From positions 1-64,000 of the forward strand of contig JABLXX010000005.1 of assembly GCA_013177825.1 (NCBI GenBank): a stretch of 64,000 nt of DNA, given 5' to 3'. Shown piece by piece: positions 1 through 64,000 of the stretch (positions within the stretch are counted from its first letter, which is position 1; every line of letters starts with the position of its first letter). A program made the position numbers and the translations under genes. The DNA is from Syntrophaceae bacterium. Its GTDB lineage: Bacteria > Desulfobacterota > Syntrophia > Syntrophales > PHBD01. Under the pieces are notes generated by a model. The model ran no database searches and was not told where the DNA came from. It saw only the letters and a program-made list of their open reading frames with translations.

Positions 1-125
1 CCGAACTTCTCCTGGCGGTGCCGGACCTCGAACACCGAGAGCCCGCGTTCGGGGTCGGTGTCCAGGAAATCGGCCACGTCCCCGGACCGGCAATGGTGCC
101 AGTGTTTGCAGAGCAGGGTTTCCAT
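1..125 (-). CDS. Cation-transporting P-type ATPase, N-terminal fragment (runs off the left edge)
   Basis: Only the first 41 codons are inside the window; the gene continues past position 1. The ATG at 125 is preceded by a good ribosome site (GGAGG near 136-140). The visible protein starts METLLCKHWHHC and continues with GLSVFEVRHRQEKFG, which matches the N-terminal domain of Ca2+/Na+/H+-type P-type ATPases (a short helical module ending in GLS...EV..R...FG). The catalytic DKTG loop and membrane helices lie outside, so ion specificity cannot be read. The two Cys and three His residues near the start are slightly unusual but are not a recognised metal site. Confidence 0.7.
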   Translation of the reverse strand, partial: METLLCKHWHHCRSGDVADFLDTDPERGLSVFEVRHRQEKF

Positions 126-286
126 TGCCAGGCTTCCTCCTTTTGTGAATACCGCGGGACGCTTTTCCTTGCGCAGCCCGCCTTGCCGCTTCCGGACAGG
201 ACTCCGGAATACAGTTTACCGGCAACACTCCGTCGCGTCAACGAAATGGGGCATTTCCGGGTCTCGGCGGGGTAATCCGGGCGGTG

Positions 287-901
287 CTACAGGAAATACT
301 TGATCACGGCGAATCCGCCGATGAGAAGCACGGTAAAAAGAATGGCCAGCCAGTTGAAATGCCGGTCGATGAAGCCCTTGATCGGCACCCCGAACCTCCA
401 GATCAGGAGCGCCACCAGGAAGAACCGGGCGCCCCGGGAGACGACCGACGCGACCAGGAACATGGGCAGGTTCACGTCGAAGGCCCCGCCGGAGACGGTG
501 AAGACCTTGTAGGGAATGGGGGTGAAGCCGGCTGTGAAAATGATCCAGAAGTTCCAGGTCTCGAAGAGTCCCTGGATGTAACGGAACAGGTTCACGGTGA
601 AGCCGGGAACGTTATCGAAGAAAAACAGGGCCACCGGCGAGAACACGCCCGGCCCGTCCCACCAGACGAAGTACCCGATCCCGTAGCCCAGAAGAGCACC
701 CAGAACGGAGGCCATCGTGCAGATGGCGGCGAAACGGAAGGCTTTTGACTGGGCTCCCAGCACCAAGGCGATGAGGAGCGGGTCCGGCGGAATGGGGAAG
801 AACGAGGCCTCCGCAAAGGAAAGAACGAACAGGGCCGGCGCCCCGTAGGGGGTGTCGGCCCAGTGGAGGACCCAGTCGTAGAGGCGTCGCAGGAGCTTCA
901 T
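287..901 (-). CDS. VTT/DedA-like inner-membrane protein (YqaA type)
   Basis: A 204-residue, strongly hydrophobic protein with about four to five membrane segments. Its N-terminal region (LSFAEASFFPIPPDPLLIAL) and the following G-rich helix (GALLGYGIGYFVW) are typical of the VTT (SNARE-associated/DedA) superfamily, subgroup YqaA. DedA-family proteins are proposed lipid carriers or scramblases and affect envelope stress and cationic peptide resistance. That fits its position at the far end of a run of L-Ara4N lipid A genes, but the link is inference. The start at 901 has only a weak purine-rich site. It is separated from the UPF0182 gene upstream by 88 bp. Confidence 0.75.
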   Translation of the reverse strand: MKLLRRLYDWVLHWADTPYGAPALFVLSFAEASFFPIPPDPLLIALVLGAQSKAFRFAAICTMASVLGALLGYGIGYFVWWDGPGVFSPVALFFFDNVPGFTVNLFRYIQGLFETWNFWIIFTAGFTPIPYKVFTVSGGAFDVNLPMFLVASVVSRGARFFLVALLIWRFGVPIKGFIDRHFNWLAILFTVLLIGGFAVIKYFL

Positions 902-989
902 CCGCAGGCATGTCCGTGAGTGAATATGGGCGGCCCGGCGTCGGCCGGACCGGCAGTGTTCCCTATCTCATTTCCCCGGCCCGGACAAG

Positions 990-3701
990 TCAATTGGTCA
1001 TTTTTTTCAGGATCTGCTCCAGTTTGCGGATCTCCTCCCCGTAGCCCGCCCAGTTGCCCTGCCGCTGCATCTCCAGGGCTCGCTGATAGGACTTCATGGC
1101 CTCCGCCGCGAGATCGCGGATCGATGCCTGCTTCTCCGCCACCGGGGCCGCTCCCGCCGCCGCGGAGGCGACGGCCGCTTTCCGGGCTCCGAACAGGCGC
1201 TGGAGGGCCAGGTCGAGGTTCTCCTCCATCACCACCTCGTTCTCGTAGGCGACAATGACCCGCCGCAGCTCAGGGAGCCCGACGGCGTCCGAGGCGGCAA
1301 GGTACAGCGGCTGCACGTACAGGAGGGACCGCTCGATGGGGATGACCAGGAGGCTTCCCCGGATCACCCTCGAACCGTGCTGGCTCCAGAGGGTCAACTG
1401 CTGGGAGATGTAGGAATCCTGGTTGATCCGCGCGTCCACCTGCTTGGGCCCGAAGATGAGCCGGTCACGGGGGAACGTGTAGACCAGGAGTTTTCCGTAC
1501 CCGGGGGCGTCGCACCGCGCAGCCAGCCAGGCGGCCAGGTTGTCTCTTTTGGCCGGCGTGTAGGGCAGGAGCAGGATGTACTCCTCCTTCTTCGCATCGG
1601 GCAGCTTCATGATCGTATAGTAAGGCTGCATGTACTTTTCGTTGAAGACCGGCACTTCCCAGAGGTCCTCCTTGTTGTAGAAAACCTTCGGATCCGTCAT
1701 GTGGTAGGCGGAGAACATGGAGGCCTGAAGCTGCAGAAGCGACTGGGGATAGCGGATGTGTCGCTTCAGGTCGGCCGGCATCTCGTCCAGGCTCCGGAAC
1801 AGTTTCGGGAAGATGCGCATGTAGACCTGGATGATGCTGTCGCCGGGATCGCTGATGTAAAAAAGGACGTTGCCGTCATAGGCGTCCACGGTGACCTTGA
1901 CGGCGTTCCGGATGTAGTTGGCGTTCCGGACCAGCGGGTTGGTGCGGGGCGCCGGCTTCGAGTAAGGCATCCGGGACGATGCCGTGTAGGCGTCGACCAT
2001 CCACACCAGTTTTCCCTCTTCGTTGATCACCAGGTACGGGTCCGCATCGAAGATGAGAAACGGGGCGATTTTCCGGATCCGCTCCCGGACGTTCCGGTAG
2101 ATCAGGATTTTGCTCTCGGCGGTGATGTCGGAGGAAAAAAAGATCTTTTCCGTCTGGAACTTCATGGAGAAAAGCAGCCGTCGGGCCGGGGAGCCTGTCG
2201 CCACTCCCCCGGTTCCCGCATAGGACGTGTAGATATTGCCTTCGGGAGTCGGATAGCTGAACTCGGGGATCTTTGTCTTCACGATGACATAATCGTTTGA
2301 CATCTCCCCGTAATAGATCTCCGGCCGCTTCACCTTCAGATCCGTTTCGCTCGCCGGCGGAATATCCTTGATGAAGAACTCCGGCAACCCTTCCTTGCTG
2401 ATCCGGCTCACCGGTCCCAGGGTCAGGCCGTTGCCGTGGGTGAAGATCAGGCGCTCGTTGATCCAGGTTTTGCTCGGCAAGTCGGCGTACGACAACTCCC
2501 GGGGCGACAGCATGACCTGGAGATACTTCCCGTCGACGGTATAGCGGTCGTTGTCGACGTCCATGAACCGGTAGTACGTCCGGATCTGCTGCAGCTGGCT
2601 GTAGGTGCGGAGCAGCGGGGCATGGTCCCAGAGGCGGATGTTCCGGATGGTTGCATCGTTCCGGTCGATGTCCCGGCCCGTGAGGTTGTAAGCGACGTCG
2701 AAGGGGATTTCCTGGATGCGGTCCAGGTCGTAGCCGAGACGGGTGAGGCGGATGTTGTTTTCGATATAGGGTGCCTCCAGGAGCAGCTCGTTGGGCGCCA
2801 CCTTGAATTTCTGCAGGACCGCCGGGTAGATCGCAACGCCCAGGAAATAAACGACGAACGCCAGCCCCAGGGGAATCGTCGCCCATTTCATGGATTTCTT
2901 GTGGATTCCCAGGATCACGCCGATACCGGCGAGAGGGGCAAGCACCGTCAGGATCCGGTAACCCAGGAGCCTGGCGTGGACGTCGGTGTAACTCGCGCCG
3001 AAGACGACTCCGTGATCGGAATAGAGCATGCGCAGCGAGTCCAGGTAAAATCCGAAACCCATGTTCACGACCAGGAGGCCGAGGAGAAACCCGAGGTGGC
3101 GGGTTACCCGGGGATCGATCCGGATCTGACGCTGGGTCAGCAGGACACCGCCGCTCAGGAAGTAGAAAATCCCCGTCACAAGGACGGCCAGGATCAGGCA
3201 GAAATCAACGACCTGCTTGAGGGAGTCGAAAAGGGAATATTGAAAGAGATAAAAACCGATGTCCTTCCCGAAGACCGGGTCGTTGACGCCGACGTTCAGG
3301 GCGTTCTGGAACAGCAGGATGTCGTCCCACAGGGAGGCTCCCCATTTGCCCATCATGATCGTCGCAAAAAACAGGATCAGGCCCGTAACAATCAGCCGCA
3401 CCTTTTTTACGGCGCCGGGAGGGATCGGAAGGGGGGTGCCGCCGATCTGGTACGAACTCGGCTGGGGGAACTCGACCCGGCCGGCGATGAACAGGTTCGC
3501 CAGGGCAACACCAAGGAACAGCAGGGCTAAAACGGCCCCGGAGGCGATCTGTGTCGTCAGGGTTTTCATGAAGACACTCGTGTAACCAGTCTCGACGAAA
3601 AACAGCCAGTCGATGTACAGGTCGACGAGAGACGATAGCAACGGCAGCACGACCAGGAATACGATGAGTATCCCGATGAAAATCCATCTGTTTTTTCTCA
3701 T
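990..3701 (-). CDS. UPF0182 family large membrane protein
   Basis: A 903-residue protein of the UPF0182 (COG1615) family, near the usual family length of about 900. The N-terminal third carries about seven membrane helices (for example IFIGILIVFLVVLPLLSSLV at residues 7-26). A long extracytoplasmic domain of roughly 500 residues follows, with family signatures such as ENNIRLTRLGYDL and HGNGLTLGPV. The C-terminus (from about residue 840) is Ala/Lys rich and probably coiled. The biochemical function of the family is unknown. The start at 3701 has a clear AGGAGAGG site. It lies 63 bp downstream of arnD on the same strand and may be co-transcribed. Confidence 0.88.
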   Translation of the reverse strand: MRKNRWIFIGILIVFLVVLPLLSSLVDLYIDWLFFVETGYTSVFMKTLTTQIASGAVLALLFLGVALANLFIAGRVEFPQPSSYQIGGTPLPIPPGAVKKVRLIVTGLILFFATIMMGKWGASLWDDILLFQNALNVGVNDPVFGKDIGFYLFQYSLFDSLKQVVDFCLILAVLVTGIFYFLSGGVLLTQRQIRIDPRVTRHLGFLLGLLVVNMGFGFYLDSLRMLYSDHGVVFGASYTDVHARLLGYRILTVLAPLAGIGVILGIHKKSMKWATIPLGLAFVVYFLGVAIYPAVLQKFKVAPNELLLEAPYIENNIRLTRLGYDLDRIQEIPFDVAYNLTGRDIDRNDATIRNIRLWDHAPLLRTYSQLQQIRTYYRFMDVDNDRYTVDGKYLQVMLSPRELSYADLPSKTWINERLIFTHGNGLTLGPVSRISKEGLPEFFIKDIPPASETDLKVKRPEIYYGEMSNDYVIVKTKIPEFSYPTPEGNIYTSYAGTGGVATGSPARRLLFSMKFQTEKIFFSSDITAESKILIYRNVRERIRKIAPFLIFDADPYLVINEEGKLVWMVDAYTASSRMPYSKPAPRTNPLVRNANYIRNAVKVTVDAYDGNVLFYISDPGDSIIQVYMRIFPKLFRSLDEMPADLKRHIRYPQSLLQLQASMFSAYHMTDPKVFYNKEDLWEVPVFNEKYMQPYYTIMKLPDAKKEEYILLLPYTPAKRDNLAAWLAARCDAPGYGKLLVYTFPRDRLIFGPKQVDARINQDSYISQQLTLWSQHGSRVIRGSLLVIPIERSLLYVQPLYLAASDAVGLPELRRVIVAYENEVVMEENLDLALQRLFGARKAAVASAAAGAAPVAEKQASIRDLAAEAMKSYQRALEMQRQGNWAGYGEEIRKLEQILKKMTN

Positions 3702-3764
3702 AACCTCTCCTGATTGTCTTTTGCTGTCCGAAACCCGGCCGGTTTTGTCGGATATTCCGCTCTT

Positions 3765-4625
3765 TCAGACCGCGCACGGGAATGCCCGGCCCGGAAGAAG
3801 CTCCAGTCGGGGATTTCGCCGCGGGAGTGCCCCGGTGTCCAGATCACGGCGGATTTCATCGAGGGTGGCGACACGGCAACCTTTGGCCCGGAACTGTTCA
3901 AGGAGAAAGATAAACGGTTGATCCCAGATGCCGCCCTCCGCTTCGGCATGAACGGGAAGTACATGGAGCCCGCCCCCACGGAGGGCCGACAGGACCGCCT
4001 CCGTTCCTCCTTCGACGCCGGCCTCCTCGAAGCATGGCAGGTCCGAGGGAATCTCCGGAATCCCCAGTCCCTCGTAAAGGAAGGGCTCCGCCGCCCGGGT
4101 GCAGCTCAGATACTCGAACCGGTATCGCCCCAGGATTTCCAGGACCCGGTCATCGACCCTCCAGGAAGGGGCGCCGAAAGCTGTGGGCCGCCGGCCCGTG
4201 AGGGAACGAAATTCCTCGGTTCCCTTCTCGAACCAGTCTTCGATCCACTCCCGGGATCTCTCCGCGAGGTCGTCCTGCCAGCGCCGGTGGTCCCAGGCGT
4301 GGAACTGGACCTCATGACCTTCATCCAGAATACGCCGGACCAGCCCGGGAAAGGACAGGGCGATCATGGGCGACGGCAGGAGGGTGCCGTAGAGGGCCGT
4401 CCGGAAGCCATAGAGCCCCGGGGCGTTCGTCCGGAGCATTTTCTTCAGGAACCGCGGATTTTTCAGGAGCTGGAGGAGCGCCCGGCCCGAGGCGTCGGGC
4501 CCGATGCTGAGAAAGAAGGTCCCCTTCAGGCCGAAGTCCCCGAGGATGTCCAGGAGACGGGGAACCCCGTTCTTCATCCCCTGGTACGTGTCCACGTCGA
4601 TCTTCAGGCCCAGAACGGGATCCAT
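3765..4625 (-). CDS. arnD: ArnD, 4-deoxy-4-formamido-L-arabinose-phosphoundecaprenol deformylase
   Basis: A 286-residue polysaccharide-deacetylase-fold protein (NodB homology). It closely follows Escherichia coli ArnD: GLKIDVDTYQGMKNGVPRLL at the N-terminus supplies the metal/catalytic Asp pair, FSLSIGPD-like and LRTNAPGLYG segments follow, and VQFHAWDHRRWQ carries the metal-binding His residues. ArnD removes the formyl group from undecaprenyl-phosphate-Ara4FN at the inner membrane, giving the donor used by ArnT. The start is the ATG at 4625, just after AGGGGAGG. An ORF extension to 4703 reads through a Lys/Gly-rich stretch with internal direct repeats that looks non-coding. It belongs to the split arn locus here. 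Confidence 0.93.
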   Translation of the reverse strand: MDPVLGLKIDVDTYQGMKNGVPRLLDILGDFGLKGTFFLSIGPDASGRALLQLLKNPRFLKKMLRTNAPGLYGFRTALYGTLLPSPMIALSFPGLVRRILDEGHEVQFHAWDHRRWQDDLAERSREWIEDWFEKGTEEFRSLTGRRPTAFGAPSWRVDDRVLEILGRYRFEYLSCTRAAEPFLYEGLGIPEIPSDLPCFEEAGVEGGTEAVLSALRGGGLHVLPVHAEAEGGIWDQPFIFLLEQFRAKGCRVATLDEIRRDLDTGALPRRNPRLELLPGRAFPCAV

Positions 4626-4907
4626 CAACCTCCCCTTACCCTTCCGCCCTTTTATCTTTCCGCCCTTCCACTTCACAAGGAATCGACTGGCGAGGGGTCG
4701 CACGACGTTCGAGCATTCAGGGAGAGGGACTCCCTTCGCGCTCAGAAGCGTTTTTTCGACCCTGCATCGTCTCGCTCCGCTGCAAAGTCATAACTCGCAC
4801 CGGACGGTGCAGAGACTGATGACTTTGCGGGCGCTGCGCTGCGACGGCAGGGTACCCCGAAAAAGCCGCTATTCGCGCTCCGGGAAGCCCCCCTCCCCAA
4901 CCAATGT

Positions 4908-4941
4908 TCGCGGGGGCGCGACCGGGGGTTTCCAGAGGAGC
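4908..4941. repeat. Half copy of GC-rich dispersed palindrome (module 2)
   Basis: Contains GGGGGCGCGACCGGGGGTTT followed by CCAGAGGAGC. The same right half recurs at 5067-5096 with one or two changes. The left half differs from the full copies. Confidence 0.65.
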
Positions 4942-5033
4942 GATTAGGACTTTTTTCCCATCCCTCCAGCCTGACGGACCTTCGCCACCGGATCGCGGGA
5001 AAAAACGTCCGCGACGGCGGAAGCCCCCGTGGC

Positions 5034-5096
5034 AGTCCCCCGCGCCCCGACCGAACCGGCCAACCGTGGGGGCGCGACCGGGGGTTCCAGGGGAGC
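5034..5096. repeat. Full copy of GC-rich dispersed palindrome (module 2)
   Basis: Begins with CCCCCGCGCCCCGA and closes with GGGGGCGCG, so the two ends can pair across a CCGAACCGGCCAACC-type centre. A near-identical copy is at 16702-16743 and a diverged one at 54343-54385. Confidence 0.75.
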
Positions 5097-5125
5097 AGGA
5101 GCAGTCTGTTGAGACCACCTTCAGA

Positions 5126-5246
5126 AGGCTGTTCAAAAAGGGTGGAATGCGAGGCGCCCGAAATCCCGCGCCGCGAGTCTTACTGTTTCGTAGGTCGAGC
5201 GGAGCGGGATGAGGGCAACACAGCAGACGCCCTTTTTCAACAGCCT
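5126..5246. repeat. 121-bp inverted-repeat element
   Basis: The left arm AGGCTGTTCAAAAAGGGTG (5126-5144) and the reverse complement of the right arm (5228-5246, AGGCTGTTGAAAAAGGGCG) agree at 17 of 19 positions. The 83-bp centre is GC rich and has no ORF. It ends 8 bp beyond the arnA(C) stop codon and could also act as its terminator. Confidence 0.75.
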
Positions 5247-5254
5247 GTTGATTG

Positions 5255-6286
5255 TCAGATTTTGTTTTCTTCCAGGAACGAGTACAGCGTCCGCCGCATC
5301 GATTCCTCAAGGTTCACATTCGGCTCCCAGCCCAGCAGCCGCCGGGCCTTCTCGATACTGGGCTTGCGGGTATAGATGTCCTGGTAGCCCTTCCCGTAGA
5401 AGTCCTCCGCGGGCTTCTCGATGATCTCCGAGTAGGCCTTGTCGGCGCGATGGTCCGGGTGCTCCGTGAAGATGCCCTTCAGGAGGTGGGCCAGCTCCCG
5501 GACGGAGCATTCGTTGGAGGGGTTGCCGATGTTGATGATCTCGTTCTTGCAGGCTCCGTCCTTGTTATCCAGGATCCGGATCAGTGCGTCGATGCCGTCG
5601 TCCACGTACGTGAAGCAGCGCTTCTGGTGCCCCCCGTCAACAAGGGTGATGGGACGCTGCATGAGCAACTCGGCGATGAACTGGGTCACCACCCGGGAGC
5701 TGCCCTCCTTGGCGGTGTCGAGGGAGTCCAGCCGCGGTCCGACCCAGTTGAAGGGGCGGAACAGGGTGAACTCCAGGTGTCCCCGGGTACCGTAGGCGTA
5801 GATGACCCGGTCCAGGAGCTGTTTGCAGCACGAGTAGATCCAGCGCTCCTTCTGGATGGGTCCCACCGTGAGAAAGCTTTCGTCCTCGCTGAACTCCGGG
5901 TCCGCGCAGGCGCCGTAAACCTCCGACGTGGAGGGAAAGACGATCCGCTTGTGGTATTTGACGCACTGCTTGACAACATTGAGGTTCATCTCAAAGTCGA
6001 GATGGTAGACGCCGATGGGGTCCTCCACGTAGAGCTTCGGCGTGGCGATGGCTACCAGCGGCATGATGACGTCGCACTTCTTGACGTGGTATTCGATCCA
6101 CTCCCGGTTGATGGCGATGTCGCCCTCGAGGAACTGGAACCGGGGGTTGTGCATAGCGCGGCCGAGGCGGTCCTCCGCCAGGTCCATACCGTAAACCAGC
6201 CAGTCCGTCTCGTCCAGGATCTTGTTGGTGAGGTGGTGGCCGATGAAACCGTTGACGCCCAGGATGAGAATCTTTTTCGTCGCCAT
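5255..6286 (-). CDS. arnA: UDP-glucuronate decarboxylase (stand-alone ArnA C-terminal half)
   Basis: A 343-residue extended short-chain dehydrogenase matching the C-terminal half of enterobacterial ArnA. It oxidises and decarboxylates UDP-glucuronate to UDP-4-keto-pentose, the first committed step to L-Ara4N. Visible features are the NAD-binding GVNGFIGHHL motif (residues 10-19), the catalytic STSEVYG and YSCCKQL (Tyr-x3-Lys) motifs, and FYGKGYQDIYTRKPSI, which holds the Arg assigned to decarboxylation in ArnA. The formyltransferase half is a separate gene at 10453-11445. AAGGAC precedes the ATG. The upstream side is a divergent gap with nhaA. Confidence 0.92.
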   Translation of the reverse strand: MATKKILILGVNGFIGHHLTNKILDETDWLVYGMDLAEDRLGRAMHNPRFQFLEGDIAINREWIEYHVKKCDVIMPLVAIATPKLYVEDPIGVYHLDFEMNLNVVKQCVKYHKRIVFPSTSEVYGACADPEFSEDESFLTVGPIQKERWIYSCCKQLLDRVIYAYGTRGHLEFTLFRPFNWVGPRLDSLDTAKEGSSRVVTQFIAELLMQRPITLVDGGHQKRCFTYVDDGIDALIRILDNKDGACKNEIINIGNPSNECSVRELAHLLKGIFTEHPDHRADKAYSEIIEKPAEDFYGKGYQDIYTRKPSIEKARRLLGWEPNVNLEESMRRTLYSFLEENKI

Positions 6287-6522
6287 TCGCTTGTCCTTTT
6301 CGAGAAGAATCGTCTTTCCAATGTCCCGTGAATTCTGGGAAATCGCTCTTTACGATGTTTTGATGCTTTGCGCAACCCCAATCGGGAATCACCTCGCAAT
6401 CCGGGGACATCCGCTACGGTACACGTCGCCCGACCCCTTCGCCACCCGTCACCGGCATCTGCCCGGGCGGGTCTGCAGACGCCTCCCTTCGCCCGGCTAA
6501 TGACTGAAACCCTTCATATTCA

Positions 6523-6551
6523 TTGAGTATTTCTTTTTCCTGTGGTAAGTG
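6523..6551 (+). promoter_or_regulatory. Predicted sigma-70 promoter of nhaA
   Basis: TTGAGT (6523-6528), a 17-nt T-rich spacer, then TAAGTG (6546-6551). It would start RNA near 6558, leaving a leader of about 176 nt before the nhaA ATG. Confidence 0.45.
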
Positions 6552-6557
6552 GGCACC

Positions 6558-6733
6558 CAATGGTCGTCCCGGTCCGGAACGACCCGATTCATTTCAGGGT
6601 CCATGGATATATTCGTCCCTGGAGGATCCCTGCGTGGTCGGCCCGCCATTCGGAAAGGGGCGTCTGCTTTTTCCCTTTCCGATCCGGCGGCCCGGAGATC
6701 GAGCCTGTCCCGAACCTTTCCGGAGATCTTTGC
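6558..6733 (+). promoter_or_regulatory. Structured 5' leader of nhaA, possible cation riboswitch
   Basis: Three hairpins can be drawn. GGTCGT (6562-6567) pairs with ACGACC (6579-6584). CAGGG (6595-6599) pairs with CCCTG (6617-6621). A strong third has CGGAAAGGG (6651-6659) with CCCTTTCCG (6673-6681), extended by CCGCC (6643-6647) with GGCGG (6686-6690). The last sits about 40 nt before the start codon, where it could control translation. The nhaA-I and nhaA-II RNA motifs, reported as Li+-responsive riboswitches, occur in this position in other bacteria. I could not match the consensus from memory, so the identity is inference. Confidence 0.4.
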
Positions 6734-8161
6734 ATGGATTTGAAACCCTATCCCCTGGAAACACTCTTCGGCCGCATCATGAGCCCCTTCGAGCGCTTTC
6801 TCAAGCAGACCACGGCGGGCGGAATCGTTCTCATCGGGACGACCGTATTCACCATCCTCTTTGCCAACACACCCTGGGGCGGATGGATCCACCATCTTTT
6901 CGAGCAGACCGCCGGGATTACGGCGGGAGGAGAGGTTTTCCTCAGCCTCACTCTCCACCAATGGGTCAACGAAGGGCTCATGGCCCTGTTCTTCCTGCTG
7001 GTGGGACTGGAACTGAAGCGGGAATTCCTGGTGGGAGAGCTTTCAAGCCCGAAGGACGCCGCCCTGCCGATAGTGGCGGCTGCCGGCGGGATGGCCGTTC
7101 CCGCGCTGATCTACTTCATGCTGAATCCGGCGGGACCGGCGGCGGCGGGCTGGGGTATTCCCATGGCCACGGACATTGCCTTCGCCGTGGGAATCCTTGT
7201 CTTGCTCGCCTGGCGGGTTCCCCGGAACGTGATCATTTTTCTGACGGCCCTCGCCATTGTCGACGACCTGGGAGCGGTCCTGGTCATCGCCCTCTTCTAC
7301 ACCCAGGCCATCGACTGGGTGAGCCTGGGCTCGGCGGTCGTCATGCTGCTGTTCCTGACGATGCTCAACCGGGGAGGCATCCGGCATCCGCTCCCCTATG
7401 TCCTGGCCGGGATTCTGCTCTGGGTCTTCCTGCTGAAGTCGGGCGTCCACGCCACCATTGGCGGCGTCCTGCTGGCATTCACGATCCCCGCGAAGCCCGC
7501 CCACACACCGGAACAGTTTGATCGCTCACTGGAGGAACTGAAGGATGCCTTCCATGCGGAGACCTGCGACCCCGAATCCTCGGGAAATCCCCTGAGCAGC
7601 CTTCGCATGGCCACCCTCGCGGAGGCTCTGGAGAAGGAGGCCATTGCGGTTCAATCTCCCCAGCAACGGATCGAACACACCCTCGCCCCCTGGGTCACCT
7701 TCGGCGTGATCCCTCTCTTCGCCTTCGCCAACGCGGGGGTGGACTTTTCCGCCATCGAGGGTTGGGAGGCCCTGGCGGACCCGGTCACCCTCGGCGTGGT
7801 TCTCGGTCTTGTCCTGGGCAAGTTCTCCGGAATCAGCGGGGCAAGCTGGCTGGCCGTCCGGGCCGGACTGGCGGTCCTTCCCCGGGGTGTCGGCTGGATT
7901 CACCTGTGCGGGGTCTCCTGGCTGGCCGGTATCGGCTTTACCATGTCGCTCTTCATCAGCCAGCTGGCCTTTCCCGCGGATCCATCCCTCGCCGAAAAGG
8001 CGAAGCTGGGAATCCTTTCGGCGTCGCTCGTGGCCGCCGTTATCGGATCTGCATGGATGTACCTCGCCGGGGGAACCAAAGGGAAAGGGAGCCGGCATCC
8101 AGGCTCCACCGCTCCGGACACCGGCAGCGCAGCCTGCGGAGGAACCAACGGGACATCTTAA
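6734..8161 (+). CDS. nhaA: Na+/H+ antiporter NhaA
   Basis: A 475-residue inner-membrane antiporter that extrudes Na+ or Li+ in exchange for protons. Diagnostic features are FLLVGLELKREFLVGEL (residues 87-103), MATDIAFAVG with the ion-pathway Asp at 147, and IVDDLGAVLVIALFYT with the paired Asp 177/178 equivalent to E. coli Asp163/164. It is somewhat longer than E. coli NhaA (388), with an insertion of about 60 residues around 250-320 and a Gly/Lys/Thr-rich tail. The start at 6734 follows CGGAGA and begins MDLKPYPLETLFGRIMSPFE; the longer ORF from 6542 would read through the structured leader. Its stop overlaps the stop of the convergent cyclase gene in a shared TTAA. Confidence 0.93.
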   Translation: MDLKPYPLETLFGRIMSPFERFLKQTTAGGIVLIGTTVFTILFANTPWGGWIHHLFEQTAGITAGGEVFLSLTLHQWVNEGLMALFFLLVGLELKREFLVGELSSPKDAALPIVAAAGGMAVPALIYFMLNPAGPAAAGWGIPMATDIAFAVGILVLLAWRVPRNVIIFLTALAIVDDLGAVLVIALFYTQAIDWVSLGSAVVMLLFLTMLNRGGIRHPLPYVLAGILLWVFLLKSGVHATIGGVLLAFTIPAKPAHTPEQFDRSLEELKDAFHAETCDPESSGNPLSSLRMATLAEALEKEAIAVQSPQQRIEHTLAPWVTFGVIPLFAFANAGVDFSAIEGWEALADPVTLGVVLGLVLGKFSGISGASWLAVRAGLAVLPRGVGWIHLCGVSWLAGIGFTMSLFISQLAFPADPSLAEKAKLGILSASLVAAVIGSAWMYLAGGTKGKGSRHPGSTAPDTGSAACGGTNGTS

Positions 8162-10374
8162 ACCCGCTGGGCCTTCCTCTGTTTCTTCTGCTCGTACATC
8201 AGCGTGTCCGCCCGGGTCATCAGGTCGTCGAGACTGGAGGATTCCTGCGGGTCGCACCGCACCGTGCCGATGCTGATGGATATCTTGTAATCCCTGCCTT
8301 CGCGGGCGTTGTGCACACGGAGGCACTCCTCGAAGCGCCCGGTGATGGCGTCGGCATGGTGCAGAGACGCCCCCAGCGCCAGGACCACGAACTCATCGCC
8401 GCCCACCCGAGCGATGATGTCGGATTCGCGGAAGGCCTCCTTCAAAATCGAGGCTGCCTCGACAATTGCTTCGTCCCCCATCCTGTGGCCCAGGTTGTCG
8501 TTGATCCACTTCAGGCCGTCCATGTCGGCGAAGAGAAGCACGATGTCCATGCGATTCCTTTGCGCGATCTTCATCTGTTTTTCGGCAAGGGCCACGAAGC
8601 CCCGGCGGTTGAAGAGGCCTGTCATCGCATCCGAAACGGATTGCCGTTGCAGTTCCTCCTCGAATCGCTTCCGCTCCGAGATGTCGCGGAGGATCCCGCT
8701 GAATCCGACAGGCTTCCCAGTCGGATCCTTCCGCAGGTTCACAGAGGTCTCCACATGAACCGCTACGCCGTCCTTCCGGACCAGTCGGCATTCGAAGAGA
8801 CTGAGGCCGACGCCGGTCCGGAAGACTTTCCCGAACGTCTCCGCGACCTCCGGAACTGTTTCCATGTCCATGATCCGCTGATAATTCAACCCCCGCAATT
8901 CCTCCGGGGAATATTTCAGCATCGCGCAGGCCGCCGGATTGAAGAAGGTCAGGTTTCCCCGGAGGTCCGTCTCCACGTAGCTCTCCCACATGTTTTCAAG
9001 GATTTCCCGGTACTTTTCTTCGCTCCGCTGGAGGGCCTCCTCCGCCGCCTTGCGCTCGCTCACATCGTCGCAGACGGCCACGATCTCACCGGAGGGAAGC
9101 TTGTAGACGTAATTTTCAAGCCACTGGGAAACGCGGTCATCCCGGTACGGCAACGCGCCCATCCGTTTCGGCTTCCCTGTTCTCCAGACCTGGATGAAGA
9201 CGTCCAGAAGGCCCATTGCCCGCATTCCGGGAAACACGTCCCGAACGCTCAGGCCGACGACCTCTATTTTCCTGACCTTGCCGATCCTCTCCATGGACCG
9301 GTTGAGGTCCCGGATGACAAAATCCATGCCGTCGGCCAGGGCCTCGTATACGACCACGCCGCTGCTCATGCTGCCGAACAGCTCCCGGAACCGCTCCTCC
9401 TTGAACGCGATGGCCTGCCGGGACCGGCTGACCACATGGACCATCGACAGGACAACCGTGAAAAGCAGGAGAACGGCAACCGTCAGCAGGATGCCCGCCA
9501 TCCGGTAGACCTGGATCCGCTTTGTCGAATTCAGAAGAACGACGGACCAGCCCTCTTTGTTGAACAGCCTCCGGGAGACGATGAACGTTTCCCCGTCCAG
9601 AACGGCCTCCGTCCCGTCGGTGAGTTCATCGTCCAGGACGGCATCAAAGCCCCTCTTCCCGAACTGCCGGGACAGGCCCAGCGCAGCCGCCGATTCCGCC
9701 CGGACCGGCCACAGGCTCTTCAGAATCCGGCCGGGGCTGCTCGACAGGAAAACGATCCCGTTGGGATCGACCAGGTAGCAGTGGGGGTACTTGCTGAAGA
9801 AAGATTCCGTCGTGTCGAGGATTTTTTGCATGGCGGCGACGCCGACAATCGCGCCTTCCCGGTCCCTCACCGCCTGGCTGGCAAAAAAGCCGCGTTTCCC
9901 GGAGGTGATGCCAACCCCGAAATACCGGCCCCCGAGGCCTCGCATCGCATCCTGGAAATAGGGCCGCGACTGGAAAGACACGCCGACGAAACTGTCCGGG
10001 TCCGGACGGTTGGATGAAGCGACCGTCCGTCCCTCTCTATCCATCAGGTAGGAGACGGAGGCATTCAGACTGGTATTGTACCGGTCCAGGGCGGCATTCG
10101 CCTGTTCGATGTCGGCATCCTTCCCCCCGGTCAGGGCTGGAACGACCAGTGGGGAACCGGACAGGGCCCGGACGGCGCCCTCTATCCTCTCGCACTCGGA
10201 GTCCAGGAGAACCGAGATGGTCAGGGCTGCGGCCTCTCCCTCGCGGATGATTTCCTGCTGTGCCCGGCTGCACAGGGTATCCGTGGCCATCCAGCCGGCC
10301 AGGACAACGGCGGCCACGAGGAGCGCCGACAGGACCGTCAGGCGGAACGGGGTCTCGAGCTGTCGTTTTTCCAT
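8158..10374 (-). CDS. Membrane-bound diguanylate cyclase with Cache-like sensor and PAS domains
   Basis: A 738-residue signalling protein that should make cyclic di-GMP. Order: a membrane helix near residues 13-30, a periplasmic Cache-like sensor (about 35-290; SYLMDREGRTVASS and FQSRPYFQDAM are typical), a second helix near 300-320, two PAS modules (about 335-460 and 465-580; DVSERKAAEEAL and RDISERKRFEEEL close them), then a GGDEF domain. The active site GGDEF is intact at residue 658, and RESD five residues earlier is a product-inhibition I-site. It follows arnA(N) on the same strand after 78 bp and converges on nhaA. A role in tuning lipid A modification would be speculation. Confidence 0.9.
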   Translation of the reverse strand: MEKRQLETPFRLTVLSALLVAAVVLAGWMATDTLCSRAQQEIIREGEAAALTISVLLDSECERIEGAVRALSGSPLVVPALTGGKDADIEQANAALDRYNTSLNASVSYLMDREGRTVASSNRPDPDSFVGVSFQSRPYFQDAMRGLGGRYFGVGITSGKRGFFASQAVRDREGAIVGVAAMQKILDTTESFFSKYPHCYLVDPNGIVFLSSSPGRILKSLWPVRAESAAALGLSRQFGKRGFDAVLDDELTDGTEAVLDGETFIVSRRLFNKEGWSVVLLNSTKRIQVYRMAGILLTVAVLLLFTVVLSMVHVVSRSRQAIAFKEERFRELFGSMSSGVVVYEALADGMDFVIRDLNRSMERIGKVRKIEVVGLSVRDVFPGMRAMGLLDVFIQVWRTGKPKRMGALPYRDDRVSQWLENYVYKLPSGEIVAVCDDVSERKAAEEALQRSEEKYREILENMWESYVETDLRGNLTFFNPAACAMLKYSPEELRGLNYQRIMDMETVPEVAETFGKVFRTGVGLSLFECRLVRKDGVAVHVETSVNLRKDPTGKPVGFSGILRDISERKRFEEELQRQSVSDAMTGLFNRRGFVALAEKQMKIAQRNRMDIVLLFADMDGLKWINDNLGHRMGDEAIVEAASILKEAFRESDIIARVGGDEFVVLALGASLHHADAITGRFEECLRVHNAREGRDYKISISIGTVRCDPQESSSLDDLMTRADTLMYEQKKQRKAQRV

Positions 10375-10452
10375 GCCGAATCCTTTTACATCCTGCCGTC
10401 GACGTCGATTGCACAGCGGTTTTCCACGCAGCTCCCCGCCGATCGGACCGGC

Positions 10453-11445
10453 TCATTCAGGAGAACCGGCAGGATCACGGGCAAAACGGAGCCCTTCCAG
10501 GGGCCGGAAGCGATCCCGCAGGGAGGCCCCTTTCATTCTCCCGCCGCCCGTCTCGACCTCCAGGAGCTCCAGCAGGCCGTCCCCGGTCGTCACGAACACC
10601 CGGTTTCCATCGAGGCGGATGCTTCCCGGTCCAGCCGTTGTCGCCGCCGCGTAGGTCGGTGTAAAGATCGGCGAAGACGAACGGCCGATCCCGGAATCCA
10701 CCGGCAGGCCCCACCAGACGATCAGCTTTTCCCCGGCGGGAAGAAACGTGAAGGCCCCCGGCCAGGGGTCCGTCACGGCCCGGATGAGGTTGTAGATGCA
10801 GAGCGCCGGCCGGTGCCAGTCGATGAGGCCATCGGCGGGCCTCCGCCCTCCGAAGTAGCTCCCCCTGGACAGGTCCATCGGGATCCGGTGTGCGGTGCCC
10901 GTCGCGATCAGCGGGAGGACTTCCGCCAGGAGGTCCGTCGCTGCCCGGCAGAGCTTGCGGTAAAGGGTAAGCGCCGTGTCTTCAAAAGCGATGTCCACGG
11001 CCCGCTGCCCGACGATGTCTCCCGCGTCTGGCTTCGCCACCATGTGATGGAGCGTAACCCCCGTCCGGGTCTCGCCGTTGACCAGGACCCAGTTCACCGG
11101 CGCCCGCCCCCGGTAGGCCGGAAGGAGCGAGCCGTGGAGGTTGTAGGCCCCCGCGCTTGCGAGGTCCAGAATCTCCGGACGGATCATATGGCGGTAGTAA
11201 AAGGAGAAGATCACCGCCGGCTCCAGGGCGGCGATCCGTTCCCGCCACTCCGGCGTGCTCAGACTTTCCGGGCACAGGACGGGAATGCCCCGCGCCTCTC
11301 CCCAGGCCCGGACGGAGCCGAACCAGATGTTCTCCCCCGGGTCGTCGCCATGGGAGAAAATGGCCCGGATTCCGAAACCCGCCGCCTCCAAGGCGTTCAG
11401 CCCCGTGATCCCCATGTCGGAGTAGGCGAAGACGACGGCGTTCAT
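10453..11445 (-). CDS. arnA: UDP-L-Ara4N formyltransferase (stand-alone ArnA N-terminal half)
   Basis: A 330-residue formyl-tetrahydrofolate-dependent transferase matching the N-terminal half of ArnA. It formylates UDP-L-Ara4N before transfer to undecaprenyl phosphate. Visible are MNAVVFAYSDMGITGLNAL, the catalytic Asn-x-His in YNLHGSLLPAYRGRAPVNW and the conserved Asp in KPDAGDIVGQ. A methionyl-tRNA formyltransferase-like C-terminal subdomain follows from about residue 205. The ATG overlaps the arnC stop by four bases, so the two are translationally coupled. In enterobacteria this domain is fused to the decarboxylase; here that is a separate gene at 5255-6286. Confidence 0.92.
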   Translation of the reverse strand: MNAVVFAYSDMGITGLNALEAAGFGIRAIFSHGDDPGENIWFGSVRAWGEARGIPVLCPESLSTPEWRERIAALEPAVIFSFYYRHMIRPEILDLASAGAYNLHGSLLPAYRGRAPVNWVLVNGETRTGVTLHHMVAKPDAGDIVGQRAVDIAFEDTALTLYRKLCRAATDLLAEVLPLIATGTAHRIPMDLSRGSYFGGRRPADGLIDWHRPALCIYNLIRAVTDPWPGAFTFLPAGEKLIVWWGLPVDSGIGRSSSPIFTPTYAAATTAGPGSIRLDGNRVFVTTGDGLLELLEVETGGGRMKGASLRDRFRPLEGLRFARDPAGSPE

Positions 11446-12389
11446 GGTGCCTCCGCCTCGTGAACCCGCTCGATGACGTATTCGGGGCGCTTCCGCACCT
11501 CCCGGTAGATCCGGCCGATGTACTCGCCGATGACGCCGAGGGCGAAAAACTGCATCCCCACGAAGACGAAGAGGATGGCGAACAGGGTGAAGACGCCCTG
11601 GGCCGCCCAGAGGGCCCCGTAGACAAGCCGGGCCACGGCGAGGAAGACGCCGAAGAGCACCCCCAGGACGGACATGGCGATGCCGCCGTACATGAGCATC
11701 TTCATGGGAAAGTCGGAAAAGGACGCCACCAGGTCAAACTGGAGGTTGATCAGTTTCCTGAGGGGATAGTTGGATGCGCCGCCGTGGCGCTCCTCGTGGG
11801 CCACCTCGATCTCCGTCACCCGCTTGGCGAAGACCGTCGCCAGGGCCGGGATGAAGGTCGCGTGTTCGTGGCAGGCGCTCATGCGCTCCACCACGGGGCG
11901 GCGGTAGGCCCGGAGCATGCATCCCCAGTCTGTCATGTGGACTCCGGTGATCCGGCGGGCCATCATGTTGACGATCCGCGAGGGAATCTTCCGGAAGATC
12001 GAGTCCTTCCGGGCTTTGCGGATGGTCCCCACGACGTCGTAGTTTCCCTCTTCCATCGCACTCAGGAGGTGGGGGATCTCTTCGGGTGGGTTCTGAAGGT
12101 CCGCATCCATGGTTACGACGATCTCGCCCCGGAGGATGGAAAAGCCGGCCATGATCGCCGCGTGCTGGCCGTAGTTGCGGGTCAGCTCCACCACCCGGAT
12201 GCCCGGTTCCTTCGCGAACCCTTTCAGAATCGTGAGGGAGCGGTCCCGGCTGCCGTCGTCGATCAGGACGATCTCGTAAGGCCCGTCCAGGCCTTCCAGG
12301 ACGGGCCGGAGCCTTCCGAGGAGGGCCTCCAGGTTCTTTTCCTCGTTGTAGACGGGGACGACGACGGACAACATCGGTTTCGGATTCAC
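11442..12389 (-). CDS. arnC: ArnC, undecaprenyl-phosphate Ara4FN transferase
   Basis: A 315-residue GT2 glycosyltransferase. It begins MNPKPMLSVVVPVYNEEKN and has the catalytic DADLQNPPEEIP motif and ADSFSDFP-like membrane-entry segment. Two C-terminal membrane helices (about 225-250 and 260-285) end in IGEYIGRIYREVRKRPEYVI, as in ArnC/PmrF. It transfers 4-formamido-arabinose to undecaprenyl phosphate on the cytoplasmic face. I choose the GTG at 12389, which has AGGGAGAGAGG just upstream; the ATG at 12374 has no ribosome site. An open frame reaches 12572 but is low-complexity and overlaps arnB. E. coli ArnC has 322 residues. Confidence 0.9.
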   Translation of the reverse strand: MNPKPMLSVVVPVYNEEKNLEALLGRLRPVLEGLDGPYEIVLIDDGSRDRSLTILKGFAKEPGIRVVELTRNYGQHAAIMAGFSILRGEIVVTMDADLQNPPEEIPHLLSAMEEGNYDVVGTIRKARKDSIFRKIPSRIVNMMARRITGVHMTDWGCMLRAYRRPVVERMSACHEHATFIPALATVFAKRVTEIEVAHEERHGGASNYPLRKLINLQFDLVASFSDFPMKMLMYGGIAMSVLGVLFGVFLAVARLVYGALWAAQGVFTLFAILFVFVGMQFFALGVIGEYIGRIYREVRKRPEYVIERVHEAEAP

Positions 12390-12528
12390 AGTCCTCTCTC
12401 CCTTCGCGCCGGCGCGCGCCTTCCCGCGGGTTTGCCGGTTTCGGTGCATGCGTCTGTCGGGCCCTGCACCTCTTCCCTGCTTCCCCGGTTCTCGATCCAA
12501 TCCGGCATCCGCCGCTCCGCCCGTTTTC

Positions 12529-13677
12529 TCATCGGCCCAGGATCTCCCGGACGGCCTCGCAGACGTAGGCAACGTCCCCCTCCGTCATGTCCGGGAAGAG
12601 GGGCAGCGACAGAATCCGGTCCGCTGCCTGCTCCGTCTCCGGCAGGCGGGGCGATGCGTCGCCGTAGCGCTCCCGGACGTAGGCGAGCCGGTGCACCGCC
12701 GGGAAATGAAGACCATAGCCGATGTTGCGCTCCGCCAGCCCCTCCATGAAGCGCTCCCGCGGCAGGGCGGACACCTTGACCACGAACAGGTGCCAGGGGT
12801 GCTCGTGCGGATAATCCGGAACACCCGGCAGGTCGAGGCCGTCGATCCCCGACAGTCCCTCCCGGTACCGGTCCGCCAGCCAGCGGCGCCGGGCGTTGAA
12901 TTCCTCCACCCGGTCCATCTGGACGACCCCGAGTGCCGCCTGGATGTCCGTCAGGTTGTACTTGAAGCCCGGCTCCCGGATGTCGTAGGACGGATCCCCC
13001 CCCTTGCCGTAGCGCTTCCAGGCGTCCCGCTCGATGCCGTGGAAGCGGAGCAGCCGGATCTTTTTCTCCAGTTCCTCGTCGTCGAGGGTGACCATCCCCC
13101 CCTCGCCGGTGGTGACGTTCTTGATCGGGTGAAACGAGAAGATCGCCGGCACACCGAATCCGCCGGCGTGGATTCCCCGATAGACGGTTCCCACGGCGTG
13201 GGCGGCGTCTTCGACGACGGTGATCCCTCGCCTCCGGGCAACCTCCAGCAGGGGGTCCATGTCCGCCGGAGCCCCGGCGAAATGGACGGGGATCACGGCC
13301 TTCGTCCGGGGACCGATCGCGTCCTCCACCTGCCCGATCTTCAGATTCAGCGTGTCATAGTCCACGTCTGTGAAAACCGGCACCGCGCCGGCCAAGGCGA
13401 TCTGGTTGACCGTGGAGACAAAGGTCAGGGAGGGGGTGATCACCTCGTCTCCCGGCCCGATTCCCAGGGCCAGGAGGAGCAGGTGCATCCCCGCCGTGGC
13501 GGACGTCAGGGAGATGGCACAGCGGGCACCTGTCCGCTCCCGGAAACGGGCCTCCAGATCGAGGCACTTCCGGCCTGTGGTGATCCAGCCGGAGCGCAGG
13601 CAGGCGGCCACCTCCGCCACCTCCCGATCCCCGATGGACGGCCTGCTGAAAGGCAGGAATTCTTTGCGGATCTTCAT
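12529..13677 (-). CDS. arnB: ArnB, UDP-4-keto-arabinose aminotransferase
   Basis: A 382-residue PLP-dependent sugar aminotransferase (DegT/DnrJ/EryC1 family), close to E. coli ArnB in length and sequence. It shows EFLPFSRPSIGDREV, SGWITTGRKC, VIPVHFAGAPADMDP, VVEDAAHAVG and FSFHPIKNVTTGEGG, the last carrying the PLP-binding Lys. It uses glutamate to aminate UDP-4-keto-pentose to UDP-L-Ara4N. It lies 107 bp downstream of arnT and 139 bp upstream of the arnC start. Confidence 0.94.
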   Translation of the reverse strand: MKIRKEFLPFSRPSIGDREVAEVAACLRSGWITTGRKCLDLEARFRERTGARCAISLTSATAGMHLLLLALGIGPGDEVITPSLTFVSTVNQIALAGAVPVFTDVDYDTLNLKIGQVEDAIGPRTKAVIPVHFAGAPADMDPLLEVARRRGITVVEDAAHAVGTVYRGIHAGGFGVPAIFSFHPIKNVTTGEGGMVTLDDEELEKKIRLLRFHGIERDAWKRYGKGGDPSYDIREPGFKYNLTDIQAALGVVQMDRVEEFNARRRWLADRYREGLSGIDGLDLPGVPDYPHEHPWHLFVVKVSALPRERFMEGLAERNIGYGLHFPAVHRLAYVRERYGDASPRLPETEQAADRILSLPLFPDMTEGDVAYVCEAVREILGR

Positions 13678-13784
13678 TCGGATCTTCTTTCCGGCCGCCG
13701 CCGCAAATGGAACGCGTGCCGGTCCGCTTCCCGGTCCGGGCGTTTCGGTTTCGCTTCAAACCCTATGCGGAGCGGCCTTTTCTG

Positions 13785-15467
13785 TCAATACCCCGGATCC
13801 GGCGGCGCCTCCGGCCGGTCCGGCTTCGGCAGGCGGATCATGACATAGTTCCCGTTGGTCCAGAGGACCTGCATGGCCGGGACCTCCTTCCGGATGTGAT
13901 CCACATTTTCCTTTCCCGCCGTCACCAGGTAGATCTCGTGCCCCTGCCGGTAGTAACGGTAGAATTCGAAGAACATTATGAACCACTTCTGGCGCTCGTC
14001 CTCGGGAATCTGCAGAGCGCCGTAGAAAAGCTCGCCCACTTCGTCCACCACCGGCGTCCGCACCCCCGTGTAAAAGTCGATCCCGTAGAGATTGATCCGG
14101 TACTGATAGAGTTTCTGCCCGGCCGGGAGATGCTGCGGCATTGCCTGGACGACCGGCAAGGCCGACTTGTAGGGCGTCAGGAACCGGCCGGCCGGAAAGA
14201 TCAGGGAAAGGAAAAACAGGGCCGAGACCAGATAGATCCCCAGGAAACGGCCGCTCCCGTCCGGACGGCGCAGCCTGTCCGGCAGGATTGCCAGCAGGAT
14301 TACCAAGACCAGGGGCGGGGCGATCCACAGCATCCACTCCCCCGGCGGCATGCCATGCTCCGGCAGGAAGACCGGCACGAACAGGGCCGCACCCAGGAGA
14401 ACCGACTGGAGGATCACCGGCCCGCGCACCCTCCATCCCCCTGCCACTGTTTCCTCCTCCGACACCAGGAACAGGCGCCCCAGAAACACCGCCAGGGGCG
14501 GGAACAGGGGGGCGACATAGGGAACGAGCTTCGAGGAGGAAATGGAAAAAAAGACCAGGATCAGGCCGAACCAGGACAGGAGAAAGCGCTTCTCATCCGC
14601 TCCGAAGGACTCCGCCCACTTGCGGCGAAAACCGCCCGCGGCGGAGGGCAGAAAGCCCAGCCAGGGAATGATCCCGCCGACCAGGACCGGCAGGAAGAAC
14701 CAGAAGGGCTCACTCCGCTGGTGGAACTTCGTTGTATAGCGCAGGAAGTGTTCCTGGATGAAGAAGAAGCGGAAGAAGTCCGGGTTCCGCTCCTGGACCA
14801 GGAGCAGCCAGGGAAGCGTCACCAGGAGGAAGATCGCGATGCCCACCGGCGATAAGAACCGCAGGATGTCCCGCCAGCGGCGCGAGAGGACGAGCCAGAG
14901 CCCTACGACGCCCGCCGGGAAGACGATGCCGATGAGCCCTTTCGTCATGAAGGCGAGGCCGGAGAGGAAAAAGAAGAGGTACAGCCAGCCCCGGCGGTGC
15001 TCCCCGCCGGCGAAGAAGCGGTATCCCGCCCAGATGGCGGTGCAGACGAAAAAGGCCAGCGGCATGTCGAGAATGTTGATCCGTCCGATGACGGCGTGGA
15101 AGGCACAGGTGGTCAGGACGGCGGCGGCATAGAGCCCCGTCCGGCGGTCGTGGAAATACAGCCCCATCCGCCAGGCCAGGAGGATCAAGCCCCAGGCGCA
15201 GAGGGCCACGGGCAGGCGGGAGGCGAATTCGTTCTTTCCGAAAAGGTGAAAGGACAGGGCCGTCGCCCAGTACATCAGGGGCGGCTTCTCGAAGTACACG
15301 ACCTCCTTGAGGTGGGGAGTGACGTAGTCGCCCGTGGCGATCATCTCCGCCGGGATGCCGCTATAGCGCCCCTCGTCGGGCTCCATCAGGGGCATGAAGG
15401 GGAGTGTGCCGGCGTAGAGAATCAACGGGACAACCCACAGAATCAGGATTTTTTTCCAGTCCTTCAC
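13785..15467 (-). CDS. arnT: ArnT-like lipid A 4-amino-4-deoxy-L-arabinose transferase (GT39/GT83)
   Basis: A 560-residue polytopic glycosyltransferase with about 11-13 membrane helices. The first periplasmic loop carries MEPDEGRYSGIPAEM with the acidic catalytic pair, followed by FEKPPLMYWATAL, both conserved in ArnT/PMT-type enzymes. A soluble C-terminal domain starts near residue 440. ArnT moves L-Ara4N from undecaprenyl phosphate to lipid A phosphates in the periplasm, giving resistance to cationic peptides. Being first in the arn transcript supports the call. Another GT39 acceptor is possible, but arnB and arnC beside it make ArnT most likely. No arnE/arnF flippase genes are visible nearby. 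Confidence 0.85.
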   Translation of the reverse strand: MKDWKKILILWVVPLILYAGTLPFMPLMEPDEGRYSGIPAEMIATGDYVTPHLKEVVYFEKPPLMYWATALSFHLFGKNEFASRLPVALCAWGLILLAWRMGLYFHDRRTGLYAAAVLTTCAFHAVIGRINILDMPLAFFVCTAIWAGYRFFAGGEHRRGWLYLFFFLSGLAFMTKGLIGIVFPAGVVGLWLVLSRRWRDILRFLSPVGIAIFLLVTLPWLLLVQERNPDFFRFFFIQEHFLRYTTKFHQRSEPFWFFLPVLVGGIIPWLGFLPSAAGGFRRKWAESFGADEKRFLLSWFGLILVFFSISSSKLVPYVAPLFPPLAVFLGRLFLVSEEETVAGGWRVRGPVILQSVLLGAALFVPVFLPEHGMPPGEWMLWIAPPLVLVILLAILPDRLRRPDGSGRFLGIYLVSALFFLSLIFPAGRFLTPYKSALPVVQAMPQHLPAGQKLYQYRINLYGIDFYTGVRTPVVDEVGELFYGALQIPEDERQKWFIMFFEFYRYYRQGHEIYLVTAGKENVDHIRKEVPAMQVLWTNGNYVMIRLPKPDRPEAPPDPGY

Positions 15468-15496
15468 GGTTTCCTCGGGGTCGAAAAAAGTGGCGA

Positions 15497-15525
15497 ATCA
15501 TATAAAGACCGTCCCCCCTTGTCAA
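15497..15525 (-). promoter_or_regulatory. Strong predicted promoter of the arn operon
   Basis: On the minus strand TTGACA (15520-15525), a 17-nt spacer and TATGAT (15497-15502), about 30 bp before the arnT ATG. The -35 lies in a 10-bp CCGTTGACAA block that is mirrored at 15591-15600. Confidence 0.65.
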
Positions 15526-15593
15526 CGGACAAACGGGGACGGACGCCGTCCGTGAAGGAGCGGCGGCTCCTCCGCCGCAACGCCTCAAATCCG

Positions 15594-15623
15594 TTGACAA
15601 CGGAAGGCTCTCTCCGCTACACA
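15594..15623 (+). promoter_or_regulatory. Predicted promoter of the isomerase-like gene
   Basis: TTGACA (15594-15599), an 18-nt spacer and TACACA (15618-15623). Its -35 block CCGTTGACAA is the inverted copy of the arn promoter -35 block. GC-rich dyads (GGACGCCGTCC; GGCGGCTCCTCCGCCGC) lie between the two. Confidence 0.5.
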
Positions 15624-15744
15624 CTGTGCCGGAACGGCCGGGGAATACCGGTTCGGCCCCGGGACGTCCCTTCTCATCAATTCCGCCCTTTCCCAGATCC
15701 CGGGACATTCCGGCCGCTCCCATCATCCCGACGGAGGTACCATC

Positions 15745-16461
15745 ATGGCATTGATCGAATGGAAAAAGGACGAAACCGTAGCCATCGCCACCATGACCGG
15801 CGGCGAGAACCGCCACAACCCGGACTTCACGAAGGCGGTCCTGACGACCCTGGACGAAATCGAGGCGGACCCGGCGATCACCTCCGTGGTCATCACCTCC
15901 AGCGATCCCAAGAACTGGTCCCAGGGCATCGATCTCGCCTGGATCACCGCCGCCTACAACGAGAAGCGCTTCCAGGACGTCAAGGGCTTCCTTTACGGCC
16001 TCAACGACATGTTCAAGAGAATCCTCACCTATCCCATGCCCGTCATCGCCGCCATCAACGGCCATGCCTTCGGCGACGGCAGCATCATGGCCTGCTGCTG
16101 CGACTTCCGCTTCATGAAGTCGGGCCGCGGCTTTTTCTGTTTCCCCGAGGTGGACATCAGCATCCCCTTCCTGCCGGGCATGCAGGCCATCATCACGAAG
16201 GCCTTCCCCTACTACAAGGTCCAGGAGGCGGCCTTCAGCGGCAAGCGATACGGCGCCGACGAGCTGGCGGCCCACCACGTCATCGAGAAGGCCTGCCCCG
16301 ACGAGGAGACCCTGTTGAAGGAGGCGGTCGCCTTCGCCAAAACCTATCAGAAGAAACGTCCCATCTTCGGGGAGATGAAGAAGCGGTTCCACAAGAACAT
16401 CATCGCCGCCATCGAGAACGAGGATCCGAAGTATATCGAATCCCTGAAGATCATGATGTAG
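15745..16461 (+). CDS. Enoyl-CoA hydratase/isomerase family protein, delta-isomerase-like
   Basis: A 238-residue crotonase-fold protein. The oxyanion-hole segment AAINGHAFGDGSIMACCCDF and RGFFCFPEVDISIPFLPG resemble the enoyl-CoA delta(3)-delta(2) isomerase (ECI) branch more than true hydratases. The hydratase Glu in the first motif (E-L-A) is replaced by S-I-M, and only the second-motif Glu (PEVD) is present. It would shift double bonds in unsaturated acyl-CoA during beta-oxidation; the exact substrate is unknown. The ATG at 15745 follows GGAGG. The last codons are part of a 21-bp sequence repeated 168 bp downstream. Confidence 0.82.
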   Translation: MALIEWKKDETVAIATMTGGENRHNPDFTKAVLTTLDEIEADPAITSVVITSSDPKNWSQGIDLAWITAAYNEKRFQDVKGFLYGLNDMFKRILTYPMPVIAAINGHAFGDGSIMACCCDFRFMKSGRGFFCFPEVDISIPFLPGMQAIITKAFPYYKVQEAAFSGKRYGADELAAHHVIEKACPDEETLLKEAVAFAKTYQKKRPIFGEMKKRFHKNIIAAIENEDPKYIESLKIMM

Positions 16462-16641
16462 CGGCCGAGGGAAACGTTCGGATGCGGCGTTGCACTTCGT
16501 TCGTCGTCGTTGCGGCGTACAGGGAGTACGCCTCTCTCCTCCGACTCGCGCGCCTTGCCTGCGAACGTTTCACACGGCCGCCCGGAAGATTGCCCGCTGC
16601 ATGAAACGTAAAGGCACGGTATGATGTAGCGGCCGAGGGAA
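16453..16641. repeat. 21-bp direct repeat flanking a 147-bp insertion-like element
   Basis: The last bases of the isomerase gene with its stop codon and flank (16453-16473) recur exactly at 16621-16641. The DNA between starts at AACGTTCG (16472-16479), has the inverted partner CGAACGTT at 16561-16568 and a GCGGCGTAC...GTACGCC dyad inside. No ORF is present. Confidence 0.7.
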
Positions 16642-16651
16642 TAAAAAGGTA

Positions 16652-16683
16652 AAAAGGGGACAGATTGAAATCTGTCCCCTTTT
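16652..16683. repeat. Perfect palindrome, dispersed module 1 (also a plausible terminator)
   Basis: AAAAGGGGACAGATT (16652-16666) and AATCTGTCCCCTTTT (16669-16683) form a 15-bp perfect stem ending in Ts. Related copies are at 30056-30079 and 54303-54339. It could terminate the isomerase transcript. Confidence 0.7.
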
Positions 16684-16701
16684 ACACATGTCTCCGTGAC
16701 A

Positions 16702-16743
16702 GCCCCCGCGCCCCGAAAGAACCGTCCAGCCGGGGGGGCGCAG
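16702..16743. repeat. GC-rich dispersed palindrome, module 2
   Basis: GCCCCCGCGCCCCGA opens and GGGGGGGCGCAGG closes the copy. It lies 18 bp after module 1, the same order as at 54.3 kb, and ends 13 bp before the lptF start codon. Confidence 0.7.
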
Positions 16744-16756
16744 GAAGGCAGGCAGA

Positions 16757-17929
16757 ATGGCCGGGATCATCAACCGCTACCTATTCCGGGAAATCGCCGT
16801 CCCTTTCGGCATGACCCTGTTCATCCTGACGTTCGTCCTCCTCATGGGGAAGATCGTCCAGCTGGTGAGCATGATGGTCAACCGGGGCGTCGGCTTTCTC
16901 GACGTGGTCCTGCTCATCCTCTACCTGATCCCCTCCTTCCTGGTCTACACCATCCCGGTCTCGCTCCTCGTTGCCATCCTGATCGGCCTCGGTCGCCTCT
17001 CGGGGGACAACGAGATCACCGTCCTCAAGTCCGCGGGCCTCAGCCTCTACCAGCTCGCCATTCCCGTGGCGGTCTTCGCCGGGCTGGCGTTCCTGTTTAC
17101 CGCCGCCGTTACGTTCCATCTCGTACCCAGCGGGAACTCGGCGGCGAAGAACCTCGTTTACCAGGTGGCGCAGCAGCGGGCCGCCCTGGGCATCAAGGAA
17201 AAGGTCTTCGTGGACGACTTCCGGGGAATCCTCATCTATGCCGACCGGGTTGCCGACAAGGCCGAATTCCTGGAGGGGGTCATCATCTCGGACAACCGGA
17301 TCACCGGCGAGCCTTCGACGATCTTCGCCCGGCGGGCCTACCTCCTGGCGGACCCGGTCCGGATGGTGATCATCCTCCGGCTCTACCAGGGCAGCACCCA
17401 CACGGTCGACACAAACCTCCAGAACTACCGGAAGCTGGACTTCGAGCTCTACGACGTGACCCTGGACCTGATGCCGGCCCTCGCCTCCGCGGCGGCCCAG
17501 AAATCCAGCACGGAGATGACGGCGGGTGAGCTGCTCGAGCGCATCCGCAAGGCCGGTGTCGATCCGGCGGCCCTGCGGGAGTTGGCCATCGAGCTGAACA
17601 AGAAGATGACCATTCCCGTTTCCTGCCTCTGCTTCGGTCTCCTGGGCGTTCCCCTGGGGATTCGGGCCCATCGCTCCGTTAGGTCCCGGGGAATCACGGT
17701 CGGATTCCTGATCGCCCTGTTCTATTATCTGATCCTCATGGGCGGGGAGGCCCTGGCGGAACTGGGCCGGATTCCCCCCGCCGTCGGCACCTGGACTCCG
17801 AACGTCCTCTTCGGCACCCTGGGAATCGCCCTGTTTGTCCTGGCCGCCCGGGAGCGGCCTTTTCCGGTCCCGCGCCGGGCGGCGGAGACCCTCCGGCGCT
17901 GGTGGGAGAAACGGAGGCCGGCGGCATGA
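16757..17929 (+). CDS. lptF: LptF, LPS export ABC transporter permease
   Basis: A 390-residue YjgP/YjgQ-family permease. It has three N-terminal membrane helices (about 15-35, 55-75, 100-120), a periplasmic beta-jellyroll region (about 125-260) and three C-terminal helices (about 285-360). Family sequences are NEITVLKSAGLSLYQLA and SCLCFGLLGVPLGIRA. With LptG and the ATPase LptB it lifts lipopolysaccharide out of the inner membrane towards LptC/LptA. Its stop overlaps the lptG start. lptB, lptC and lptA are not in the window. Confidence 0.9.
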   Translation: MAGIINRYLFREIAVPFGMTLFILTFVLLMGKIVQLVSMMVNRGVGFLDVVLLILYLIPSFLVYTIPVSLLVAILIGLGRLSGDNEITVLKSAGLSLYQLAIPVAVFAGLAFLFTAAVTFHLVPSGNSAAKNLVYQVAQQRAALGIKEKVFVDDFRGILIYADRVADKAEFLEGVIISDNRITGEPSTIFARRAYLLADPVRMVIILRLYQGSTHTVDTNLQNYRKLDFELYDVTLDLMPALASAAAQKSSTEMTAGELLERIRKAGVDPAALRELAIELNKKMTIPVSCLCFGLLGVPLGIRAHRSVRSRGITVGFLIALFYYLILMGGEALAELGRIPPAVGTWTPNVLFGTLGIALFVLAARERPFPVPRRAAETLRRWWEKRRPAA

Positions 17930-19005
17930 CGATCCTGGACCGCTATATAACAAGGGAGTTTCTCCGGCTCTTCGGCGTGATCGTCCTGTCGCTCCTGCTG
18001 CTCGCACTGATGGTGGACTTCTTCGGGAAGATCCGCTACTTCATGAGCAACCATGCGTCGATCGGCCTGGTGGCGGCCCATTTCTTCTACATGATCCCCA
18101 TGATCGTCGCCCAGACCATCCCGGCGGCGGTCCTCATGGCCACGCTCATGACCTTCGGCACCATGTCCCGCCACAGCGAGATCACGGCGATCAAGGCCGG
18201 CGGCGTCAGCCTCTACCGGCTCGCCCGTCCCGTGATCCTTCTATCGGTCGTCATCGGCGTCGCGGCTTTCTTCATCAGCGAATGGATCATGCCCTACACG
18301 AACACCCGGGCGGAGACGATCCGGCTGATCGAAGTCCAGAAGAAGCAGGACATGCCGGCCTTCAAGCAGAACCAGATCTGGTACCGCGGCAAGGACGGGG
18401 TCTACAATTTCAAGTTCTTCGAGCCCCGGACAAACACCCTGCGGGGAATTTCCATCTACTACCTGACGCCGGATTTCCGCCTCTCCCGGCGGATCGATGC
18501 GGAAAAGGCCGAATGGAAAGACGGGGCATGGGTCTTCACGAAACTCCTCATCACCCGTTTCGACCAGGGGGGCTTCCCCGCCCTGGAGTGGGTCCCCCGG
18601 AGGATCGTGAAGATTCCGGAAAAGCCGGAAGACTTCAAGATCGTTCAGAAGGACACCGAGCAGATGGGGTTCTTCGAGTTGAGGGACTATGTCCGGAAGC
18701 TGCGCTCGGAAGGATACGACGCCACCCGCTATGCCGTGGACATGCACGGAAAGGTGGCGTTCTCACTGGTGACGGTGATCCTGGTGTTCATCGGGATTTC
18801 GTTCTCGCTCAGGGAGGAGCGCGGTGGGGGCGTCAGCCGCAGCATCGGCGCGGCCATCGTGATCGGCTTCTCCTACTGGCTCGTCCATGCTTTCAGCCTG
18901 TCCCTGGGGCGGGCCGGCACCCTGCCGCCGCTCCTTGCAGCCTGGCTCGCCAACATCCTCTTCCTCGCCGTCGCCGCGTTCATGTACTCCCGGATCCGGA
19001 CCTGA
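17926..19005 (+). CDS. lptG: LptG, LPS export ABC transporter permease
   Basis: A 359-residue partner of LptF with the same six-helix plus periplasmic jellyroll layout. MTILDRYITREFLRLFGVIV and SRHSEITAIKAGGVSLYRLA are characteristic of LptG. The ATG at 17926 lies within the lptF stop (ATGA) and follows GGAGG, so the pair is translationally coupled. An in-frame upstream start at 17902 has no ribosome site. It converges on the ACT-domain gene with 46 bp between. Confidence 0.9.
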   Translation: MTILDRYITREFLRLFGVIVLSLLLLALMVDFFGKIRYFMSNHASIGLVAAHFFYMIPMIVAQTIPAAVLMATLMTFGTMSRHSEITAIKAGGVSLYRLARPVILLSVVIGVAAFFISEWIMPYTNTRAETIRLIEVQKKQDMPAFKQNQIWYRGKDGVYNFKFFEPRTNTLRGISIYYLTPDFRLSRRIDAEKAEWKDGAWVFTKLLITRFDQGGFPALEWVPRRIVKIPEKPEDFKIVQKDTEQMGFFELRDYVRKLRSEGYDATRYAVDMHGKVAFSLVTVILVFIGISFSLREERGGGVSRSIGAAIVIGFSYWLVHAFSLSLGRAGTLPPLLAAWLANILFLAVAAFMYSRIRT

Positions 19006-19051
19006 CGAATCGTCCAGACGGCCTCGACAGCATAAACCGGTGCCCGTTGGT

Positions 19052-19483
19052 TCAGACCCTGCGAAAATCCTCCGGCCCCAGGAGCTCGAAGCCCTGTCCG
19101 GTGAGAACCGACTCGGCAAAATCCGGGTTGTCCGCCCGGAAAATGATGACGGCACTGTTCTTGAGCTTGTCGAGGAACGTGTAGAGGTAGTCCACGTTCA
19201 GCCCCTCGGCCGCGAGGGCCGCGAGGGCCAGGGCAAGCCCGCCGGGCCGGTCGGCGACCTTGACGGCCAGGACTTCGACTTCCTGGAAACGGTACCCCCG
19301 GCTGCGGAGCAGATCGGCCGCCGCCGCCGGGTCGGGAACGATCATGCGCAGCACACCGAAGTCCCGGGACTCGGCGATGCTGAGGGCCCGGATGTTGATC
19401 CCGCTGTCGCCCAGGAATGTGGTCAGCTCCGCCAGGGTGCCGGCCCGGTTCTCGAGAAAAACGGAGAGCTGGGTAATCTTCAT
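19052..19483 (-). CDS. Tandem ACT-domain protein
   Basis: A 143-residue protein built of two ACT domains (about 1-70 and 71-143). The first begins MKITQLSVFLENRAGTLAEL; the second begins VLAVKVADRPGGLALALAAL. ACT pairs bind amino acids or other small ligands and usually regulate a partner enzyme. This type is commonly encoded beside acyl-CoA ligases or ADP-forming acyl-CoA synthetases, as here. The start overlaps the stop of the ptb-like gene by four bases and has GGAGGAGG upstream. The ligand cannot be deduced. Confidence 0.82.
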   Translation of the reverse strand: MKITQLSVFLENRAGTLAELTTFLGDSGINIRALSIAESRDFGVLRMIVPDPAAAADLLRSRGYRFQEVEVLAVKVADRPGGLALALAALAAEGLNVDYLYTFLDKLKNSAVIIFRADNPDFAESVLTGQGFELLGPEDFRRV

Positions 19484-20418
19484 GGCTTCGCCTCCTCCTC
19501 CCGTTTCCGGGCCTCTTCCACCATCAGCACGCCCAGAGCGATCGAGGCCAGCCGCGCCGCCGGCGGGTCCGACCGGGAGCTGATCAGGATGGGCACCCGG
19601 GCGCCGACAATTACATGGGCAAGGTCCCTGCCCGCATAGTAAACGAGGGACTTGCCGAAGATGTTTCCCGCCTCCAGGTCCGGCATGATGAGGATATCCG
19701 CCTCGCCCGCAACAGGGGACTCCACCTTCTTGATTTTCGCCGCCTCGGGCGAAATGGCATTGTCCAGGGCGAACGGTCCGTCGACGACGCAGCCCGGTAC
19801 TTCCCCGTAGGAGCATATCTTCGCCAGGGCCAGGGCGTCCACGGTGGACCGCACCTCCGGCTGTACCTTCTCCACCCCCGAGAGGATCGCCACCCGGGGG
19901 ACCGGGATGCCCAGGGCATGGGCGACGGCGACGGCGTTCCGGATGATCTGGATCTTTTCTTTCAGGTCCGGCGCCACATTGACGCCGCCGTCGGACAGCA
20001 TCATGATCTTCCGGACGCCTTCCCGCCGGTCCTCGAAGAGGGCGACGTCGCTCATGAGCCGGCCCGTCCGGAGGGTCCGGGGCCCCTTCAGGACCGCCTG
20101 GAGGAGACGGTTCGTCGAGATCCCGCCCTTCAGCAGGATGTCCACCTCTCCCGCCGCCGCCATTTCGGCGCCCCGGTCGGCGGCGCGGTCCATGTCCCGC
20201 TCGTCGATGATCTCGTGCCCCGCAGGGTCGGCGCCGGCCTGCCGGAGCATCTGCTCGATCAGGGCGCGGTGCCCGATGAGAACCCCCCGGGCCAATCCCT
20301 TCCGTCGGGCCTCCTCGATCGCCTCCACGGAGGAGCTCTCCTGGGGCGCAATGACGGCCACCGTCTTCGGTCCCAACGCGGCGGCCCTTCGGACCATCAT
20401 CCTGAAATTCCGGATCAC
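19480..20418 (-). CDS. ptb: Phosphate acyltransferase (phosphotransbutyrylase-like)
   Basis: A 312-residue member of the phosphate acetyl/butyryltransferase family. Visible are LLKGGISTNRLLQAVL and the conserved block around LSDGGVNVAPDLKEKIQIIR, with GEADILIMPDLEAGNIFGKS near the C-terminus, typical of Ptb. It interconverts acyl-CoA plus phosphate with acyl phosphate plus CoA. No butyrate kinase gene is beside it. The upstream neighbour is an ADP-forming acyl-CoA synthetase, so the operon deals with energy-conserving acyl-CoA turnover. Acetyl specificity or a non-catalytic role is possible. Confidence 0.8.
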   Translation of the reverse strand: MIRNFRMMVRRAAALGPKTVAVIAPQESSSVEAIEEARRKGLARGVLIGHRALIEQMLRQAGADPAGHEIIDERDMDRAADRGAEMAAAGEVDILLKGGISTNRLLQAVLKGPRTLRTGRLMSDVALFEDRREGVRKIMMLSDGGVNVAPDLKEKIQIIRNAVAVAHALGIPVPRVAILSGVEKVQPEVRSTVDALALAKICSYGEVPGCVVDGPFALDNAISPEAAKIKKVESPVAGEADILIMPDLEAGNIFGKSLVYYAGRDLAHVIVGARVPILISSRSDPPAARLASIALGVLMVEEARKREEEAKP

Positions 20419-20463
20419 GTTTTCCCCTCCCCGCCCGCTGCAGGAAAAATTTCCCGCGGGCCA

Positions 20464-22611
20464 TCAATCCTTCAGTACAAACAGGGCATCTGCTGCGACA
20501 GGCCAGGGACCGTCGAGGATCACCGGGTTGAGGTCGATCTCGGCGATCTGCGGATGCAGCACGGAAATCCAGCCGAGGCGCTGGATGACCTGCACCAGGG
20601 CCTCCCGGTCGGCCTCCGGCTGGCCCCGGAACGCGCCGAGGAGATCCTTGCCCCGGATGTCGTCGAGCATCTCCTCCGCCTCGGCGTCGGAAAGCGGCGC
20701 GAGACGCAGAGTGTTGTCCCGGAAGATCTCCGTATAGACGCCGCCCAGGCCGAAGAGGATGCAGGGGTCGAAGCCGGGAAAGCGGGTCATGCCGACGACC
20801 AGCTCCCGTCCGCCGGGTATCATCTCCTGGACGAGAACGGGGACGCGCCGCCCCGCCGCCTTGCGGATGCCGGTGAAGGCCTTGCGGACATCGGCCTGCT
20901 TCTTCAGGTTGAGGGCGATGAGCCCCTTGCCGGACTTGTGCATGATCTCCCAGGAGCAGGCCTTCAGCGCCACGGCGCCGCCGATGGTTTCCGCGGCCGC
21001 CGCCGCCTCGCCGGCGGTCCGGGCGAGAATCTCCCGGGGAACCGGGATGCCGTACAGGGCGAGAATGCGCTTCGCCGCGTGCTCGTCCAGGGCCTTCTGT
21101 CCCGCCTTGACCGCCTCGTTGATGATCCGGTCCGCCTCGGCGGACTTCTCCGGGGCGGCCGGGGGATTCCCCGCTTTCCGGCTCTGCGCCTGGAAGCAGC
21201 GGTACAGGCTGATCATGGCCCGGGCCGCCTTCTCCGGGGCGTTGAAGACGGGAATGTCGTTGTCCTGGTACGCGGCGGCGAAGTTGTCCTCCCGGTCGAG
21301 GAAGGAGCAGACGATCACGGGCTTGCCGAACTTTTTCGGCAGAGCCATCGCCGGAGAGAGATCGTGGACGACGCCTCCGAGGAACTGATCGAGCGTCATC
21401 TCCTTCAGCAGGGGCTTGAAGTGCGGGAAGACTTCCTTCATCCAGCCGGTCATCATGGGACCGTGGATCAACAGGCCGTCCACCTCGCCGCTGCCCAGGA
21501 TGATCTCGGGGATCCGCACGGTCATGTACTCCGTGTCCAGGTTGAAGGTCATGTCGACGGGGTTGCCGCTGGCGGCGTGGGGCGGAATGAGCGGCCGGAT
21601 CTGCTGCTGGACGGCCTCCGAGAAGGGGACGACGTCCAGTCCGCCCTGGTCGCAGGTGTGAGACATGGCCGTTCCGGGCCCGCCCGAGTGGGTCACGACG
21701 CCGATCCGTCGTCCCCTGAGCGGCGGTTGGGTGGCGGCGGCCCAGCCGTGGGCGTAGAGGTCCTCGATCGTCTGAACGCGGACAATGCCCGCCTGCCTGA
21801 AGATTCCCTCGTAGAGGAAGTCCGGTCCCGCCATGGCGCCCGTGTGGCTGAGCCCAGCCCGGGCACCCGCCGCGGATCCGCCGACATACTGGGCGAAGAC
21901 GGGTTTGTGCCGCGTGACCTTCCGGGCCGTCTCGACGAAGCGGCGCCCGTCGCGGATGGCCTCGATGTAAAGGATTACAGCTCGGGTCTGATCGTCCTCG
22001 CCGAAATACTCGAGGGCGTCGATGATTCCGATGTTGGCCTCGTTTCCGGAGCTGATGGCCTTGCTGAGGCGGATGCCCTGCCGGCGCAGGAAATAGAGCG
22101 TCTGGGTCACGTAGGTCCCGCTCTGGGAAGCGAGCCCCAGGAGACCCGGACGGTCGTCGAGGTGCATGACCGTCAGGTTCAGGTGGATCTCCGAGTTCAG
22201 AATCCCCATGCAGTTCGGACCCAGGAACCGCATCCCGTATTTTGCGGCGATGTCGTTGACCTGCTGTTCCAGGACCTTCCCTTCGGCCCCCACCTCGCGG
22301 AAGCCCGCCGTGCAGACGATGACCCGCTTCGTCCCCCGCTGGCCGAAACCCTCCATGAGCTTGGGGACCTCGCCGACAGGGGCGACGATCATTCCCAGGT
22401 CGGGGGCCTCGGGGAGTTCGAGGGGTGAGGAATAGGCGGGCAGGCCGAAGACGACCTTGTCCCGGGGATGGATCGGGTAGATCGGCCCCTGAAAGCCGTC
22501 GTGAAGGGCACTCAGGGCCTGCATGGTCCCCATCTTCATGAGGTTGTTGCCGGCACCGGCGATGGCTACGGACTTGGGACTCATCAGGGCATGAAGCGGA
22601 TTTTCGGACAT
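20464..22611 (-). CDS. ADP-forming acetate/acyl-CoA synthetase, fused alpha-beta subunits
   Basis: A 715-residue enzyme with a CoA-binding domain (about 1-130; LMSPKSVAIAGAGNN), a ligase-CoA region (about 150-460) and a C-terminal ATP-grasp domain (about 490-715). The SHTGAMAG segment holds the conserved His thought to be phosphorylated in this family. It makes ATP from acyl-CoA, ADP and phosphate, or runs in reverse, a common energy step in fermenters and syntrophs. The ATG at 22611 has GAGGAGG nine bases upstream; a longer ORF to 22746 starts in the promoter region. It leads the ACT/ptb operon. Confidence 0.88.
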   Translation of the reverse strand: MSENPLHALMSPKSVAIAGAGNNLMKMGTMQALSALHDGFQGPIYPIHPRDKVVFGLPAYSSPLELPEAPDLGMIVAPVGEVPKLMEGFGQRGTKRVIVCTAGFREVGAEGKVLEQQVNDIAAKYGMRFLGPNCMGILNSEIHLNLTVMHLDDRPGLLGLASQSGTYVTQTLYFLRRQGIRLSKAISSGNEANIGIIDALEYFGEDDQTRAVILYIEAIRDGRRFVETARKVTRHKPVFAQYVGGSAAGARAGLSHTGAMAGPDFLYEGIFRQAGIVRVQTIEDLYAHGWAAATQPPLRGRRIGVVTHSGGPGTAMSHTCDQGGLDVVPFSEAVQQQIRPLIPPHAASGNPVDMTFNLDTEYMTVRIPEIILGSGEVDGLLIHGPMMTGWMKEVFPHFKPLLKEMTLDQFLGGVVHDLSPAMALPKKFGKPVIVCSFLDREDNFAAAYQDNDIPVFNAPEKAARAMISLYRCFQAQSRKAGNPPAAPEKSAEADRIINEAVKAGQKALDEHAAKRILALYGIPVPREILARTAGEAAAAAETIGGAVALKACSWEIMHKSGKGLIALNLKKQADVRKAFTGIRKAAGRRVPVLVQEMIPGGRELVVGMTRFPGFDPCILFGLGGVYTEIFRDNTLRLAPLSDAEAEEMLDDIRGKDLLGAFRGQPEADREALVQVIQRLGWISVLHPQIAEIDLNPVILDGPWPVAADALFVLKD

Positions 22612-22657
22612 GAGCGACAGCCTCCTCGAAAAAGAGCGGTTATAATGAACGGGCGAA

Positions 22658-22686
22658 ACCATAACACCCGTGCCAGCCACTGTAAA
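22658..22686 (-). promoter_or_regulatory. Predicted promoter of the acyl-CoA synthetase operon
   Basis: On the minus strand TTTACA (22681-22686), 17-nt spacer, TATGGT (22658-22663). Confidence 0.42.
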
Positions 22687-22810
22687 GGCCTGACTCGAAC
22701 CGGTCGAGCCCAAGCCCCGTCCGCCTTGGGGAAGCGGCGGCCCCAAAACTCAAGCCGAACCGTCACCGACGCCGCCCGCCCCATTCGCGTGCACGACGTC
22801 GATTCCCTTC

Positions 22811-22839
22811 TTGACTTCACCTGTATTCCGCATGAAAAT
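22811..22839 (+). promoter_or_regulatory. Possible promoter of the PAS-LuxR gene
   Basis: TTGACT (22811-22816), 17-nt spacer, GAAAAT (22834-22839). A TATAAG at 22841-22846 may be the true -10 with a poorer -35. Confidence 0.35.
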
Positions 22840-22959
22840 GTATAAGGTATTTGAGGCCTTTCCATCCCTCCACGGCAGCAGCGAAAGCCCGGAAAGGCCG
22901 TCCGTCGATTTCCGAACCGTCTACCCGCAATCTTCCTCATCAGAACAAGGAAGGCCGCC

Positions 22960-24468
22960 ATGAACAGAAAGGATGATCAGCCCGGGAAAACGTCCTCTCT
23001 CCGCCGCCGGGAGCGAGCCCGGCCGAAGAAGCAAAGAGCGGAGGACAAGTCCTCCCTGCCGGCCGGAAGGAGCGGCAAGACCGCAGACGGCCCTGAACGG
23101 ATCATCCATGAACTCGAGGCCCGCCAGTCGGAACTGACGAGACAAAACGAGGAACTCCGGCAGATATGGGCGGAAACCGAAGCCGCCCTGGCGAGATATG
23201 CCGATCTCTTCGAATTTGCCCCGGTCGGGTACTTCACCCTGAATCCCGACGGTCGGATCGTGGAGGCAAACCTGATGGGAGCACGGATGCTCCAGGTGAA
23301 TCGATCCTCCCTCCTGAATCAGCCCTTCAGCCGTTATGTGGCGCACGAATCCAAAGGCCTGATCCGATCGTACGTGCAGGACGTCATTCAGAGCCGCGAG
23401 AAGCGGATCTGCGAGCTGCAGGCTCGCCGCAGCGACGGCTCCACTTTCTTTGTGTCCGCGGAAAGCATGGGCGTCTGGGACCAGAAAGACCGGCTGCTGA
23501 AATTCCTGATCGTCATCGTCGACATCAGCGAACGGAAACGGATGGAGGAGGAGCTTCGCCGGAGCGAAAAACGCTATCGCCACATCGTAGAGGATCACGC
23601 GTCATTCATCTGCCGTCACAGGGGCGACGGAACGATCACCTTTGTGAACGAAGCCATCTGTGAACTTATGGGAAAGGCAAAAGAGGAGATCCAGGGCTCC
23701 AGCCTTTACGATTACATCCCGATAGAGGACCATCCGGTCGTCCGGGAGGCCATTGCCTCCCTGTCCAAAGAGTGCCCCGACTCAAGACAGCTGCACCGCG
23801 TCGCCCTGCCGAACGGCCGGATCGTCTGGCACGAGTGGATCAGCAGGATGGTCTTCAACCCACGGGGTCAATTTGTCGAGTATCAGGCGGCGGGCCGCGA
23901 CATCACGGAAATCCAGAAGGCGCAGGAAGCCCTCCGCGAGGCAAAGGAGAACCTGGAGCGGCGCGTCCGGCAGCGCACAAAGGCACTGGCGAAGGTCAAT
24001 GAAGATCTCGTAAAGCGCGAGCAGGAGCTGGAAGAGGAGTCCCGGCGGCTGCAGGATGCGAACACGGCCCTGAAAATCCTCCTCCATCACCGGGAGGAGG
24101 ACCGGCGGAACCTGGAGGAGAGCGTCCTCACCAACGTCCGGAAGCTCGTCCTGCCGCATCTGGAAACGCTGTTGCGGAGCCGCCTGTCGCCGGTTCAGTC
24201 GAATCTGGTCAACATCATCGAAACGAACCTGAAGGATCTCGTTTCCCCTTTTTTGAGGACGTTGATGGGGCATTATGCAAATCTGACCCCCAGGGAAATC
24301 GACGTGGTCCACCTGGCGCGAGAGGGAAAGACGGCCAAGGAAATCGCGGAGATCCTGAACAGTTCTGTTCGATCCATCGAGTTCCACAAGGCCAACATCC
24401 GGACCAAGCTGGGATTGAAAAACAGAAAGGTCAACCTCCGCAGCCACTTGCTTTCGCTGAAACCCTGA
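22960..24468 (+). CDS. Double-PAS, LuxR-type transcriptional regulator
   Basis: A 502-residue soluble protein with a basic N-terminal tail, a coiled segment (HELEARQSELTRQNEELRQ, about 50-70), PAS 1 (about 80-195; LFEFAPVGYFTLNPDG), PAS 2 (about 205-325) and a long coiled coil (about 325-400). A C-terminal LuxR helix-turn-helix follows (about 435-495; LTPREIDVVHLAREGKTAKE). It probably senses a small ligand or redox state and activates or represses genes. No kinase or receiver domain is seen. The first PAS and coil resemble the lone PAS protein at 27908. Targets are unknown; it opens the accessory block. Confidence 0.85.
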   Translation: MNRKDDQPGKTSSLRRRERARPKKQRAEDKSSLPAGRSGKTADGPERIIHELEARQSELTRQNEELRQIWAETEAALARYADLFEFAPVGYFTLNPDGRIVEANLMGARMLQVNRSSLLNQPFSRYVAHESKGLIRSYVQDVIQSREKRICELQARRSDGSTFFVSAESMGVWDQKDRLLKFLIVIVDISERKRMEEELRRSEKRYRHIVEDHASFICRHRGDGTITFVNEAICELMGKAKEEIQGSSLYDYIPIEDHPVVREAIASLSKECPDSRQLHRVALPNGRIVWHEWISRMVFNPRGQFVEYQAAGRDITEIQKAQEALREAKENLERRVRQRTKALAKVNEDLVKREQELEEESRRLQDANTALKILLHHREEDRRNLEESVLTNVRKLVLPHLETLLRSRLSPVQSNLVNIIETNLKDLVSPFLRTLMGHYANLTPREIDVVHLAREGKTAKEIAEILNSSVRSIEFHKANIRTKLGLKNRKVNLRSHLLSLKP

Positions 24469-24662
24469 AGCATCCGGCCCGCCCTGCCAGCCGGGAACCC
24501 ATGCAGACCGGCATCCTGAATACAAGGTTTTACCTGACAGAAACCCCGAAAAAACACTGTATTGCCATTCCGCGCCGATTGCGCCAGCATACGTCGCCTA
24601 GAATCATCCCATTAAAATAAATCCTACACCTTCGTTTGACCCAAGAGAAAGGAGCAGAAATC

Positions 24663-25196
24663 ATGAGCGCAGAAGCAAGAAGAGATACAGGCTCGTCCGC
24701 TTCCTTCGCCCCCTTTTTCGGCGGAGCCGGCCTGGAGCAGGCAAAGGCCTGGGAGGAATCGCTGACGGGCTTCTACAGGGGCCTGTCTGACGCCTGGTCC
24801 GCTTCAACGAAGAACATTGCATTGCCCCAGGCCGGGATTACGGAAGGGTGGGAAGACATGCTGCTTTTGTCCCGCGCCGTGTGGAAGGAGCCCTTTTCCG
24901 GCCTCGCCACCGTCCAGGACCGGATGGAGGCCTTCGCAAATTTGGCCAGGGTCCAGCAGCAAAGCGGACAGGATCTGTACCGGTCCTTTGCGGACTGCCT
25001 TCGCCGTGTCTCGGCGGCCCGGCAGAGCGGAGGGCTGGAGAAGGCCATCCAGGTCTGCCTGGAATCCCATGGAGAACTGATTGACGAGATGGAGTCCTCC
25101 TGCCGGGACCAGGTCAAGGCGTTCTTCGACGTCTACCGCTCTCTTATTCCCCGGGAAAACAGAACCGGAAAGGTCAGGAAAGAGAAGGCGTCCTGA
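24663..25196 (+). CDS. Phasin-like / PhaE-like helical protein
   Basis: A 177-residue, mostly alpha-helical, Cys-poor protein. Features such as WEESLTGFYRGLSDAWSAST, the central helix AFANLARVQQQSGQDLYRSF and MESSCRDQVKAFFDVYRSLI resemble phasins and the PhaE subunit of class III polyhydroxyalkanoate synthase. These coat storage granules or support the synthase. No phaC gene lies in the window, so the function is inferred from general character only. The start at 24663 (MSAEARRDT) follows AAAGGAG; the frame opens slightly earlier at 24636. Confidence 0.5.
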   Translation: MSAEARRDTGSSASFAPFFGGAGLEQAKAWEESLTGFYRGLSDAWSASTKNIALPQAGITEGWEDMLLLSRAVWKEPFSGLATVQDRMEAFANLARVQQQSGQDLYRSFADCLRRVSAARQSGGLEKAIQVCLESHGELIDEMESSCRDQVKAFFDVYRSLIPRENRTGKVRKEKAS

Positions 25197-25268
25197 ACGC
25201 GAGGCAGCGACCGCATTTCGACACATCGCGCCGCCCCCGGATTCCGGAAGCATCAAGTGGAGGGAGCT

Positions 25269-25442
25269 ATGAAGACAAACGAAAAGACACTCCCGGAGAA
25301 GCAGACGCAGACGTCGCAGTCGGCACCGCGCACCCCTTTCCGGACACCCTGGAAACCGGAGGAAGACCGTCCGCCGGAGCAAAAGCAGGTCCGACTGGAC
25401 GAGCATCCCCCGGAACACCTGACGGCCACGTACTGGGGATGA
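25269..25442 (+). CDS. Small Pro/Lys/Glu-rich protein of unknown function
   Basis: A 57-residue ORF with a good ribosome site (GGAGGG, 4 bases before the ATG at 25269). The product is hydrophilic, rich in Pro, Glu, Lys and Thr, likely disordered, and ends ATYWG. The stop overlaps the ribosome site of the following Zn-ribbon gene, which supports a shared transcript. I do not recognise a family. Confidence 0.5.
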   Translation: MKTNEKTLPEKQTQTSQSAPRTPFRTPWKPEEDRPPEQKQVRLDEHPPEHLTATYWG

Positions 25443-25454
25443 GGAGGAGCCGTC

Positions 25455-25778
25455 ATGTTCACCCGCGAAATCGTCTGCATGAACTGCGGCGAGGCAGGCA
25501 GGATCGAAGTGCCCGGCTGCGACAAGGGGACGATGCCGTCCTCCCTGTTCCGCTACCTGGGACACAACCCCCTGTCGGGGCACATGCATTACCAGTGCCC
25601 GGCCTGCGGAATCGTACTCCTGGTGGAGCCCATGGCCGTTCTCACGACCGGCGGCCTCCTTCAGGGCTGCCCGCGTCCCTCCGGCCATCCGCCACAGGAA
25701 CGTTCCATCCTGGAGGATCTGTCCCGGGGGATGGCGCTGATCAAACGCCTTATCCATCCGACAGGTTCCAGCCATTAG
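25455..25778 (+). CDS. Small zinc-ribbon protein of unknown function
   Basis: A 107-residue protein with two Cys pairs, CMNCGEAG (residues 8-15) and CPACG (about 48-52), spaced as in a zinc ribbon. The first half looks folded; the C-terminal half (ILEDLSRGMALIKRLI) is helical. GGAGGAG precedes the ATG, 12 bp after the previous stop. No known family is recognised. It may be a nucleic-acid- or protein-binding accessory factor. Confidence 0.6.
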   Translation: MFTREIVCMNCGEAGRIEVPGCDKGTMPSSLFRYLGHNPLSGHMHYQCPACGIVLLVEPMAVLTTGGLLQGCPRPSGHPPQERSILEDLSRGMALIKRLIHPTGSSH

Positions 25779-25965
25779 GGCCGCTTGAGCACGCCGTCCG
25801 TTCTTTTCCATCCTTCCACGCCCCGTGTTCATAAACCGCCGTCTCGCGCGCCGCTCATGCTCCTTCCGTCTTTCAACGCAGCGATCGTCTATTCGAGCGA
25901 TAGGCCTTCACGAACGGATGGAAAACGCCTTGTCCGCCGGACGATCACAAGAGGGAGACTTCCTG

Positions 25966-26151
25966 ATGAAGATGCAGATGATATGGACCATCGCAAGGAA
26001 ATGGGACATCCCGTTCCGGGTCGGTGTCACGAAGACGGACCTGGTCCGGGAGATCCAGAAGCGGGAGGGTTTCGGTCCCTGTTTCGGAACGAAAGAGACT
26101 TGCGGGGAAGAGCTTTGCCTCTGGCGGGATGACTGCCTGCCCCGCAAATAA
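25966..26151 (+). CDS. Rho_N/SAP-like small protein with Cys-rich tail
   Basis: A 61-residue protein. Residues 1-33 (IWTIARKWDIPFRVGVTKTD, then LVREIQKREG) fit the helix-extended-helix fold shared by SAP and Rho N-terminal domains. The tail CFGTKETCGEELCLWRDDCL carries four Cys. Similar small proteins occur in Desulfobacterota, sometimes annotated as SAP-domain proteins. I use the ATG at 25966 because homology to the fold begins there; a longer frame from 25825 is Arg/Ser-rich and looks non-coding. The role is unknown; binding nucleic acid is possible. Confidence 0.6.
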   Translation: MKMQMIWTIARKWDIPFRVGVTKTDLVREIQKREGFGPCFGTKETCGEELCLWRDDCLPRK

Positions 26152-26347
26152 TCGCAGGCGGTGAAACTCGCGGGTTGCACGAACGGAAGCCGACATTGCG
26201 AAAAAAAACTCCAGTGAAGAGCCCGGGAGGGGGTCGTCCGTCCTCCGTGCACGGGAACGGGCCGGAGACGAAGCCGCTTACGGAAAAGCGGTTCGGCGGT
26301 CCCGGCAGGATCTCCATTTTGTTTCATCGAAGAAGGGGATAAACGGG

Positions 26348-27895
26348 ATGGCGTCCATGACAGGGTTCAGGGAGAAGACGGCCGTTTTGCTCATCGCACC
26401 GGAAACGGGCCGGCTGCCCGATGAAATGGGCCCCCTGGCCCGATATGTCTCGGGCAAGAGCGGCGGCATGGGCGAGGTCATCACCGCGCTGTGCGAAGGC
26501 CTGACCCGACGGGGGGTCGAGTGCCACCTGGCCACCCTGAACCTCAAGAAGCGCTTCCAGCGGGAATGCGCCCTGGACGAAGACTCCTGGCAGCAGGTCC
26601 GCCACAGCGTCGACCCCGACCGGATCCACCTGATCAGCTCCTCCATTTTCGCCCACCTCCCGGGCGCCTACGCCGGCAACCCCCTGCACACCGCCGCGGA
26701 ATTCCAGCGGCAGATCGTGAACAGCGTCATCAAGGACGTGCGGGCCAGGAACAGGGGGCGGCTCATCGTCCACAGCCACGACTGGATGGCCGGGGGCGTG
26801 ATCACCGCCTATGCCAGGTTCAGGGGAATCCCCGTCCTGCACACGATCCACAACGTCCACACGGGGAAACTCCCCCTGGAGATGCTCGCCGGGGTGGAGA
26901 TGGACCGGCTGGTTCCCTATCTCTATTTCCTGAACGAAAACGGCTCCTGCATCATCGACTGCCAGGCCACTGCCGTCAAAAACGCCTGGCTGGTCAGCTT
27001 CGTGGGGCACCGCTTTCTCCGGGAGGTGGTGGACGATCACTTTATGGACCAGTCCATCGTGACGCCCAGCCTCCGCCGGGAAATCAAGGAGAAGTACCGC
27101 CACGGATCCGCCCTGACCATCCTCAATGCCCCTTCTCCCCGCATCTATCCGGAGACCTGCGAACACCTCCCCCGCCGGTTCGGTCCCGACGACGACGTTC
27201 TGGCGGCGAAGCGGGAGTGCCTCGTGGAGTTCCAGAAGCGGACGGGGCTGACCGTCCATCCGGAGGCGATCCTTCTCTACTGGCCGTCAAGGCTGGACCC
27301 GGTCCAGAAAGGCGTCCACCTCCTGGAGGACATTGCCCACCGGTTCGTCATCGAGCATGGCGACGTCCAGATCGCCATCATCGGGGAGGGCGTGGGCCAC
27401 GACCGGACGCACGAGGAAATCTGCGGCCGGATCGCCTGGTCATCGGGAGGAAAGATCGCCTACCACCGCTTCGACGAGCCGCTCTCCATGCTCGGTTTTG
27501 CGGCGGCCAGCGACGTATTCGGGGCCTCCCTCTTCGAGCCCTGCGGCCAGATCGACCAGATCGGGAACCTGTACGGCGCAACGGCGACGAACCGCGACAC
27601 GGGCGGTTATCACGACAAGATCCGTGAACTGGCCCTGAAAGCGGACGGGGCTCCTGAGGATTCCGGAAACGGCTTCCTTTTCCGGGATTACGACTCCGGC
27701 GGACTCTGGTACGGCCTGCGGCGGTCCGTGGAGTTCCACCGGCGGCCCGCCGACGTCCGGGAGCCCCAGATCAGGAGGATCATGAGGGAAACCAGGAAAT
27801 TGCACAGTCTCGACCGGATGATCGAGGACTACATCCGTATCTACGAGCGCCTCATCGGCGGGGTTCCTCTGGCCGAGACGACGGGAAGTACGTAA
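26348..27895 (+). CDS. GT5 glycosyltransferase, glycogen/starch synthase-like
   Basis: A 515-residue two-domain (GT-B) enzyme. The N-terminal starch-synthase catalytic domain has SGKSGGMGEV, the counterpart of the KTGGL sugar-nucleotide motif, and HSHDWMAGG. The C-terminal domain has WPSRLDPVQKGVHLLE and FEPCGQIDQIGNLYGATATN, the counterpart of the GlgA E-x7-E active-site region, here with IDQI in place of LTQL. It probably makes alpha-1,4-glucan from ADP- or UDP-glucose, although the changed motif allows another product. No other glycogen gene is adjacent. Confidence 0.75.
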   Translation: MASMTGFREKTAVLLIAPETGRLPDEMGPLARYVSGKSGGMGEVITALCEGLTRRGVECHLATLNLKKRFQRECALDEDSWQQVRHSVDPDRIHLISSSIFAHLPGAYAGNPLHTAAEFQRQIVNSVIKDVRARNRGRLIVHSHDWMAGGVITAYARFRGIPVLHTIHNVHTGKLPLEMLAGVEMDRLVPYLYFLNENGSCIIDCQATAVKNAWLVSFVGHRFLREVVDDHFMDQSIVTPSLRREIKEKYRHGSALTILNAPSPRIYPETCEHLPRRFGPDDDVLAAKRECLVEFQKRTGLTVHPEAILLYWPSRLDPVQKGVHLLEDIAHRFVIEHGDVQIAIIGEGVGHDRTHEEICGRIAWSSGGKIAYHRFDEPLSMLGFAAASDVFGASLFEPCGQIDQIGNLYGATATNRDTGGYHDKIRELALKADGAPEDSGNGFLFRDYDSGGLWYGLRRSVEFHRRPADVREPQIRRIMRETRKLHSLDRMIEDYIRIYERLIGGVPLAETTGST

Positions 27896-27907
27896 AGGGG
27901 CGGAAAC

Positions 27908-28477
27908 ATGAAAAAGGGGAACCGGTCCGATCCTTCAGAGAGGGGCAGGGAACTGCCTTCCCGGGGGAGGCAGGTTCCAGGCCCGGCGCCTGAACCGCCG
28001 CAGAGAGAAAAAGCTTACACCGACTGGACGGAGAAGGACATCCCCTATCTCTATGAGAATCTCCGTTTGCACCAGGTCGAACTGGAGATGCGGAACGAGG
28101 AGTTGCGGCAGTCGCAGGCCGAAATGGAGGAGTTGCGAAAACAGTACACCGACCTCTACGAGTTAGCCCCGGTCGGTTATCTTACCCTGGACCGGCGAGG
28201 AACGATCCTCCGGGCAAACCGGACGGCGGCACACCTGCTCGGAATGGAGCGGAGCCGGCTGGAGGGCGCGCACATTCGCGCGTTCATCGCGGAAGCCGAC
28301 CGTACCCCCTTCGGCATCTTCCTGGAAAGGGTTTTTGCGGACCTGGAAATACAATCCTTCGAAACGAGGCTGCAAACGCCGCCCCACCGAACGCTGAACG
28401 TCCACATCGAGGCCAGGCGGTCCGGAAACGATGACGAGGAATGCCTCGCGGTGCTGACGGACATTACCGGACAGTAG
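27908..28477 (+). CDS. Single-PAS protein without an output domain
   Basis: A 189-residue protein with a basic/Pro-rich N-terminus, a coiled segment (LEMRNEELRQSQAEMEELRK, about 60-80) and one PAS domain (about 85-189; LYELAPVGYLTLDRRG). The coil plus PAS resemble the start of the PAS-LuxR regulator at 22960, suggesting a paralogue that lost or never had its output domain. It may work by dimerising with a partner. It starts 12 bp after the glycosyltransferase gene and is probably in its operon. Confidence 0.7.
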   Translation: MKKGNRSDPSERGRELPSRGRQVPGPAPEPPQREKAYTDWTEKDIPYLYENLRLHQVELEMRNEELRQSQAEMEELRKQYTDLYELAPVGYLTLDRRGTILRANRTAAHLLGMERSRLEGAHIRAFIAEADRTPFGIFLERVFADLEIQSFETRLQTPPHRTLNVHIEARRSGNDDEECLAVLTDITGQ

Positions 28478-28589
28478 CGGGCGGAGGCGTTGCCCCGGGA
28501 TATAAATGTGCGGCCTGCAGGAGGGGAAAAGAAGCCGCGCATCCGGCACAAGGCGCGGTTCTGCCCGGTCCCTTTTTTCCGCAGCGCCC

Positions 28590-30014
<1,425 letters not shown>

Positions 30015-30055
30015 GGTTCACTCCTTGAGGATTTTCATTTCGCCGTACCGGAGAT

Positions 30056-30079
30056 GGGAACAGATTGAAATCTGTCCCC
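30056..30079. repeat. Palindrome, dispersed module 1
   Basis: ACAGATT and AATCTGT flanked by GGG and CCC. It shares the 16652 copy's core ACAGATTGAAATCTGTCCCC. It lies between the DUF502 stop and the ahcY start. Confidence 0.6.
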
Positions 30080-30090
30080 GTGCCGTTCCG

Positions 30091-30723
30091 TCAACGTTCA
30101 CCCGACTGCGCCGGAGCGCTTCCCCTGTCCGGGGGCGCCACAATACCACCCGAGACGATCAGTGTAAAGGCCTGTTCCACCGTCATCTCCAGCGGCACGA
30201 GGTCCCGTTCCGGCACGAGGAGGATGTAGCCCGAGGTTGGATTCGGCGCGGTGGGCATGAAGACGCTGACGGTATCCCCGGTCCGCTCGCGGAGTTCGCC
30301 CATGGAGTGGCCCGTGACGAATCCGATCGCGTACGTCCCGGCCCGGGGAAATTCCACCAGGACCACTTTCCGGTACCCATGCCCCTTGTCCTTGATCAGG
30401 CTGTCGGAGACCTGTTTGCTCGCCCGATAGACGCCGCGGACAAAGGGAATCTTTTGGAGAATCCGTTCTCCCGTCCGGACGAGCCGGTGGCCCAGGTAGC
30501 TCCGGGTGACAAGGCCGCAGAGGAAAACGAAGACGGCCGTGGAGATGATCCCGAGCCCGGGTACGTGGACGCCCAGCAGCGTGTCCGGATGGAAGCGCTG
30601 GGGGACGACCGAGAGAAGGCCGTCCATCATGCGCACCAGGAACACGAGGATGTAAATCGTCACTCCAACGGGTACGACCACCGCCAGGCCCGTCAGGAAT
30701 ACCTGCTGGATTTTTTTCTTCAC
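30091..30723 (-). CDS. DUF502 family membrane protein
   Basis: A 210-residue protein with two N-terminal membrane helices (about 8-30 and 60-80) and a cytoplasmic domain ending in Pro/Ser-rich sequence. IPFVRGVYRASKQVSDSLI and VFMPTAPNPTSGYILLVPE are family hallmarks. The function of DUF502 is unknown. I place the start at the GTG at 30723, six bases after GGGAGG and directly before the first helix; the frame is open to 30852 but that part reads as promoter DNA. Confidence 0.82.
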   Translation of the reverse strand: MKKKIQQVFLTGLAVVVPVGVTIYILVFLVRMMDGLLSVVPQRFHPDTLLGVHVPGLGIISTAVFVFLCGLVTRSYLGHRLVRTGERILQKIPFVRGVYRASKQVSDSLIKDKGHGYRKVVLVEFPRAGTYAIGFVTGHSMGELRERTGDTVSVFMPTAPNPTSGYILLVPERDLVPLEMTVEQAFTLIVSGGIVAPPDRGSAPAQSGER

Positions 30724-30756
30724 GAGCAGCCTCCCGGCCCGATTCTGTGAACCGCC

Positions 30757-30785
30757 GCCATAGCAGAAGGATCCCGGCGTTTCAA
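30757..30785 (-). promoter_or_regulatory. Predicted promoter of DUF502-ahcY
   Basis: On the minus strand TTGAAA (30780-30785), 17-nt spacer, TATGGC (30757-30762), about 35 bp before the GTG start. Confidence 0.45.
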
Positions 30786-30912
30786 GCGTTTCCCCCCTTT
30801 TCACCGTACCCGGGGCGAGACCCGCCGGCGGCCCGACGGCCCGCCCCGGCAAATCCGCAGACCGGATTCCCTGAAAAGCCGTCCGGGAGCAGCCTGGACG
30901 CGAAACTTCCGT

Positions 30913-31743
30913 TCAAACCACGCGCCGGGGCAGCTTGTGGGCATGCATGATGGTGGCGGCGATCTCCTCGATGGACATGCTGGTGATGTTGAGGAACGGG
31001 ATGTCCTCGGAAATGAAGAAGGACTCGCACATGGCGATCTCCAGCCGGCACTGGCCGAGGGACGCGTACCGGCTTCCCGGCCTGCGCTCCGAGCGGATCT
31101 TGTGGAGCCGCTCCGGGTTGATGGTGAGGCCGAAGATCTTCTTCTTGTAGGGCGAAATCAGGCTGTAGATCCGCTTGTCCTTCTGGGTGAAGTCCTCTTC
31201 CGTGACGGGATAATTGGCGGCGTAGATTCCGAACTGGAGCCCCAGGTAGATGCACGTGGGGGTCTTCCCGGTCCGGGACACGCCCACGAGAATGACGTCG
31301 GCCTCCTCGAAGTTCTTGGTCGAGATGCCGTCATCGTGGCCCAGGGCGTAGTTCACCGCGTCGATCCGGACGCTGTACTGGGTGTCGCTCACCATGCCGT
31401 GGTAGCGGCCCACGGTGTGGGAGGACTGGGTCTTCAGCTCGCTCTCCAGGAGGGGCAGAAACGTCCCGATGAAATCGAAGAAAACACCGGAGCTGGCCGT
31501 CAGCGCGTCTCGGATCCGGGGGTTGATGAGGGTGCTGAAGACCAGGGGTCGGATTCCCTTGCGCTTGGCCGCCGAGTCGATCTGTCGGACGGCTTCGGAG
31601 GCCTTCTCCAGCGTGTCGATGAACGGCAGGGTCACCGGATCGAAAGGGATGTGCTCGAACTGGGTCAGGAGGCTCTGGCCCAGCGTCTCCGCGGTGATGG
31701 CGGTGCTGTCGGAAACGAAGAAAACGGTGCGGCGGCGGCCCAT
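30913..31743 (-). CDS. ppsR: PEP synthase regulatory protein (bifunctional kinase/pyrophosphorylase, DUF299)
   Basis: A 276-residue protein that inactivates and reactivates phosphoenolpyruvate synthase or pyruvate phosphate dikinase by ADP-dependent phosphorylation and phosphate-dependent dephosphorylation. It begins VFFVSDSTAITAETLGQSLL and has the P-loop GVSRTGKTPTCIYLG (about 150-165). The start at 31743 is four bases after GGAGGG; the ORF opens 237 bp further up, but that overlaps the divergent nadA promoter. The partner PpsA/PpdK is not in the window. Confidence 0.9.
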   Translation of the reverse strand: MGRRRTVFFVSDSTAITAETLGQSLLTQFEHIPFDPVTLPFIDTLEKASEAVRQIDSAAKRKGIRPLVFSTLINPRIRDALTASSGVFFDFIGTFLPLLESELKTQSSHTVGRYHGMVSDTQYSVRIDAVNYALGHDDGISTKNFEEADVILVGVSRTGKTPTCIYLGLQFGIYAANYPVTEEDFTQKDKRIYSLISPYKKKIFGLTINPERLHKIRSERRPGSRYASLGQCRLEIAMCESFFISEDIPFLNITSMSIEEIAATIMHAHKLPRRVV

Positions 31744-31771
31744 GCATCCCTCCGGTAACGTTTGGTAGCCC

Positions 31772-31801
31772 TGAATAACACGAATGGATCGCCCCGTCCA
31801 A
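31772..31801 (-). promoter_or_regulatory. Possible promoter of ppsR
   Basis: On the minus strand TTGGAC (31796-31801), 18-nt spacer, TATTCA (31772-31777). Confidence 0.33.
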
Positions 31802-31852
31802 GGCGAAAAGGCGCGCATTCCCCCGCACGGACGGCGGGGAGCGGATTTCCCC

Positions 31853-31879
31853 TTGAATTCCGATTTTCTGTGGTATAGA
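31853..31879 (+). promoter_or_regulatory. Possible promoter of nadA-mfd operon
   Basis: TTGAAT (31853-31858), 15-nt spacer, TATAGA (31874-31879). The boxes are good but the spacing is short. Confidence 0.35.
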
Positions 31880-31921
31880 AGTTCCGTTCCTCCACAGCGG
31901 GGAACAGGCAAGGAACGAAGC

Positions 31922-32830
31922 ATGGAAACGAAACGCCTCCAGGAAGAGATCCGGCGGCTCCTCAAGGAGCGGGAAGCCATTCTCCTGGCCCATTACTACC
32001 AGCGCGACGAGGTCCAGGAGATTGCCGACATCGTCGGCGATTCCCTGGCCTTGAGCATCGAGGCGGCCAAGACCGCGGCCCGGGTTATCGTCTTCGCCGG
32101 GGTCCATTTCATGGCCGAGAGCGCCGCCATCCTGAGCCCACAGAAGACGGTCCTGCTCCCCCGGCTCGACGCCGGCTGCCCCCTGGCGGACACGGTGACC
32201 CCGGAGGCCCTCCGGGAAGCCCGGAAGGCGCATCCCCGGGCCGCCGTGGTGACCTACATCAACTCCTCCGCCGCCGTGAAGGCCCTCTCCGACATCTGCT
32301 GCACCTCCGCCAATGCCGTCCGGGTGGTCCAGTCCGTCCGGTCGGACGAGATCCTGTTCGTCCCCGACGGCAACCTGGCCCGCTACACCGCCCGATTCAC
32401 GGATAAGAAGATCATTCCCTGGGGAGGGGCCTGCCCGGTCCACGACGAGATCGATGCCGGTGCCGTGGCCCGGCTGAAAGAGGCCCATCCGTCGGCGCCG
32501 CTGGCGGCCCACCCGGAATGCCCCCGGGCCGTTCTGGACCTGGCCGATTTCGTCGGCAGCACCGCGGGAATCCTCCGCTTCGTCCGGGAATCGAAAGCGG
32601 ATGCGTTCCTGATCGGAACGGAACAGGGGATTTTCCACCGCCTGCGGATGGAAAACCCCGGGAAGACCTTCCTTCTCGCCTCCCCCAGGCTCCTTTGCGA
32701 AACCATGAAAGTCACCACCCTGGAGGACGTCCGGTCCTCCCTCACGGAAAACAGACACGTCATCCGGGTGCCCGAAGAGACCGCCGCGGCGGCCCGCCGG
32801 GCCCTGGAGAGAATGACGGCCCTGTCCTGA
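31922..32830 (+). CDS. nadA: Quinolinate synthase A
   Basis: A 302-residue 4Fe-4S enzyme that condenses iminoaspartate with dihydroxyacetone phosphate to quinolinate in NAD synthesis. Visible are [20 protein letters not shown], the cluster Cys in [29 protein letters not shown] and the C-terminal [17 protein letters not shown]. The start (METKRLQEE) at 31922 follows AAGGAACGAAGC; the frame upstream to 31784 overlaps the promoter. nadB and nadC are not adjacent. mfd follows after 13 bp. Confidence 0.94.
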
Positions 32831-32843
32831 CGGATCCCTGCCC

Positions 32844-35800
32844 ATGCGCAAGATCATCGACCTGAAACCCCGGGAGGATCCCGCCTTCCTGGAACTGCTG
32901 GCACATATCGGGGAAAGTCGCCGGGAGATCTCCCTCGCGGGGCTCCAGGGGGCGGCCCGTGCCCTCGTCCTGGCCCGCCTCCGCCCTCACCTGGACGGGG
33001 CGCTGCTCGTCCTGACGCCGACGGACCAGGAAGCCCTTTCTTTTCGCCAGGACCTCGCCTTTTTCCTGGGCGACGGCTCCGTGGTCCATTTCCCGCCCTG
33101 GGACATCCGATCCATCGATCCGATCTCTCCCCAGAGGACCCTGGAGCGGACCCGTCTTGCCGTCCTGGGTCGCCTCCTGGAGGAAGAGGCCGTCGTGGTC
33201 GTGGCTTCCCTGGCGGCAGCCCTCCAGCGGACGCTGCCGAAGGAGATGCTTCTTTCCTGGCGCCAGACGCTGTCGATGGGCGATTTCATCGACCGGGACG
33301 GACTGGCCGTCAAACTCTTGGAGGGAGGGTACGAAGCCGTCTCCCTGGTGGAAGAGCCCGGACAGTTCAGCATCCGGGGCCATGTGGTGGACGTCTTCCC
33401 GCCCGTCCGGGAGCAGCCGTACCGTCTGGAGCTGTTCGGTGACGAGATCGAGGGAATCCGCGAGTTCGATCCCGTAAGCCAGCGCTCCCTCCGGGAGGTG
33501 GTGTCGTTCCCGATCGTTCCGGCGAGGGAGATCCTCGTCACCGGGCAGGGACGGAAACGGGCGGAGCGAAACGTCCGGCAGCGGGCCCTCGCGCTGGACC
33601 TCCCCCGGTCCACCCGGGACCGTCTCCTGGAGGCCGTCTCCGGAGGCGCCGTCCATTCCCTTCATCCCCTCTACCTGCCCCTGTTCTATGCCGCGCCGGA
33701 GGATCCGGCGGACGGTCCTCCGCCCGGGAGCCTGCTGGAATTTCTGCCGCCGGCGGCCCCGGTCGTCCTGGACGACCCGCCGGCCATCGATCGCGCGCAG
33801 GAAGACCTGGAGAATGCCGTCGACCGCACCCTCGGAAAGGCCCGCCAGGAAGAGCGGTTCTTTCTGGAGCGAAGCGCGTTCCTTCTGTCTCCCGAAGAAT
33901 GCCGGCAGCGCATCGGAGCCCGGCGGAGGATCCGCCTGGAAAGCCTTCTTCTGGGTGCCGGGGAAGGCTCGCCTGCGGCAGCCGTTTCGTTCTCTACGGC
34001 GCCGTCTCCGGTCATGCACCGCGTGGCACCGGTTTCCCGGGACAACGAAGGCCGTTTCGGGGAACTGGCCGGCCGGATCCGCGACGACCTGGCGGCGGGT
34101 GAACAGGTCCTTCTCCTGGCCAGCGGTCCGGAGGAACGGGAACGGATGGCCTCTTTCCTCCAGGCGGCCCGACTTCCCTTCCGGATCCCCGGGGAGCGGC
34201 TTCCCGAGGAGATGGACCGACCCCGTGCAGGCGGCGACCTGCTCCTGGCGGAAGGTCGAATCAGCGCCGGGTTTTCCTGGAAGGCCCGCCGGCTGGTCGT
34301 CCTGACCGATGAGGACCTCTTCGGCAAGAAGATCCCGCGGCGCCCGCGGCGGCTACCCCGGGAGGGGTTCTTCCTGAAGTCCTTCGGCGACTTGGCGGAG
34401 GGCGACCTGGTGGTCCACAAGGAATTCGGAATCGGCCGCTACCAGGGCCTGCGAAGGCTCGCCTTCTCCGGCATCGAGAACGATTTTCTCCTGGTGGAAT
34501 ACGCCGAGGGGGACAAGCTCTACCTTCCGGTGGACCGCCTGGACCAGCTCCAGCGCTACATCGGTCCCGACGGCGAGAGTCCCCGGATCGACCGCCTCGG
34601 CGGGACCTCCTGGGAGTCCACCAAGGAACGGGTCCAGAAATCCATCCGCGACATGGCGGAGGAGCTGGTCGCCGTATACGCGGCCCGGGAGATCCTGGAG
34701 CGGAAGACCTTCTCTCCCCCCCGGGGACTCGACGAGGAATTCGCCGCCTCCTTCGAATACGAGGAGACACCGGACCAGGCGCGGGCCATCGAGGACATTC
34801 ATGCCGACATGAGCCTGGCGAAGCCCATGGACCGGCTCGTCTGCGGCGACGCCGGTTTCGGCAAGACGGAGGTGGCCCTGCGGGCCTCCTTCCGGTGCGT
34901 CATGGACGGACGGCAGGTGGCGGTCCTCACGCCCACCACCATCCTGGCAGAGCAGCATTACAAGACGTTCCTCCGGCGCTTCGAGCCCTACCCGGTGCGC
35001 ATCGAGACCCTCAACCGGATGAAGACGAAGGCGGAGCAGCAGAAGATCGCGGAGGACCTCCGCCGGGGCGCCGTGGACATCGTCATCGGCACCCACCGCC
35101 TGCTCCAGAAGGACGTCGCCTTCCGGGACCTGGGGCTCGTGATCATCGACGAAGAGCAGCGCTTCGGCGTCGTCCACAAGGAGCGCCTGAAAAAGCTCCG
35201 GACGCTGGTGGACGTCCTGACCCTGACGGCAACGCCCATTCCCCGGACCCTGCACCTTTCCCTGGTGGGCATCCGCGACCTCTCGGTCATCCACACGCCT
35301 CCGGAGGACCGTGTGCCCGTGAAGACCTACGTCCTGGAATTCGACGAGGAGGTCATCCGGGACGCCATCCGGCAGGAGCTGCAAAGGGGCGGCCAGGTCT
35401 TCTTCCTCCACGACCGGGTCCGCTCCATCCACAACGTGGCCGGGCTGGTGGAGCAGCTCGTGCCGGAGGCCAGGATTTCCGTCATCCACGGCCGGATGAA
35501 GCCCCGGGAGATCGAGGACGTCATGGTGCGCTTCCTCCGGCAGGAGACCGACGTCCTGGTCTGCACGACCATCATCGGCTCCGGCGTCGACATCCCCACG
35601 GCCAACACGATCCTCGTCAACCGTGCGGACCGGTTCGGCCTGGCCCAGCTTTACCAGATCCGGGGCCGGGTGGGCCGAGCCCGGGAAGAATCCTACGCGT
35701 ACCTGATGGTCCCCAGGGGGGCGATGCTCTCCCGCGACGCCGTCAAACGCCTCCAGGTCATCCTCGATTTCTCCGAACCGGGCAGCGGATTCAAAATCGC

Positions 35801-36386
35801 CACCAGCGACCTGGAGATCCGCGGGACCGGCAATCTTCTGGGCTCGTCCCAGTCCGGCCATGTCTCGGCCGTCGGGTACGAGATGTACACGGAGCTCATG
35901 GAGCGGGCCATCCGGGAGCTGAAGGGGCAGGAAATGCCGGAGGAGGACATCCGGCCCGAGATCAGCCTGGGCATCGCCGCCTATCTCCCCGCGGAGTACA
36001 TCGGGGACGAGCACCAGCGGCTCGTCTCCTACAAGCGCATTTCCATGGCCGCCTCGGACGAAGAGCTGCGGGAGATCCGGGAAGGACTGGAGGACTGCTA
36101 CGGCCCCCTCCCGAAAGAGGCGTCCTCCCTCTTCGAGGCGATCCGGATTCGCAACCGGCTGAAGGAACTGAAGATCCGAAGGTTCGCCTACGACGGGAGG
36201 CAGGCATCCCTTACTCTCACCGCCGCGACGCCTGTGGATCCGAAACGAATCCTGTCCCTTTCCCGCGGTCCGTACCGGGGCATCACCCTGGCGCCGGACG
36301 GCAGGCTCTCCGTGCCCCTGCCGGACCGCAGGGGAGCCGGCGTCATCGAAGGCGCCCACGAGATCCTGCGGGCCCTGACGGTCTGA
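32844..36386 (+). CDS. mfd: Transcription-repair coupling factor Mfd
   Basis: A 1180-residue DNA translocase that removes RNA polymerase stalled at DNA damage and recruits UvrA. Layout: a UvrB-like N-terminal module (about 1-340), an RNA polymerase-interaction domain of CarD type (about 510-575; GDLVVHKEFGIGRYQGLRR), RecG-like translocase domains with Walker A GDAGFGKTE at 668-676 and DEEQ at 769-772, the TRG region with GRVGRAREESYAYL, and a C-terminal regulatory domain. Length and motifs are normal for the family. uvrA lies in the same transcription unit 2 kb downstream. Confidence 0.96.
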   Translation: MRKIIDLKPREDPAFLELLAHIGESRREISLAGLQGAARALVLARLRPHLDGALLVLTPTDQEALSFRQDLAFFLGDGSVVHFPPWDIRSIDPISPQRTLERTRLAVLGRLLEEEAVVVVASLAAALQRTLPKEMLLSWRQTLSMGDFIDRDGLAVKLLEGGYEAVSLVEEPGQFSIRGHVVDVFPPVREQPYRLELFGDEIEGIREFDPVSQRSLREVVSFPIVPAREILVTGQGRKRAERNVRQRALALDLPRSTRDRLLEAVSGGAVHSLHPLYLPLFYAAPEDPADGPPPGSLLEFLPPAAPVVLDDPPAIDRAQEDLENAVDRTLGKARQEERFFLERSAFLLSPEECRQRIGARRRIRLESLLLGAGEGSPAAAVSFSTAPSPVMHRVAPVSRDNEGRFGELAGRIRDDLAAGEQVLLLASGPEERERMASFLQAARLPFRIPGERLPEEMDRPRAGGDLLLAEGRISAGFSWKARRLVVLTDEDLFGKKIPRRPRRLPREGFFLKSFGDLAEGDLVVHKEFGIGRYQGLRRLAFSGIENDFLLVEYAEGDKLYLPVDRLDQLQRYIGPDGESPRIDRLGGTSWESTKERVQKSIRDMAEELVAVYAAREILERKTFSPPRGLDEEFAASFEYEETPDQARAIEDIHADMSLAKPMDRLVCGDAGFGKTEVALRASFRCVMDGRQVAVLTPTTILAEQHYKTFLRRFEPYPVRIETLNRMKTKAEQQKIAEDLRRGAVDIVIGTHRLLQKDVAFRDLGLVIIDEEQRFGVVHKERLKKLRTLVDVLTLTATPIPRTLHLSLVGIRDLSVIHTPPEDRVPVKTYVLEFDEEVIRDAIRQELQRGGQVFFLHDRVRSIHNVAGLVEQLVPEARISVIHGRMKPREIEDVMVRFLRQETDVLVCTTIIGSGVDIPTANTILVNRADRFGLAQLYQIRGRVGRAREESYAYLMVPRGAMLSRDAVKRLQVILDFSEPGSGFKIATSDLEIRGTGNLLGSSQSGHVSAVGYEMYTELMERAIRELKGQEMPEEDIRPEISLGIAAYLPAEYIGDEHQRLVSYKRISMAASDEELREIREGLEDCYGPLPKEASSLFEAIRIRNRLKELKIRRFAYDGRQASLTLTAATPVDPKRILSLSRGPYRGITLAPDGRLSVPLPDRRGAGVIEGAHEILRALTV

Positions 36387-36403
36387 AAGGAGGCGGAATC
36401 CCT

Positions 36404-37441
36404 TTGCAGGAACACGCCACGAACCGTTCCGGTCGCTCCAGGCCGCTACGTGCCGGCAGAATCCGCTACGCCGTCAGCCTGCCGGCGGTTTTCCTCCTTC
36501 TTGCGTTCCTGTCCTCCTGCGGGGATCCGGCAAAACCGGCCGTCGTGGCCGTCGTGAACGGCGAGGCCGTCGCCTCCGCGGAACTGGCGGACCGGCTGGC
36601 ATCCGAATCGGCCCGCTGGGGCGGCCCCGCAGCCGTCATGGGCAACCGCGATGCGGTGAAGGACGAAGTCCTCCAGGAACTGATTCAGGAAAAATTGATG
36701 CTGCAGCGGGCCCGTGCCCTTTCCCTTTCCATCACGGAGGAAGAGCTCGATCGGGAGGCCGGGTCGCTCGCCGGCGGCGGGCGTCCCGGCACAGGCGTCC
36801 CGCCCTCCTGGCGGGATTCGCTGCGCCGTCAGATCCTGATCCGCAAGCTGATCCGGCAGGACCTTTACGAAACCATAACCGTCGCTCCCGGGGAGGCAGA
36901 GGCGTATTACCGGAAGAATCGCGACGCCTACCGGATAGAGGATCGCGTCCGGGCCCTGCAGATCGTCCTCCGGGAGCCCCGCCGGATCTCCGCGGTCCGG
37001 AATCGATTGAAGAAGGGGGAGGATTTTGGTAAGGTCGCCCGGGAAGAATCGGTCGGACCGGAAGCACCCAAGGGAGGAGACCTGGGATTTTGCGTCCGGG
37101 GCTCCCTGCCGGATGCCATCGACCGGGTTGTTTTCACCATCCCGGTGGGGGAAATCAGTCCTCCCATCCGGACCCCTTACGGCTATCACATTGTAAAGGT
37201 CCTCCAGCGCGAGGGAGGAAAACCGCCGGACTACCCGGCCGCGCGGGAACAGGTGATCGAAGACCTGAGAAAGGCCAAAGCGGAAGCGGCATACGGCGGC
37301 TGGATGGAAACACTCCAGAAATCCGCCAGGGTCGAAATCCGGGCGGAAGTCCTTCGAAAAATCCGTGTTCCCGAGAACCGCCCCGCAACCCCAAAACCGG
37401 AGCCGCCCCCCCTCCGGGATACCCCATCTGAACGGAGGTAA
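36404..37441 (+). CDS. Parvulin-type peptidyl-prolyl isomerase, lipoprotein (TTG start)
   Basis: A 345-residue PpiC/SurA-type foldase. I place the start at the TTG at 36404, nine bases after a perfect AAAGGAGG; no ATG or GTG fits, and the frame otherwise runs back inside mfd. The N-terminus is a basic stretch then LPAVFLLLAFLSSCGDPAKP, a lipoprotein signal with lipobox LSSC. A SurA-like helical region follows (about 60-190). The parvulin domain (about 195-300) has ALQIVLREPRR, GGDLGFCVRGSLPDA and TPYGYHIVKVL. It should sit in the periplasm and help fold exported proteins. It precedes the second foldase by two bases. Confidence 0.85.
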   Translation: MQEHATNRSGRSRPLRAGRIRYAVSLPAVFLLLAFLSSCGDPAKPAVVAVVNGEAVASAELADRLASESARWGGPAAVMGNRDAVKDEVLQELIQEKLMLQRARALSLSITEEELDREAGSLAGGGRPGTGVPPSWRDSLRRQILIRKLIRQDLYETITVAPGEAEAYYRKNRDAYRIEDRVRALQIVLREPRRISAVRNRLKKGEDFGKVAREESVGPEAPKGGDLGFCVRGSLPDAIDRVVFTIPVGEISPPIRTPYGYHIVKVLQREGGKPPDYPAAREQVIEDLRKAKAEAAYGGWMETLQKSARVEIRAEVLRKIRVPENRPATPKPEPPPLRDTPSERR

Positions 37442-37443
37442 CC

Positions 37444-38412
37444 ATGAAGAAATTCATCATCCTGATCGTCATGGCCCTGGCAGGGACGTTTCTGCTCCCC
37501 GCCTCCGGGTCTTCGGAGATCGTGGACCGCATCGCCGCTGTCGTGAACGGCGAGGTGATCACCCAGTCCGAGTGGAACACCGCCTTTGAAGTCGTCAAGG
37601 AACGGATCGACAGGGGGTACAAGGGCCCGAACAAGGATCAGATCCTGGCGGAGGCCCGGAAGGCCACCCTCAACCGGCTCATCAACAGCAAGCTCATCGA
37701 GCTGGAATCGAAAAAAACCGGCATGACCGTCAAAGATGAAGAGATCAACGCCGCCATCCGGGACATGATCTCCCGGCAGAAAATCACCCTCGAAGATCTG
37801 CGCAAGTCCCTTGCCAGGGAAGGAGCCACGCTTGAGCAGTACAGGGACGACATCCGGGAGACCATGACCCGCCAGCGTCTCATCCGGAGGGAGATCGGAG
37901 CCAAGGTATCCGTCAGCGACGAGGAAATCGGAGAATACTACAAGGCGCACCGGGAGGACTATGAGGGCACGGAAGCGGTTCATATCCGCCTGATCCTTCT
38001 CCCGATCCCGAAAGACGCCGATCAGGCCGCCCGGGACCGCCTCCGCGAGGAGGCCCGGACGATCCTGCAGCGCATCCGGAACGGCGAGCCCTTCGAGACC
38101 ATGGCGTACCAGTTCTCGAAGGGACCTGCGCCCGAGCAGGGAGGGGACATCGGTTTCGTGGAGAGGGGCTCCCTGGTCGTCGAGGCGGACCGCGAGGCCT
38201 TTCGCCTGAACACAGGCGAAATCAGCGATATCATCGAGGCCCCCACGGGATTCCATATTATCAAGATCGTCAACAAGAGGGGGGCCGGCACGAAGCCCTT
38301 CGCCGCCGTCCGTGACGAGATCAGGGCCAAGCTGGAAGACGAGAAAATGAACCGGAAGTACGAGGAATGGATCACGGAACTCCGGAAGGGCGCCCTCATC
38401 GAGATTAAATAG
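37444..38412 (+). CDS. SurA-like periplasmic peptidyl-prolyl isomerase
   Basis: A 322-residue protein with a signal peptide (MKKFIILIVMALAGTFLLPA), a SurA N-terminal chaperone domain (about 25-170; VDRIAAVVNGEVITQSEWNT) and one parvulin domain (about 175-285; VHIRLILLPIP, GGDIGFVERGSL, TGFHIIKIVNKRG). It helps outer-membrane proteins cross the periplasm. True SurA has two parvulin domains; this has one. ACGGAGG precedes the ATG. It ends four bases before uvrA and follows the lipoprotein foldase, so the two are probably produced together. Confidence 0.88.
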   Translation: MKKFIILIVMALAGTFLLPASGSSEIVDRIAAVVNGEVITQSEWNTAFEVVKERIDRGYKGPNKDQILAEARKATLNRLINSKLIELESKKTGMTVKDEEINAAIRDMISRQKITLEDLRKSLAREGATLEQYRDDIRETMTRQRLIRREIGAKVSVSDEEIGEYYKAHREDYEGTEAVHIRLILLPIPKDADQAARDRLREEARTILQRIRNGEPFETMAYQFSKGPAPEQGGDIGFVERGSLVVEADREAFRLNTGEISDIIEAPTGFHIIKIVNKRGAGTKPFAAVRDEIRAKLEDEKMNRKYEEWITELRKGALIEIK

Positions 38413-38416
38413 GACC

Positions 38417-41239
38417 ATGCAGGTCATTCGCATCAAGGGAGCTTCGCAACACAACCTCCGGCACATCAGCCTGGACATTCCACGGGACAAGCTGGTCGTC
38501 ATCACCGGGGTGAGCGGATCGGGGAAATCTTCCCTCGCCTTCGACACGATCTATGCCGAGGGACAGCGGCGCTACGTTGAGTCCCTGTCGGCCTACGCCC
38601 GCCAGTTCATCGGCCAGATGGACAAGCCCGACGTGGAATCCATCGAGGGACTCTCGCCGGCCATCGCCATCGAGCAGCGCGCCGCCAGCCAGAATCCCCG
38701 CTCCACGGTGGGCACCGTGACGGAGATCTACGACTACCTTCGCCTCATCTTCTCCCGCATCGGCATTCCCCATTGTCCCTCCTGTGGCCGGGAGATCCGA
38801 TCCCAGACCATCGACCGGATGATGGACGCGGTCCTGGCCTGGCCGGAGGGAACACGCCTGACGGTCCTGGCCCCCCTTGCCCGGGGCCGCAAGGGGGAGT
38901 TCCAGAAGGAATTCAAGAAACTCCAGAAGGACGGCTTCGTCCGGGTCCGGGTGGACGGCCAGATACACGACCTGGCGGAAGAGATCCCGCTGGAGAAGAA
39001 CCGCCGCCACGACATCGACGTCGTCGTGGACCGCCTCGTGCTCCGCGAGGGAATCCGCAAACGGCTCCGGGACTCGCTGGAAATCTCCTCCGGCCTTTCC
39101 GACGGCCTTGTCCGAATCGTCCCCGCCGGGGAGGAGGAAGTCCTCTTCAGCGAAAAGTACGCCTGTCCGGATTGCAATATCGGCATCCCCGATCTCCAGC
39201 CGCGCCTTTTTTCCTTCAATAGCCCCTACGGGGCCTGCCCAGACTGCAGCGGCCTGGGAACCCGGATGTATTTTGACGAGGAGTTGGTGGTTCCCGACCC
39301 GGAGCTGTCGCTCAGGGAGGGAGCCATCGCCCCCTGGGCGGGACGCCACTCCCTGTCTTTCCATTCCACGCTGGACGCCCTGGCCCAGCACTACGGCTTC
39401 GATATCAACACACCCTTCGTCAAGCTCCCCGTGAAGGTGCGGGAGTCGATCCTCCGGGGATCGGGCCGGGAAAAGATCCGGTTCTGGATGGATCGCGGGG
39501 GCCAGCGCTTCTTCTACACCAAGCCTTTCGAGGGCATCCTGAATCAGCTGGACCGGCGGTATCGGGAAACGGCGTCCAACCACGTGCGGATGGACCTGGC
39601 GCGCTACATCAGCCTCCGCGACTGCCCGACCTGCGGCGGAACGAGGCTGAAGCCGGAGAGCCTGGCCGTCCGGGTGGGCGGGATGAACATCAACGAGGTG
39701 TGTCGCCTCTCCATTCGGGACTGCTACGACTTTTTCCGTACCCTCCCGCTTTCCCACCAGGAAGCGATCATCTCCGAACGGGTGCTCAAGGAGATCCGGG
39801 AACGGCTTCTGTTCCTCCTGGACGTGGGTATGGACTACCTCAACCTGGCCCGATCCTCCGGAACGCTGTCCGGTGGTGAGAACCAGCGGATCCGCCTGGC
39901 CACGCAGATCGGTTCGGGGTTGATGGGAGTTCTCTACGTTCTCGACGAGCCGACCGTGGGACTGCATCAGCGGGACAACCTGCGCCTCATCGCCACCTTG
40001 CAGCGCCTGCGGGACATGGGCAACACCGTCCTGGTGGTTGAGCACGACGCCGACATGATGCTCTCGTCCGACGAGATCATCGACATGGGCCCCGGCGCCG
40101 GCCGCGAGGGAGGAAGGATCGTCTTCCAGGGAACGCCCGGGGAGATCCTCCGGTCCGAGGCCTCCCTCACGGGCCGCTATCTCTCCGGATCTCTGTCGAT
40201 ACCGATTCCCCGGAAGCGGAGGCCCGTCCCGGGAAGGTGGATCGTCCTGGAGGGGGCCTGGGAAAATAACCTCAAGGACATCGACATCCGCATTCCCGTG
40301 GGCGTCTTCACGGCCGTCACCGGGGTCTCCGGCTCGGGCAAGAGCACCATGGTCATCGAGACCCTCCACAAGACCCTGTCACGGCGCCTTTACCGACGCC
40401 AGGGCTCGGCCGTAAAGGTGCGGCGCATCGTCGACCTGGGAGGAATCGAGCGGGTCATCCTGATCAACCAGCAGCCCATCGGCCGGACGCCCCGCTCCAA
40501 TCCCGTCACCTACACCGGCATCTTCAACCCGATCCGGGATCTCTTCACCGGCCTGCCGGAATCGCGGGTCCGGGGTTACAAGCCCGGCCGCTTCAGCTTC
40601 AACGTCCGGGGAGGACGGTGCGAGGCCTGCGAAGGAAACGGGCTGATCAAGATCGAGATGCATTTTCTTCCCGATGTTTACGTAACCTGCGAGACCTGTC
40701 GCGGACGGCGGTTCAACGCCGACACGCTGGACATTCGCTACAAGGAACAGAGCATCGCCGACGTGCTGGATATGACGGTGAACCAGGCCATCGACTTCTT
40801 CGCCAACATCCCGGCCATCCGCTCGAAGCTCCAGCTTCTGGTGGACGTGGGGCTCGGGTACATCCGCCTCGGCCAGTCGGCCACCACCCTTTCCGGCGGC
40901 GAGGCCCAGCGGATCAAGCTCTCCCGAGAACTGGGCAAGCGGCCCGAAAGCAACACGCTGTATATTCTCGACGAGCCTACCATCGGACTTCATTTCGCCG
41001 ACATCCAAAAGCTCCTCGATGTACTCATGCGTCTCGTCGACATGGGAAACACGGTCGTCGTGATCGAGCACAACCTGGACGTTATCAAATCTGCCGACTA
41101 CATTCTCGACCTCGGCCCCGAAGGCGGCCCCGGGGGCGGCGAAATCATCGCCGCCGGCAGCCCCGAGGAAGTCGCCCGGATCGGGCACTCCTTCACGGGA
41201 CAATACCTCAGGAAGATCCTGCAAACCGGCGTCCGGTAA
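38417..41239 (+). CDS. uvrA: UvrABC system protein A
   Basis: A 940-residue damage-recognition ATPase of nucleotide excision repair. It has two ABC ATPase halves: Walker A GVSGSGKSSLAF near residue 31 and GVSGSGKSTMVIE near 635, with ABC signatures LSGGENQRIRLA and LSGGEAQRIKLS. Zinc-binding Cys pairs are visible (CPSCGREI; CPDCN...CPDCSG; CPTCGG; CEACEGNG...CETCRG). Length equals E. coli UvrA. It ends the nadA-mfd-foldase-foldase-uvrA run and is followed by the orphan 41.2-42.6 kb region. Confidence 0.97.
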   Translation: MQVIRIKGASQHNLRHISLDIPRDKLVVITGVSGSGKSSLAFDTIYAEGQRRYVESLSAYARQFIGQMDKPDVESIEGLSPAIAIEQRAASQNPRSTVGTVTEIYDYLRLIFSRIGIPHCPSCGREIRSQTIDRMMDAVLAWPEGTRLTVLAPLARGRKGEFQKEFKKLQKDGFVRVRVDGQIHDLAEEIPLEKNRRHDIDVVVDRLVLREGIRKRLRDSLEISSGLSDGLVRIVPAGEEEVLFSEKYACPDCNIGIPDLQPRLFSFNSPYGACPDCSGLGTRMYFDEELVVPDPELSLREGAIAPWAGRHSLSFHSTLDALAQHYGFDINTPFVKLPVKVRESILRGSGREKIRFWMDRGGQRFFYTKPFEGILNQLDRRYRETASNHVRMDLARYISLRDCPTCGGTRLKPESLAVRVGGMNINEVCRLSIRDCYDFFRTLPLSHQEAIISERVLKEIRERLLFLLDVGMDYLNLARSSGTLSGGENQRIRLATQIGSGLMGVLYVLDEPTVGLHQRDNLRLIATLQRLRDMGNTVLVVEHDADMMLSSDEIIDMGPGAGREGGRIVFQGTPGEILRSEASLTGRYLSGSLSIPIPRKRRPVPGRWIVLEGAWENNLKDIDIRIPVGVFTAVTGVSGSGKSTMVIETLHKTLSRRLYRRQGSAVKVRRIVDLGGIERVILINQQPIGRTPRSNPVTYTGIFNPIRDLFTGLPESRVRGYKPGRFSFNVRGGRCEACEGNGLIKIEMHFLPDVYVTCETCRGRRFNADTLDIRYKEQSIADVLDMTVNQAIDFFANIPAIRSKLQLLVDVGLGYIRLGQSATTLSGGEAQRIKLSRELGKRPESNTLYILDEPTIGLHFADIQKLLDVLMRLVDMGNTVVVIEHNLDVIKSADYILDLGPEGGPGGGEIIAAGSPEEVARIGHSFTGQYLRKILQTGVR

Positions 41240-41254
41240 GGTCCGGAGACCACC

Positions 41255-41342
41255 GTCGGACAAACACCGATAAGTCGTCGTCCTGACTTCTTTCCGCGAA
41301 TCCATCTCCTTTCCGAAAAGAGATTCGGAGTCTTCCCGATTG
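41255..41342 (+). repeat. 88-bp duplicated unit, copy 1
   Basis: Opens with GTCGGACAAACACCGATA, shares CGTCCTG, and ends in a 37-bp block (41306-41342) that matches copy 2 at about 26 of 37 positions. Confidence 0.65.
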
Positions 41343-41401
41343 TTGCGCCAAGGCCTTTCCCTTATTCTGCCATCGAAAATAAAAAGGAAAGGAAACAAGC
41401 C

Positions 41402-41530
41402 ATGACGATGATTCTCCCCGAACGGACCGAGTTCAATCCGCAGAGAGACCTGCTCGGGAGAGTTACCGGGCACGGAGGAAGAAACACCGGCAAGGGAAGG
41501 CTGAATCGCCCTGCGGGCACATGTGCCTGA
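41402..41530 (+). CDS. Candidate 42-residue protein
   Basis: ATG at 41402 follows AAAGGAAAGG with suitable spacing. The product starts MTMILPERTEFNPQRDLLGR and is basic in its second half. No family recognised. The strong ribosome site and position after repeat copy 1 are the only support. Confidence 0.3.
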   Translation: MTMILPERTEFNPQRDLLGRVTGHGGRNTGKGRLNRPAGTCA

Positions 41531-41587
41531 GACCCGAAGGCCGGTTGAATAAAAACGTCCTGGAAAGAGAGACGGGAGGAAAGAGCC

Positions 41588-41683
41588 ATGAAGAAGACGC
41601 AAGAGAAGAAAGTGAAAGGTTGGAGGGAGATCACGAAGGGTTGGGTGGACCCGATGGCCACGCCCATGCGCTGGACTCCGTAA
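41588..41683 (+). CDS. Candidate 31-residue Trp-rich protein
   Basis: ATG at 41588 is eight bases after GGGAGG, an ideal ribosome site. The product reads MKKTQEKKVKGWREITKGW and ends DPMATPMRWTP: a basic start with three Trp and a Pro/Met tail. No family recognised. Conservation of the peptide in related genomes would decide whether it is real. Confidence 0.38.
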   Translation: MKKTQEKKVKGWREITKGWVDPMATPMRWTP

Positions 41684-41986
41684 CGGAAAGAACATCCGGG
41701 CGTCCGCCCGGCGATCGGGAAAGAGAGGCCGAACCGAACAGACATGCACGAATTCCCTTCCTCTCTTTCCAAACGGGCGGGGTGGCAACACCCCGTCCGT
41801 TGCGGTTGCCGGCGTTTCTATCCGCAATGGCCGCCGGAAGGGAACAAAAGGGACCTCAGAGACGGCCGGGAATGGAACGATTTCAACCCGGGATAACAGA
41901 GGAAGAGAACGTTCAGAAATAAGGGGAAACAAAACCGGAACGTAACAAGACGATCAAGAACTCGGCAGAATGGAGGGTTGGAAAGG

Positions 41987-42074
41987 GTCGGACAAACACC
42001 GATACCGCGAAGATCGTTCGTCCTGTTTTTGTGCATTCTCCTATCCGATAGCGTATTCAGACCCTCCCTGATTG
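41987..42074 (+). repeat. 88-bp duplicated unit, copy 2
   Basis: Same 18-bp opening as copy 1 (exact), same total length, diverged centre, 37-bp conserved end at 42038-42074. Confidence 0.65.
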
Positions 42075-42123
42075 CATCAACACGGTCATACCGGTAGAAA
42101 CTTCCCGTCCTGCAGCCTGCAGC

Positions 42124-42209
42124 CCGGAAGGAGACACAGGATTCACCCTTCCGGACCATCGTTTCGTGAACACCGCCAGGGCACCTTCTCGCAGGAAAGG
42201 ATGCCCTGG
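42124..42209 (+). ncRNA. Candidate structured RNA: two 8-bp hairpins with AGGA loops
   Basis: Hairpin 1: CCGGAAGG (42124-42131) with CCTTCCGG (42147-42154), loop of 15 nt containing CAGGAT. Hairpin 2: CCAGGGCA (42176-42183) with TGCCCTGG (42202-42209), loop of 18 nt containing AGGAAAGGA. Unpaired GGA in hairpin loops is the recognition feature of CsrA/RsmA. It could be a leader of the 63-residue gene or a small RNA; both are inference. Confidence 0.38.
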
Positions 42210-42343
42210 AACGGACACCGGGTGCGCCTGAGTCCTTCCGCGGTGACCCAGAACCGGCCCACTTACAATCCATCCTCCGCATAATCCGGAAGAGGGGCGG
42301 GGTGCTTTACGCCGACGGCGAGTCGGTGACAAGGAGATGTCCC

Positions 42344-42535
42344 ATGAAAAAGGCTGAATGGAATGAAGGATCAGCGGCCCGCAAGGTAGCGGCCGGCAGA
42401 AAAGAGGAAGAATTGAAGCTGAAGGTGGTCCGAAAGGCCGGTGCAAAGACAGCGGCCCGGACGGGGCAGGTGAATTTCACTGCCGAAGTTCTTCAGGACG
42501 CCATCAAGGGCATTATCAATAACCAGGTCCCGTAA
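42344..42535 (+). CDS. 63-residue conserved-looking protein of unknown function
   Basis: ATG at 42344 follows AAGGAGA with good spacing. The product is Lys/Ala/Glu rich in the first two thirds and ends GQVNFTAEVLQDAIKGIINN plus QVP, a likely amphipathic helix. It is closed by a strong terminator 25 bp downstream. I do not recognise a family. The upstream hairpins and repeats may regulate it. Confidence 0.6.
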   Translation: MKKAEWNEGSAARKVAAGRKEEELKLKVVRKAGAKTAARTGQVNFTAEVLQDAIKGIINNQVP

Positions 42536-42558
42536 TCCCTGCGGGGCTGCACCGATGA

Positions 42559-42600
42559 AAAACCCCCGTCGCGGTCCGCCGTGTCGGGGGTTATCTTTTT
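42559..42600. terminator. Bidirectional rho-independent terminator
   Basis: AACCCCCG (42561-42568) pairs with CGGGGGTT (42585-42592); T-rich tracts lie on both sides (ATCTTTTT on plus, TTTTTCATC on minus). It separates the 63-residue gene from the convergent efflux operon. Confidence 0.75.
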
Positions 42601-42890
42601 CAGATGCACTCTTCCAGGGGAAGAACGAAGCACCGCACACCCGCCCTGGGCCGCTCCTCCTTCAACTGATGGGCAATGCAGGTGACGACATGGATCTGCT
42701 CGTCCGGAACGGCCAGGATCAGCACGTTGTTTCCCCCGGGCCAGGCGTGGGTCCCCAGCTTGGGCTCCGTAGCGGTCCCTTCGCCGTGCACCTCCTCCAT
42801 CTTCGTATAAGCCCGGATGCCCGCTCTCTTGAAGCGGTCGACGATATACTCGTCGGCCTCCCGCGAATAGACAATCAGAAACATCTTCAT
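42600..42890 (-). CDS. PII-like small protein at the end of the RND operon
   Basis: A 96-residue protein with a ferredoxin-like, PII/CutA-type pattern: MKMFLIVYSREADEYIVDRF and a central loop THAWPGGNNVLILAVPDE. A final strand reads GVRCFVLPLEECI. Its start overlaps the RND pump stop by four bases. Such PII-like proteins are often encoded with RND efflux or metal transporters and may bind a nucleotide or metal to adjust the transporter. The ligand is unknown. Confidence 0.7.
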   Translation of the reverse strand: MKMFLIVYSREADEYIVDRFKRAGIRAYTKMEEVHGEGTATEPKLGTHAWPGGNNVLILAVPDEQIHVVTCIAHQLKEERPRAGVRCFVLPLEECI

Positions 42891-45800
42891 GACGGAGTCA
42901 CCCCCTTCTCCGGATGGATGTGCCGGCGCATTCGGAACTTCTGGATCCAGTCGTCAAACAGGTCATAGGCGGCGGGAACCACCACCAGCGTCAGGAAAAG
43001 AGACGTCAGGAGGCCGCCGATGACGGTGATGCCCATGGGTGATCGGGACTCCGCCCCTTCACCCACTCCGAGCGCCACGGGAATCATGCCGAAGACCATG
43101 GCGAAGGTGGTCATGAGGATCGGCCGGAGCCGTACGGGACCCGCAAGGAGGATTGCTTCCTTCCGGGACATGCCGCGCTCCCGAAGGGTGTTCGTGTAGT
43201 CAACCAGCAGGATCGCGTTTTTCTTTACCAGGCCCATGAGGAGAATGATGCCGATCAGGCTGTAGATGCTGATGGTGTTCCCCGTCAGGAGGAGGGCGCC
43301 GAAGGCCCCGATGAAAGACAGCGGCATGGCCAGGAGGACCGTAAAGGGATGGATGAAACTCTCGAACTGGGCCGCCAGGATCATGTAGGCCATGATGATT
43401 CCGAGGATGAGCGCGAAGATCAGGTAGCGGAAGGATTCCCCCATGGTCTCAGCCGGCCCCTTGTATTTGGCCGAGTAATCCGACGGCAGGACCTTGCTCG
43501 AGATGGCGTTCAGCTCCGTCATGGCCTCAGCCAGGGGCTTTTTTTCGAGGCCCGCATAGACGATGGTCGCCCGCTGGCGGTCGACGCGCTGGATGGTGCT
43601 GGGCCCTCCACCCTCCTGGAACCGGGCCACGCTGGCCAGATCCACGAGCCGGCCGTCCCTGCCCCGGACATAGATGTTTCCCAGGTCGGAGGGATTCATG
43701 CGGTCCTCCGGGTTGAGGCGGACGCGTACATCCAGACGCTTCCCCCTCTCCTCGTCCTTAAACTTTGTAATGTCCACCTCGCCGCTGATGAGGATGTTGA
43801 CGGCCTCGGCAATGGAACCGACAGAGACGCCAAGATCTGCCGCCTTGTCCCGGTCGATAAATACCTTCACCTCCGGCTTCCCCGCTTCGATGGACGTATC
43901 GACGTCCACGATACCCGGCAGCTTTGAAAACTCGGATGTAATCTGGCGGGTATAGGTCTGGAGATCCGCCAGGCTGGTTCCCCGGATGGCATAAAGGATG
44001 GGCACATTCCGGATGCCGCCGCCGATGAGAGACACGTCCTCTGCCGTACCTTTGAGACCCGGGATCGTCCGCATGTTCCGGCGGATGTCCGCCTTGATCT
44101 GCTCCTGGCTCCTTTTTCGGTCGGCCTTGGGATACAGGGTCACGAACGAGACGGCCTTGTTCACTTCTCCAACACCGCCCGCCCCCATTCCCTGGATATA
44201 AAAAACGGACCGGACCTCGGGCACTTTCCGGATCATGTCCTCCGCCTGCCGGAACATCTCGTCCGCACGGTAGACCGAGTAGTCGAAGGGTGCTTCCATG
44301 CGGACGAGGAACTGGCCCTGGTCTTCCGGCGGGACGAACTCCTTGCCGATGAACCGGGTGATGAACAGGCTGAAGATGAACAGGACAAGGGCTGCGACAA
44401 GGACCAACCCCCGGTGTCGCAGGGAGATTTCCAGCAGGACCCGATACAATCCTTCGGTCTTCTTGTATCCTCTCTCCAACGCATCACCGGCCTTGTGGAT
44501 CCAGGCCAGCCTGTTTTTCAGCCCAGCGAACCGCCCTGGTGCCGGCAGCTCCGGATCGCCCTTGGATCGCTCCAGTTGTTTCAGGTAGATCGACGCCAGC
44601 ATGGGGGTCAACGTGAAGGACACAACAAGGGATACCGCCACAGAGAAGACGACGGTGAGGGCGAACTGGAGGAAAAATCGCCCGATGATGCCCTTCATGA
44701 AGGCCACCGGCAGGAAGATGACGATGACGGCCAGGGTGGTGGCCATGACGGCCAGGCCGATCTCCGATGTGGCGAAAGCGGCCGCCTCCCGTGGCGGCAT
44801 GCCCTCCTCCACGTGGCGGTAAATGTTCTCGATGACGATGATGGCGTCGTCGATCAGGAGCCCCACGGAGAGCGTCAGGGCCAGCATGGTCATGTTGTTG
44901 AACGTGAAGTCGAAGGCCCGGAGCAGGGCGAACGTGGAGATGACCGAGACCGGGAGTGCCACGGCGCTGATCAGGGTTGTCCGGGTGTTCCGCAGGAAGA
45001 GGAATACAGCCAGGATGGCGAGAATCCCGCCGAGAATGAGGTGGCCCTGAACCTCGTTGATGGAGCGCTTGATGAAGGTCGACTGGTCGAAGGCGAAGTC
45101 GAGTTTCAGCCCCGGCGGCAGGTTTTTGTTGATGACGGCGATTTCCTTCTTGATACGGTCGATGACCTCGACGGTGTTGGTCCCCGACTGCTTCTGGATC
45201 CCCATTCCGACGGCCGGGACCCCGTTGAACCGGACAATGGAACGCTTCTCCTGCTGGCCGTCCTCCACCCGGCCGATGTCACGGATCCGGACGGGAACCC
45301 CCTTGGAATAGGCGACGATCAGGTCGTTGAAGTCGGCGATCCGGGGGAATTCCCCTTTGATTTTAACTGAGTACTCTTTGGTTGCGGTCTCGATCCGCCC
45401 TCCGGGAAGCTCGACGTTTTCCATCTTCAGGGCGGCAGCCACGTCGCCGGGGGCCACCTGGTAGGCCCTGAGCTTGTCGGCGTCCAGCCAGATCCGCACC
45501 TCCCGGAGCTGCAGCCCCCCGATACGCAGGGCTCCCACGCCGGGAATGCGCTGGATCTGGTCCTTCAGGACCTCGTCCATGTAGGTGGACAGCTCGCGAA
45601 CGCTCTTCTGCCCCGAGAGATTGACCCACAGGACGGGGTTTGCATCGGGATCCACTTTCCGGATGACGGGTTCTTCAATGTCCGAAGGCAGCTTGGAGCG
45701 GATCATCGAGACCTTCTCGCGGACATCCTGGACGGCCAGGTCGATGTCGCGCTCCAGGACGAACTCCACGGTGACGCTGGAGACTCCCTCGCGGCTCGTC

Positions 45801-46045
45801 GAGGTGATGGTCTTGACGCCCTCGATGGTGTTGACGGACTCTTCGATCTTGTCCGTCACGTCAATGTCCATGACCTCTGGGCTGGCGCCTTTCAAAACGG
45901 CGGTAATGTTGACAATGGGAAACTCGACCTTCGGAAACAGGTCCACGCCGATTTCGGCATAGGAAACCAGCCCCAGGAGCACCAGGGCCATGATGAACAT
46001 CGTAGCGAAGACGGGACGCTTGATCGATGTATTAGCGAGCCACAT
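42887..46045 (-). CDS. RND (HAE1-type) multidrug efflux permease
   Basis: A 1052-residue inner-membrane pump with 12 membrane helices and two large periplasmic loops. It starts MWLANTSIKRPVFATMFIMA. The proton-relay residues are present: adjacent Asp in GLLIDDAIIVIENIYRHVEE and Lys in LVKKNAILLVDYTN. It lacks the metal-transporter (HME) signature and fits hydrophobe/amphiphile exporters such as AcrB/MexB. It works with the adaptor (overlapping by 14 bases upstream) and TolC-like channel. Substrates cannot be read from sequence. Confidence 0.93.
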   Translation of the reverse strand: MWLANTSIKRPVFATMFIMALVLLGLVSYAEIGVDLFPKVEFPIVNITAVLKGASPEVMDIDVTDKIEESVNTIEGVKTITSTSREGVSSVTVEFVLERDIDLAVQDVREKVSMIRSKLPSDIEEPVIRKVDPDANPVLWVNLSGQKSVRELSTYMDEVLKDQIQRIPGVGALRIGGLQLREVRIWLDADKLRAYQVAPGDVAAALKMENVELPGGRIETATKEYSVKIKGEFPRIADFNDLIVAYSKGVPVRIRDIGRVEDGQQEKRSIVRFNGVPAVGMGIQKQSGTNTVEVIDRIKKEIAVINKNLPPGLKLDFAFDQSTFIKRSINEVQGHLILGGILAILAVFLFLRNTRTTLISAVALPVSVISTFALLRAFDFTFNNMTMLALTLSVGLLIDDAIIVIENIYRHVEEGMPPREAAAFATSEIGLAVMATTLAVIVIFLPVAFMKGIIGRFFLQFALTVVFSVAVSLVVSFTLTPMLASIYLKQLERSKGDPELPAPGRFAGLKNRLAWIHKAGDALERGYKKTEGLYRVLLEISLRHRGLVLVAALVLFIFSLFITRFIGKEFVPPEDQGQFLVRMEAPFDYSVYRADEMFRQAEDMIRKVPEVRSVFYIQGMGAGGVGEVNKAVSFVTLYPKADRKRSQEQIKADIRRNMRTIPGLKGTAEDVSLIGGGIRNVPILYAIRGTSLADLQTYTRQITSEFSKLPGIVDVDTSIEAGKPEVKVFIDRDKAADLGVSVGSIAEAVNILISGEVDITKFKDEERGKRLDVRVRLNPEDRMNPSDLGNIYVRGRDGRLVDLASVARFQEGGGPSTIQRVDRQRATIVYAGLEKKPLAEAMTELNAISSKVLPSDYSAKYKGPAETMGESFRYLIFALILGIIMAYMILAAQFESFIHPFTVLLAMPLSFIGAFGALLLTGNTISIYSLIGIILLMGLVKKNAILLVDYTNTLRERGMSRKEAILLAGPVRLRPILMTTFAMVFGMIPVALGVGEGAESRSPMGITVIGGLLTSLFLTLVVVPAAYDLFDDWIQKFRMRRHIHPEKGVTPS

Positions 46046-47201
46046 TCACCTTCACTCCGTCCGCCAGGGTATTCTGCCCGACCACCACGATCTGCTCGCC
46101 TCCCTGGAGTCCCTCCAGAACCGCCATGGACTCGCCGTATTTCCCCCCGATCTGGATCTTCACTTCCCGGGCGCGGTCGCCCTCCACGAGAAAGACCTTT
46201 TTCAGGGCGTTTTCGTAAAGAATGGACGTGATCGGGATGACGACGGTGTCTTTCGCCGGCCCCGTGTACAGCGTCACCCGGGCGAAGAACCCGGGTTTGA
46301 GAAGTCCCTGGGGATTGGGGATGTGGGCCTCCGCCTGGAGGGTCCGGGTCTTCTCGTCGAGGCTCGGGTAGATGCTCATCAGCCGGCCCGTAAAGGTCCT
46401 GCCGGGGAAGGAATCAACCCGGAAGTCCACCTCCTGGCCGAGCTTGAGGCTGCTGACGTCCTTTTCCGGAACCGAAAAGGACAGCTTGATGGGGTTGGAT
46501 CGGACGATCCACAGCATGGGCGTCCCCGTGCGGACGAAGTCCCCGGCGGTCACGCGCTTTTCCCGGACCGCGCCGGCCATGGGTGATCTAACCCGGCTGC
46601 GGCTGTAGCGTTCGCGGGCCATGGACAGGGCCGCGCGGGCACGATCGACGTCACCCGTCGCAAGTGTGACCCGGGTGGTGATGTCATCAAACTGCTGCTG
46701 CGTGACGAGCTGCTCCTTGTAAAGGGCATCTTTCCTGGAGTACTCGACCTTCACATTCGCCAGCGTGGCCTCCGCCTGCTTCAGGGCCGCCTCCGCCCGC
46801 TCCAGATCCAAACGGTAGTCCGTCTCGTTGATCTCCGCCAGGACCATGCCCTTTGCCACGGAGGATCCCTCCTCGACGTACAGTTTCCGTATAATGCCGT
46901 CCACTTCCGGACTGATGACGACCTCCTGGAAAGGCTTGAGGGTCCCTACCGCTTCCACAGAGGGACGGAGCGACTTTTTCTCTACGGTTGCGGCTCGGAC
47001 ATTGATAATCTTCTCGTCTGTTTTCGTTTCCTTTTTCTGGCACCCCGCTGTCAAGACAGCCACGAGAGCCAGAACCACCAGCAGGAACGCTCCCGGCAGC
47101 CCACTGCGGAACCGGGACAGCCGCCATCCCGGTCTCCCTGTCTTCATCCCGTTCATTTCATCCCGCCTCGATATACCGGATTGTCTCTGGAATCGGATCA
47201 T
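46032..47201 (-). CDS. RND efflux periplasmic adaptor (membrane fusion protein)
   Basis: A 389-residue HlyD/AcrA-type adaptor. An N-terminal signal ends at LVALVAVLTAGCQKK-like sequence (lipobox-type Cys), suggesting a lipoprotein. A lipoyl-like domain (VSPEVDGIIRKLYVEEGSSV), helical hairpin (about 125-190), beta-barrel and membrane-proximal domain follow. It links the RND pump to the outer-membrane channel. The ATG at 47201 has GAGGAAA upstream and lies seven bases after the TolC stop. Internal ATGs at 47156 and 47147 would give a shorter, more typical signal peptide, so the exact start is uncertain. Confidence 0.88.
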   Translation of the reverse strand: MIRFQRQSGISRRDEMNGMKTGRPGWRLSRFRSGLPGAFLLVVLALVAVLTAGCQKKETKTDEKIINVRAATVEKKSLRPSVEAVGTLKPFQEVVISPEVDGIIRKLYVEEGSSVAKGMVLAEINETDYRLDLERAEAALKQAEATLANVKVEYSRKDALYKEQLVTQQQFDDITTRVTLATGDVDRARAALSMARERYSRSRVRSPMAGAVREKRVTAGDFVRTGTPMLWIVRSNPIKLSFSVPEKDVSSLKLGQEVDFRVDSFPGRTFTGRLMSIYPSLDEKTRTLQAEAHIPNPQGLLKPGFFARVTLYTGPAKDTVVIPITSILYENALKKVFLVEGDRAREVKIQIGGKYGESMAVLEGLQGGEQIVVVGQNTLADGVKVNVAR

Positions 47202-47208
47202 TGTTTCC

Positions 47209-48519
47209 TCACTGCTTCGCAAGCACCGACGGAAGAAGATCCCCGGTAACCCGCTTCATGCGGAGCCAGGATACCTGGTAATTGATGGAAGCCTCGGCCA
47301 GTTTCTGCTCCGACGTCACCAGGAGCGTATTGGCGTCGATGACGTCGAGACTGGATGCCAGGCCGAATTCGTACTGCCGGGAGACCGCCTGGTAATTGTC
47401 CCGGGCAAAGGCCGCCTGATCCTGCTGGAACTTGAGGACCCCCTGCTGGGTGACCAGATCCAGCCGGGCTCCTTCGACCTCGATGCCGATCGTTTTCTTC
47501 AGATCTTCGAGCGCCAGTGCTGCCTGGCGACTCCGGGCCATTGCCTCCTTGACCTCGGCCAGCCGGAGTCCGCCCTCGAAAAACGGAAAGTTGAGAGAAA
47601 CGGCGGCGTAGGCGGTTTCCTTGTTCAGGGACGCCGTTTCCGGCGTCTGGCCGGTCTTCTGATAGACGCCGCTCAAGGCCACCGTCGGCCAGTATCCTCC
47701 CCGGGCATACCAGATCTGCTTGTCCGTCGCGGCCTTTTGAATCTCCAGCGCCTGGAGTTCCGGACGCTGAGTGATAGCCTTCTCAAGCAACCGGTCGAGC
47801 GGCGGAATTTCCCCGGACTCGCCGGCGCTTTCCTTTACACCGACAGGCCCTTTGATTCCCAGGACCCGGGCCAGGACGGCCTTCGTCAGGCTTAGCCCGT
47901 TTTCCGCCCGGATCCGGTCGGCCCGGGCCCCGGACAGTTCCCCTTCCGCACGGAGGAGCGCGGTCTTGGTCACCTCTCCCAGACGAAGCCGCTTCTCCGC
48001 CAGGTGACGGTATTTCGCCAGCCGCTCCAGGTTGGCGTCGGCGATTTCCAGGGACTTCCCGGCCTTCAGGACGTCGAAATAGGCATAGACTGTCTGCAGC
48101 AGGATTTCATCCCGTACGGCATCCAGATCCTTCCGGCTCTTGTCGATGTTGTCCCTGGAAATGCTGAGAGCCGTCAGCTCCCGCCCGCTCAGGGAAAATG
48201 CCTGGTCCACGCGCACGCCCCACGAGTTTCCCTCGTCCGGCTGAATGAGCGTCCCGGTGGTGTTGGTTTTTCGCCCTGAATACCAGGTCTGGCCGCCGTA
48301 GGCCGTCAATTTGGGAATCAGGACCGCCCAGGCTTTCTCCCGTGTCGTTTCGGCGATGACCACATTCTCCCCGGACAGCAGGATCTTCTCGGAATTGCGA
48401 AGGGCCGTCCGGAGGGCCTCATCGAGGCTGTAGTCATCGGCAAGAGCGGAAGTCGGACTGATTTGCTGGAGGAATAGGACGGTCAGCATCATGCAGGCAA
48501 GAAAGACGATTCTTTTCAT
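47209..48519 (-). CDS. TolC-family outer-membrane efflux channel
   Basis: A 436-residue protein with a signal peptide (MKRIVFLACMMLTVLFLQQ) and two outer-membrane-efflux repeats of long helices (about 45-230 and 240-430). Typical features are NIDKSRKDLDAVRDEILLQT and FPFFEGGLRLAEVKEAMARS. It forms the trimeric exit duct for the pump. It is first in the four-gene operon TolC-adaptor-RND-PII. Confidence 0.88.
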   Translation of the reverse strand: MKRIVFLACMMLTVLFLQQISPTSALADDYSLDEALRTALRNSEKILLSGENVVIAETTREKAWAVLIPKLTAYGGQTWYSGRKTNTTGTLIQPDEGNSWGVRVDQAFSLSGRELTALSISRDNIDKSRKDLDAVRDEILLQTVYAYFDVLKAGKSLEIADANLERLAKYRHLAEKRLRLGEVTKTALLRAEGELSGARADRIRAENGLSLTKAVLARVLGIKGPVGVKESAGESGEIPPLDRLLEKAITQRPELQALEIQKAATDKQIWYARGGYWPTVALSGVYQKTGQTPETASLNKETAYAAVSLNFPFFEGGLRLAEVKEAMARSRQAALALEDLKKTIGIEVEGARLDLVTQQGVLKFQQDQAAFARDNYQAVSRQYEFGLASSLDVIDANTLLVTSEQKLAEASINYQVSWLRMKRVTGDLLPSVLAKQ

Positions 48520-48603
48520 CGCTGCCCCCTGGAGAATCCCCGCGGAGAGCCCGGAGCCCCGCCCCGCTGCCCGCCGGAGCCGTGAATGAAACGGCCCTTA
48601 CAG

Positions 48604-48616
48604 ATTCAAAATGAAT
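48604..48616. promoter_or_regulatory. Possible operator, 13-bp dyad upstream of the efflux operon
   Basis: ATTCA-AAA-TGAAT forms a perfect dyad about 90 bp before the TolC start and just downstream of the proposed promoter, where a TetR/MarR-type repressor might bind. Confidence 0.3.
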
Positions 48617-48624
48617 TAGAGACC

Positions 48625-48651
48625 CTCATACAAGCACATCTTCCTTGTCAA
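48625..48651 (-). promoter_or_regulatory. Possible promoter of the efflux operon
   Basis: On the minus strand TTGACA (48646-48651), a short 15-nt spacer and TATGAG (48625-48630). Confidence 0.35.
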
Positions 48652-48725
48652 GTGGAAATCCTTCTCATCCCGGGCTCCACGGGGTCCCGAACAAGGCCGA
48701 GATAGCCTATCTTATCGTCTTTTTA

Positions 48726-48754
48726 TTGACTTTTGAGCCCTGAGTTGATAAAGT
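48726..48754 (+). promoter_or_regulatory. Predicted sigma-70 promoter of carD
   Basis: TTGACT (48726-48731), exactly 17 nt, TAAAGT (48749-48754), 35 bp before the carD ATG. Confidence 0.6.
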
Positions 48755-48789
48755 ATACGTTCCAAAAAGAAGTCGGCAGGTAATGCAGA

Positions 48790-49275
48790 ATGTTCAAGGT
48801 TGGAGACATCGCCGTTTACCCGGCCCAGGGGGTCGGGGTGATCGAAGCCATTGAAAATCGTGAGGTCATGGGTAGCAGGCAGCTCTTCTACGTCATGAAA
48901 ATCATGGGGAATGGCATGAAGATCATGATTCCGCTCCATAGCGCCGAATCGGTCGGTCTCCGGGAAGTGGTCCCGGCGGCGGACATTCCGAAGATCTATG
49001 CGATCCTTCGCAACAAAGACGTCTCCATCGACAAACAGACCTGGAACAAGCGGTATCGGGAATACCTCGAAAAGATCAAGACCGGCTCCGTCTTTGAAAT
49101 CGCCCGCGTACTCAGGGATCTTCTCATCCTCAAGACGGACAAGAATCTCTCCTTCGGCGAGCGGAAGATGATGGACACCGCGAAAAACCTCCTGGTCAAA
49201 GAGATCTCGGTGGCCACCAAATCGGAAGAAACGAAAGTTGAACAGGACCTTCAGCGGTTTTTCACCCTCCAGTAG
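48790..49275 (+). CDS. CarD/CdnL-family transcription factor
   Basis: A 161-residue regulator that binds the RNA polymerase beta subunit and stabilises open promoters, important for rRNA and housekeeping transcription. The N-terminal Tudor-like domain (MFKVGDIAVYPAQGVGVIEA) resembles the Mfd polymerase-interaction domain. The C-terminal helical DNA-contacting domain covers about 65-161 (VLRDLLILKTDKNLSFGERK). The length equals CdnL (about 160), not the larger Myxococcus CarD with AT-hooks. A 288-bp gap follows, containing only a modest hairpin near 49483-49519. Confidence 0.93.
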   Translation: MFKVGDIAVYPAQGVGVIEAIENREVMGSRQLFYVMKIMGNGMKIMIPLHSAESVGLREVVPAADIPKIYAILRNKDVSIDKQTWNKRYREYLEKIKTGSVFEIARVLRDLLILKTDKNLSFGERKMMDTAKNLLVKEISVATKSEETKVEQDLQRFFTLQ

Positions 49276-49563
49276 ACATGAATCGTTTCGATGGGAACAG
49301 GACATCCTCTTCACTGCCTGAAGATCTTCCGACTTCGGAGGACGCCGCCATCCCCGTGCCTCGGGCCGGCGGACGGATCTCCAGCCTGAATGCTTCCCCG
49401 ACAACCACATTGCCCGAAATCATACCCCCGTTTCCAACGGGGAGTCCGCGCCGAAGCCATGAGGCGGATGCGCAACCGGTTCGTCTTCTTTCTCCGGGGA
49501 AGTTCCCGGGAGAAGGAAGGGCGTTCCGGGATATGAAATCCAGTCTGAAAGGAGGTGAAAGCA

Positions 49564-50586
49564 TTGATCACGAGGCTTTTTTTGATTCTGGCGTGTTCTG
49601 TAAGCGGATATTTCATTGCTTATCTGTCATTCGACGGATTATGGCAATCATTCTTGGGAGTCATAGCAGGATTATTCACAGCCCTCTTTGTAATCAAGGT
49701 AGAACAGGACATCCGGAAAGTATCCCTGAAAGTCATCATGGGCGGCGTGATCGGAATGATCATCGGTCTGCTGATCGCGGTCATTCTGGCCTATGGATTG
49801 AATTTCGTCGGGAAAATTCAGGAGAACCAGCAGATCCTCCCCTGGGTCTATGTGATCCTGACCGGAACCCTGGGATATCTTGGACTCGTCCTCGGATCCA
49901 AGAAGGTGGAGGAATTTTCCTTCTTCGGGAGTGGTGCGGCGAAGGAGCCCGCTGACTACCGGATCCTGGACACGAGCGTCATCATCGACGGCCGGATTGC
50001 AGACATCGCGGAAACGGGTTTTCTGGAAGGACGGCTCGTCGTGCCACGTTTCGTTCTCGACGAGTTGCAGTACATCGCCGATTCTTCGGACTCGCTGAAG
50101 CGGTCCCGGGGACGCCGGGGGCTGGATATCCTCAACCGGATGCAGCGTACCGGCGGCATCACCATCGACGTGGTGGACCAGGACTTTCCCAAGATCAAGA
50201 GCGTTGACGCCAAACTGGTCGCCCTGGCAAAAAAGTCGGACGGCAAGATCATCACCAACGACTTCAACCTGAACAAGGTGGCCGAACTTCAGGGCATCAA
50301 GATCCTGAACGTCAACGAACTGGCCAACGCCCTGAAGCCGGTGGTCCTGCCCGGCGAGATGATGACCGTCAAGATCATCAAGGAAGGCAAGGAACAGGGC
50401 CAGGGGGTCGGATACCTCGATGACGGAACCATGATCATCGTGGATAACGGCCAGAGGCATATCGGGTCCACCGTGGACGCAATGGTCACCAGCGTGCTGC
50501 AGACAACGGCGGGGCGCATGATCTTCTCGGAGATGAAGGCTCCCGCTCCCGACAAAAAACCCTATCCATCATCCAATCGAGCGTAG
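49564..50586 (+). CDS. PIN/TRAM-domain membrane protein (YacL-like)
   Basis: About 340 residues: four N-terminal membrane helices (about 1-110), a PIN nuclease-like domain (about 135-265; [56 protein letters not shown] supply the acidic residues) and a C-terminal TRAM RNA-binding domain (about 270-335). It probably acts on RNA at the membrane. Start choice: AAAGGAGG lies seven bases before a TTG at 49564 and directly abuts a GTG at 49555, so the TTG is preferred. Order PIN/TRAM-ispD-ispF-gltX matches the arrangement around Bacillus yacL. Confidence 0.88.
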
Positions 50587-50670
50587 AAAACGGCCCGGGG
50601 AATCTCCCGGGCTTTTCTTCGTTTTGACTCCGGCCCCGATCCGGCATATTGGACACTCCGGATTCGGCCC

Positions 50671-51444
50671 ATGAAATGCGAGGAAGCGAGGCCTGTGGCT
50701 CCCGGGAAATCCACGACCGGCGGGAAACTCCCGCCGAAGAAAACAATCGCGATCATTCCGGCCGGGGGCGCCGGCCGCCGGATGGGAACCGGACAGGCAA
50801 AGCAGTACCTGCGCCTCCAGGGGCGGCCCATTCTCGCCCATACCCTCCAGGTCCTCCAGGAATCCCGATCCATCGACGAGATCATCCTGGTTGTACCGGA
50901 AGCGGACATTTCCCGTGTCCGGCGGGACATCGTGAAGGCCTTTGATTTCAAGAAGATCTCCATGGTGCTACCGGGGGGGCGGGAGCGCCAGGATTCGGTG
51001 CTGAGCGGCCTCGACGCCGTGGGGGAAGACTGCCGGGTGGTCGTTGTCCACGACGGCGTACGTCCCTTTCCGCCGGCTTCGCTCATCCGCAGGGTCGTCG
51101 CGGAAGCCCGACGGGGAAGAGCCGTTGTCGTCGGCACTCCCGCCAGGGACACGGTGAAGCGAGCCGATCCGGACGGTCGGGTGCTGGATACCCTGGAGCG
51201 CAAGGAGATCTGGCTCATCCAGACGCCCCAGGCCTTTCCCGCGGCCATGCTCAAGGAGGCCTACCGGAAGGCCTGCGCAGATAACTACTACGGAACCGAC
51301 GACGCCTCCCTGGTGGAGCGGGCTGGTTATCCCGTTGTCATCATCCCCGGCGATTCCAGGAACATCAAGATCACGACCCGGGAGGATCTGGCAACAGCGG
51401 AGCACCTCTCGGCAAACAGACGGAGCAGGGTAGGACGATCATGA
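50671..51444 (+). CDS. ispD: 2-C-methyl-D-erythritol 4-phosphate cytidylyltransferase
   Basis: A 257-residue enzyme of the MEP isoprenoid pathway, making CDP-methylerythritol from CTP. The nucleotide-binding start IAIIPAGGAGRRMGTGQAKQ is at about residues 26-45, followed by VVVHDGVRPF and IQTPQAFP. The first 24 residues are Lys/Pro/Gly-rich and not part of the fold; a GTG at 50695 is an alternative start. Its end overlaps ispF by four bases. Confidence 0.93.
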   Translation: MKCEEARPVAPGKSTTGGKLPPKKTIAIIPAGGAGRRMGTGQAKQYLRLQGRPILAHTLQVLQESRSIDEIILVVPEADISRVRRDIVKAFDFKKISMVLPGGRERQDSVLSGLDAVGEDCRVVVVHDGVRPFPPASLIRRVVAEARRGRAVVVGTPARDTVKRADPDGRVLDTLERKEIWLIQTPQAFPAAMLKEAYRKACADNYYGTDDASLVERAGYPVVIIPGDSRNIKITTREDLATAEHLSANRRSRVGRS

Positions 51445-51923
51445 AAGTCGGTTGCGGATACGACAGCCACCGCCTGGTGGAAGGACGTCGCCTTGTCCTG
51501 GGCGGAGTCGAAGTTCCATTCGAGAAGGGACTCCTGGGGCATTCCGACGCAGACGCCCTGCTTCATGCCGTCTGTGACGCCCTGCTCGGAGCGATCGGGG
51601 GAGGCGACATTGGAAGGCACTTCCCCGACACGGACCCGGCCTACCGGGACATCAACAGCCTCCGGCTCCTCGAGGCCGTGGCCGGGAAAGCGCGGGAGGC
51701 GGGATGCCTCGTCCACCACGTGGACGCCACGATCATCCTGGAGCGTCCGAGGCTGGCCCCCTTCCTGCCTCAAATGGCGGCCAACATCGCCCGGACCCTG
51801 GATGTAGCCGGGACCGGGGTCAATCTGAAAGCCAAGACGAACGAGGGAATGGGCTTCATCGGCCGTGGAGAGGGCATTGCCGTCATGGCAGTGGTCACCG
51901 TTGTCAAGAGGGAAAGACCATGA
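51441..51923 (+). CDS. ispF: 2-C-methyl-D-erythritol 2,4-cyclodiphosphate synthase
   Basis: A 160-residue trimeric Zn enzyme, the step after IspE in the MEP pathway. It has GYDSHRLVEGRRLVLGGVEV with the metal Asp/His, LLGHSDADALLHAVCDALLG, DIGRHFPDTDP and the C-terminal TNEGMGFIGRGEGIAVMAV. The ATGA overlaps on both sides couple it to ispD and gltX. ispE is not in the window. Confidence 0.96.
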   Translation: MKVGCGYDSHRLVEGRRLVLGGVEVPFEKGLLGHSDADALLHAVCDALLGAIGGGDIGRHFPDTDPAYRDINSLRLLEAVAGKAREAGCLVHHVDATIILERPRLAPFLPQMAANIARTLDVAGTGVNLKAKTNEGMGFIGRGEGIAVMAVVTVVKRERP

Positions 51924-53365
51924 GTCCCGAAGGCCCCCGTGTCCGCTTCGCCCCTTCTCCCACGGGTGACCTGCACGTCGGAGGCGCCCGGACCGCTCTC
52001 TTCAACTGGCTCTTCGCCCGGCAGCACCACGGAACCCTGATTCTGCGCCTGGAAGACACGGACGCCTTGCGCTCCACGGAGGAATTCGAACGGAACCTTC
52101 TGGAAGATCTGGACTGGCTCTCCCTCTCCTGGGACGAGGGGCCGGGAGTGGGAGGCCCGTTCGGCCCCTACCGCCAGAGCGAACGCCTTCCCCTCTACCG
52201 TTCCGTCCTCGACAGGCTCCTCGAGGAAGGCTGCGTATACCCATGCTATTGCACCGACGAGGAACTGGAGGCCGAACGGGCGTCCCTGCTGGCCCGAGGC
52301 CGACCGCCCCGGTACGGCGGCCGCTGCCGAGACCTGAGCGACGAGGAGCGCCGGCGCATGGAGGACGGAGGGAGACACCCCGCCTATCGTTTCCGCGTGC
52401 CTCCCGGCGAGATCGTCTTCGAGGACCTGATCCGGGGAACCATGCGGTTCCATGCCGGCGACCTGGGTGATTTCATTATCGTCCGGTCCAACGGACTACC
52501 GGCCTACCAGTTCGCTGTCGTCATTGACGACCACGCCATGCAGGTCTCCCATGTCATCCGCGGAGAGGACCACTTGTCGAACACGGCCCTGCAGTTGTGC
52601 CTGTACGAGGCCCTGGGGTATCCACCGCCGGTCTTTGCCCACCACGGTCTGGTCCTCGGAGAGGACCGGGCCAAACTCAGCAAGCGGCACGGCTCCACCT
52701 CCGTCCGCCAGTTCCGCGAGCAGGGGTTTCTGCCGGAGGCGTTCGTCAACTACATGGCCCTCCTGGGCCACACGCCGGAGGGAGGCAAAGACATCCTGAA
52801 CCGCGGGGAACTGACGGCGGCGTTCAGCCTGACCAGAGCGGGCAAGGGAGGCGCCGTGTTCGACGGCGCGAAGCTGCGGTGGCTCAACGGCCAGTACCTG
52901 CGGCATTGCGACGCGGAGGTACTGGAGGAGCGGCTCCGGCCGCTGCTGGAGAAAGCAGGATATCCACCAGACAGAATGCCCGACAGGAAGACCCTCTCGG
53001 ACATCCTGGAGATTCTCCGGGACAACATGGTCGTTCTCGAGGATGCCATTCCCTACCTTCCGGCCTTTCTGGACGCGGACCCGCCCCGTTCCGCCGAGGC
53101 CGATGCGCTCCTCTTGACGCCGGACGGCCGGATCGTTCTGGATGCACTCCGGGAAGGCCTCCGGGAGGCCGCCGGCGCAGATCCCTGGTACGGGCCGCTC
53201 ATTCACCGGATCCAGGATCGGACAGGATTCCGGGGGCGAAGGCTTCTGCTCCCCGTGCGGGCGGCCCTGACGGGCCTTCTCAAGGGACCGGAGCTGGAGA
53301 AGATTTTTGCCTGGCTGGGACGGGAAGCCGCCCTGAAACGGGTGGATCGTCTCCGGATTCCCTGA
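51920..53365 (+). CDS. gltX: Glutamyl-tRNA synthetase
   Basis: A 481-residue class I synthetase. Signatures: RFAPSPTGDLHVGGARTALF (HIGH equivalent, residues 8-27) and AKLSKRHGSTSV (KMSKS equivalent, near 255). A C-terminal anticodon-binding domain follows (about 325-481). The zinc-type CYCTDEELEAER segment is present. Whether it also charges tRNA-Gln cannot be told. The ATG at 51920 lies inside the ispF stop; the frame upstream to 51704 is a shadow of ispF. Confidence 0.95.
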   Translation: MSPEGPRVRFAPSPTGDLHVGGARTALFNWLFARQHHGTLILRLEDTDALRSTEEFERNLLEDLDWLSLSWDEGPGVGGPFGPYRQSERLPLYRSVLDRLLEEGCVYPCYCTDEELEAERASLLARGRPPRYGGRCRDLSDEERRRMEDGGRHPAYRFRVPPGEIVFEDLIRGTMRFHAGDLGDFIIVRSNGLPAYQFAVVIDDHAMQVSHVIRGEDHLSNTALQLCLYEALGYPPPVFAHHGLVLGEDRAKLSKRHGSTSVRQFREQGFLPEAFVNYMALLGHTPEGGKDILNRGELTAAFSLTRAGKGGAVFDGAKLRWLNGQYLRHCDAEVLEERLRPLLEKAGYPPDRMPDRKTLSDILEILRDNMVVLEDAIPYLPAFLDADPPRSAEADALLLTPDGRIVLDALREGLREAAGADPWYGPLIHRIQDRTGFRGRRLLLPVRAALTGLLKGPELEKIFAWLGREAALKRVDRLRIP

Positions 53366-53953
53366 TTCCCGCTCCCGAGTGAACAATGCCCCGATCCCGC
53401 CGGCCGGAGGAAGAGGACCTGCTTTCCATATCGGTTCCAACCACGATGTTTCCCAGATTTTCATATATTGCACAACCTACTATATTTACTAAGTATTCAT
53501 CATTTTCAGGCCATTCTTGCACAAAAAAAACACCTACCATGACACCTGCTCCCTTCCGCTATGAGCAAGCCCTGGGGACGTTTGTTCCGACACAGGATAG
53601 TGAGACCGGACGATAGCGTATGTCCCCTCCCCCTGTTCCCCTAATGAAAGGGTTTTGCGGGGTATAAACTCCCCTATCACCCGCCCCATGCGATTTTCCC
53701 GATGCCGGCTCAATAATTTCTCTTGATTCTTGAGAATTTCTGTGGTATCCGGTGCCATCCTTGATGGGTGGTGGCTTTGCTCATCTATCAGGGTGAAGTT
53801 CATTGATAACGTTTTTGTTTTCTGATCCCGGCTCATCAAAGCCAGAGGCTGCGGGGTTCCGGTTCGATTCGGACCGGGGGAAACGCATATTCGTTGGGAT
53901 GACGCTGCCGCAAGGGCAGCCTTTAAAAAACCAAGAAAGGGGGATGTACAGGC
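53366..53953. other. 588-bp intergenic region with an AT-rich island
   Basis: No supported gene. 53440-53550 is far richer in A+T than the surrounding DNA. A weak HU promoter candidate is TTGATT (53723-53728), 17 nt, TATCCG (53746-53751), near the dyad ATTCTTGAGAAT. A T-arm-like stretch near 53866-53882 does not fold as a tRNA. Confidence 0.55.
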
Positions 53954-54226
53954 ATGACGAAGGCAGAACTGATCGGGGCAATCGCAGGAGAAGCAGGCAT
54001 CACGAAAGCGGCAGCAGGGAAGGCGCTGGACGCGTTCATGGGCGCCGTGGCAAAGGAACTGAAGAAGAGCGGCAAACTGGGTCTCGTTGGCTTCGGCACG
54101 TTTTCCGTGATCAAACGGAAGGCCCGCGAAGGCAGGAACCCGCAGACCGGCAAGGCCATCAAGATTCCGGCGAAGAAGGTCGTGAAGTTCAAGGCCGGCA
54201 AGGGTCTGGGAGACAAGGTGAAATAA
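53954..54226 (+). CDS. HU-family DNA-binding protein
   Basis: A 90-residue histone-like protein that bends and packs DNA. MTKAELIGAIAGEAGITKAA, VGFGTFSVIKRKAREGRNPQ and TGKAIKIPAKKVVKFKAGKG are textbook HU segments, with the Pro-tipped beta-arm in the middle. A ribosome site AAGGGGG precedes it, and a strong terminator follows 30 bp after the stop, so it is probably monocistronic. A second, IHF-like relative is at 57780. Confidence 0.96.
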   Translation: MTKAELIGAIAGEAGITKAAAGKALDAFMGAVAKELKKSGKLGLVGFGTFSVIKRKAREGRNPQTGKAIKIPAKKVVKFKAGKGLGDKVK

Positions 54227-54257
54227 CGTTCCGCCAGTCATTGATGTACACACACCG

Positions 54258-54291
54258 CCCCGGGAGAGCTGTTCTCCCGGGGTTCTTTTTT
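54258..54291 (+). terminator. Rho-independent terminator after HU
   Basis: CCCCGGGAGA (54258-54267) pairs with TCTCCCGGGG (54273-54282), 5-nt loop, then TTCTTTTTT. Confidence 0.88.
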
Positions 54292-54302
54292 AACGGGGCA
54301 CC

Positions 54303-54385
54303 AGGGAAAGGGTCGGTTTGAAATCCGTCCCTTTTCCCTAAAGCCCCAGCACCCCGACGAGCCTGTCCGCCGAGGGAGCGCGGTC
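54303..54385. repeat. Composite repeat: module 1 palindrome followed by module 2
   Basis: 54303-54339 is AGGGAAAGGG...CCCTTTTCCCT with TTTGAAAT at its centre. 54343-54385 starts GCCCCAGCACCCCGACGAG and ends near GGGAGCGCGG. The same two modules in the same order occur at 16652-16743. Confidence 0.65.
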
Positions 54386-54398
54386 TCCTGCAGTTGCA

Positions 54399-54428
54399 TT
54401 GACAGTCCTGCTCCATATCTGCTATAGG
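54399..54428 (+). promoter_or_regulatory. Predicted promoter of trpS-scpA-scpB-rluB
   Basis: TTGACA (54399-54404), 18-nt spacer, TATAGG (54423-54428), 34 bp before the trpS GTG. Confidence 0.6.
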
Positions 54429-54462
54429 GCGTCCACATTTTAGAGATTGCAGAGGTTTTGAC

Positions 54463-55458
54463 GTGACGAAGAAACGGATCCTGAGCGGTATGCGCCCCAC
54501 GGGGAAACTGCACCTGGGAAATCTGCACGGGGCCCTGGAAAACTGGGTCCGTCTCCAGGAACATGGCGATTACGAGTGTTTCTACTTCGTAGCCGACTGG
54601 CACGCCCTCACCAGCGATTATGCCAGCACGGAGGAGATCCGCGCCAACTCCATCGAGATGGTGATCGACTGGCTGGGCGCCGGCCTCGATCCGGAGCGGA
54701 GCACCCTCTTCGTCCAGTCTTCCATCCTTCTCCACGCCGAGCTCTTCGTGCTGCTGTCGATGATCACGCCCCTGGCATGGCTCGAACGGAATCCGACCTA
54801 CAAGGAGATGAAGGCGGAGCTGGCCCAGAAGGACCTGTCCACCTTCGGTTTTCTGGGCTACCCGGTCCTGCAGGCGGCGGATATCATTCTATACAAGGCC
54901 TACGGCGTGCCCGTGGGGGTCGATCAGCTTCCTCACGTGGAGTTGACGAGGGAGATCGCCCGGCGTTTCAATTTCCTCTACCGTGATATCTTCCCGGTCC
55001 CGGAGCCCCTGCTTACGGAGATCCCGAAACTGCTGGGCATCGACGGCCGCAAGATGAGCAAATCCTACGAAAACTCCATCTACCTGTCCGACCGGGGGGA
55101 TGTGCTGAAGCAAAAGGTCATGGCCATGTTCACCGATCCGCAACGGCAGAGGAAGAAGGACCCGGGCCGCCCGGAACTCTGTAACGTCTTTACGTTTCAC
55201 CAGCTCTATTCCCCGCCGGAAGAGGTCGAGTCGATCGCCGCCGACTGCCGTTCCGCCGGGATCGGATGCATCCAGTGCAAGGGTCGCCTGGCGGAGCGGA
55301 TCGCCCAGCGGATGGCCCCCGCCCATGAACGGCAGGAATATTACCGCAGCCATCCCGAAAGGGTCCGCGAGATCATCGAAGACGGCAACGGCCGGGCCCT
55401 CCGCGTCGCCTCCGCCACCATGGCGGAAGTGCGTGACGCGGTCCGAATCGGCCTCTGA
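54463..55458 (+). CDS. trpS: Tryptophanyl-tRNA synthetase
   Basis: A 331-residue class I synthetase starting with GTG (AGAGG upstream). SGMRPTGKLHLGNLHGALEN is the HIGH region and DGRKMSKSYENSI the KMSKS loop. Length is typical for bacterial TrpS. No sign of a leader attenuator is seen in the short space after the promoter. First gene of the scpAB-rluB run. Confidence 0.96.
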   Translation: MTKKRILSGMRPTGKLHLGNLHGALENWVRLQEHGDYECFYFVADWHALTSDYASTEEIRANSIEMVIDWLGAGLDPERSTLFVQSSILLHAELFVLLSMITPLAWLERNPTYKEMKAELAQKDLSTFGFLGYPVLQAADIILYKAYGVPVGVDQLPHVELTREIARRFNFLYRDIFPVPEPLLTEIPKLLGIDGRKMSKSYENSIYLSDRGDVLKQKVMAMFTDPQRQRKKDPGRPELCNVFTFHQLYSPPEEVESIAADCRSAGIGCIQCKGRLAERIAQRMAPAHERQEYYRSHPERVREIIEDGNGRALRVASATMAEVRDAVRIGL

Positions 55459-55477
55459 ACATGGATCCGCAGGCGAA

Positions 55478-56221
55478 ATGAGCTACGAAGTCCGGCTGGA
55501 CATCTTCCAGGGACCGCTGGATCTCCTTCTGTACCTCATCAAGAAGAACGAGATCGACATCTACAACATCCCGATCGCCCTGATCACGCAGCAGTACCTG
55601 GAAACCTTGGAATGGATGAAATCGCTGAACCTGGATCTGGCGGGGGAGTATCTCGTCCTGGCCTCCACACTTCTTTTGATCAAGTCCCGGATGCTCCTGC
55701 CGGACGAGACCCAGGACAATGCCGGCGAAGAAGAGACGGGGGAGGACCCCCGGCAGGACCTGGTGCGGCAGCTCCTGGAGTACCAGGCCTTCAAGGAAGC
55801 GGCGCTGCATCTGGACGGCCGGCCCTGGCTGGAGCGGGACATCTTCAAGCGGGGATCCTACCCGGATTTGCCGCCCGCGGGAGCGGAAGAGGAAGCGATC
55901 ATGGAGGTCGGCATCGTCGAGCTGGTGGATGCCTTCCGGCGGATCGTCTCCTCCCTGGAACAGGAGGAGCTGATGCAGATCAACTCCGAGAAACTGTCCG
56001 TCACCGACCGGATCAACGAGATTCTCGAAAAACTCCGGGAGGCCGGGCAGATCACTTTCCAGGAGCTCCTGGAAGGCGGCCGGGACCGCCGGCGGATCGT
56101 TTATACCTTCCTGGCCCTGCTGGAACTGATGAAACTGCGGATGATCAAGGCCTACCAGACCGGACCTTTCGGAGCAATCCGGATATTCCCGGCCGTGGAG
56201 GAGGAACCCGATGGAGCATGA
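55478..56221 (+). CDS. scpA: Segregation and condensation protein A
   Basis: A 247-residue kleisin that bridges SMC heads with ScpB to compact chromosomes. The N-terminus SYEVRLDIFQGPLDLLLYLI is diagnostic; KSRMLLPDE and a C-terminal winged-helix (about 185-240; ITFQELLEGG) follow. The start is the ATG at 55478; the frame extends to 55325 inside trpS without homology. It overlaps scpB by 11 bases. Confidence 0.94.
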   Translation: MSYEVRLDIFQGPLDLLLYLIKKNEIDIYNIPIALITQQYLETLEWMKSLNLDLAGEYLVLASTLLLIKSRMLLPDETQDNAGEEETGEDPRQDLVRQLLEYQAFKEAALHLDGRPWLERDIFKRGSYPDLPPAGAEEEAIMEVGIVELVDAFRRIVSSLEQEELMQINSEKLSVTDRINEILEKLREAGQITFQELLEGGRDRRRIVYTFLALLELMKLRMIKAYQTGPFGAIRIFPAVEEEPDGA

Positions 56222-56729
56222 CAAGGCCCTTGTGGAGGCGCTCCTGTTCGCCGCCGAGAATCCGATCTCCCTGGACCGGCTCCGGGAGGTCCTCGATATG
56301 CCGAAAGAGGCCGTCCAGGCGGCGGTCCTTGATTTGCAGCGGGAATATCAGGAACGGCGCGGCGGGTTCACCCTGGAAGAGGTCGCGGGGGGATTCCAGT
56401 TCCGGACCCTCCCGGAATACAGCACCGCGATCCGGAAGCTGAAAGGCCGCGGCCCCTCTTCCCTGACCCCGGCGGCCCTGGAGACACTGGCCGTGGTCGC
56501 CTACCGGCAGCCCATCGTCAAGGCCGACATCGACCGTATCCGAGGAGTCGACGCCGGCGGAACCCTCAAGGGACTGGTCGAGAAGAAGCTGGTCCGCATC
56601 GTCGGACGGAAAGACGTGCCGGGAAAACCCATCCTGTACGGGACAACCCGCAGATTCCTGGAGATCTTCGACCTTCAGGACCTTGCCGAGCTGCCGACCC
56701 TCCGGGAATTCGGCGAGCTGGCCGAGTAG
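56211..56729 (+). CDS. scpB: Segregation and condensation protein B
   Basis: A 172-residue protein of two winged-helix domains that binds ScpA. Diagnostic: ALLFAAENPISLDRLREVL, LTPAALETLAVVAYRQPIVK and RGVDAGGTLKGLVEKKLVRI. Its start lies inside scpA, indicating coupled translation. Confidence 0.94.
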   Translation: MEHDKALVEALLFAAENPISLDRLREVLDMPKEAVQAAVLDLQREYQERRGGFTLEEVAGGFQFRTLPEYSTAIRKLKGRGPSSLTPAALETLAVVAYRQPIVKADIDRIRGVDAGGTLKGLVEKKLVRIVGRKDVPGKPILYGTTRRFLEIFDLQDLAELPTLREFGELAE

Positions 56730-56734
56730 ATGCC

Positions 56735-57619
56735 ATGACCGAAGAGCGACTCCAGAAGATCCTCGCCCGTTCCGGCGTATCCTCGCGCCGGAAGGCCGAA
56801 GAGTTGGTCCTCCAGGGGCGGGTCTCCGTCAACGGCGAGATCCGGCGGGAGCTGGGATCCAAAGCGGACGCCGTACGGGACGACATCCGGGTGGACGGCC
56901 GCCGGATCCTGCCGGACGAAACCCTCGTTTATCTGATGCTCCACAAGCCGGCGGGAACCGTGACCAGCCTGCATGATCCCGAAGGCCGGCCAACCATACG
57001 GCATCTTCTGGAGGAGCGGCTGGAGCGCCTGTTTCCCGTGGGGAGGCTGGATTACGACTCGGAGGGCCTCCTGCTCGTGACCAACGACGGTCAGTTCGCC
57101 CTTCGGGTGGCTCATCCGCGTTATCGCGTCCCGAAAACCTACCGGGTCAAAGTGCGGGGATCCCTGCCGCCGAAGACCCTGAGGAAACTGGAATCGGGAA
57201 TCGATCTCCCGGACGGGCGGTTCACTCCCGACGCGGTGGCCATGGAGGGAAAGAATCCCAAGAGCACGTGGATCCAGATCATCGCCACAGAAGGAAGAAA
57301 CCGGGTGATCCGCAGGGCTCTGGAAGCGCTCGGATACCCCGTCCAGCGGCTGATTCGCGTGGCCGTCGGGGGCGTTTCACTTGGGGATCTGGCGGAAGGG
57401 AAATCGCGGCCCCTCAAGACGAGCGAGATCCGCCAACTGCTGTCGTACGCGGAAAAGCCCGGAGAAAAAAGCCCCCCAAAACCGGCCGGATCGGCGGGCA
57501 AAGTCGCCTCCGGACGGAAGCCCCATGGCCGGGAGTATGGAGACGGGCCCCGGGAAAAGAAGAGCAAACGTGATTCCGTCAGCAGGTCCCGGAATCAACG
57601 ATCCGGCAGGCCCGATTGA
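56735..57619 (+). CDS. rluB: Large-subunit pseudouridine synthase, RsuA/RluB family
   Basis: A 294-residue enzyme with an N-terminal S4 RNA-binding domain (about 3-60; LQKILARSGVSSRRKAEELV) and an RsuA-type catalytic domain (about 60-235). GRLDYDSEGLLLVTNDG holds the catalytic Asp. The last 55 residues are Lys/Gly/Arg-rich and likely disordered, as in RluB. It should modify 23S rRNA near position 2605, though RluE/RsuA-like specificity cannot be excluded. scpAB-rluB order is common. Confidence 0.9.
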   Translation: MTEERLQKILARSGVSSRRKAEELVLQGRVSVNGEIRRELGSKADAVRDDIRVDGRRILPDETLVYLMLHKPAGTVTSLHDPEGRPTIRHLLEERLERLFPVGRLDYDSEGLLLVTNDGQFALRVAHPRYRVPKTYRVKVRGSLPPKTLRKLESGIDLPDGRFTPDAVAMEGKNPKSTWIQIIATEGRNRVIRRALEALGYPVQRLIRVAVGGVSLGDLAEGKSRPLKTSEIRQLLSYAEKPGEKSPPKPAGSAGKVASGRKPHGREYGDGPREKKSKRDSVSRSRNQRSGRPD

Positions 57620-57666
57620 ATGCCGGAAGGAAAGGATTGCTACCACATCGGCGCCGTAAAATTCGC

Positions 57667-57694
57667 TTGACATTCCGGGAAAAATCAATAATAG
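57667..57694 (+). promoter_or_regulatory. Predicted promoter of the IHF/HU-like gene
   Basis: TTGACA (57667-57672), 16-nt A-rich spacer, TAATAG (57689-57694), in an AT-rich stretch 85 bp before the ATG. Confidence 0.5.
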
Positions 57695-57779
57695 TCGCCG
57701 AAAAAATAAAACATATCCCCAAGTTATTCAATTTATCCCAATATCTGCAAGGCATGAGCACTCATCGGAAGGAGGTTTT

Positions 57780-58061
57780 ATGAATAAATCCGGTCTTATT
57801 GAAGCGTTAAGCAAGCGGGAAAATCTGACGGAAAAGAAGGCAACCGACGTCATCAACTTGATTTTCAAAGGTTTCACCGATGAGTTGAAAAAAAGCGGTC
57901 GGATCGAAATCCGGGGATTCGGCAGCTTCGTGGTGAGAAAATACGAGGCCTATACCGGACGAAATCCCAAGACCGGCCGGAGCATTCAGGTGTCGCCGAA
58001 GAGGCTGCCCTTCTTCAAGGTGGGCAAAGAACTCAAGGAAAGAGTGGACGGGCTGGAATAA
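57780..58061 (+). CDS. IHF/HU-family DNA-binding protein, IHF-beta-like
   Basis: A 93-residue protein starting MNKSGLIEALSKRENLTEKK. RIEIRGFGSFVVRKYEAYTG and RNPKTGRSIQV form the beta-arm, and KRLPFFKVGKELKERV is the C-terminal helix characteristic of IHF beta subunits. It bends DNA, probably sequence-preferring if paired with an IHF-alpha encoded elsewhere. GGAAGGAGG precedes the ATG, and a terminator follows. Confidence 0.93.
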   Translation: MNKSGLIEALSKRENLTEKKATDVINLIFKGFTDELKKSGRIEIRGFGSFVVRKYEAYTGRNPKTGRSIQVSPKRLPFFKVGKELKERVDGLE

Positions 58062-58112
58062 TCCCTTCCGTTTCCAGGATTTCCCGACATAAACGGAACA
58101 TTCGTCTCAACA

Positions 58113-58146
58113 AAAAGGGGGTCGTTCGCCGATCCCCTTTTCTTTT
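58113..58146 (+). terminator. Rho-independent terminator after the IHF-like gene
   Basis: AAAAGGGGGTCG (58113-58124) pairs with CGATCCCCTTTT (58130-58141, one G-U pair), 5-nt loop, followed by CTTTT. It ends 6 bp before the protease start codon. Confidence 0.88.
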
Positions 58147-58152
58147 CCTGAT

Positions 58153-58986
58153 ATGCGCCGCTTCTCCCTCGCTCACATCCTGCTTTTCACGGCCACATTC
58201 GCCACGACGCTCCTCGCGGGCGCCCTGCAGCAGGGGGTGAATCCGCTGGAGGATCCTCTGTCCGTTTGGAAGGGGCTTCCCTTTTCCCTGACCCTGCTCT
58301 TCATCCTCGCAGCCCACGAATTCGGCCATTATAGGATGGCCCGGCGGCACGGCATCGACGTGACGCTGCCCTATTTCATCCCCGCGCCGTCCATCATCGG
58401 CACATTCGGGGCCTTCATCAAGATGAAGTCCCCCATACCCAACCGCAGGGTTCTCCTGGACGTAGGAGCCGCCGGCCCCCTGGCGGGGCTGATCGTCTCC
58501 GTCCCGATCCTCCTGGCCGGCCTGTATCTCTCCGATACGACGACCGCCGCTCCGGAAGGCCAGGGCATCGCCCTGGGGAGTTCCCTCCTCTTCAGCCTGC
58601 TCACCTGGCTCGTTCACGGCTCGACCCCGGACGACCTGAACCTGATCCTCCACCCCGTGGCCTTCTCCGGCTGGATCGGCCTCCTGGTGACATGCCTGAA
58701 CCTGCTCCCGGTCGGGCAGCTCGACGGAGGCCATGTGGCCTACGCCGTTCTGGACCGGAGACAGAAATATCTCTCCGCAGCCTTTGTGGCGGGGCTTCTG
58801 ATCCTGGGGTTCACCGGGTGGACGGGCTGGCTCGTCTGGGGGGCGATTCTGGTCGTCATGGGAGTCCGTCACCCGCCGGTCCTGTTCGAATGGATCCCGC
58901 TGGACGCGCGCCGGCGCGCCATCGGCTGGATCACCCTGGGGCTGTTTGTGGCGACGTTTATACCCGTTCCGTTCCGGGATTTCTAA
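58153..58986 (+). CDS. Site-2-protease-like M50 membrane metalloprotease
   Basis: A 277-residue membrane protein with about seven helices. The zinc site is HEFGHYRMARR (about 55-65) and the second ligand motif is LNLLPVGQLDGGH (about 185-197), both required for intramembrane proteolysis. It lacks a PDZ domain and resembles the cyanobacterial/plant EGY type. Its substrate is unknown. The start at 58153 has no visible ribosome site and follows a terminator by only a few bases. Its stop overlaps the convergent radC stop. Confidence 0.87.
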   Translation: MRRFSLAHILLFTATFATTLLAGALQQGVNPLEDPLSVWKGLPFSLTLLFILAAHEFGHYRMARRHGIDVTLPYFIPAPSIIGTFGAFIKMKSPIPNRRVLLDVGAAGPLAGLIVSVPILLAGLYLSDTTTAAPEGQGIALGSSLLFSLLTWLVHGSTPDDLNLILHPVAFSGWIGLLVTCLNLLPVGQLDGGHVAYAVLDRRQKYLSAAFVAGLLILGFTGWTGWLVWGAILVVMGVRHPPVLFEWIPLDARRRAIGWITLGLFVATFIPVPFRDF

Positions 58987-59687
58987 GCCATTATTCCCTC
59001 TTCCCGAAAGCTGAAAAACCGGTTTTCCCCCACAATCAGGTGGTCGTGGATGAGAATATCCAGGGCCTTGGCCGTTTCCTGGAGGGTCCTGGTCAGCCGG
59101 ACGTCCGCTTCCGAGGGCTGGACGTAACCCGACGGGTGATTGTGAACGAGAATCAACGCCGAAGCCTTGCGCTTGAGGGCGTTCTCCAGGACCTTCCGGG
59201 GATAAACGACGGCCTGGTTGACGATGCCCTCCTGGATCGTCTCGATGTCGATGATCCGGTTCCGGGCATCCAGGTATACGACAGAGAAGCGCTCGTCTTT
59301 CAGACCTCCCATGCTGGTGCGGCAATAGTCGAGGAGTTCCGCAGTACAGGTAATCTGGGGCTTTTCGACGGCTTTCTGCCGGAGATAGAGAGAAGCCATG
59401 TCCTTGACAAGCTTCAGGAGAATCGCCGTGTGGGGACCGATGCCTTTCCGGGCCTCAAGGTCTGCGATGTCGGCGTCCAGAACCGCGCGGAAGCTGCCGA
59501 ACTCGGTCAGCAGCTCCTTGGCCAGGGGCTTTACGTCACCCTGCGGAACGCCGTAGAACAGGAGCAGTTCCAGCACTTCGTATTCATGAAAGGCATCGAG
59601 GCCCGCCTCGACGTACCTTTTTTTCTGGCGCTGGCGGTGCTGTCTGTAATGGGGAGTCGAAGCGGGAACCGTCATGAAGCCGGGCAC
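58983..59687 (-). CDS. radC: RadC-family JAB/MPN-domain protein
   Basis: A 234-residue protein with helix-hairpin-helix DNA-binding segments (about 25-90; LEARKGIGPHTAILLKLVKD) and a JAB metalloprotease-like domain. That domain has VHNHPSGYVQPSEADVRLT (about 180-200), the His-x-His-Pro...Asp zinc motif. The exact role of RadC is unsettled despite its name. The start at 59687 is tentative; MTVPAS five codons later is also possible. Confidence 0.9.
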   Translation of the reverse strand: MPGFMTVPASTPHYRQHRQRQKKRYVEAGLDAFHEYEVLELLLFYGVPQGDVKPLAKELLTEFGSFRAVLDADIADLEARKGIGPHTAILLKLVKDMASLYLRQKAVEKPQITCTAELLDYCRTSMGGLKDERFSVVYLDARNRIIDIETIQEGIVNQAVVYPRKVLENALKRKASALILVHNHPSGYVQPSEADVRLTRTLQETAKALDILIHDHLIVGENRFFSFREEGIMA

Positions 59688-59752
59688 CGTGATTCAGAGT
59701 TGTGCCGGTCCTCCGGCTGCGGCGGTGCCGTGGCCGGGGGACGGCGTTGACG

Positions 59753-59956
59753 TTAAGGTCGTGTTGCGTTCTTATCCTCCCTGCAGGTGGAGATCCCCAG
59801 GGCAACATAAGCGGGACAGAAACCGAGAAGCGCCGTACCGATGAGAATCAGTCCCACCAGACCCCACCAGCTTCCATAAACCCAACCGGCAACTACGATC
59901 GCCAATCCTGCGATGATGCGCAAGGTGCGATCCGTTTTCCCCACGTTGCATTTCAT
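59753..59956 (-). CDS. DUF2892 small membrane protein
   Basis: A 67-residue protein with two membrane helices (LRIIAGLAIVVAGWVYGS and LVGLILIGTALLGFCPAYVA), the YgaP-tail/DUF2892 pattern MKCNVGKTDRTLRIIAG...GFCP. The function is unknown. GGGAGG is eight bases before the ATG at 59956; the longer frame to 60034 has no ribosome site. Confidence 0.85.
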   Translation of the reverse strand: MKCNVGKTDRTLRIIAGLAIVVAGWVYGSWWGLVGLILIGTALLGFCPAYVALGISTCREDKNATRP

Positions 59957-60148
59957 GGCCGCACCTCCCGGCTGCTTGCGGAAAACTCCGCTATGACCTG
60001 TCCGCGGACAGCCGGTCCGGAGCCGGACCGGCACATATTTGCGCGGTCGCTCCCCGTCAGGTTCCAGGCACCGGGAATGACGCCGTTTTCCATTATTTCT
60101 TTCCTCGCTGTTTTCAGGCCGATCCCGGGATCAACTCCGGATCCGGTC

Positions 60149-60742
60149 TCACCCGAGGTTGGCGTTCACGAAGTCCCAGTTGACGAGTTTCTCGATGAAG
60201 GCCGCCAGGTAGTCGGGACGCCGGTTCTGGTAATCCAGGTAGTAGGCGTGCTCCCAGACGTCAATCGTCAGCAGGGGCTTCTGGCCGTGGGCGACGGGCG
60301 TGTCGGCATTGGCCGTTTTCACAATCTTCAGGGCCCCTCCGTCCAGGACCAGCCACGCCCAGCCGCTGCCGAACTGGGTCGCCCCGGCGTTCTTCAACTC
60401 CTCGACAAATTTCTCATAGTTTCCCCAGGCCGCCTGGATCCTGTCGGCGACGGCTCCCGTCGGTTTTCCGCCTCCGCCCGGCTTCATGCACTTCCAGTAG
60501 AAGGAATGATTCCAGGCCTGGGCGACATTGTTGAAGATGCCCGCCCTGGCGGCGTCACCGGCGACCTTGCGGATGATCTCCTCCGGGGCCAGGTTTTCCA
60601 ACTCCGTTCCAGCAAGGAGCTTGTTGCCGTTGTCCACATAGGCCCGGTGGTGTTTCCCGTAATGGAATTCAAGGGTGTTCGCGCTGATGACGGGCGCGAG
60701 GGCGTCTTTCGCATAGGGCAGTTCCGGCAGTACAAGTGCCAT
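60149..60742 (-). CDS. sodB: Superoxide dismutase, Fe type
   Basis: A 197-residue enzyme that dismutates superoxide. It follows E. coli SodB: LPELPYAKDALAPVISANTL, FHYGKHHRAYVDNGNKL with metal His, NNVAQAWNHSFYW and DVWEHAYYLDYQNRRPDYLA with the remaining ligands. The AQ before WNHSFYW is the iron-type Gln arrangement rather than manganese type. AAGGAGG precedes the ATG at 60742. Its promoter has a palindromic spacer. The protein helps an anaerobe survive oxygen exposure. Confidence 0.94.
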   Translation of the reverse strand: MALVLPELPYAKDALAPVISANTLEFHYGKHHRAYVDNGNKLLAGTELENLAPEEIIRKVAGDAARAGIFNNVAQAWNHSFYWKCMKPGGGGKPTGAVADRIQAAWGNYEKFVEELKNAGATQFGSGWAWLVLDGGALKIVKTANADTPVAHGQKPLLTIDVWEHAYYLDYQNRRPDYLAAFIEKLVNWDFVNANLG

Positions 60743-60821
60743 GGAGCGTACCTCCTTTCGTTGATGAATCGTGCGGGTTGAATGATTCCGGGCCTGAATC
60801 GGCGCCAGCATTCCATGTCCG

Positions 60822-60850
60822 AATATAACAATGAAACCGGTTTCCCGCAA
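60822..60850 (-). promoter_or_regulatory. Predicted sodB promoter with palindromic operator
   Basis: On the minus strand TTGCGG (60845-60850), 17-nt spacer, TATATT (60822-60827). The spacer contains the perfect 12-bp palindrome GAAACCGGTTTC (60833-60844), a likely repressor or activator site. The start codon lies 80 bp downstream. Confidence 0.5.
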
Positions 60851-60901
60851 GGAATGGAAGGACGAGAAAATGTGCGCCGGCACCCATCCGGAAACGGACC
60901 G

Positions 60902-61882
60902 TCAGGATTCCTTCGGACCGTTCACCGATGCCGCATCCGTGCGGACGGTTCCCTCTTCCGCATTTTCCGGCAGTGCCGCTCCGCCCCGCTTTCGCCCGAG
61001 CCAGATGTAGTAAAGGATCAGGAACAGGCTCCCTACGGCGGCCGGGAGGGCCGCCTCGCGGCCGAAGAGCGACAGGGCCAGACCGCCCGTGAGGCCGTAG
61101 TTCTTGAGAGTACCGAGGAGAATCAGGCTGGTGGCGGTTTCGTCTTTCACACGGAAGAATTTTGCGACGCGCCCCACGAGGAATCCGAGCACAAAGGTGG
61201 TTGCAAAGGCAATCGCCGCAATCGGAATCAGAACAGCCGGGTTCCGGAAGAGAATGTCCTGGTTGAGGCCCGTGATGGCGTAAATGACCAGGAAGAATCC
61301 CCAGTCGGTCAGAGGACCCCGGACCGGGCGGATTCGGAGATCCCACCCCCTCCAGAGGATCAGCCGTGAAGCCGCCAGGGGAAGGACAATGAGAACCAGG
61401 GCGTGCTGAATCAGAAGCAGGGGGTCCGCGAAATCCCCCCCCAGCAGGCAGAACAGCATCAGCGGCATCAGGACGAGTCCGCCCAGGTAACCCCCGACCG
61501 TCCCAACCAGCGAGACAAACAGGTCTCCCCGGAGATAGGTCGTGAAGGGAATGACGGCCACCGCCGGGGGCACGGCGGCCATGAGGACGAATCCCTTCCA
61601 CAGCAGGTCCTCCCGGATCAGTAACGCGCTGAGGACGATAATGACGTTTCCGAGGACAAGGTAGTTCAGGAATATCCCCGTCAGGGAGGGAACGATCAGT
61701 TTCCCCGGCTTTCGGAACAGATCGTTGGAAATCCCAAGGGTGGACAGGGTCAGCACGACCGCCAGGGCCGGCAGGATCAGGGGTTTGATCCAGTCCGACG
61801 GCCCCGGGACGAGCAGTCCCGAACCGACCGCAAGGATGAAAATGACGTTTCTGTTCGCCAGAAGCGATCGGAAGCGAGAAAT
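60902..61882 (-). CDS. BASS-family (bile acid:Na+ symporter-like) transporter with probable ATT start
   Basis: About 326 residues and nine to ten membrane helices. Family features include TLSTLGISNDLFRKPGK and LGTLKNYGLTGGLALSLFG. The first in-frame ordinary start is the GTG at 61756, which would delete the first helix. Upstream the frame stays open and reads SRFRSLLANRNVIFILAVGS then GLLVPGPSDWIKP, a natural family N-terminus. It begins at an ATT (61882) six bases after GGAGG and 16 bp after the znuB stop. I therefore start at 61882. Substrate is unknown; last gene of the znu operon. Confidence 0.8.
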   Translation of the reverse strand: MSRFRSLLANRNVIFILAVGSGLLVPGPSDWIKPLILPALAVVLTLSTLGISNDLFRKPGKLIVPSLTGIFLNYLVLGNVIIVLSALLIREDLLWKGFVLMAAVPPAVAVIPFTTYLRGDLFVSLVGTVGGYLGGLVLMPLMLFCLLGGDFADPLLLIQHALVLIVLPLAASRLILWRGWDLRIRPVRGPLTDWGFFLVIYAITGLNQDILFRNPAVLIPIAAIAFATTFVLGFLVGRVAKFFRVKDETATSLILLGTLKNYGLTGGLALSLFGREAALPAAVGSLFLILYYIWLGRKRGGAALPENAEEGTVRTDAASVNGPKES

Positions 61883-61898
61883 GGCGCACCTCCGCGTT

Positions 61899-62732
61899 TC
61901 AGGGGGACGTCTTCTCCCCCGCCCTTCCCTCCCTGCGGCGGAGGGCCAGACCCGCCATCAGAAAGAGAATGTTGACAAAAACGATCGTGGCCCCCGAGGG
62001 CAGATCCAGGGCAAAGGAAACCAGAATCCCCGCCAGGACGGAAAGAACGGCAATTGCCGCCGCTGCCGCCATGGTGGCCCGAAAACTGCTGGTTAGCTGA
62101 AGGGCCGTCACGGCCGGCAGAATCAGCAGGGCCGAGATGAGGAGCACGCCCACCACCTTCATCGACAGGACCACCGCCACCGCCGTCAACAGGCCGAAGA
62201 CCCGGTTGATCGCGTCCACCCGGATGCCCGAGGCCCGCGCCGACTCCTCGTCGAAGGTCACCGACAGGAGTTCCTGGTAGAACAGGGAAACGGCCGCCAC
62301 GACGACGACCGAGAGAATGACGGAAACGGCGACATCCAGGGGACCGATGGTCAGGATGCTCCCGAAGAGGAAACTGAACAGGTCCACGTTGAATCCTCCC
62401 GCCAGGCCGGCGATGAGGACGCCTCCGGCAATCCCGACGGCGGAGACGACGCCGATGGCGGCATCCCCGTACATCTTCGTCTTTTCGGCCAGTTTCAGGA
62501 TCCCCAGCGCGGAGACCATCACGACGGGGATGGAGACGTAAAGCGGATTCCACTGGAGCCAGAGGGCCAGAGCCGCGCTGCCGAAGGTTGCGTGGGCCAG
62601 CCCGTCGCCGATCAGCGACAGGCGGCGCAGGACGAGGAAGACGCCCAGGACCGCGCACAGGACGGCGATGAACGAGCCGGCGATGAGCGCCCGCTGTACG
62701 AAACCGAAGGTCAGCCATTCCGTCCAGTTCAT
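61899..62732 (-). CDS. znuB: Zinc (or manganese) ABC transporter permease
   Basis: A 277-residue ABC-3 family permease with about eight membrane helices. ALIAGSFIAVLCAVLGVFLV, GLAHATFGSAALALWLQ and VVGVLLISALLILPAVTALQ are typical. It forms the channel for metal uptake with ZnuC and ZnuA. The ATG at 62732 follows GGGAGAAGAG; the longer frame overlaps znuC. Metal choice between Zn and Mn is not settled by the permease. Confidence 0.92.
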   Translation of the reverse strand: MNWTEWLTFGFVQRALIAGSFIAVLCAVLGVFLVLRRLSLIGDGLAHATFGSAALALWLQWNPLYVSIPVVMVSALGILKLAEKTKMYGDAAIGVVSAVGIAGGVLIAGLAGGFNVDLFSFLFGSILTIGPLDVAVSVILSVVVVAAVSLFYQELLSVTFDEESARASGIRVDAINRVFGLLTAVAVVLSMKVVGVLLISALLILPAVTALQLTSSFRATMAAAAAIAVLSVLAGILVSFALDLPSGATIVFVNILFLMAGLALRRREGRAGEKTSP

Positions 62733-62754
62733 GGTTCTCTTCTCCCGCGGCCCT

Positions 62755-63606
62755 TCATTTCCTAACCTCCCCGCACCGGTTTTCCATGCAGGACCCGGCG
62801 GCCGTTTCCGGCGGAACGGGGTACGGCACCAGCCCGCCTTCACCCGTCGGAGCCCCGTGGCGATGGCAGATGACATGCTGGGCAAAGGCCCCGAAGATGC
62901 GGGTCACGTCTTCGGAATGGCAGAATTCCTCATACGTGCCGTAAAACACGATCCGCTTGTCCAGGTAAAGAAGCTTCGAGCTGTATCGGCCGATGGTCCC
63001 GAGGTCGTGGGTTACCATCACGATGGAGACCTGCCTCCCGGCATTCAGGTCCGACAGAAGCTGGAAGAACCGGTCCCGCACCTCCGGGTCGAGGGCGGAG
63101 GCGGGCTCGTCGAGGATCAGGAGGTCCGGATCGTTGACCAGGGCCCGGGCGATCAGGACCCGCTGCTGTTGCCCCCCGGACAGTTCCCCCACGGGGCGGT
63201 CCCGAAGATCGTCGATGTCCAGTCGTTCGAGGACCCGATGGACGGCCTCCCGGTCGTCACGTCCGAGGACCTTGGGAAAGCGCTTCCCCGCCAGCCTCCC
63301 CAGGGCGACGATCTCCCGGACCGTAGCGGGGAAGCGGGGGACGACGAAGGCCGCCTTCTGGGGCAGGTATCCCACCCTCGTCCAGTCACGGAAATCCCGG
63401 ATGGACCGGCCGAAGAGCCGGATCTCCCCCTGCTCAGCCTCGATAAGGCCCAGCAGAAGCCGGATCAGCGTCGTCTTCCCCGAGCCGTTGGGCCCCACCA
63501 GTCCCACATAATCTCCTGTTTTAACGGAGAAACACAAGTCTTCAAGGACGTCCGCGCCATTGTACCGGAAGGTCAGGTTGCGGATGTCGAGAACGTCTAC
63601 GGACAT
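62755..63606 (-). CDS. znuC: Zinc (or manganese) ABC transporter ATPase
   Basis: A 283-residue ATP-binding subunit with Walker A GLVGPNGSGKTTLIRLLLG, signature VGELSGGQQQRVLIARAL, Walker B LLILDEPASALD and H-loop VMVTHDLG. The C-terminal extension past residue 240 is Cys/His containing (HVICHRHGAP; SCMENRCGEV), a possible metal-sensing or storage tail. Its start overlaps the znuA end by 10 bases, and znuB follows after 22 bp. Confidence 0.92.
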   Translation of the reverse strand: MSVDVLDIRNLTFRYNGADVLEDLCFSVKTGDYVGLVGPNGSGKTTLIRLLLGLIEAEQGEIRLFGRSIRDFRDWTRVGYLPQKAAFVVPRFPATVREIVALGRLAGKRFPKVLGRDDREAVHRVLERLDIDDLRDRPVGELSGGQQQRVLIARALVNDPDLLILDEPASALDPEVRDRFFQLLSDLNAGRQVSIVMVTHDLGTIGRYSSKLLYLDKRIVFYGTYEEFCHSEDVTRIFGAFAQHVICHRHGAPTGEGGLVPYPVPPETAAGSCMENRCGEVRK

Positions 63607-64000
63607 GCCAGGCCTCGCTTGAGGTTTTCCAGGTTCCTTTCCATCAGATCGAGAAACGTGACGCCCTTCTCCATGTCCTCCCGGCTGATGTTGGCGGCCG
63701 GGTGCAGCGTCAGGACGGCGGCTCCCGTCTCCCGGGATACGGCCTCGGCGATTTTCGGACTGACCAGTTCCTCCTGGTAGACGGCGGTCAGGCCATGGCG
63801 GCGGACCGTTTCGGCCAGCCGCATCAGGTCGCGGGGGGACGGCTCCGCGTCGGCGGTGAATCCAGGGTAGGCCGTATGGTATTCCAGCCCGTAGCGATGG
63901 GCCATGTATCCGAAGGCGAAGTGGCCCCCGTGGGCAATGACCTTTTTCCGGCAGGATGTCAGTGTCTCCCTGTATTTCCTGTCCAGGGCCAGGATCTTTT
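63597..64000 (-). CDS. znuA: Metal ABC transporter substrate-binding protein, C-terminal part (runs off the right edge)
   Basis: Only the last 130 or so codons are in the window; the N-terminus lies beyond 64000. Visible are KKVIAHGGHFAFGYMAHRYG, with the third metal-ligand His region of ZnuA/TroA proteins, FTADAEPSPRDLMRLAE and the closing NISREDMEKGVTFLDLMERN. This periplasmic (cluster A-I) protein captures Zn2+ or Mn2+ for the permease. An apparent start at 63905 is just an internal Met. Confidence 0.88.
   Translation of the reverse strand, partial: KILALDRKYRETLTSCRKKVIAHGGHFAFGYMAHRYGLEYHTAYPGFTADAEPSPRDLMRLAETVRRHGLTAVYQEELVSPKIAEAVSRETGAAVLTLHPAANISREDMEKGVTFLDLMERNLENLKRGLACP

Follow-up and report, generated by a model that had tools for sequence, protein, structure and literature searches.

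A divergent nhaA-I-type riboswitch candidate without a terminator U-run in the nhaA leader of a Syntrophaceae bacterium

The nhaA-I RNA motif was reportedly discovered by Weinberg and colleagues in 2017. Few other lithium sensors are known. As described by White et al. (2022, PMC9646797), nhaA-I RNAs switch genes on with Li+ (class Li+-I), and natural variants sense sodium instead. The same paper states that most Li+-I RNAs are supposed to act through ribosome access and have no terminator, and that nhaA-I variants of Deltaproteobacteria, which carry terminators, sense Na+ (Na+-II); the D. propionicus case is marked by a C at position 54. It also reports a weaker Li+ response when two Gs of the conserved loop are replaced by A.

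The window analysed here is a 64-kb stretch (64,000 nt) of a Syntrophaceae genome, in which nhaA is an intact open reading frame (Table 1). The upstream neighbour (5255-6286) encodes a UDP-sugar synthase/epimerase type protein and is divergent from nhaA, and the downstream neighbour (8158-10374), which lies on the minus strand, encodes a GGDEF protein. Since both neighbours lie on the opposite strand, nhaA stands alone and must have its own promoter and leader within 6287-6733, with the promoter somewhere in 6287-6596 because of the divergent arrangement. The preliminary description had placed a promoter 210 bp upstream of the gene (6523), which would give a leader of about 176 nt. We found no counterpart for this promoter: a consensus scan of 6280-6760 gave no sigma-70-like site at the scan threshold. 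An upstream-extended nhaA, in the frame open from 6542, was rejected. Closer NhaA relatives align with the protein translated from the ATG at 6734 from its residues 1-7 onward, and by reading, the frame contains no start codon between a GGAG at 6694 and position 6734. Further upstream, a 137-bp element with inverted ends AGGCTGTTCAAAAAGGG ... CCCTTTTTCAACAGCCT occupies 5120-5256; it has 42 matches in the genome including itself (73-100% identity), forming a MITE- or REP-like family.

Table 1. Features of the nhaA leader and gene, in positions of the window.
Feature	Position	Strand	Details
nhaA-I-type aptamer (GGGU, P1, AGG linker, P2)	6597..6651	+	Rfam nhaA-I 28.2 bits; R1 35.4 bits
P1 stem-loop	6601..6622	+	6601-6608 with 6615-6622, one mismatch (U6604 with C6619)
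P2 stem-loop	6632..6651	+	loop 6639-6644 CGGCCC, C at 6642
Anti-P2 hairpin	6643..6690	+	outer stem 6643-6647/6686-6690, inner stem 6651-6659/6673-6681, loop 6660-6672; without U-run
Competing arm GGCGGCCC	6686..6693	+	exact complement of the family consensus GGGCCGCC
GGAG, probable ribosome binding site	6722..6725	+	8 nt before ATG 6734; inferred by reading the sequence
nhaA	6734..8161	+	475-aa Na+(Li+)/H+ antiporter; PF06965 481 bits; TIGR00773 415 bits (cut-off 254)

The covariance-model search showed that the nhaA leader carries a relative of nhaA-I. At Rfam's own thresholds, the window contained no RNA family match. A permissive search gave a full-length match of the nhaA-I model (RF03057) with an E value of 0.0012, under the gathering score of the family (28.2 versus 37 bits). 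The element is classed here as a variant rather than a full member of nhaA-I, because it has neither a score at the gathering level nor the conserved loop. The model R1 was made from 48 nhaA-I RNAs of same-order genomes with the window copy excluded. On the 64-kb window, R1 gave the nhaA-leader copy an E value of 7.7e-9, and the runner-up scored 11.9 bits. On the whole genome the E value was 5.2e-7, and the only higher match was a canonical second copy (60.5 bits). The third-best match (G000:C2:161199-161285, 23.7 bits) was rejected as an aptamer, as it required long insertions and by eye is apparently coding sequence.

The aptamer lies 82 nt upstream of nhaA. P1 and P2 are present in the family layout, in a full-length alignment with one mismatch per stem. 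In the family, two-sided changes occur in 13 of the 15 stem pairs, a level that shuffles and slid structures never reached, so that compensatory change in the homologous leaders is strong. The conserved GGGU, the AGG and the P2 closing bases are kept, and 16 of the 17 columns with at least 95% conservation are intact. Because these were kept while the median identity to other aptamers is 47% in the columns outside that set, selection appears to have held the aptamer until recently. Homology of the element to nhaA-I is, on these comparisons, very probable. Thus the riboswitch class proposed earlier for this leader is borne out as an nhaA-I homologue, by the model match and the family covariation together. 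Searched against 6300-6900, the nhaA-II and Sodium/DUF1646 models matched nothing at E values up to 5. The latter model (RF03071) represents Na+-I, which has a similar overall architecture according to PMC9646797, and matched in none of 154 class genomes. Matches to mir-2059 and v-snoRNA-1 (E about 2) belong to families of other kinds of organism and were taken as chance.

Relatives of the window show what the leader probably derives from. nhaA-I RNAs over the cut-off occur in 25 of 100 relatives, 33 of 155 class genomes and 38 of 390 genomes of the phylum sample. The set compared below (A3) comprises 98 aptamers in 88 loci, a part of all matches whose selection favours high scorers. In these relatives, the P2 3′ strand has two alternative pairings, one inside the aptamer and one with a downstream GCGG arm that closes a terminator. 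A rule-based search found the arm in 79 of the 98 aptamers, with a T-run after it in 71 of the 79; several of the 19 aptamers without the arm by this rule show a terminator by eye. These counts are used instead of a looser terminator rule, which gave 78/98. The arm co-varies with the P2 3′ strand, the pair being C-G in 46 of the 79 cases, T-A in 14 and T-G in 6, with 13 not pairing. Three loci (L041, L043 and L048) have the usual loop and a terminator-like hairpin without a T-run, and may have undergone the same shift in mode of control as the window copy.

The arm of the window reads GGCGG at 6686-6690, which identifies the hairpin described earlier, with its 9-bp perfect stem and outer 5-bp stem, as the counterpart of the competing terminator hairpin of the relatives. 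Both stems were found as described on reading the sequence, and the outer one ends 43 nt before the nhaA ATG. The earlier count of three hairpins holds for the two upstream stems, which are P1 and P2 of the aptamer; the third is the competing anti-P2 hairpin and does not belong to the sensor. Its stability is above that expected by chance, with z -3.24 and 2 of 200 shuffles reaching it, and it ranks 8th of 79 by strength. The region 6597-6740 as a whole is of ordinary stability (z -0.92; 35 of 200 shuffles as stable), so folding energy alone gives no support for a riboswitch. After the hairpin, CCCGGAGATC stands in place of the T's, and a T-run lies within the hairpin's own loop. Since the U-run is absent after the hairpin, intrinsic termination is not expected.

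In the folding models, the start region had a mean unpaired value of 0.47 with the aptamer enforced versus 0.24 with the anti-P2 hairpin, and 0.42 versus 0.32 when more upstream sequence was included. The GG of GGAG was mostly paired in both folds alike, and of the two, the anti-P2 fold was the stronger by 5.6-7.8 kcal/mol. This modelled opening of the start region weakly favours translational control, and a kinetic switch or a dead switch would be compatible with the same results. A pairing of 6651-6658 with the second CCTTTCCG copy at 6715-6722, touching the ribosome binding site, would be possible; it was set aside because the anti-P2 form is more stable by about 8 kcal/mol.

The P2 loop departs from the family. 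The conserved loop of nhaA-I is CGGGCC, and that of the nhaA copy is CGGCCC: the third G, which all 97 of the 97 other aptamers have, is replaced by C at 6642. The fourth pair of P1 is a U-C mismatch, at a place where 98% of the other aptamers pair. Among the 98 aptamers, 81 have no such departure, nine have one, five have two (window included) and three have more; two of these three have no P1 stem and are doubtful matches. The score of the window copy is the fourth lowest of the 98, and two of the three lower ones are doubtful matches. The competing hairpin has -29.7 kcal/mol versus -36.0, the loop change costing about 6. As the arm GGCGGCCC is the exact complement of the consensus GGGCCGCC, the usual loop was very likely present in the ancestor, which makes the C at 6642 derived or an error. 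A DNA pattern for RNAs with the CGGCCC loop matched in 12 of 395 phylum genomes (13 matches, own included) and in 3 of 154 class genomes, own included. When these matches were scored by R1, the sole credible nhaA-I aptamer was that of the window; one other reached 8.1 bits, and the match in genome G023 was rejected because it lies inside coding sequence. Among the genomes searched, no second genome with the same nhaA leader was found, and our searches of the literature on structures and later work of the class found no description of a CGGCCC variant.

The canonical second copy of the same genome (G000:C2:497703; L001 1501-1591) scores 50.2 bits with the Rfam model and has the consensus loop and a terminator with T7. 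It belongs to the same family, and the nhaA copy differs from it in score, loop, terminator and downstream gene. The gene that follows it encodes a trehalose-phosphatase (TIGR00685, 72.7 bits, cut-off 68.05), a context that suggests ion-controlled osmoprotectant synthesis.

Compared with the described classes, the nhaA copy shares with Li+-I (RF03057) the full-length match, P1 and P2, the GGGU, the AGG linker and UGGU..GCCA. nhaA lies directly downstream, and a terminator is absent, as is supposed for most Li+-I RNAs in the paper cited above. It differs from Li+-I in its score and its CGGCCC loop, and in belonging to a lineage whose nhaA-I RNAs mostly have terminators. With Na+-II it shares the lineage and a hairpin that competes, in the same place, for the P2 3′ strand. 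It differs from Na+-II in the gene, nhaA, and in the terminator platform, of which the hairpin is there and the U-run is missing. From the sequence comparison, the copy would sit with the Na+-II-like group by lineage and ancestral terminator, and it resembles Li+-I by its gene and the lack of a terminator. Thus the Li+/Na+ riboswitch suggested in the preliminary description stands as far as nhaA-I homology goes, and is qualified by the sub-gathering score, the altered invariant loop base and the lost U-run.

We propose that the leader is a divergent nhaA-I ON switch of the Li+-I/Na+-II type, which no longer acts by intrinsic termination and probably controls ribosome access; we lean only just towards this reading. 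That the copy is still a working cation switch has a little better than an even chance. In the ancestral design, with the anatomy of the relatives and the mechanism given in PMC9646797, an alkali cation would stabilise P1 and P2. P2 would then withhold its 3′ strand from the downstream arm, the terminator hairpin would not form and the gene would be expressed. The window has retained the aptamer and the anti-P2 hairpin and lost the U-run. We infer that cation binding persists, that it turns the gene on and that control is translational. In the OFF state, the anti-P2 hairpin would form with the ribosome binding site paired; in the ON state, P2 would be cation-bound and the start region more open, and nhaA would rise with intracellular Li+ or Na+.

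A tentative alternative, which we consider unlikely but serious, is a recently disabled nhaA-I riboswitch, in which the U-run was lost, selection on the aptamer relaxed and nhaA became constitutive or otherwise controlled. The loop G to C and the P1 mismatch are two departures at fixed or near-fixed positions, the score is among the lowest of the set, and the arm GGCGGCCC has stayed complementary to the consensus loop and not to the changed one. The weakening of the Li+ response by two conserved-loop G-to-A changes, reported in PMC9646797, may point the same way. Decay of this kind is opposed by the 16 of 17 intact conserved columns and by the strong competing hairpin that was kept; moreover, one or two departures occur in 14 of the 98 aptamers, including aptamers with intact platforms.

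There is a small probability that the loop G-to-C is a natural change of the cation pocket, with an altered or relaxed preference or a changed threshold. It would have been kept together with a move from the terminator to another mode, in which an anti-P2 hairpin lacking the U-run controls ribosome access or acts kinetically. If this were true, the nhaA-I superfamily would have a third type of specificity in addition to Li+-I and Na+-II.

It is improbable that the riboswitch is of the ordinary nhaA-I kind and that base 6642 is an error of assembly or sequencing. In favour of an error, none of the searches found this C elsewhere, and the arm downstream is complementary to G rather than C. Against it, one error would explain neither the absent U-run nor the P1 mismatch, which are departures of their own. 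Chance resemblance in a GC-rich leader with no riboswitch history is strongly disfavoured and very improbable: the ordinary folding of the whole leader and the 23.7 bits that R1 gives in apparent coding sequence would suit it, against a full-length match of 35.4 bits with the whole-genome E value given above, directly before nhaA and with a matching arm downstream.

A natural variant at an otherwise fixed loop base before an ion exporter, with a canonical copy in the same genome, offers a test of the bases that determine cation choice. The variant also tests how a terminator switch evolves into another kind or dies; if it is a relic only, it has little importance.

At an E value below 1e-7, an aptamer was found at 5 of 94 nhaA loci, namely the window and four others; the 94 include fragments of one gene, and three fragments (L070-L072) of 97 were left out. 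The four other nhaA-linked aptamers have terminators and lie farther from nhaA than in the window. A very short ORF lies between the aptamer and nhaA in L034 (1553-1737; same as L060) and L011 (1555 onward; same as L059). By eye it looks like a small membrane protein, and it is missing in the window.

The Pfam search of 52 downstream ORFs found five NhaA (window included), five P-type cation ATPases, four members of the Na+/H+ exchanger family, two trehalose synthase domains and two trehalose phosphatase domains. Each ORF was taken as the longest starting within 450 nt, a choice that may be wrong in places; the ORFs come mostly from the class, with phylum loci and duplicates left out. Sensing of Na+ or of osmotic state would account for these genes at least as readily as sensing of Li+. 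Tandem nhaA-I aptamers were seen in L176, L177, L184, L187, L190, L194 and L045, with two in a row and three in L194, mostly with their own terminator each.

Follow-up and report, generated by a model that had tools for sequence, protein, structure and literature searches.

Downstream of uvrA, the window (the whole 64,000-nucleotide stretch of Syntrophaceae DNA analysed here) contains two units of 88 bp (41255-41342 and 41987-42074), and three tiny open reading frames are found in the region that they span and immediately beyond it. The purine-rich, ribosome-site-like stretches that the original prediction described after the units do precede these tiny ORFs. The features of the locus are collected in Table 1.

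Table 1. Predicted features of the region downstream of uvrA (window coordinates)
Feature	Position	Strand	Remark
Unit 1 distal operator dyad	41256..41271	+	TCGG-N7-CCGA, TCGGACAAACACCGAT
Unit 1 second 23-bp slot	41279..41293	+	half-site imperfect, CTTT at 41290-41293
Unit 1 third-slot half-site	41312..41316	+	TCCGA
Unit 1 proximal operator dyad	41325..41340	+	TCGG-N7-CCGAT, overlaps -35
Unit 1 -35-like element	41340..41345	+	TTGTTG
Unit 1 -10-like element	41363..41368	+	TATTCT, 17-bp spacer
Tiny ORF 1	41402..41530	+	42 aa, EFNPQRDLLG family; dN/dS 0.41 against sister species
Tiny ORF 2	41588..41683	+	31 aa, WVDPMATP, W-x-D-P-x-x-x-P family; dN/dS 0.22; E 1e-9
Inverted repeat 3' of ORF 2	41707..41781	+	22-nt arms, 77% complementary; possible operon end
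Unit 2 distal operator dyad	41988..42003	+	TCGGACAAACACCGAT
Unit 2 second-slot half-site	42022..42025	+	CCTG, imperfect
Unit 2 third-slot half-site	42044..42048	+	TCCGA
Unit 2 proximal operator dyad	42057..42072	+	TCAG-N7-CTGAT, overlaps -35
Unit 2 -35-like element	42072..42077	+	TTGCAT
Unit 2 -10-like element	42095..42100	+	TAGAAA, weaker match
Tiny ORF 3	42344..42535	+	63 aa, C-terminal end EVLQDAIKGIINNQVP; dN/dS 0.60
ORF 3 possible upstream start	42302	+	GTG
Probable intrinsic terminator	42561..42600	+	CCCCCG..CGGGGG then TTATCTTTTT; read by eye; absent from terminator-scan list, Rfam match there at chance level

The two units are identical at 54 of 88 positions, with 18/18 identities in their heads and 26/37 (70%) in their tails, which bears out the original description of same-length copies sharing an identical head and a similar tail. 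Among 20,000 draws of chance 88-bp pairs from the 40-43.5 kb region, the best pair reached 42 identities and none reached 54. The 18-mer of the head has exact matches in the 4.24-Mb genome solely at these two units. The CGTCCTG listed as a further shared element is indeed present in both, but it is not aligned, standing at 41279 in one and 42019 in the other with an 8-bp shift. The proposal that the ends are under selection around an unequal centre is nearly right: the ends prove to be full dyads, and the centre carries half-sites in a constant 23-bp register.

With one mismatch allowed, the 16-mer TCGGACAAACACCGAT of the distal dyad matches 25 times in 155 Syntrophales genomes and its reversed control 8 times, and the variant TCAGACAAACACCGAT constitutes six of the 25. 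Reading of the loci with such a 16-mer led to the recognition of a second, downstream dyad with the form TCRG-N7-CYGAT. The resulting two-dyad pattern, with the gap left free between 30 and 60, has 12 matches in nine of 154 Syntrophales genomes and none when reversed, and in 11 of the 12 the gap is 53 or 54 bp. A sequence-only profile detects such modules in 37 of the 154 genomes, with up to six per genome. Another module, at C1:944560-944674 (L204) in the genome of the window, lies before a three-ORF operon coding for one EFNPQ protein and two W-x-D-P proteins. At C6:19487-19502 (L008/L128) of the same genome, one site, TAGGACAAACACCGAT, is closely accompanied by a second dyad, TCGGACGCTCACCGA, upstream of the gene for a small, membrane-like protein of 91 aa; this may be a shortened form of the array.

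The modules share a common architecture, with TCRG-N7-CYGA dyads at both ends and intervening half-sites on an exact 23-bp register. In nearly every copy the last dyad shares one base with a TTGnnn hexamer, which is followed after 17 bp by TAnnnT. Information peaks across 54 non-redundant modules fall on the two dyads, on the half-sites that precede the last dyad by 23 and 46 bp, on the TTG and on the TAnnnT 17 bp further on; similarly, in 43 modules anchored by requiring TAnnnT, CY[GTC]A is found, counting from the last dyad, in 98% at 0, 79% at -23, 72% at -46 and 60% plus 30% at -69/-68, against a positional background of 3%, though the percentages from both sets are partly circular and somewhat inflated because the model that picked the modules includes the inner columns. 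The inner half-sites are present in 8/11 and 9/11 of the modules whose detection took no account of the centre. The distances between distal and proximal dyads (46, 68-70, 91-92 or 114-115 bp) deviate by no more than 1 bp from a multiple of 23 in all 40 arrays scored; those of 46, 91-92 and 114-115 bp are rare, and variants with three, four, five or six slots exist. Both units of the window have a good third slot and an imperfect second one. Neither window promoter is found by a generic promoter scan, which, like the poor matches of their -35 elements, is expected of activated promoters, though it proves nothing.

These features bear directly on the earlier proposal of a repeated promoter or leader. 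The promoter half of it holds, in that each unit is an operator-like array ending in a predicted promoter. The leader half, namely a riboswitch or other cis-acting RNA transcribed from further upstream, could draw on the length of the conserved stretch and its position before a ribosome site, but the predicted stability of the two units is no greater than that of shuffled sequences (z 0.26 and 0.02), no Rfam family matches at gathering score, and the 3' end of the unit is occupied by the conserved -35- and -10-like boxes. A structured RNA of this kind is thus extremely improbable.

In the sister species (G001) both units are retained in the same order after uvrA, and positions 41305-41800 are 87% identical, versus 83% for the end of uvrA and the start of unit 1. 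The unit 1 ortholog in this species (C12, L129 ~7913-8073) is degenerate in its distal dyad at 69 bp, whereas the dyad at 115 bp is good; it seems that its array grew by two 23-bp slots or that the window's array shrank. Among 60 relatives, the interval is found by DNA similarity solely in this species, and no unit occurs at 23 other uvrA loci searched; as far as seen, the location next to uvrA is peculiar to this genus. A pair of similar units that flank tiny ORFs at a distance of 732 bp, together with these 23 related uvrA loci lacking a module, might have pointed to the ends of a mobile or integrating element, as was originally suggested. That suggestion is not supported, in view of the direct orientation of the units and the occurrence of single units, with their own downstream genes, at many unrelated loci in many genomes. 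Moreover, the gene following unit 2 sits outside the pair, no recombinase gene is seen in the 732-bp interval, and the W-x-D-P protein has no match in phage or plasmid records. We accordingly give the element-end explanation almost no weight.

Downstream of many modules there are tiny ORFs that have ribosome sites. The largest family of their products, typified by W-x-D-P-x-x-x-P, combines a basic N-terminus with the motif near the C-terminus and comprises about 100 ORFs in 22 of 154 Syntrophales genomes, with up to 11 per genome. The EFNPQRDxLG family is often encoded first in the operon, and the window has one member of each of these two families after unit 1. The product of ORF 3 resembles, by eye, peptides encoded after modules in G043 and G009. 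Neither the three window ORFs nor the W-x-D-P proteins tested have a Pfam or NCBIfam match. A PHROG search gave weak matches only, including one between ORF 3 and phrog_8749, a phage family of unknown function (E 0.0039), which probably reflects low-complexity similarity. Pooling of 11 sequence pairs gives pS 0.27 and pN 0.11 (p 3e-10); synonymous change thus exceeds nonsynonymous change in the tiny ORFs, which are therefore genes under purifying selection. One guess, offered with low confidence, is that these tiny basic proteins are small effectors acting on a shared cellular partner.

Another target is a 118-128-aa zinc-ribbon-like protein encoded near acyl-CoA genes. In G204, which belongs to another order, a module (C7:44400-44513, L250) lies before what seems to be a fusion of a zinc-ribbon domain with a CoA-transferase (L250 1683-2636), and in G045, G093 and G064 the zinc-ribbon and the CoA-transferase are separate, nearby genes. 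The arrangement in G204 suggests transfer of a regulated cassette.

The gene neighborhoods of the modules point to a candidate regulator. In the window's genome (G000), a gene at C5:162049-162684 codes for a protein combining a Response_reg domain (1.6e-31) with a GerE domain (6.4e-18), the architecture of NarL/FixJ-type regulators, and its partner kinase contains four PAS domains, HisKA_3 (1.8e-15) and HATPase_c (1.1e-15). This pair, at 162 kb of C5, has a module of its own and two W-x-D-P ORFs. Across genomes, 19 of 53 modules (E up to 0.001) lie within 5.5 kb of an ortholog of this regulator, where less than one would be expected (binomial p ~1e-26), and the linkage is seen in 18 of 29 genomes. 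The linked modules are often directly downstream of the regulator gene, and both sides and both gene orientations occur. A scan for promoters right after regulator genes covered 12 distinct genes, and the 5.5-kb linkage is the better statistic. In G204, which was found by the module alone, the one module lies 1.8 kb from a 76%-identical regulator. We infer that the NarL-type regulator is the protein that would bind the array.

Half-sites alone name no regulator family, and G050, G152 and G123 possess modules without a close ortholog of the regulator (best identity 36-40%). The units might thus be operators of some other dimeric regulator or repressor, with the NarL-type pair being a mere frequent neighbor or itself a target. 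We regard this as unlikely, given that the linkage to the same regulator extends over 18 genomes irrespective of side and orientation and recurs in the outlier genome from another order, and that phased dimer arrays abutting a -35 element are documented for a NarL-family activator (PMC7250471). The three genomes could possibly be accounted for by use of another regulator, loss of the regulator or assembly gaps. Conversely, about 39 genomes have an ortholog of the regulator with no module at E 0.01.

The best NCBIfam match of the regulator is the GacA/UvrY/SirA model (NF007018), at 176.7 bits against a cut-off of 280 bits. Together with the AGGAG-rich leaders, this match raises the alternative of a GacA/Rsm-like circuit, in which the transcripts would sponge CsrA via GGA motifs and the ORFs would be incidental. 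Such a circuit is very improbable, as CsrA (PF02599) was looked for without success in the window's genome and in that of the sister species, both of which are 100% complete and possess modules, and as the ORFs evolve as proteins. PF02599 was also not found in G028, G033 and G204, and it is present in 11 of the 18 module-bearing genomes searched.

The two 88-bp stretches are best read as a pair of copies of an operator-promoter array that is dispersed and lineage-specific. The array and its fixed register, the promoter-like geometry, the recurrence, the linkage to the regulator and the coding selection are all properties of the sequences themselves. From these we infer, with a probability of roughly 0.78, that the unit serves as the operator of a sigma-70-type promoter which, under control of the NarL/GerE-type regulator, drives the tiny ORFs. 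Phosphorylated dimers of the regulator would occupy the strong distal dyad, with further dimers lying side by side every 23 bp, over the weaker half-sites and as far as the proximal dyad, which overlaps the -35 element. With a transcription start 7 bp past the -10 element, the dimer centres would be at about -112, -89, -66 and -43. At the proximal dyad, the regulator would help RNA polymerase to use a poor promoter, with unit 1 driving ORFs 1 and 2 and unit 2 driving ORF 3. Binding by this particular regulator, activation and control by phosphorylation are accordingly to be understood as predictions.

On a broader scale, a single two-component system might control many dispersed 23-bp-phased arrays, largely in Syntrophales and once in another order, that are mostly placed before unnamed families of ~24-63 residues (W-x-D-P-x-x-x-P, EFNPQ-x-x-x-LG and those ending like EVLQDAIKGIINNQVP). 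This tentative proposal, a lineage-specific regulon whose products form a multi-copy small-protein effector system of a new functional class, is one that we hold at slightly under even odds. While systems working on the principle of the array are known, the literature searched appears to contain no description of this one, of its binding code or of its targets, and no paper on such a regulon in Syntrophales was found in it. If the operator-promoter reading is right, it would at once identify, for a syntrophic order, a candidate regulator, the binding code that it uses and its targets, and it would supply a natural series of more than 50 promoters from which the reading of phased arrays by a NarL-type activator can be followed. 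Additionally, abundant genes for tiny proteins that lack Pfam or NCBIfam matches would become findable by their promoter.

Two known systems offer points of comparison. GacA/UvrY recognizes a palindromic upstream activating sequence before the rsm small-RNA genes (PMC2375449). The system described here resembles it in having a NarL-family regulator, for which the GacA/UvrY/SirA model is the nearest in NCBIfam, and a palindromic site before several short, dispersed transcription units. It differs in that the transcripts encode proteins under selection, the regulator falls below the NF007018 cut-off and CsrA is not found in the genome. The Gac site is not known to include a phased array.

At the fha promoter of Bordetella, the NarL-family regulator BvgA binds as head-to-head dimers every 22 bp, with the strongest dyad furthest upstream, the other sites being weak matches, and the last dimer abutting the -35 element (PMC7250471). 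The arrays described here, as read from the sequence, differ from this promoter in their spacing of 23 rather than 22 bp, in having a TCRG-N7-CYGA dyad in place of the inverted heptad, and in usually possessing four slots, of which the inner ones have conserved half-sites and the one at the promoter end is again a full dyad. Their targets are tiny proteins and the associated kinase is a multi-PAS protein. Nevertheless, the strong primary dyad is likewise the one furthest upstream, the spacing predicted for the dimers is likewise constant at about two helical turns, and the last site likewise abuts the -35 of the core promoter, which is here a predicted sigma-70 promoter. The candidate regulator, with its receiver and GerE/LuxR domains and its partner kinase, is also comparable to BvgA.
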